This document shows, one piece after another, positions 1 to 18,038 of a stretch of 18,038 bases of DNA (position 1 is its first letter; each line of letters begins with the position of its first letter). The translations under genes and the position numbers were made by a program. Under the pieces are notes generated by a model. It did not search any database and was not told the DNA's origin. It saw only the letters and a program-made list of their open reading frames with translations. This DNA comes from Prevotellaceae bacterium UBA7028 (GTDB taxonomy: Bacteria > Bacteroidota > Bacteroidia > Bacteroidales > Bacteroidaceae), in contig DLBF01000141.1 of NCBI GenBank assembly GCA_002494215.1, forward strand, positions 7,548 to 25,585, read 5' to 3'.

Positions 1-1
1 G

Positions 2-34
2 TTCATGAGCCGCTACGCTCGCACCAAGAAGTAA
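2..34 (+). CDS. C-terminal end of an unidentified gene (partial)
   Basis: The reading frame starting at base 2 gives the residues FMSRYARTKK and then a TAA stop at 32-34. A strong intrinsic terminator follows 40 bp later, which supports this being the real end of a plus-strand gene cut by the window edge. The basic tail is too short to identify the protein. The terminator separates it from the nuclease lipoprotein gene that follows. Confidence 0.55.
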   Translation, partial: FMSRYARTKK

Positions 35-73
35 TTTGGAGCAAGCCTCAGAACAAAGAGAAATAAAAGGAAG

Positions 74-113
74 AGAGGTGTAGATAAAAAGATAATCTGC
101 ACCTCTTTTTCTT
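74..113 (+). terminator. Rho-independent terminator
   Basis: Bases 74-85 pair with 95-106 to form a 12-bp stem with a single G-U wobble and a 9-nt loop. The stem runs directly into a T-rich tract (106-113, interrupted by one C). It lies 40 bp after the TAA at 32-34 and 33 bp before the next start codon, so it should end transcription of the upstream partial gene. Confidence 0.9.
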
Positions 114-145
114 TCCAAAACACCCGAAAAAATCACCCATCCACA

Positions 146-1057
146 ATGAAGAAGCACTATTTCTACCCCCTGTTGCTCTGCACAGCAGTCTGCATCACCG
201 CATGCAATAAAGAAGATGCAGGCACTCCTGGTGACACAACAGGAGATAAACTAATCTCCCTGATAGGTCAGGAAGCCCAACCATACCAACAACGAATGGA
301 GGTTCCCAAAGTAACAGACCAGAGTATGTTTATTGTGCACAGCACAGAAAAATACGGCGTCACCTATACTGAGGAATGGGACAAGGAGAATCGAACACAG
401 CGGTGGGCGGCTTACAGCATCACAGACCTGAATGCCGTTTCTAACTGGAGTCGGAAAAACTGGGAAGGGGCGACATGGCAGGGTATCACCTATGATGGCG
501 ACCCCTTTCAGGAAGACCCTGTAATACCTGCACAATATCGCACCCACCTGAGCAATTACAGTGGCAGCGGCTACACTCGCGGACATATCGTAAATTCGCA
601 GGACCGACTGATGTCTCAGAATGCCAACGGACAGACATTTTACCTTTCTAACATACAGCCGCAGCTATACCACTTCAATAGCGGTATCTGGCTGACAATG
701 GAAAACTGGGTTCATAATCTTGGCTTTAACAAATCTAAACGTAAGGTACTATATATAGTCAAAGGAGGAACAACCACTCCGACAGATAAATGCCCCGATC
801 CGTTCCTGGAAGAAATTAGCATCCCTGTTCCACGTTACTTCTGGATGGCAATCCTGTTGTTAGACAACAATAACAAGTATCATGCCATTGCGTTTTGGAC
901 AAAACACGAAAATAACTCTGACACCAATATAAAGAATTACACCATCAGCATAGATGAGTTGGAGGCACGCACGGGTATCGACTTCTTCCCCAACCTATCT
1001 GATGATGTAGAGCCTCAGGTAGAAGCAACCCGCAACCTAGGCGATTGGAACTGGTAA
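146..1057 (+). CDS. Exported lipoprotein, DNA/RNA non-specific endonuclease (NUC family)
   Basis: This is a 303-residue protein with a lipoprotein signal: a basic start, a hydrophobic stretch and the lipobox I-T-A-C, with Cys20 as the expected lipidated residue. The nuclease core resembles the Serratia nuclease family. The usual D-R-G-H appears as T-R-G-H, with H147 as the likely general base. It is followed by T-F-Y-L-S-N-I-Q-P-Q and F-N-S-G-I-W, where N178 fits the metal-ligand Asn (31 residues after the His, 30 in Serratia nuclease). E186 sits 8 residues further on, the same spacing as in the family. Such enzymes cut DNA and RNA with Mg2+, and this one would act at the cell envelope for nutrient scavenging, defence or DNA clearance. 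The Asp-to-Thr change before R-G-H is a departure from the classical motif. No canonical promoter is visible in the short gap after the upstream terminator. Confidence 0.9.
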   Translation: MKKHYFYPLLLCTAVCITACNKEDAGTPGDTTGDKLISLIGQEAQPYQQRMEVPKVTDQSMFIVHSTEKYGVTYTEEWDKENRTQRWAAYSITDLNAVSNWSRKNWEGATWQGITYDGDPFQEDPVIPAQYRTHLSNYSGSGYTRGHIVNSQDRLMSQNANGQTFYLSNIQPQLYHFNSGIWLTMENWVHNLGFNKSKRKVLYIVKGGTTTPTDKCPDPFLEEISIPVPRYFWMAILLLDNNNKYHAIAFWTKHENNSDTNIKNYTISIDELEARTGIDFFPNLSDDVEPQVEATRNLGDWNW

Positions 1058-1098
1058 AACATTAAAATGAAGAATGAAGAATCAAACCCCTTTCCCCG

Positions 1099-1114
1099 CT
1101 TCCCCGAGGGGAAG
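1099..1114. repeat. GC-rich palindromic repeat, copy A (degenerate)
   Basis: A 7-bp perfect stem (1099-1105 with 1108-1114) is flanked by more C/G runs (CCCC at 1094-1097). It belongs loosely to the same C-run/G-run palindrome type as copies B to E and sits between the nuclease lipoprotein gene and the DUF3256-like gene. It has no T-run, so it is not a convincing terminator. Confidence 0.5.
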
Positions 1115-1137
1115 AGCCTACTATTAACAAAAAACAT

Positions 1138-1170
1138 ACCTCTCCCCCTCGAGGGAGTTGGAGAGGGGGT
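1138..1170. repeat. GC-rich palindromic repeat, copy B
   Basis: There is a perfect 10-bp palindrome at 1146-1155 (CCCTCGAGGG). Around it, 1139-1145 (CCTCTCC) pairs with 1160-1166 (GGAGAGG). The design is a C-rich palindrome followed by a G-rich tail, as in copies C and E. It ends about 20 bp before the start of the DUF3256-like gene, so it would lie in or just ahead of that gene's leader. Confidence 0.7.
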
Positions 1171-1189
1171 AAACAATAAGCAATAAACC

Positions 1190-1771
1190 ATGCATAGATT
1201 TCCGATTATATTTTTTATATTGCTTGGCTGCTGCTGTAATGTTTCGGCACAGCAAGTGAAGATGCGTGACGTATTTGCTCAGGCACCTGACAGCATATTC
1301 CCCTTGTTGACAAAGAACAACAAGTTGGACTGCATAGACTTCATTGAGAATAAAATGAGGGCAAGAGTGAAGAACAAGTTCGACACTTATTCCGAGCTGA
1401 CAACTCTTACGGACGACTTCCTGCGCATTCAAATATCAGAGAAGAGTTCTGCTGAGATGAAGTTGGTAAACGACACACTGCTTTGTGTGGTCAAAACATA
1501 TTACGGCCCAGGGGCAGACAGCAAAGTATATTTCTACAACACCCAATGGCAACCTGTCAGCTATAACCTGGAGCGCCCCAAGGCTGACGATTTCTTTCTG
1601 CCGGGTGCTGACGGGGAGGTTTGCGGTCTGTTGCGTCAACTGCCCCTCATTAAGGCCAGCCTCAGCCGTGACGATACCACCCTGACATGGGAACTGCAGA
1701 TAACGGAACTGACTGAGACACAGAAAAGGACCATTGAGCATTCCCTCACCTCTATTGCCATTAAGCTGTAG
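1190..1771 (+). CDS. Exported DUF3256-like protein
   Basis: The 193-residue product begins with a typical Sec signal peptide ending near C-C-N-V-S-A-Q. The mature part has K-M-R-D-V-F-A-Q-A-P-D-S and L-L-T-K-N-N-K-L-D-C-I-D-F, which I recognise as the pattern of the DUF3256 family of Bacteroidetes (about 200 residues, unknown function). Length and start fit that family. The protein is probably periplasmic or outer-membrane associated. There is no lipobox, although several Cys lie in the signal region (G-C-C-C-N). It follows the nuclease lipoprotein gene after a 132-bp gap holding repeats A and B, and converges with the EamA gene. No function can be assigned. Confidence 0.75.
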   Translation: MHRFPIIFFILLGCCCNVSAQQVKMRDVFAQAPDSIFPLLTKNNKLDCIDFIENKMRARVKNKFDTYSELTTLTDDFLRIQISEKSSAEMKLVNDTLLCVVKTYYGPGADSKVYFYNTQWQPVSYNLERPKADDFFLPGADGEVCGLLRQLPLIKASLSRDDTTLTWELQITELTETQKRTIEHSLTSIAIKL

Positions 1772-1779
1772 AGGCCCCA

Positions 1780-1799
1780 TCCCTCCCGTCAGGGAGGGA
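1780..1799. repeat. GC-rich palindromic repeat, copy D (between convergent genes)
   Basis: Eight bases (1780-1787) pair perfectly with 1792-1799 around a 4-nt loop, and GGCCCCA (1773-1779) precedes the stem. The C-rich flank on the left makes this copy inverted relative to copies C and E. It fills the 34-bp gap between the stops of the DUF3256-like gene and the EamA gene. It could act as a two-way transcription barrier, but there is no U-run on either side. Confidence 0.7.
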
Positions 1800-1805
1800 G
1801 AAAGT

Positions 1806-2684
1806 TTAGCGGGTTCCTAAGTAGAGGAATACCATTCCTAAGAGAACGAGAAAAAGGTCAAGGGCTTTACTTTTGAGATTCTTCTCGTGAAAGAGGAAGG
1901 CTCCAATCATAAAGCTAACAATAACGCTTCCGCGACGCACCATGCTGACTACGCTGACTAGAGCCCCAGGCTCGTGCAGAGAGCAGAAATACACATAGTC
2001 GGCAATGCTCAGGAAGATACTGATCAAAGGAATACCCCACGACCAATGGAAAGGCGTACTCTTCTGCCTGCGGGGATACCAAAGCGTCAGCAGTACCAAT
2101 CCCATCATCAGGCACTGGTAGAAGTTGTAATAACTCTGAACCGTATGTTTGTTCAGGCCGACGCCACCGTCCTGCGGTGAAGCTAGGAGGTACTTATCAT
2201 ACAAGCCGCAAAGGGCACCTAGAATAGCCGCACCTATGATGCAGAATATCCAGCGGTTATGACGGAAATCAATACCTTCTTTTTTGCCACTTCTGCTCAG
2301 CAGGAAGAAACTGAGGATGGCCAAGCCAACACCTACCCACTGATACAGATTCAGCCGTTCCCCAAACAGCAAAAGGGCTCCTAACAGCACCATTACAGGA
2401 CGGGTAGCATTGATAGGACCTACCAAGGTAAGGGGCAGATGTTTCATCCCGAAGTAGCCTAATATCCAGCTACTGAGCACCATGCAGGCTTTCAGTATAA
2501 TGTAGCGTTGTACCTCCCAGCCGCCAAATGGCGCACTGATAGCCATGGGCAGGAAGATGATGGAGCATAACAGGGTGTTCAGGAACAGAACAGGTATTAC
2601 GGCATTATCTCTGAGTGAGTGCTTCTTGCATACATCATAGCATCCCAACAGGGCAGCCGAAAGAAAAGCATATATTATCCACAT
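1806..2684 (-). CDS. EamA/DMT-family membrane transporter
   Basis: The 292-residue product is strongly hydrophobic, with about ten predicted membrane segments arranged as two five-helix halves, as expected for the EamA drug/metabolite transporter superfamily. The first half contains G-Y-F-G-M-K-H-L-P-L-T-L-V-G-P-I-N-A-T-R-P and then G-E-R-L-N. The second half repeats this with E-P-G-A-L-V-S-V-V-S-M-V-R-R-G-S and H-E-K-N-L. This paired pattern is typical of the family. It would sit in the inner membrane and export or import a small metabolite; the substrate cannot be told from sequence. It begins 50 bp after the truA stop, with repeat copy C in between, and is probably read on the same transcript. 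The ATG at 2682-2684 has no Shine-Dalgarno, as is usual in Bacteroidetes. Confidence 0.88.
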   Translation of the reverse strand: MWIIYAFLSAALLGCYDVCKKHSLRDNAVIPVLFLNTLLCSIIFLPMAISAPFGGWEVQRYIILKACMVLSSWILGYFGMKHLPLTLVGPINATRPVMVLLGALLLFGERLNLYQWVGVGLAILSFFLLSRSGKKEGIDFRHNRWIFCIIGAAILGALCGLYDKYLLASPQDGGVGLNKHTVQSYYNFYQCLMMGLVLLTLWYPRRQKSTPFHWSWGIPLISIFLSIADYVYFCSLHEPGALVSVVSMVRRGSVIVSFMIGAFLFHEKNLKSKALDLFLVLLGMVFLYLGTR

Positions 2685-2703
2685 TTTTTCTATTCATAAA
2701 AAT

Positions 2704-2732
2704 CCCCCTCCCTCGGGAGGGTCGGGGTGGGG
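2704..2732. repeat. GC-rich palindromic repeat, copy C
   Basis: Bases 2706-2712 (CCCTCCC) pair with 2715-2721 (GGGAGGG), and a G-rich tail (GGGGTGGGG, 2724-2732) follows. Orientation and layout match copy E. It begins 2 bp beyond the truA stop codon and occupies the truA-EamA gap, so it would be part of the intercistronic mRNA, where it could protect the upstream message or reduce read-through. Confidence 0.75.
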
Positions 2733-2734
2733 TC

Positions 2735-3463
2735 CTAATACTCTATCTTCACTAAGAACAAGGCGTTGCCCGGCACACTTTCGCCGGCTGAGCAACGGTT
2801 CTTCTGTTCTATCACCTTACAGAAATCCTCTTTCGTCATTCTGCCCCTGCCCACCTCAAGGAGTGTTCCCACAATGGCACGTACCATATTACGTAGGAAA
2901 CGGTTGGCTGTAATGGTAAAACGCCACTGACCTGAGCCAACTTCGTCCCAGTGCGCCTCGGTAATAGTGCATAGATTGGTCTTAGTATCCGTATTGACCT
3001 TAGAGAAACTGGTAAAATCCTGATACTGGAGCAACATCTGTGCAGCCTCGTTCATCGCCTGAAAATCAATCTTTCCGTGTAGCAGCCAGCTATAGTGGCG
3101 ACAAAAGGGGTCCTTCTGGGTGTGCACAAAATAATGATAGGTCCGGCTGGTAGCAGAGAAACGGGCATGCATATCATCATCTACCCTTTCTACCTTCTGC
3201 ACAGCAATATCCTGTGGCAGTATTTTATTCAACCTATAGGCAAGCTGAGGACAGTCGATAGCCTCATCAAAATCAAAGTGTGCCACCATCATCCGAGCAT
3301 GAACGCCGGCATCGGTTCTGCCGGCTCCCACCACCTCAGTCTCCTTACGCAGCAGAGTGGATAGTGCCTGCTGCAATGTTTCCTGCACGCTGATACCATT
3401 GGGCTGTATCTGCCAGCCGTGGTACCGGGTCCCGTCATATGACAGGGTTATAAAGTATCGCAT
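2735..3463 (-). CDS. truA: tRNA pseudouridine(38-40) synthase TruA
   Basis: This enzyme isomerises uridines 38-40 in the anticodon arm of many tRNAs. The 242-residue product has the family's N-terminal Y-D-G-T-x-Y-x-G-W-Q and the catalytic motif [11 protein letters not shown], with D51 as the nucleophilic aspartate. Downstream R-x-Y-x-Y and F-L-R-N-M-V-R are also typical, the latter being part of the tRNA-binding C-terminal half. Length is normal. The start lies 8 bp after the stop of the secreted endonuclease I gene and the stop lies 50 bp before the EamA gene, so the three probably share a transcript. A housekeeping cytoplasmic enzyme after a secreted nuclease gene suggests convenience of position rather than a shared pathway. 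Confidence 0.97.
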
Positions 3464-3471
3464 ACTAAAAG

Positions 3472-5526
3472 TTATCTGACAAAAATCTTTTTTCCATTCC
3501 TGATATAGATGCCAGGCTTATGCGGAGCAGTTACCCTACGGCCAGAGAGGTCATATACCTCCCCTCCATTACGGGAGGGGTTGGGGGTGGGTCCGGCAAT
3601 GCCCATCTCCTCATCATAATTACTCATCTGTATATCATCTATGTTCAGACGTTTGGAGGCTACCCCACCGCCCTGGAACTTCAGACGTATATTACCCGGC
3701 TGACAGATAGCAAAACCATAGCGCTGCCATCCTTCAAACGACTGTAACGTAGTCACCTCTTTCCAAGTAAGACCGCCATCCAGAGAATAACTTACCGTTA
3801 ATGTGGCACCTGTATCATTATTATAGTTGCCTGCATAGAACCAAAGTGAGTCACACCCGCCCATCTTATCGGTTTTCATCTCTGCAAAGCCAGAGCTTTT
3901 CATTCTCAGCGATGTTGCAATGTTCGATTTGGCATCCTTCCCTAACATAGCATCGCTTAGCATCCACGTTGCTGCTGCACATTTCACCTCAGCGGCAGCA
4001 TAGCTACCCTTAGATCCTGTTTCAAAGTCCTCAAAGAATGGTTTCTGTTCATCCACACTACCCAAGAGTGCTATCACGCAGTCATCAACATCCTTTGTAC
4101 TCAGCGTCATAGTACCCGTGTAATTACCTGCTTCCTGAGCCGAGAGACGGACAAAGAACGTAGTACCGTTAGACGAGCACAACAAGGTTATCATCTTAGA
4201 CCAATCCTCGTCATCGGCATCCGGGTCATCAGAAACCTCGTAAGGATCTTGGACAACAGCTGTAAACTTATTATCCTTTGTTGCAAACATTGTAACCGTG
4301 ACAGCAGTGGCTGTACTGGCCACACCAGGAGTAGTTGTGAAAGTAATCCTGCCAGGCGATACACTAAACACAGGAGTCAATGCAGGGAAGTCAACCCTGA
4401 CCTCGTTACTCTGAGCAACTATCTGAGTGCCACTATAGACAAACACTTGATAATAATAGGTAGTCTCAACATTCACACCAGTTACCCTATAGGTGTTTTC
4501 AGTGGTGGTAACGGGGAAGCCCTGAAGTGAAGTCTTTTTGCCGTTGGCATCCTTTTCGTAAACATTCAATGTGTATTCACAGCCATCCTGATATTTACTC
4601 CAGCTGGCATCGAAACGTCGTGAATAAATAGAACTTACAATTTCGCTGGCCGGGTATGCGGTAAAGTCATACTCGTCATCAGGAATATCAGTAGAAGCTG
4701 ATGAGACATTAAATGCCACATTGATACTGTCACCCCAGATGTACTCAGCAAGATTAGGAAAGTCTATGAAGGGATTTCTATTGCCCTGAATACCATAAAC
4801 CGCCTCATTACGTTCCTTCTCTATCTCATCAACGGGATCCTGACGGTTCCACTTCAGGAACAGTTCATAAGCCCATGGCTGTAGTGTAGGCCATTCGTCA
4901 TTCTGCAGCATATTCAATCCTTCGCCTGTCCATGTAAGATTGCTATAGGTGGTTACCATATAGAAATAGTTACGGGCAAAGTCACCTTTCCATTCATCAG
5001 CAGGTTCCCATAGATTGGCATTTTTCCCACCGGCATCACCAGTTCCCACCTTAGTGCAACCATTATTGGTTTTGACTTTTGATACCACCCCCATAGCGTA
5101 ATTGCTCTTAGCGGTATTTATACTTACCTCACAAGGCATCAGGTTAAAAAGATCCTTATACGCCTGATTCTTATCCCCACCCCACCAGCTCTTAGGAAAC
5201 GAGTGTTCAATGTTCATACCATTAGCAGCATCGGTACTTTCTGGCGAGGAGCCTGCAGGAAAATAAAATACCTCGTAGCTATAGCGGTCGCGTACCTGAT
5301 TACCATTGTAACGGTCTGTAACGTAAAAACCAGACCAGGTTTTGCCTGGGCCTCCTCCATAATCAAGTACTGTAGCTGTCTTTATTACATTACGGAACGC
5401 ACTCTTCAATTCAGCTTTTTTCTTGCCGTTCACGCTCGCATAGTATTCGTATGGTACATCTGCCCATACGCTGCATAAGCAGCACATGAACGCAACAAGG
5501 GCAGCCAGATTTCTATAGGTCTTCAT
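3472..5526 (-). CDS. Secreted endonuclease I-family nuclease with T9SS C-terminal tail
   Basis: The 684-residue product starts with a Sec signal peptide (about residues 1-22). Residues 25-262 form an endonuclease I domain: N-I-E-H-S-F-P with H108 as the likely catalytic His, then L-F-N-L-M-P-C-E, and G-N-R-N-P-F near 247. Residues ~290-385 look like a fibronectin type III domain, ~390-495 like an Ig/BACON-type beta domain, and ~496-640 like a jelly-roll (F-F-E-D-F-E-T-G ... L-N-I-D-D-I). The end (V-Y-D-L-S-G-R-R-V ... G-K-K-I-F-V-R) is a type A T9SS sorting tail, so the nuclease should be exported and surface-anchored or released. Residues ~644-657 ([11 protein letters not shown]) are encoded by palindromic repeat copy E. 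It is probably the first gene of a transcript continuing into truA and the EamA gene. A promoter precedes it at 5549-5579. Confidence 0.92.
3561..3593. repeat. GC-rich palindromic repeat, copy E, inside a coding sequence
   Basis: Bases 3561-3567 (CCCCTCC) pair with 3574-3580 (GGAGGGG), followed by a G-rich tail (GGGGGTGGG, 3583-3591) and TC. This is the same layout and orientation as copy C. It is in frame within the endonuclease I gene and encodes a Pro/Gly-rich stretch directly before the C-terminal sorting tail. Confidence 0.8.
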
Positions 5527-5548
5527 CTTTTTGTCTATCTTTTGTGGA

Positions 5549-5579
5549 CAAAGTTACAAAGAAGTATGTGGGCATGCAA
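5549..5579 (-). promoter_or_regulatory. Candidate Bacteroidetes promoter for the endonuclease I gene
   Basis: Read on the minus strand, TAACTTTG (5549-5556) matches the -7 consensus TAnnTTTG. A TTGC (5576-5579) lies 19 nt upstream as an imperfect -33 element (consensus TTTG). It is about 23 bp ahead of the start codon and downstream of the terminator of the preceding giant gene, consistent with an independent start for the endonuclease-truA-EamA transcript. Confidence 0.55.
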
Positions 5580-5607
5580 GTTTTGTACCTGAAAATTACG
5601 GGGCGCA

Positions 5608-5643
5608 CAAAAAAGGGACGTAGTCACATGTACCACGTCCCCT
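5608..5643 (-). terminator. Rho-independent terminator of the 1864-codon GLUG gene
   Basis: On the minus strand GGGACGTGGT pairs with ACTACGTCCC (5632-5641 with 5615-5624, one G-U) around a 7-nt loop, and six T follow at once (A-run at 5609-5614 on plus). It is about 85 bp beyond the stop codon at 5728 and separates the giant gene from the endonuclease transcript. The rest of the 5527-5727 gap holds only the promoter above and AT-rich DNA. Confidence 0.88.
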
Positions 5644-5727
5644 TTATAATAATTATAGGTTGTTGAGTTCTTGGATTAAAAAAGAATTTCGTTTATGACT
5701 TTTCTCTTTTAATTTTTCTCTTTTATC

Positions 5728-8700
5728 TCAATAAAGCACCTTTTTACCACCAATAATGTTGATACCCTTCTGCAGGCGGTTTATGCGCTGACCTGCCAAG
5801 TTGTAGATAGCATCACCATTTTGAATTCCGAATGATGGATTTTGGATTTCATCAATACCATCTTCCTCATCCTTAGTTGGATTGTGGTAGCCAAGAATCT
5901 CATCATAGAGAACAATCTTGTGAGTTGGGTCAAGAACAGGATACAGATCCTTCTCGTCGCCAGTAAGATTCTGGTACCATGCAGGAATCTCCTGAACACC
6001 ATTCAACTTGAAGCAAATCTCGCCGCTTGCCAACTGGTCAGTTGTTACCAGGATGGAAGTATTGGTAGACTTAGCTACAGCACCAAAGGCAGCTGTACCA
6101 CTGTAATAGTTGTTGCTGTAGGAAGCACCATTGTTCTGAAGTGCACCAGCAATCTGACCTGCGCAGGTGTTCGTTACCTCACCAATAGATAGGCAGTTAT
6201 TAATGTTGTACTGAATATATGTTCCTATCCAGCCCACAATACCACCTGTAACACAACCGCTGACCGGTGATGAAGCAGCTTCGGTATTCACAATTGTGCC
6301 ATCGAACAGACAGCTGGTGATGTTAACATGTGCGCTTGCATTATTATAGACATGACCCACGATACCGCCATACATACCATCGTCACTTCCGCCATCATCC
6401 GTCACAGTGAACGTACCAGAGTATGAGCAACGATCAATATTCACCGTACTATTGTTAAAGACATGGCCTAAGATACCGCCAATGGTTTTTGTATTGACTG
6501 TGCTGTTGATATTCAGCGAACTGTGAACGTTACGAATATTTACACTGTTGTCACGGGCAAAGCCGACAACACCACCACACTGATTAAAGCTGTTGCTGTC
6601 GAGAGTGAAGTTACCGCTAATGCTGAAATTCTCGATAACAGCACCATTGGAAACAACACCGAACAGACCATAATAACTCTGGTTTGCAATAACGTTGAAG
6701 TTCTTGATGGTATGGCCCTGACCATCGAAGTGACCTCTATAGGCAGCTTGCTTGTTACCCCAGAAACCGATAGGTGACCACATCAAATCTATGTACTCTG
6801 GATTTCCATCACTTGCCAATTCTGTAAAGTCAATATCGCTTGTCAAAACAGCACTGGCTTTTGAGTCTCCATCGTTCACAATCTTAGCAAAGAGTTTCAA
6901 CTGCTTAGCAGTAGATATCTGATAAATACCATCTACCTGAGGCATCATCTTATCCAAGATATTCAGTTCATCTGCAAGGACAAGAGCCTGTTCAGCAGAA
7001 ACACTACCATCGGCAAAATAGCCTATAGCGTTATAAGCCTTTCCACTCAATTCGTCGAACTCATCTTCGGAAATAATACCCAGATTAAGCCAGTCACTAA
7101 TAACGAGATCTGTTTTCTGGGCAGTCATAGCCATTGCTATATAAGCCTTACGGCAAGTATAAACCTCATTAAAGAGTGCAGAGAAGGTATTAATGAGTGC
7201 CATCTTCTGTTCACCGGTAGCAGCTCCATCAACGCTTGCAATAGCCTCAGCAAGGCGGCCCTTCAACTCTGTAGAGATATTGGGCTTCATGGCAACATCA
7301 TCGTATCCGTCACTATTCTCGAAATCAACGATAACCTGAGCACGAGCGGCAAAGTCCTCCAAGACATCGGCTAACTTCTCATTTGCTTCTTCAGCAGTAC
7401 CGAGATAATACACACGCATATTGCCGAAAGGCATCCAGTCGCCAGCGTTACCTGTACCAAGATTACGCATACCGATAGTCAGCGTTCCGTCTGTAACCTC
7501 TGTGGCTGTGAGACTCTGGTAACGACCTGCTTCGAAAGCATAAGAGCAACCATCGAAAGAAGAAGGAACATAACCGATGGGCTCCATATTCTCTATGTAT
7601 GAAGCATCCTCACTGAGCAAACAGTTTACCTTATCTTCTGCCGCATTAACATCGATCATATCCTCACCAGGTGACATGAAGTAGTTATAGGTATCGTTCA
7701 GGTATAACTGTCCAGCATAGAACTGAGAGTAAATATCCTGACCACTAAGGAACATGCCGTTCAAAGCCATCATATAGACACCATTGGACAAGCCCGTCAA
7801 AGTCTGCTTAACATCAAAGGAACCGTTCTTACCACCGGCGATATTCATAATCTCCTGCACGCCACCGGTTGCAATAATTGCGCCATCACCTGTTTCCTTG
7901 GTCCAACCATCAAATTTATCCTCGCCTTCTGTGAAAGTGGGATTGGTAATCAGACGGGTAATCTCGGTTCCAGGTGTTAATCCACCAGCAATCGCATTCT
8001 GCAGCATCTGATTTACCAAAGCTGTTTCAGCTATTATCTCTTCATCATTCAGATAGGAGTTATCCAAGATATATGGAGCACTACCATTGGGATAATCGCT
8101 ACAAGGTTCTACACTATCCTGAAGATAAGTCAAAAGGAGGTCTGTATATTCTCCCTTCAGATCATTATCTTTAATATATTCGGCAGCAGCATCACAAGCC
8201 TGAACGTAAGCAGCATAGTTGGCTGCTGAGGTCATAACAGCCTCCTTAACCTTCTGTCCTGCAAGGTAAGCATTGAAGAAATCTTTATAATTATCAATTG
8301 CTTCCCAAGACCCGATAACCTCAGAATAATCCTGAACCAAAGATGCGCGAGCTACAAATTTTTCATCCTCGATGATGGCTGTTTCATAAGCTATAACATC
8401 ATCGCGGAAGGAAGCAAACGATTCCGGTTCATCTTCGGATGCGTTAGCATAGCCATCAATTACAGCATAGACAAAAGCACCTGTGCCTGTGGGCTTTGGA
8501 TATTCATCTTCATCAATAACCTGACGCCATACGGCATCAATGAAACTCTCACCGTTCAGTTTCCAGGCAATCTCACCGCTTGTCAATTGGGAATCTTCAA
8601 CCTCAACTGGTATATCACCATTTGCCTTGCCGCCACTTGACGCGCCATTGACAAATTCGCCAACATAGTAATCGTTGACAAAAGTAGAATTGTTGCCATT

Positions 8701-11322
8701 TAGGGCACCGAAGAACTGTCCGAACTTATTCTCCGCTGCACTTACGAGACCAACAGAAAGACAGTTGCAGATAGTTGCCCTTCCACCATTATTGTATCCT
8801 ACGATACCACCGAAGGTACAACCACCAGGATTCGCATTCTTATTAACAACCTCACCATCAAACAGGCAGTTGGTAATGTCAACAACGTTAGAAGAGTTAT
8901 TGTTAACATAACCTACGATACCGCCATAATTACCACCGCCGCCAGCATCATTACCGTCCAGTATGCCTGAGTAGGAGCAGTTCTCGATGGTAAGCTTGTA
9001 GTTTATGTTATCAATATAGGCTCCGCCAAGGATTCCGCCGACTCTGGCACCTGCGCAAGTATTGTTGATGTTCACGAAGCTATGGACATTACGGATTGTG
9101 GGATTAATATCACGTGCATATGCTGCCACGCCACCGCAATGTCCATAATTGGTATTGTATGTTCCGTAAAGGGTAAAATTCTCAATGATACTGTTTGACG
9201 AAATGACACCGAACAGACCGAAGAAGTTCTGCTTGGCAGTAGTATTGAGGTTCTTGATCGTATGACCCTGGCCGTCAAAATGACCTTGGTAGCCTGCGCT
9301 ATTGACGCCACGGGTATTACCCCAGTCACCGATAGGAACCCAATTAATTTCCGTTTCCTCGGGATTTGCGCCTTCCGGCATAAGGTCTGCAAAGTCAATA
9401 TCGGCAGTAAGGATGGCATTGGCTGTGAGAGTACCGGTATTCACCTTCTGCTCGAACCAAGCCAGACGCCTTGCGTTTGATATCTCGTAGTATCCGTCAG
9501 CATTGGGTGTTAAGCCTTCGGGGAAGAAAAGACCACAATAGTCGCAGTAGCCATCCACAACGTTATGGTCATCTTTAATAGTGCCCGTGTTCTCATTAGA
9601 GAATACTGTATTGTCTGAGGGATCGCCATTACAATGCAGGTGTCCGTTCTTATAGACCTGTCCGTGAGTAGAATCAAAGAGAACGGGAACTTGGTCGGCG
9701 GGTAATGTTTGGTACCAGCCAATAACAGACTGGTCGCCGTTCAGGTTGTAGCAAACCTCGCCGCTTGCGTACTGATCCTCATTGAAGCAGAATGCCGTTG
9801 GCATCTTGATGGTGCTACCATCTCTGCCTGCATATAATGAGCTACCTTCGAGCCAGCAGTTAGCTGTCATCTTCTCGGGATCGTGAGTACGTAGCCAACC
9901 TACAATGGCTGCATCCTTATTGGTCTCTGCATTAGGATCAGTACAACTCACCTTACCCATGTTCAAGCAGTTCTGTACCCATGAGCCGGTATTGTTGCAG
10001 TAGCCTGCAATACCTCCTGCGGTACATCCTGGGTCGTCAAAACTGATAGTACCGTAATTGGCACAAAATGAAACCTTGTCGCCCCCCAGATATGCCATAA
10101 TACCAGCGAAATTGTCGTTACTACCGGCAGCTACGCTCATAGAACCATGGAATGTACAACCTGTAATGGTGTTGTTTCCGGAAGATGAACCTACAACACC
10201 GCCCACATGGTGCACATCGCTAGAGGCAACATTAATCTCGAGATAGGAGTGAATACCCGAAATGACACAACTGGAAGGATTGCCTACAACACCAGCTCCG
10301 GTACCTGCGGTTACCGTGAGGTTACCATAGATGCTGAAATTCTGGATGGTTGCAGCTGAGGCGTAGCCGAATAGTCCACCACCATTACCATCGCTTTTCG
10401 CATTGAAGCCACTTATTTTGTGTCCTTGGCCATCGAACGAGCCTGCAAAAGGATTCTCGCTGGTGCCGATGGGTGTTTCCCAAGTTCCGTTCATAGTGAT
10501 GTCGGCTGTCAGCACACCACTCACATTCTCGCCGCTATTAACGGCTTGTGCAAAGTTTTTCAGATCCTCGGCATTGGAAATTTCCATTGATATAGGAGGA
10601 ACCGCTCTACCCAATTGGAATACTTGCTCATCGGTGAGGGGTGTTTCCCAAAATGCAATTTCCGACAAATAGGTAAAATCAATTTTCTCACCATCTTCGT
10701 CGCAGAGTACATAAAAACCAAAAGGTTCCATAATATGACGTTGGTTCGCTCCGCCCTCGGCAATCTTTGCGCCATTCAAATAAAGTCTGACCTGAGTACC
10801 TGCAGGATTACTTTCATTGTACGTAATTGCAAAACGGTACCATTTATTATTCTGGATGTTACCAGCATACTTCAGGGATCCTATACCAATCTGATTCTTA
10901 TTGGTAAAGATGTCACCATCGTTGCTGTTAGCCTCATCCATCTGCAGCAAGCCATTGAAAGGTTGAGCATTAGGTACCATGAAATCCAACATGATAGTGT
11001 AAGCAGTAGAGGCCTCTACCCCTTCTGCACGACATACCTTCAGGGCAGAAGCTTTAGGCACATAGATTGCCTTGCTGCCTGCTGTGGGACCATCTGCTGT
11101 AGCAATGCCTGCCGCATCGATAGTTGAAGTCTCAATGGCTTTGTTGCGCGGTATTACGCATGGGGTCAGAGTCAAATTGCCAACCGAGGGAGCCATCAGA
11201 TCCTCGGCATTCTCAAAGGTCCACTTAGCAGTAGGTTCAGGAACCTGCGCCGTAGCTGCCATACGCCCCCCTATCAGGCATAATAGCACAGCCAAACAAA
11301 GAGAGTAAAATCGTTGTCTCAT
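5728..11322 (-). CDS. Giant exported LamG/GLUG-repeat protein with T9SS tail (paralog 1)
   Basis: The 1864-residue product has a Sec signal peptide (~1-26). A LamG/concanavalin-like domain (~30-240) starts K-W-T-F-E-N and ends E-I-A-F-W-E-T-P-L-T-D-E-Q-V-F. Three GLUG beta-solenoid blocks start near 245, 608 and 1465; each opens with a stretch like 'Y-x-I-S-x-A-x-x-L' and has F-D-G-Q-G-H near 298, 681 and 1532, followed by many G-G-[IV]-[VL]-G motifs. Residues ~957-1460 form a module of helices, a beta-sandwich (~1125-1300, starting N-P-T-F-T-E-G) and more helices. C564, H586, C593 and C596 form a knuckle between blocks 1 and 2. The last 27 residues are a T9SS-type tail. A surface adhesin or glycan-binding role is inferred from the domains; no catalytic domain is seen. 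It is paralogous to the gene immediately upstream and has its own promoter and terminator. Confidence 0.88.
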   Translation of the reverse strand: MRQRFYSLCLAVLLCLIGGRMAATAQVPEPTAKWTFENAEDLMAPSVGNLTLTPCVIPRNKAIETSTIDAAGIATADGPTAGSKAIYVPKASALKVCRAEGVEASTAYTIMLDFMVPNAQPFNGLLQMDEANSNDGDIFTNKNQIGIGSLKYAGNIQNNKWYRFAITYNESNPAGTQVRLYLNGAKIAEGGANQRHIMEPFGFYVLCDEDGEKIDFTYLSEIAFWETPLTDEQVFQLGRAVPPISMEISNAEDLKNFAQAVNSGENVSGVLTADITMNGTWETPIGTSENPFAGSFDGQGHKISGFNAKSDGNGGGLFGYASAATIQNFSIYGNLTVTAGTGAGVVGNPSSCVISGIHSYLEINVASSDVHHVGGVVGSSSGNNTITGCTFHGSMSVAAGSNDNFAGIMAYLGGDKVSFCANYGTISFDDPGCTAGGIAGYCNNTGSWVQNCLNMGKVSCTDPNAETNKDAAIVGWLRTHDPEKMTANCWLEGSSLYAGRDGSTIKMPTAFCFNEDQYASGEVCYNLNGDQSVIGWYQTLPADQVPVLFDSTHGQVYKNGHLHCNGDPSDNTVFSNENTGTIKDDHNVVDGYCDYCGLFFPEGLTPNADGYYEISNARRLAWFEQKVNTGTLTANAILTADIDFADLMPEGANPEETEINWVPIGDWGNTRGVNSAGYQGHFDGQGHTIKNLNTTAKQNFFGLFGVISSNSIIENFTLYGTYNTNYGHCGGVAAYARDINPTIRNVHSFVNINNTCAGARVGGILGGAYIDNINYKLTIENCSYSGILDGNDAGGGGNYGGIVGYVNNNSSNVVDITNCLFDGEVVNKNANPGGCTFGGIVGYNNGGRATICNCLSVGLVSAAENKFGQFFGALNGNNSTFVNDYYVGEFVNGASSGGKANGDIPVEVEDSQLTSGEIAWKLNGESFIDAVWRQVIDEDEYPKPTGTGAFVYAVIDGYANASEDEPESFASFRDDVIAYETAIIEDEKFVARASLVQDYSEVIGSWEAIDNYKDFFNAYLAGQKVKEAVMTSAANYAAYVQACDAAAEYIKDNDLKGEYTDLLLTYLQDSVEPCSDYPNGSAPYILDNSYLNDEEIIAETALVNQMLQNAIAGGLTPGTEITRLITNPTFTEGEDKFDGWTKETGDGAIIATGGVQEIMNIAGGKNGSFDVKQTLTGLSNGVYMMALNGMFLSGQDIYSQFYAGQLYLNDTYNYFMSPGEDMIDVNAAEDKVNCLLSEDASYIENMEPIGYVPSSFDGCSYAFEAGRYQSLTATEVTDGTLTIGMRNLGTGNAGDWMPFGNMRVYYLGTAEEANEKLADVLEDFAARAQVIVDFENSDGYDDVAMKPNISTELKGRLAEAIASVDGAATGEQKMALINTFSALFNEVYTCRKAYIAMAMTAQKTDLVISDWLNLGIISEDEFDELSGKAYNAIGYFADGSVSAEQALVLADELNILDKMMPQVDGIYQISTAKQLKLFAKIVNDGDSKASAVLTSDIDFTELASDGNPEYIDLMWSPIGFWGNKQAAYRGHFDGQGHTIKNFNVIANQSYYGLFGVVSNGAVIENFSISGNFTLDSNSFNQCGGVVGFARDNSVNIRNVHSSLNINSTVNTKTIGGILGHVFNNSTVNIDRCSYSGTFTVTDDGGSDDGMYGGIVGHVYNNASAHVNITSCLFDGTIVNTEAASSPVSGCVTGGIVGWIGTYIQYNINNCLSIGEVTNTCAGQIAGALQNNGASYSNNYYSGTAAFGAVAKSTNTSILVTTDQLASGEICFKLNGVQEIPAWYQNLTGDEKDLYPVLDPTHKIVLYDEILGYHNPTKDEEDGIDEIQNPSFGIQNGDAIYNLAGQRINRLQKGINIIGGKKVLY
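5751..5893. repeat. 3'-end direct repeat shared with the other giant gene (copy 1)
   Basis: These 143 bp match 11651-11793, exactly 5900 bp away, with only four mismatches by eye (139/143). They encode the linker N-P-T-K-D-E-E-D ... and most of the C-terminal sorting tail. Similarity falls off sharply on both sides, unlike the rest of the two genes, which are clearly diverged. Confidence 0.9.
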
Positions 11323-11367
11323 AATAATATTGCTTTAAAGTTACTAGGTTTAATAGTCTTCAGAGTG

Positions 11368-11398
11368 CAAAGATAACTTTTTTTATTTCGCGCACAAA
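11368..11398 (-). promoter_or_regulatory. Bacteroidetes promoter of the LamG/GLUG gene
   Basis: On the minus strand a TTTG (11395-11398) is followed after 19 nt by TATCTTTG (11368-11375), an exact match to the -33 TTTG / -7 TAnnTTTG pattern of Bacteroidetes sigma factors. The start codon is about 45 bp downstream, giving a leader of roughly 35-40 nt. Confidence 0.75.
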
Positions 11399-11492
11399 AA
11401 AATCTCACAAAAAAAATAGTATACATATCAAAATACACACAATAAGCCTGAAAACAAACTGAAAAAAAACAAGGATTAGACGCATAAAAAGA

Positions 11493-11595
11493 AGAGAAAC
11501 TGTATCAAAATAAAGATATCAAGTAGAAGGCTATAGTTCGTAACGTACGAACTGTAATAACCTGCTATGTATCTTTATTCTGATACAGTTCCTCT
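11493..11595. repeat. 103-bp long hairpin (MITE-like element or terminator)
   Basis: Bases 11498-11518 pair with 11570-11590 over 21 positions with one mismatch, and after one more mismatch 4 further pairs extend the arms (11493-11496 with 11592-11595). Inside, 11523-11530 pairs with 11561-11568 (one mismatch, one G-U), and a central stem (11532-11542 with 11546-11556, one wobble) closes on a 3-nt loop. Almost the whole segment therefore folds back on itself. It begins 32 bp after the stop of the 1959-codon gene, and on that strand is followed by CTTCTTTTT, so it could end that transcript. Its size and long terminal inverted repeats also fit a MITE. No clear target duplication is seen. Outside it and the promoter, the 11323-11627 gap holds only A-rich DNA. 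Confidence 0.8.
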
Positions 11596-11627
11596 CTAAT
11601 AATTATCTATACGCTATAAAGTCTATC

Positions 11628-14600
11628 TTAATAAAGGATCTTCTTGCCTCCAATAATGTTGATACCCTTCTGCAAGCGGCTTATGCGCTGACCTGCCAAG
11701 TTGTAGATAGCATCACCATTTTGAATTCCGAATGATGAATTTTGGATTTCATCAATACTATCTTCCTCATCCTTAGTTGGATTGTGGTAGCCATTATAAG
11801 CATCGTAAATAACAATCAAGTGTGTATTGTCCAAAACAGGATAAGCATCCGTGCCCAATGTCTGGAACCAAACAGAATTCATTTCCTGATTGTCACCATT
11901 CAAGTTGTAGCAAACCTCACCACTTGCCAACTGAGCATCGGTAACAGAAATTGGTGTAGAACCAGCAGCCTTGCCAGCACTTGTGGTACCCTTATCAAAC
12001 TCGCCCAGATAATAGTTGTTATCGAAAGTTGAGTTGTTACCTGCAAGTCTGCCTATAATCTGGCCGTAGTTTCCATCGCTTGTTGTAATCTTACCGACAG
12101 ACAAGCAGTTCTTGACAGTGGCCTTACCTGCGTTGTTGTAACCTATGATACCACCACACTGACCATCAGCTGTTGTGCCGTTCTGAATCTCGCCTTCGAA
12201 AAGACAGTTGGTGATATTAAGAACTGTCTTGACATCACTGTTGACATATGCGACAATACCACCATAGTTACCAGTTCTCTCTCCGCAATTGATGGTTCCG
12301 GAGTATGTACAATTCTCAATTGTTGTTGTACCGTTACTTATGGTTCCGATGATACCACCAGGTCTGTTTCCACCAGCCATACTTGTGATATTCAAATAGC
12401 TGTGGATGTTGCGTACAACAGGAGCATCATCACGTGAATAGCCTATTACGCCACCAGTCTTGTGGTTGAGGATAACATTTCCGTAGATGGTGAAGTTCTC
12501 GACAATAGCACCAACAGAAAGTACACCAAAGATTCCAAAGTAGTTGCGGTTTGAAGTAGCATTGAACCCAGTAATCGTATGGCCCATACCATCGAAATGG
12601 CCCTTATAGCCAACACCCTCTGAAGCCCAAGTTCCTGCTGCTGTCCAAGGATTAGCCTCAGTAATAGTCTCGGAAAGGTCGATATCCTTCACCAACTTGG
12701 CGTTCAGAGTGTACTCCCCAGCATTTACCCTTTCGGCAAATGATCTCAGTTCTTCCGCAGTCTTGATACCAAAGTATCCGTCGGGAGTCTGATGACAAAC
12801 AGTACAAGCACCGTCCACGAAATCGTGATTGTCGCGCCTATAACCATTATTGTCGTTAGCATATCCAAGCTCGCCCTTAGCACGACCATCACAAGTAAAC
12901 TCACCAACAGGATAGACGATAGCATGTGTAGCATCCAGAACTGGATAAGCATCCTGTCCCAATGTCTGATAGAAATAAATGTCATCAACATCGTTCAGGG
13001 TGTAGCAAACCTCACCGCTTGCCAACTTGTCAGCACTTACCTCGAAGGTGTTAGCAGTGATTGTAGGCATATCCACACCTTCGTTGGTGCCAAAGCCACG
13101 AGAAGCTGTGCCCTCCAACCAGAAGTTGTTAACATAAAGAGAAGGAGCGTTTGCACGGAAAGTTCCGGAAATAGCCGATGCGTTAACCAATGAAATCTTA
13201 CCAACCGACAAGTTGTTGAGCAACTCTATGGCTGTAGTGTTGGCATAACCAACCAGACCACCAACGTACGAAGCCTCGTTTTCTTCATTGCCTATAAGAA
13301 CACCATCGAACAGACAATCCTTCATTGTCATAGCACCAGCGTATCCTACAACACCGCCAAAACTGTCGCCATTGGTACCAATGTTCAATGTACCACTATA
13401 GCGACAACCAATAACCTTTGCAGAGTTGGTGGCTGCACCAACAATACCACCGATATGCTTGCTAACAGAACCTGTTTCAATGTTTACAGAGCTATGGACA
13501 TTCTCTAACACACCACCTTTCAGTTGACCTACGACACCTACAAAATCCACATCGGCAGTAGTAAGTGTACCTTCGATGCTAAAGTCCTTAATAGTGCCGC
13601 TTGCGCATGCAAACAGACCATTGTAACTATCAAGAGCATTTGTGATGGTGAAGTTAGTTATCTTGTGACCCTGACCATCAAAAGTTCCTGTGTAAGGAGA
13701 AGCAGAATCTAACGAGCCGTATTTTCCATGTGGACCAATTGCCCTCCACTCCAGACCAGTCAGGTCAATATCGTTAATAAGTTTGGCATTTGCATCCAGT
13801 TCACCAACAGCTACCTTGACAGCAAAGACTGCCAAATGAAGGGGAGTTCCAAGCAGATAAGTTCCATCCTCGTCTGTTGGAGGAACCAGGTTACCATACT
13901 CGCGCATAGCTTTAACGGCATTCTGAGCTTCCAAGGTACTGTATGTACCTTCCATGAATGCCATCTGAGCTGCATCTGCCAAATCATACATATCGTTTTG
14001 AGCATCTCCAGTGATAGCCTTGCAATTAAGCAATTCATCTGACATGACTATCATCTCGTCGGCAATCCTTACCATCTCGATGTATGCCTTGCGACAATCG
14101 TAGACCTCCTTCATCAAAGCAGAGAAGCGGTCTATCAAAGCTATCTTCTCATCGCCCGTAGTTGCCTTATCTATATCATCAGAGCAATTCTGCAATGCAT
14201 CCTTCAGGTCATTGGAGATGTTGGGATACTGAGCAAAATCTACATCATCGCTGTGTACAAAGTCAATAATGATCTGGGCTCTCTTACGATAACTCTCAAG
14301 TACAACGTCAAGACCCTCGCAAGGGGTATCGCCCTTACCTAAGTAAACAAGACACAAACCACCCATCAGTACCTGATCTGAACCAAGGTCTGTACCAGGA
14401 TTGGCAACACCTACTGTCAACTGACCATCAGTAACACGTACGGCTGTGTAGTTCTGGTATCTTCCGGATTCCATTGCATAAGTGAAGCCTTCAGCGGTAG
14501 CGGGAACATAACCTAGCACTTCTTCGTAAAGTTTATACTCCTTATCATCGGTAGCGGCCTTCTCTTCGGCATAATCCTCACCAGGAACCTGGATATAGTT

Positions 14601-17507
14601 CATGTTGTCATTGGCCGTAATCTGTGCAGCATAGTACTGACTGGTAAGGTCGCTACCAGCACGCTGTGAACCATTAACACCCAACAGATAGATACCGTTC
14701 TTCATACCGGTAAGTGTCTGGGTAATAGTGAACGTCTTTGTAATCTCAATAGCAGTATTAGAACCCACTGTTGCAACAGTAGGCTTAGCCTTTGTCTCCC
14801 ATCCGGCAGTGCCCTCAGCAAAGGTAGGATTAACCAGCATGCTGGTAATATCGGTGTTCTCAATATAGTTATTGGCAATAGCAGCCTGCAGACGTGCATC
14901 CAAATCCTTTGCCTCCGCATCAATCTGCTCATTTGTCAACAAGTGGGTTCTCAATATATATAAAGATGTACCATTGGGGAAGTCCTCGCTGGGCTCTGCA
15001 TCTGTAGTCAAATACTCGTTCAGCAGAACGAACTCCTTACCACCTACATCATTTTTGTCCATATAATCTGCCACACTAGAACAAACATCGGCATATGTTT
15101 TATAGTAGCCTTCTGAGACCTGAATAGAATCCAACAGAGGCTTCACCTCGGCATAAGCCTCTACGAACTCCTCGTATGTATTAACGTCAGCAAGGGGAAC
15201 TATAGCCGCCAGATAGTTGTCAATAACCTGCTGGCAAGCAACGGTATTTTCTGCCTTTGCCTGCTCCAATTCAGCAAATGCATCCAGGAATTCGTCCATA
15301 GAATCGTCTATCTGCATGCAAGAGAAACCGTCGACTGTAGGATAAACTATGTCGTGAGTAGTATCCCAAACAGGAACGTCATCCTGACCTATGGTCTGGT
15401 AGAAAGCAGGAATTACATAAGTGGCTCCGTTCAAACCCCATGTTACCTCACCACTAGCTACCTGATCTTCGGTAACAAGTGTGGTATTGGAAACAACATA
15501 ATCGTACTGAGCGGCTTCACCGCCACCAATACCATTAACCTCGCCAGTGTAGTAGTTGTCGGCATAGTCTGTACCGATATTGCGAACACGACCCAATACA
15601 GCACCAGTATAAGTAGAAACCTCATTCTCTACCTTACCAATAGACAGACATCCCTTTACTTTAGCATTGGCATTGTTTACATAACCCAGAATACCGGCAA
15701 AATAACCCGTACCATCACCATCAACGCTTCCTGAGAAAATACAGTTGGTAATAGTACCTGTATTGGTATATCCTGCCATACCTGCAACACCATTCTTACT
15801 ACTCAGACCATTAAGATGACCCGAATATTCACAACGGTCTATAGTTGCATTACGCAAAGAACCAACCATACCACCCACATGGGTTGAAATGTTAGCGTAA
15901 ATATCCACACTATTCTTGATATTCTGAATCAAAGTACCACCGTCAGGCCATCCAATCAGACCACATCCAAGGTCGGAAGTAGATGCACCGCCATTCTCAA
16001 ATGATATCTCACCATTAACACTGAAGTCCTTAATGGTAGCACCACTGGTATTACCAAACATTCCATAGCCATAGCCAGCAACGAAATTGGTAACTGTCAG
16101 GAAATAACTGCTGATTTCATGTTCCTGTCCGTCAAAGATTCCCTTGTAAGCATTTGAAGGGCTATTACCAATTACAGCAATATCTTCCTCGTAAGAGAGG
16201 TTAAGATCGTCTGTCAACTTCGCATTGATATTGAAGTTGCCAGCATTTACAAAGTCAGCGAACCAGCGGAATTGTCTAGCGGTACCTATTTCGTACCAAC
16301 CATCAACAGGTTCCATGTATGTCATATCCATAGCACCGCAAACACTGCAGTACCCTTCATCGAAATCATGATCAGGAATTGTTCCCGCGCCACTGTTATC
16401 GTTAGAATATGTTACGTCGCCAGAGAAGGAGCCATCACACAATCTTTCACCTATAGCATAAACCTGCTTGTGATTAGCATCCAGTGTAGGAACTTTATCC
16501 TCACCTATATTCTGATAGAAAGCAGGGTCCTCAAGATTCTCAACATTCAGGCTATAGCACACCTCACCACTTTCCAACTGCTCTTCAAATACCGATATGG
16601 CAACAATGTCAGCGCCAGTGCCTTCCGTTAAGCCACTTGTTTTACTTCCAAGATAGTAATTGTTACTGGAGCCACCACCAGCATTTCTTACATAGCCAAA
16701 AATGGAACCAGCAATCGGAGCTGTAACAGTTCCTAAAGACAAGCAGTTCTTAACAGTATATCTGTTACTTTTTGCTCCAATATAACCTACAATACCACCG
16801 CAATATGTATTACTTATTTCACTCTCAAGTTTACCATCGAATAAACAGTTAGAGATATTAACATAAGTACTGGAATTATTCTGAATATAAGCAACAATAC
16901 CACCACAGTTTGTCTTATTAGTCGATTTAATAGAACCTGAGAAAATACAGCGGTCAACATATGTCGTACCAGCATTACCATTTCCTAAGATGCCACCGAC
17001 TTTCATGTCAGAACCCGCACTTGTAATGTTAAGGTAACTATGAATGTTACGAATATAGTTGGGTTTGGAGTCGTTTTTCGAATAAGATATGGCAGCTATG
17101 GCATCATAACTTACATTGGTTATAGTTCCATAAACGGAGAAGTTTTCAACAACTGCGCCGTCTACAAGCACGCCAAAAAGACCATGATAGTTCTTGTTCG
17201 TGGTAAATTCAAGTCCGCTGATAGCAAACCCTTGTCCGTCAAAATGACCTTTATAGCCATTACTGTTAACATAGTTGCCAATGGAATTTTCCCATGGCTG
17301 ACCAGTCATGTCAATGTCGGCTGTAAGAACAGCATTGGCGGACATGTTGGCACCACCTTGATTCACTAAATCTGCAAAATCAATCAGATCTTGAGCAGAT
17401 CCAATCTGATAAACACTGTTAGCATCTTGCTCCAGCGCCCACATTCTCGTACTGCTCGTCACACAGACAAACAGCAAAAGAATACCATAAAGTAATCTTT
17501 GTTTCAT
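11628..17507 (-). CDS. Giant exported GLUG-repeat protein with T9SS tail (paralog 2)
   Basis: The 1959-residue product has a Sec signal peptide (about 1-25) and goes straight into GLUG blocks, with no LamG domain. Blocks start near 30, 402, 1215 and 1574, with F-D-G-Q-G/E-H or F-D-G-M-G-H near 90, 457, 1276 and 1637, each followed by series of G-G-[IVM]-[VIL]-G turns. Residues ~730-1213 form the same helical / beta-sandwich / helical module as in the neighbour; the sandwich (~889-1053) starts N-P-T-F-A-E-G. Cys/His knuckles (C357, H380, C387, C390 and C1539, H1561, C1568, C1571) lie between blocks 1-2 and 3-4. The final 27 residues are a T9SS-type tail, so it should be exported to the cell surface. 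An adhesin or glycan-binding role is inferred; nothing enzymatic is visible. It is the first protein gene beyond the rRNA operon and has its own promoter. Confidence 0.88.
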   Translation of the reverse strand: MKQRLLYGILLLFVCVTSSTRMWALEQDANSVYQIGSAQDLIDFADLVNQGGANMSANAVLTADIDMTGQPWENSIGNYVNSNGYKGHFDGQGFAISGLEFTTNKNYHGLFGVLVDGAVVENFSVYGTITNVSYDAIAAISYSKNDSKPNYIRNIHSYLNITSAGSDMKVGGILGNGNAGTTYVDRCIFSGSIKSTNKTNCGGIVAYIQNNSSTYVNISNCLFDGKLESEISNTYCGGIVGYIGAKSNRYTVKNCLSLGTVTAPIAGSIFGYVRNAGGGSSNNYYLGSKTSGLTEGTGADIVAISVFEEQLESGEVCYSLNVENLEDPAFYQNIGEDKVPTLDANHKQVYAIGERLCDGSFSGDVTYSNDNSGAGTIPDHDFDEGYCSVCGAMDMTYMEPVDGWYEIGTARQFRWFADFVNAGNFNINAKLTDDLNLSYEEDIAVIGNSPSNAYKGIFDGQEHEISSYFLTVTNFVAGYGYGMFGNTSGATIKDFSVNGEISFENGGASTSDLGCGLIGWPDGGTLIQNIKNSVDIYANISTHVGGMVGSLRNATIDRCEYSGHLNGLSSKNGVAGMAGYTNTGTITNCIFSGSVDGDGTGYFAGILGYVNNANAKVKGCLSIGKVENEVSTYTGAVLGRVRNIGTDYADNYYTGEVNGIGGGEAAQYDYVVSNTTLVTEDQVASGEVTWGLNGATYVIPAFYQTIGQDDVPVWDTTHDIVYPTVDGFSCMQIDDSMDEFLDAFAELEQAKAENTVACQQVIDNYLAAIVPLADVNTYEEFVEAYAEVKPLLDSIQVSEGYYKTYADVCSSVADYMDKNDVGGKEFVLLNEYLTTDAEPSEDFPNGTSLYILRTHLLTNEQIDAEAKDLDARLQAAIANNYIENTDITSMLVNPTFAEGTAGWETKAKPTVATVGSNTAIEITKTFTITQTLTGMKNGIYLLGVNGSQRAGSDLTSQYYAAQITANDNMNYIQVPGEDYAEEKAATDDKEYKLYEEVLGYVPATAEGFTYAMESGRYQNYTAVRVTDGQLTVGVANPGTDLGSDQVLMGGLCLVYLGKGDTPCEGLDVVLESYRKRAQIIIDFVHSDDVDFAQYPNISNDLKDALQNCSDDIDKATTGDEKIALIDRFSALMKEVYDCRKAYIEMVRIADEMIVMSDELLNCKAITGDAQNDMYDLADAAQMAFMEGTYSTLEAQNAVKAMREYGNLVPPTDEDGTYLLGTPLHLAVFAVKVAVGELDANAKLINDIDLTGLEWRAIGPHGKYGSLDSASPYTGTFDGQGHKITNFTITNALDSYNGLFACASGTIKDFSIEGTLTTADVDFVGVVGQLKGGVLENVHSSVNIETGSVSKHIGGIVGAATNSAKVIGCRYSGTLNIGTNGDSFGGVVGYAGAMTMKDCLFDGVLIGNEENEASYVGGLVGYANTTAIELLNNLSVGKISLVNASAISGTFRANAPSLYVNNFWLEGTASRGFGTNEGVDMPTITANTFEVSADKLASGEVCYTLNDVDDIYFYQTLGQDAYPVLDATHAIVYPVGEFTCDGRAKGELGYANDNNGYRRDNHDFVDGACTVCHQTPDGYFGIKTAEELRSFAERVNAGEYTLNAKLVKDIDLSETITEANPWTAAGTWASEGVGYKGHFDGMGHTITGFNATSNRNYFGIFGVLSVGAIVENFTIYGNVILNHKTGGVIGYSRDDAPVVRNIHSYLNITSMAGGNRPGGIIGTISNGTTTIENCTYSGTINCGERTGNYGGIVAYVNSDVKTVLNITNCLFEGEIQNGTTADGQCGGIIGYNNAGKATVKNCLSVGKITTSDGNYGQIIGRLAGNNSTFDNNYYLGEFDKGTTSAGKAAGSTPISVTDAQLASGEVCYNLNGDNQEMNSVWFQTLGTDAYPVLDNTHLIVIYDAYNGYHNPTKDEEDSIDEIQNSSFGIQNGDAIYNLAGQRISRLQKGINIIGGKKILY
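11651..11793. repeat. 3'-end direct repeat shared with the other giant gene (copy 2)
   Basis: Partner of 5751-5893, with 139 of 143 positions identical. It covers the end of the gene, from the linker before the sorting tail to within a few codons of the stop. Confidence 0.9.
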
Positions 17508-17553
17508 GATTGAAATAATGTTGTTTCTCGTTTTAGACTTAAAATTTCCTGTG

Positions 17554-17587
17554 CAAATATAGTAACCTTTTTGTATTCTCCGCCAAA
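17554..17587 (-). promoter_or_regulatory. Bacteroidetes promoter of the 1959-codon GLUG gene
   Basis: On the minus strand TTTG (17584-17587) is followed after 22 nt by TATATTTG (17554-17561), matching the -33 / -7 consensus. The start codon is 47 bp downstream, giving a leader of roughly 35-40 nt. Confidence 0.75.
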
Positions 17588-17774
17588 ATTAAAAGGAAAA
17601 TTACTTAAGTTCTTATAAAATCGAGAGATAACAGGTGCAAAAAGGATGAAACAAGCATCAAATCGAGAGTAATACAAACAGAAATAATAAGAAAAAGTGG
17701 TTTGAACAAAAAAAGAAAAAAAATCACTGGCATAGGATAAGGTAGAATAAAAGTAATCAAGAAGATTGCAGAAA
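17588..17774. other. AT-rich non-coding stretch
   Basis: This stretch lies between the promoter of the giant gene and the 9-bp repeat array. It is strongly AT-rich with several A-runs on the plus strand. I see no open frame with protein-like composition, no RNA gene and no clear hairpin. It could serve as upstream curved DNA for the promoter. Confidence 0.5.
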
Positions 17775-17783
17775 CCAGATAAT

Positions 17784-17886
17784 CCGGAGAATCTAGCAAT
17801 CCCGGGCAATCCGGGAATTCTGGGGATACCGGAGGAACTGGAAAGACCGGAGATACCGGACAGTCCGGAATTTCCGGGATATCCGG
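17784..17886. repeat. Tandem 9-bp repeat array with CCGG cores
   Basis: A tetranucleotide C-[CT]-[AG]-G occurs exactly every 9 bp at 17784, 17793, 17802, 17811, 17820, 17829, 17838, 17847, 17856, 17865, 17874 and 17883. Nine of the 12 are CCGG and the others are CTAG or CTGG. A possible thirteenth, CCAG, is at 17775. The 5 bp between cores vary but are purine-rich. The core is palindromic, so the array looks similar on both strands. It lies just beyond the rRNA operon terminator. Confidence 0.85.
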
Positions 17887-17906
17887 GAGTAACTTATTAA
17901 ACGCAG

Positions 17907-17937
17907 AAAACCCTCCGAGATCTCTCTCGAAGGGTTT
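17907..17937 (-). terminator. Rho-independent terminator of the rRNA operon
   Basis: Bases 17926-17937 pair with 17908-17919 in a 12-bp stem (one G-U on the transcript) with a 6-nt loop. On the minus strand the stem is followed by TTTTC. It lies about 13 bp past the end of the 5S rRNA gene and should end the rRNA transcript before it reaches the 9-bp array. Confidence 0.85.
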
Positions 17938-17950
17938 CTACGTTAAAAAA

Positions 17951-18038
<88 letters not shown>

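Follow-up and report, generated by a model that had tools for sequence, protein, structure and literature searches.

The Rickettsia palindromic elements (RPEs) are dispersed palindromes, ~150 bp long in the first report, which occur in frame in unrelated genes, according to two articles (PMC10969869, PMC3733652). REPs, with their GTAG and CGTC superfamilies, are characterised in the second article as short palindromes that stand singly or in dimeric form, in many cases close to the 3' ends of genes, and yield stop codons; the same article places many of the intragenic REPs in genes of DNA synthesis and repair, uvrA among them (PMC3733652). BrickBuilt, a MITE of Porphyromonas gingivalis, is presented as strictly intergenic (PMC10969869), and the tyrosine transposases of subclass 2.6 are described as belonging mostly to Bacteroidetes and as having at their flanks atypical structures of which the genome contains further copies (PMC6006769).

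In the present study we have analysed a palindromic repeat, copy E, within an 18,038-nt stretch of a Prevotellaceae genome (the window). The analysis confirmed that copy E is a dispersed palindrome which is translated in frame as a protein linker.

Copy E and the other palindromes of the window

The hairpin arms of copy E occupy 3561-3567 and 3574-3580, and direct reading of the + strand gives CCCCTCC-ATTACG-GGAGGGG over 3561-3580, followed by TTGGGGGTGGG up to 3591. Translation of the 684-aa ORF demonstrates that 3559-3591 codes in frame for an 11-residue peptide within the linker of an endonuclease I-family protein, directly before the C-terminal tail and after the last beta domain (Table 1). 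The first-pass annotation had located a palindrome at 3561..3593 inside the nuclease gene and in frame, which was borne out by reading and by translation of the minus-strand ORF 3472-5526, and had assigned copy E the same layout as copy C, which also proved correct, the copies lying ~855 bp apart. Its placement of the repeat between the last beta domain and a T9SS tail stood as regards the position; the T9SS name is given by resemblance, as no tail family matched the nuclease at E<=0.001 in Pfam and NCBIfam. The label of T9SS type A derives from the motif YDLSGRR...GIYIRNGKK, taken to be that of such tails, and from its occurrence in relatives.

Table 1. Features of the window, and genes of the relative G022 that contain internal copies of the repeat.
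Feature	Position	Strand	Basis
Endonuclease I-family gene, 684 aa, contains copy E	3472..5526	-	Pfam PF04231 (E=4.2e-44, residues 39-257); homologues
C-terminal sorting-type tail, 27 residues	3475..3555	-	common to relatives
Copy E, 34-nt palindromic repeat core ACCCACCCCCAACCCCTCCCGTAATGGAGGGGAG	3559..3592	-	direct reading, translation, exact matches in relatives
Copy C, hairpin and G-rich tail as in copy E, intergenic, abuts truA stop codon	2706..2735	+	direct reading
Palindrome CCCTCCC-GTCA-GGGAGGG region, just 3' of DUF3256 gene (ends 1771)	1775..1798	+	inverted repeat I5, Pfam
Intergenic inverted pair, two C/G-rich palindromes	1083..1171	.	resembles paired elements of relatives
Internal G022 copies: glycogen synthase, glutamate synthase (GltB), S13 peptidase, two propeller-type regulators			Pfam
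Internal G022 copies: topoisomerase (copy inside domain), Mfd, DnaG			Pfam
Internal G022 copies: UvrA (inside UvrA interaction domain), GcvT (inside), CbiJ-CbiD (inside CbiD)			Pfam
Remaining internal G022 copies: three in tail-bearing proteins (L239, L243, L253), one in L223			L223 counted without Pfam match

The window contains 3 hairpins that combine C-rich arms with a G-rich tail, whereas none of 200 dinucleotide-preserving shuffles contains any. Folded by itself, copy E has no unusual stability for its composition (z = -0.68, with 52/200 shuffles equally good), so that the case for copy E rests on repetition and not on folding energy. Taken by itself this fold would suit the view that a Pro/Gly-rich linker resembles a palindrome by chance, or that copy E is an assembly artefact; the empty shuffles speak against this, as do the exact 34-nt matches in relatives beside an empty reversed control, and the homologue clusters, P0001 holding 39 member sequences on 12 contigs and the copy E peptide being present in P0001-P0003 (P0002 86% and P0003 85% identical). 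We consider this view hardly credible, and a chance palindrome in particular is rejected by the exact core matches together with the shuffle result.

The palindromes at 2706-2735 and 1775-1798 immediately follow the stop codons of truA and DUF3256, respectively, the same placement that is reported for REPs. A search of the inverted pair at 1083-1171 for an Rfam RNA gave mir-188 as the sole match, at 25.7 bits, far below the gathering score (72), and this was read as chance. Elsewhere in the window, the 3' ends of two large tail-bearing proteins (5724-5950 and 11624-11850) are 87% identical, and the linkers of the two large tail-bearing proteins, EIQNPSFGIQNGD and EIQNSSFGIQNGD, have a repeat-derived look by eye. 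Between the two large genes, 11493-11595 forms a long imperfect inverted repeat with 50-nt arms that are 76% complementary.

Dispersed copies in related genomes

Among 399 genomes searched, the nearest relatives by TruA, the neighbour of the nuclease, are G001 (89%) and G214 (87%), and copy counts come from the genomes of relatives, by a half-element search over 61 whole genomes around G001. The 19-nt half-element (<=1 mismatch) is present in 19/61 genomes with up to 54 copies (G022 54, G010 40, G025 35, G026 34, G036 25, G034 9 and G001 4), and its backwards control gave 0 in 61/61. Within 60 regions around copies in G022, G025 and G010 (L208-L267), which were picked for holding copies and for which G025 and G010 were sampled in part, the 34-nt core 3559-3592 was found 4 times exactly and 12 times with 1 mismatch, and the reversed core not at all within 8 mismatches. 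The G022 consensus starts AAAGACCCACCCCCAACCCCTCCC, followed in most cases by GTNANGGGAGGGGAG or GTAATGGAGGGGAG. A disagreement between the consensus from relatives and copy E had been named beforehand as what would tell against the first-pass claim; the two match.

The same regions contain 27 inverted pairings (two with one common end) of 95-264 bp, 13 of which measure 147-162 bp. They mostly have AGACCC...GGGTCT ends, and the ends of the paired element can be written as AGACCCACCCC...GGGTCT. Unpaired ends, at 56, are more numerous than pairs, and copy E is a single, unpaired end of such an element. The TTCAATG heptamer is also dispersed in G022, with 199 matches (overlapping ones in tandem arrays counted separately) and 0 in the control. 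The YKSYESY-type linker of G214 was examined as a second dispersed family and is not put forward as one, its DNA matching 1 time in G214, 1 in G001 and 4 in G025, with 2 matches of the backwards control in G002. To the eye, IQNSEF, EELRVKSEES and similar linkers also have the appearance of repeat-derived sequence.

The mobility that the first-pass annotation ascribed to these palindromes is something we infer only: the 10-nt flanks of the ends in L208-L267, inspected by eye, show no evident target-site duplication, and no transposase is consistently associated with the copies. PF01797 (Y1/RAYT) has a full-length match in G034 and a short partial one in G010, 8/25 genomes matching in all, and 0 matches in the copy-rich G022, G025, G026 and G036; assemblies may be incomplete. 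As these four copy-rich genomes are without a match, but G034 (9 copies) has a full-length one and G010 (40 copies) a short one, a simple RAYT-driven REP appears not to be supported.

The 54 G022 copies were classed by rule, a copy being internal when it lies inside an ORF of at least 250 aa. By this rule 15/54 are internal, 5/54 are at the C-terminus of an ORF on the same strand, 25/54 have no such ORF and 9/54 fall in the first 60 codons; the last, possibly upstream of the true starts, were left out of the internal count. Eleven of the 15 internal copies are in ORFs with Pfam domains, and uvrA, mfd, dnaG and the topoisomerase gene make up 4/15, as a count only. In the partly sampled G025 and G010, copies are located in DnaX, a DUF4011 helicase, an outer-membrane-type protein, an EamA transporter and a kinase-type ATPase. 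The C-terminal-end copies of G022 read HPQPLP plus stop in 4/5 cases. ORFs that take both their last residues HPQPLP and the stop codon from the palindrome are L213, L218, L222 and L229 in G022 and L267 in G010. The likeness to Rickettsia palindromic elements, which had been suggested for copy E, is upheld and extended by G022, where copies are in frame in many different genes and in three further tail linkers (L239, L243, L253).

Two of these proteins were compared across genomes. GcvT was matched in 23/31 genomes, G022 included, with a weak second match (L301) removed; the stretch holding the G022 copy has 25-33 residues in 19/23 homologues and is shortest in 6, and palindromes are seen by eye in this loop in 3/23, two of these being other doublets. 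The UvrA alignment comprises 29 rows, two of them more distant; inspected by eye, it has three loops with palindromic inserts in at least one of G022, G026, G033, G010 and G023 (L302-L306), some of the inserts being doublets of ~30-45 residues.

Linker replacement and tail linkers as sites

A parser that takes linkers of 8-40 residues handled 104/120 homologues, 16 being left out, and yielded 72 distinct linkers with a median of 22 residues (range 19-30). Many different linker sequences occur among the nuclease homologues; P0004, 82% identical, has another linker, and the copy E peptide is resembled, by eye, by those of P0012 (PTPGPSLNGGE) and P0074 (LTPTLSKGEG). Homologues without any such palindrome but with the same residues would have contradicted the first-pass claim; at the linker site of homologues without the copy E peptide the residues differ, so the claim is not refuted. 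The precise indel of 11-14 residues that it had led us to expect was not seen, the window linker, with 22 residues, being at the homologue median.

At the truA-linked locus, comparison of the window with G214 gives 125/167 identical bases in the left flank, 11/34 in the linker, where the alignment has a 12-nt gap, and 142/179 in the right flank, which consists of the tail and the truA start. Since the flanks are conserved in G214 and the linker is not, the repeat replaced linker sequence between kept flanks without clear lengthening. G001 (69/181 on the left, 111/176 on the right) is less informative because the nuclease there has diverged. For the nuclease gene, the median length and the G214 substitution led us to reject a clean insertion that leaves an indel of 11-14 residues, and no empty site was found for this gene, its linker being substituted and not lengthened.

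The conservation of the tail side bears on a further explanation, in which the repeat and the sorting tail moved jointly by recombination between dispersed repeats and the linker is a junction scar. Near-identical tails after differing linkers in P0007, P0009 and P0033 would fit such an exchange, and so would L239 and L253, which are 71% identical over 35 residues covering the linker and tail start only. At the nuclease locus, however, it is disfavoured because the sequence after the linker is conserved between the window and G214 although the linkers differ, and we judge it unlikely. A second variable site lies within the tail, between GRR and GIYI/GVYI, and carries repeat-like inserts in L206, P0012 and P0038, for example SLSPSPSPVREGRA in L206.

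In three tail linkers of G022 the repeat is read as PTPDPSR[ND]GGE, with frame and strand as in the window, and the window protein matches these G022 tail proteins mainly from the linker onward. The tail model found 62 tails in G022, and a single one of them (L184, which is the L243 site) carries a strict copy, out of 54, in its linker, which is not significant (about P=0.09) because ~0.1 would be expected. Tails in L239 and L253 were identified by eye, that of L239 being atypical, and counting three G022 tail-linker copies with an assumed 100 tails gives P=6e-4. L239 and L243 are 42% identical over 119 residues, some of which precede the linker, and they may not be independent since the similarity includes sequence ahead of it. 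In a strict scan of the best 30 G022 tails (28 parsed), the C-rich hairpin occurs in 2 linkers and the TTCAATG heptamer, translated in L178, L205 and L206, in 3; one or the other is found in 5/28 linkers against 0/252 segments that lie upstream in these loci (Fisher P=7e-6, the heptamer class having been chosen post hoc), and hairpins alone in 2/28 against 0/252 (P=0.01). The strict scan gave hairpin linkers in 0/27 cases in G010 and in 0/29 in a 30-genome set, which is not unbiased because its query contained the linker peptide; LTPTLSQGEG (L121) and SPQPSPEGKG (L144) of that set have by eye the look of diverged palindromes. Only G022, a single genome, suggests that the copies prefer tail linkers.

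Such figures could also reflect selection of the repeat inside genes, either because its composition makes a useful spacer or because it forms an mRNA hairpin that slows translation ahead of the tail. The frame and strand shared by the three G022 linkers and the window would agree with this, together with the G022 enrichment and the predicted disorder of the spacer: in the AlphaFold2 model, a weak one (mean 62.7, pTM 0.32), residues 640-653 have pLDDT <50 between ordered strands. Against it, homologues have unrelated linkers of similar length, none of the 27 G010 linkers contains the hairpin, and tolerance explains the enrichment equally well; we regard selection of this kind as very unlikely. 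Selection against insertions elsewhere in genes would account for the enrichment without targeting.

We propose that copy E is, quite probably, one end of a non-autonomous RPE/REP-like Bacteroidales element which is kept neutrally in a permissive, length-limited linker. In this proposal copy E would have entered the linker by insertion via some enzyme, or by recombination, and its open frame would be read as a disordered Pro/Gly/Asn-rich spacer. Older linker residues would then have been lost because length, and not sequence, is constrained, and copy E would stay since the site tolerates it and not for a peptide task of its own. More tentatively, and in our judgement less likely than not, unrelated dispersed repeats (the AGACCC palindrome and the TTCAATG heptamer) may keep overwriting the same short segments, such as the tail linker and certain UvrA and GcvT loops, supplying new protein sequence with the linker length unchanged.

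Comparison with known systems

No earlier report of the Bacteroidales element was recognised in searches of the open-licence PMC literature, as judged mostly from its listings. If our proposal is true, the element joins the few bacterial cases of a dispersed palindrome regularly translated inside genes, and a loop of GcvT, three of UvrA and many tail linkers would serve as natural replicates for studying how non-coding repeats become protein segments. It would also raise the question of how the element is moved and why palindromes inside genes recur in uvrA, mfd, dnaG and one for a topoisomerase. On the more tentative reading, the repair and replication genes known for intragenic REPs of other phyla would recur here, with an element for which no consistent transposase was found.

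With MITEs the Bacteroidales element has in common that its paired ends form terminal inverted repeats (27 pairings beside 56 unpaired ends), and with BrickBuilt also an origin in Bacteroidota. Set against MITEs, it shows no target-site duplication evident by eye; set against BrickBuilt by description, it differs in being intragenic too. The likeness to RPEs, drawn from their description, consists in a palindrome dispersed between genes and in frame inside unrelated ones, 15/54 copies being internal in G022; the differences are the other phylum, the single end that forms the window copy, and the tail linkers of secreted proteins as an added site. With REPs the Bacteroidales element shares short palindromes that stand alone or paired, some next to gene 3' ends where they supply stop codons and some within genes such as uvrA. 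It differs from them in that no consistent Y1/RAYT gene goes with it and that, by eye, its G022 consensus, which begins AAAGACCCACCCCC and has its end near GGGAGGGGAG, bears no GTAG or CGTC tag at either end. Lacking this end tag, the Bacteroidales element nonetheless works like the RPEs and REPs.
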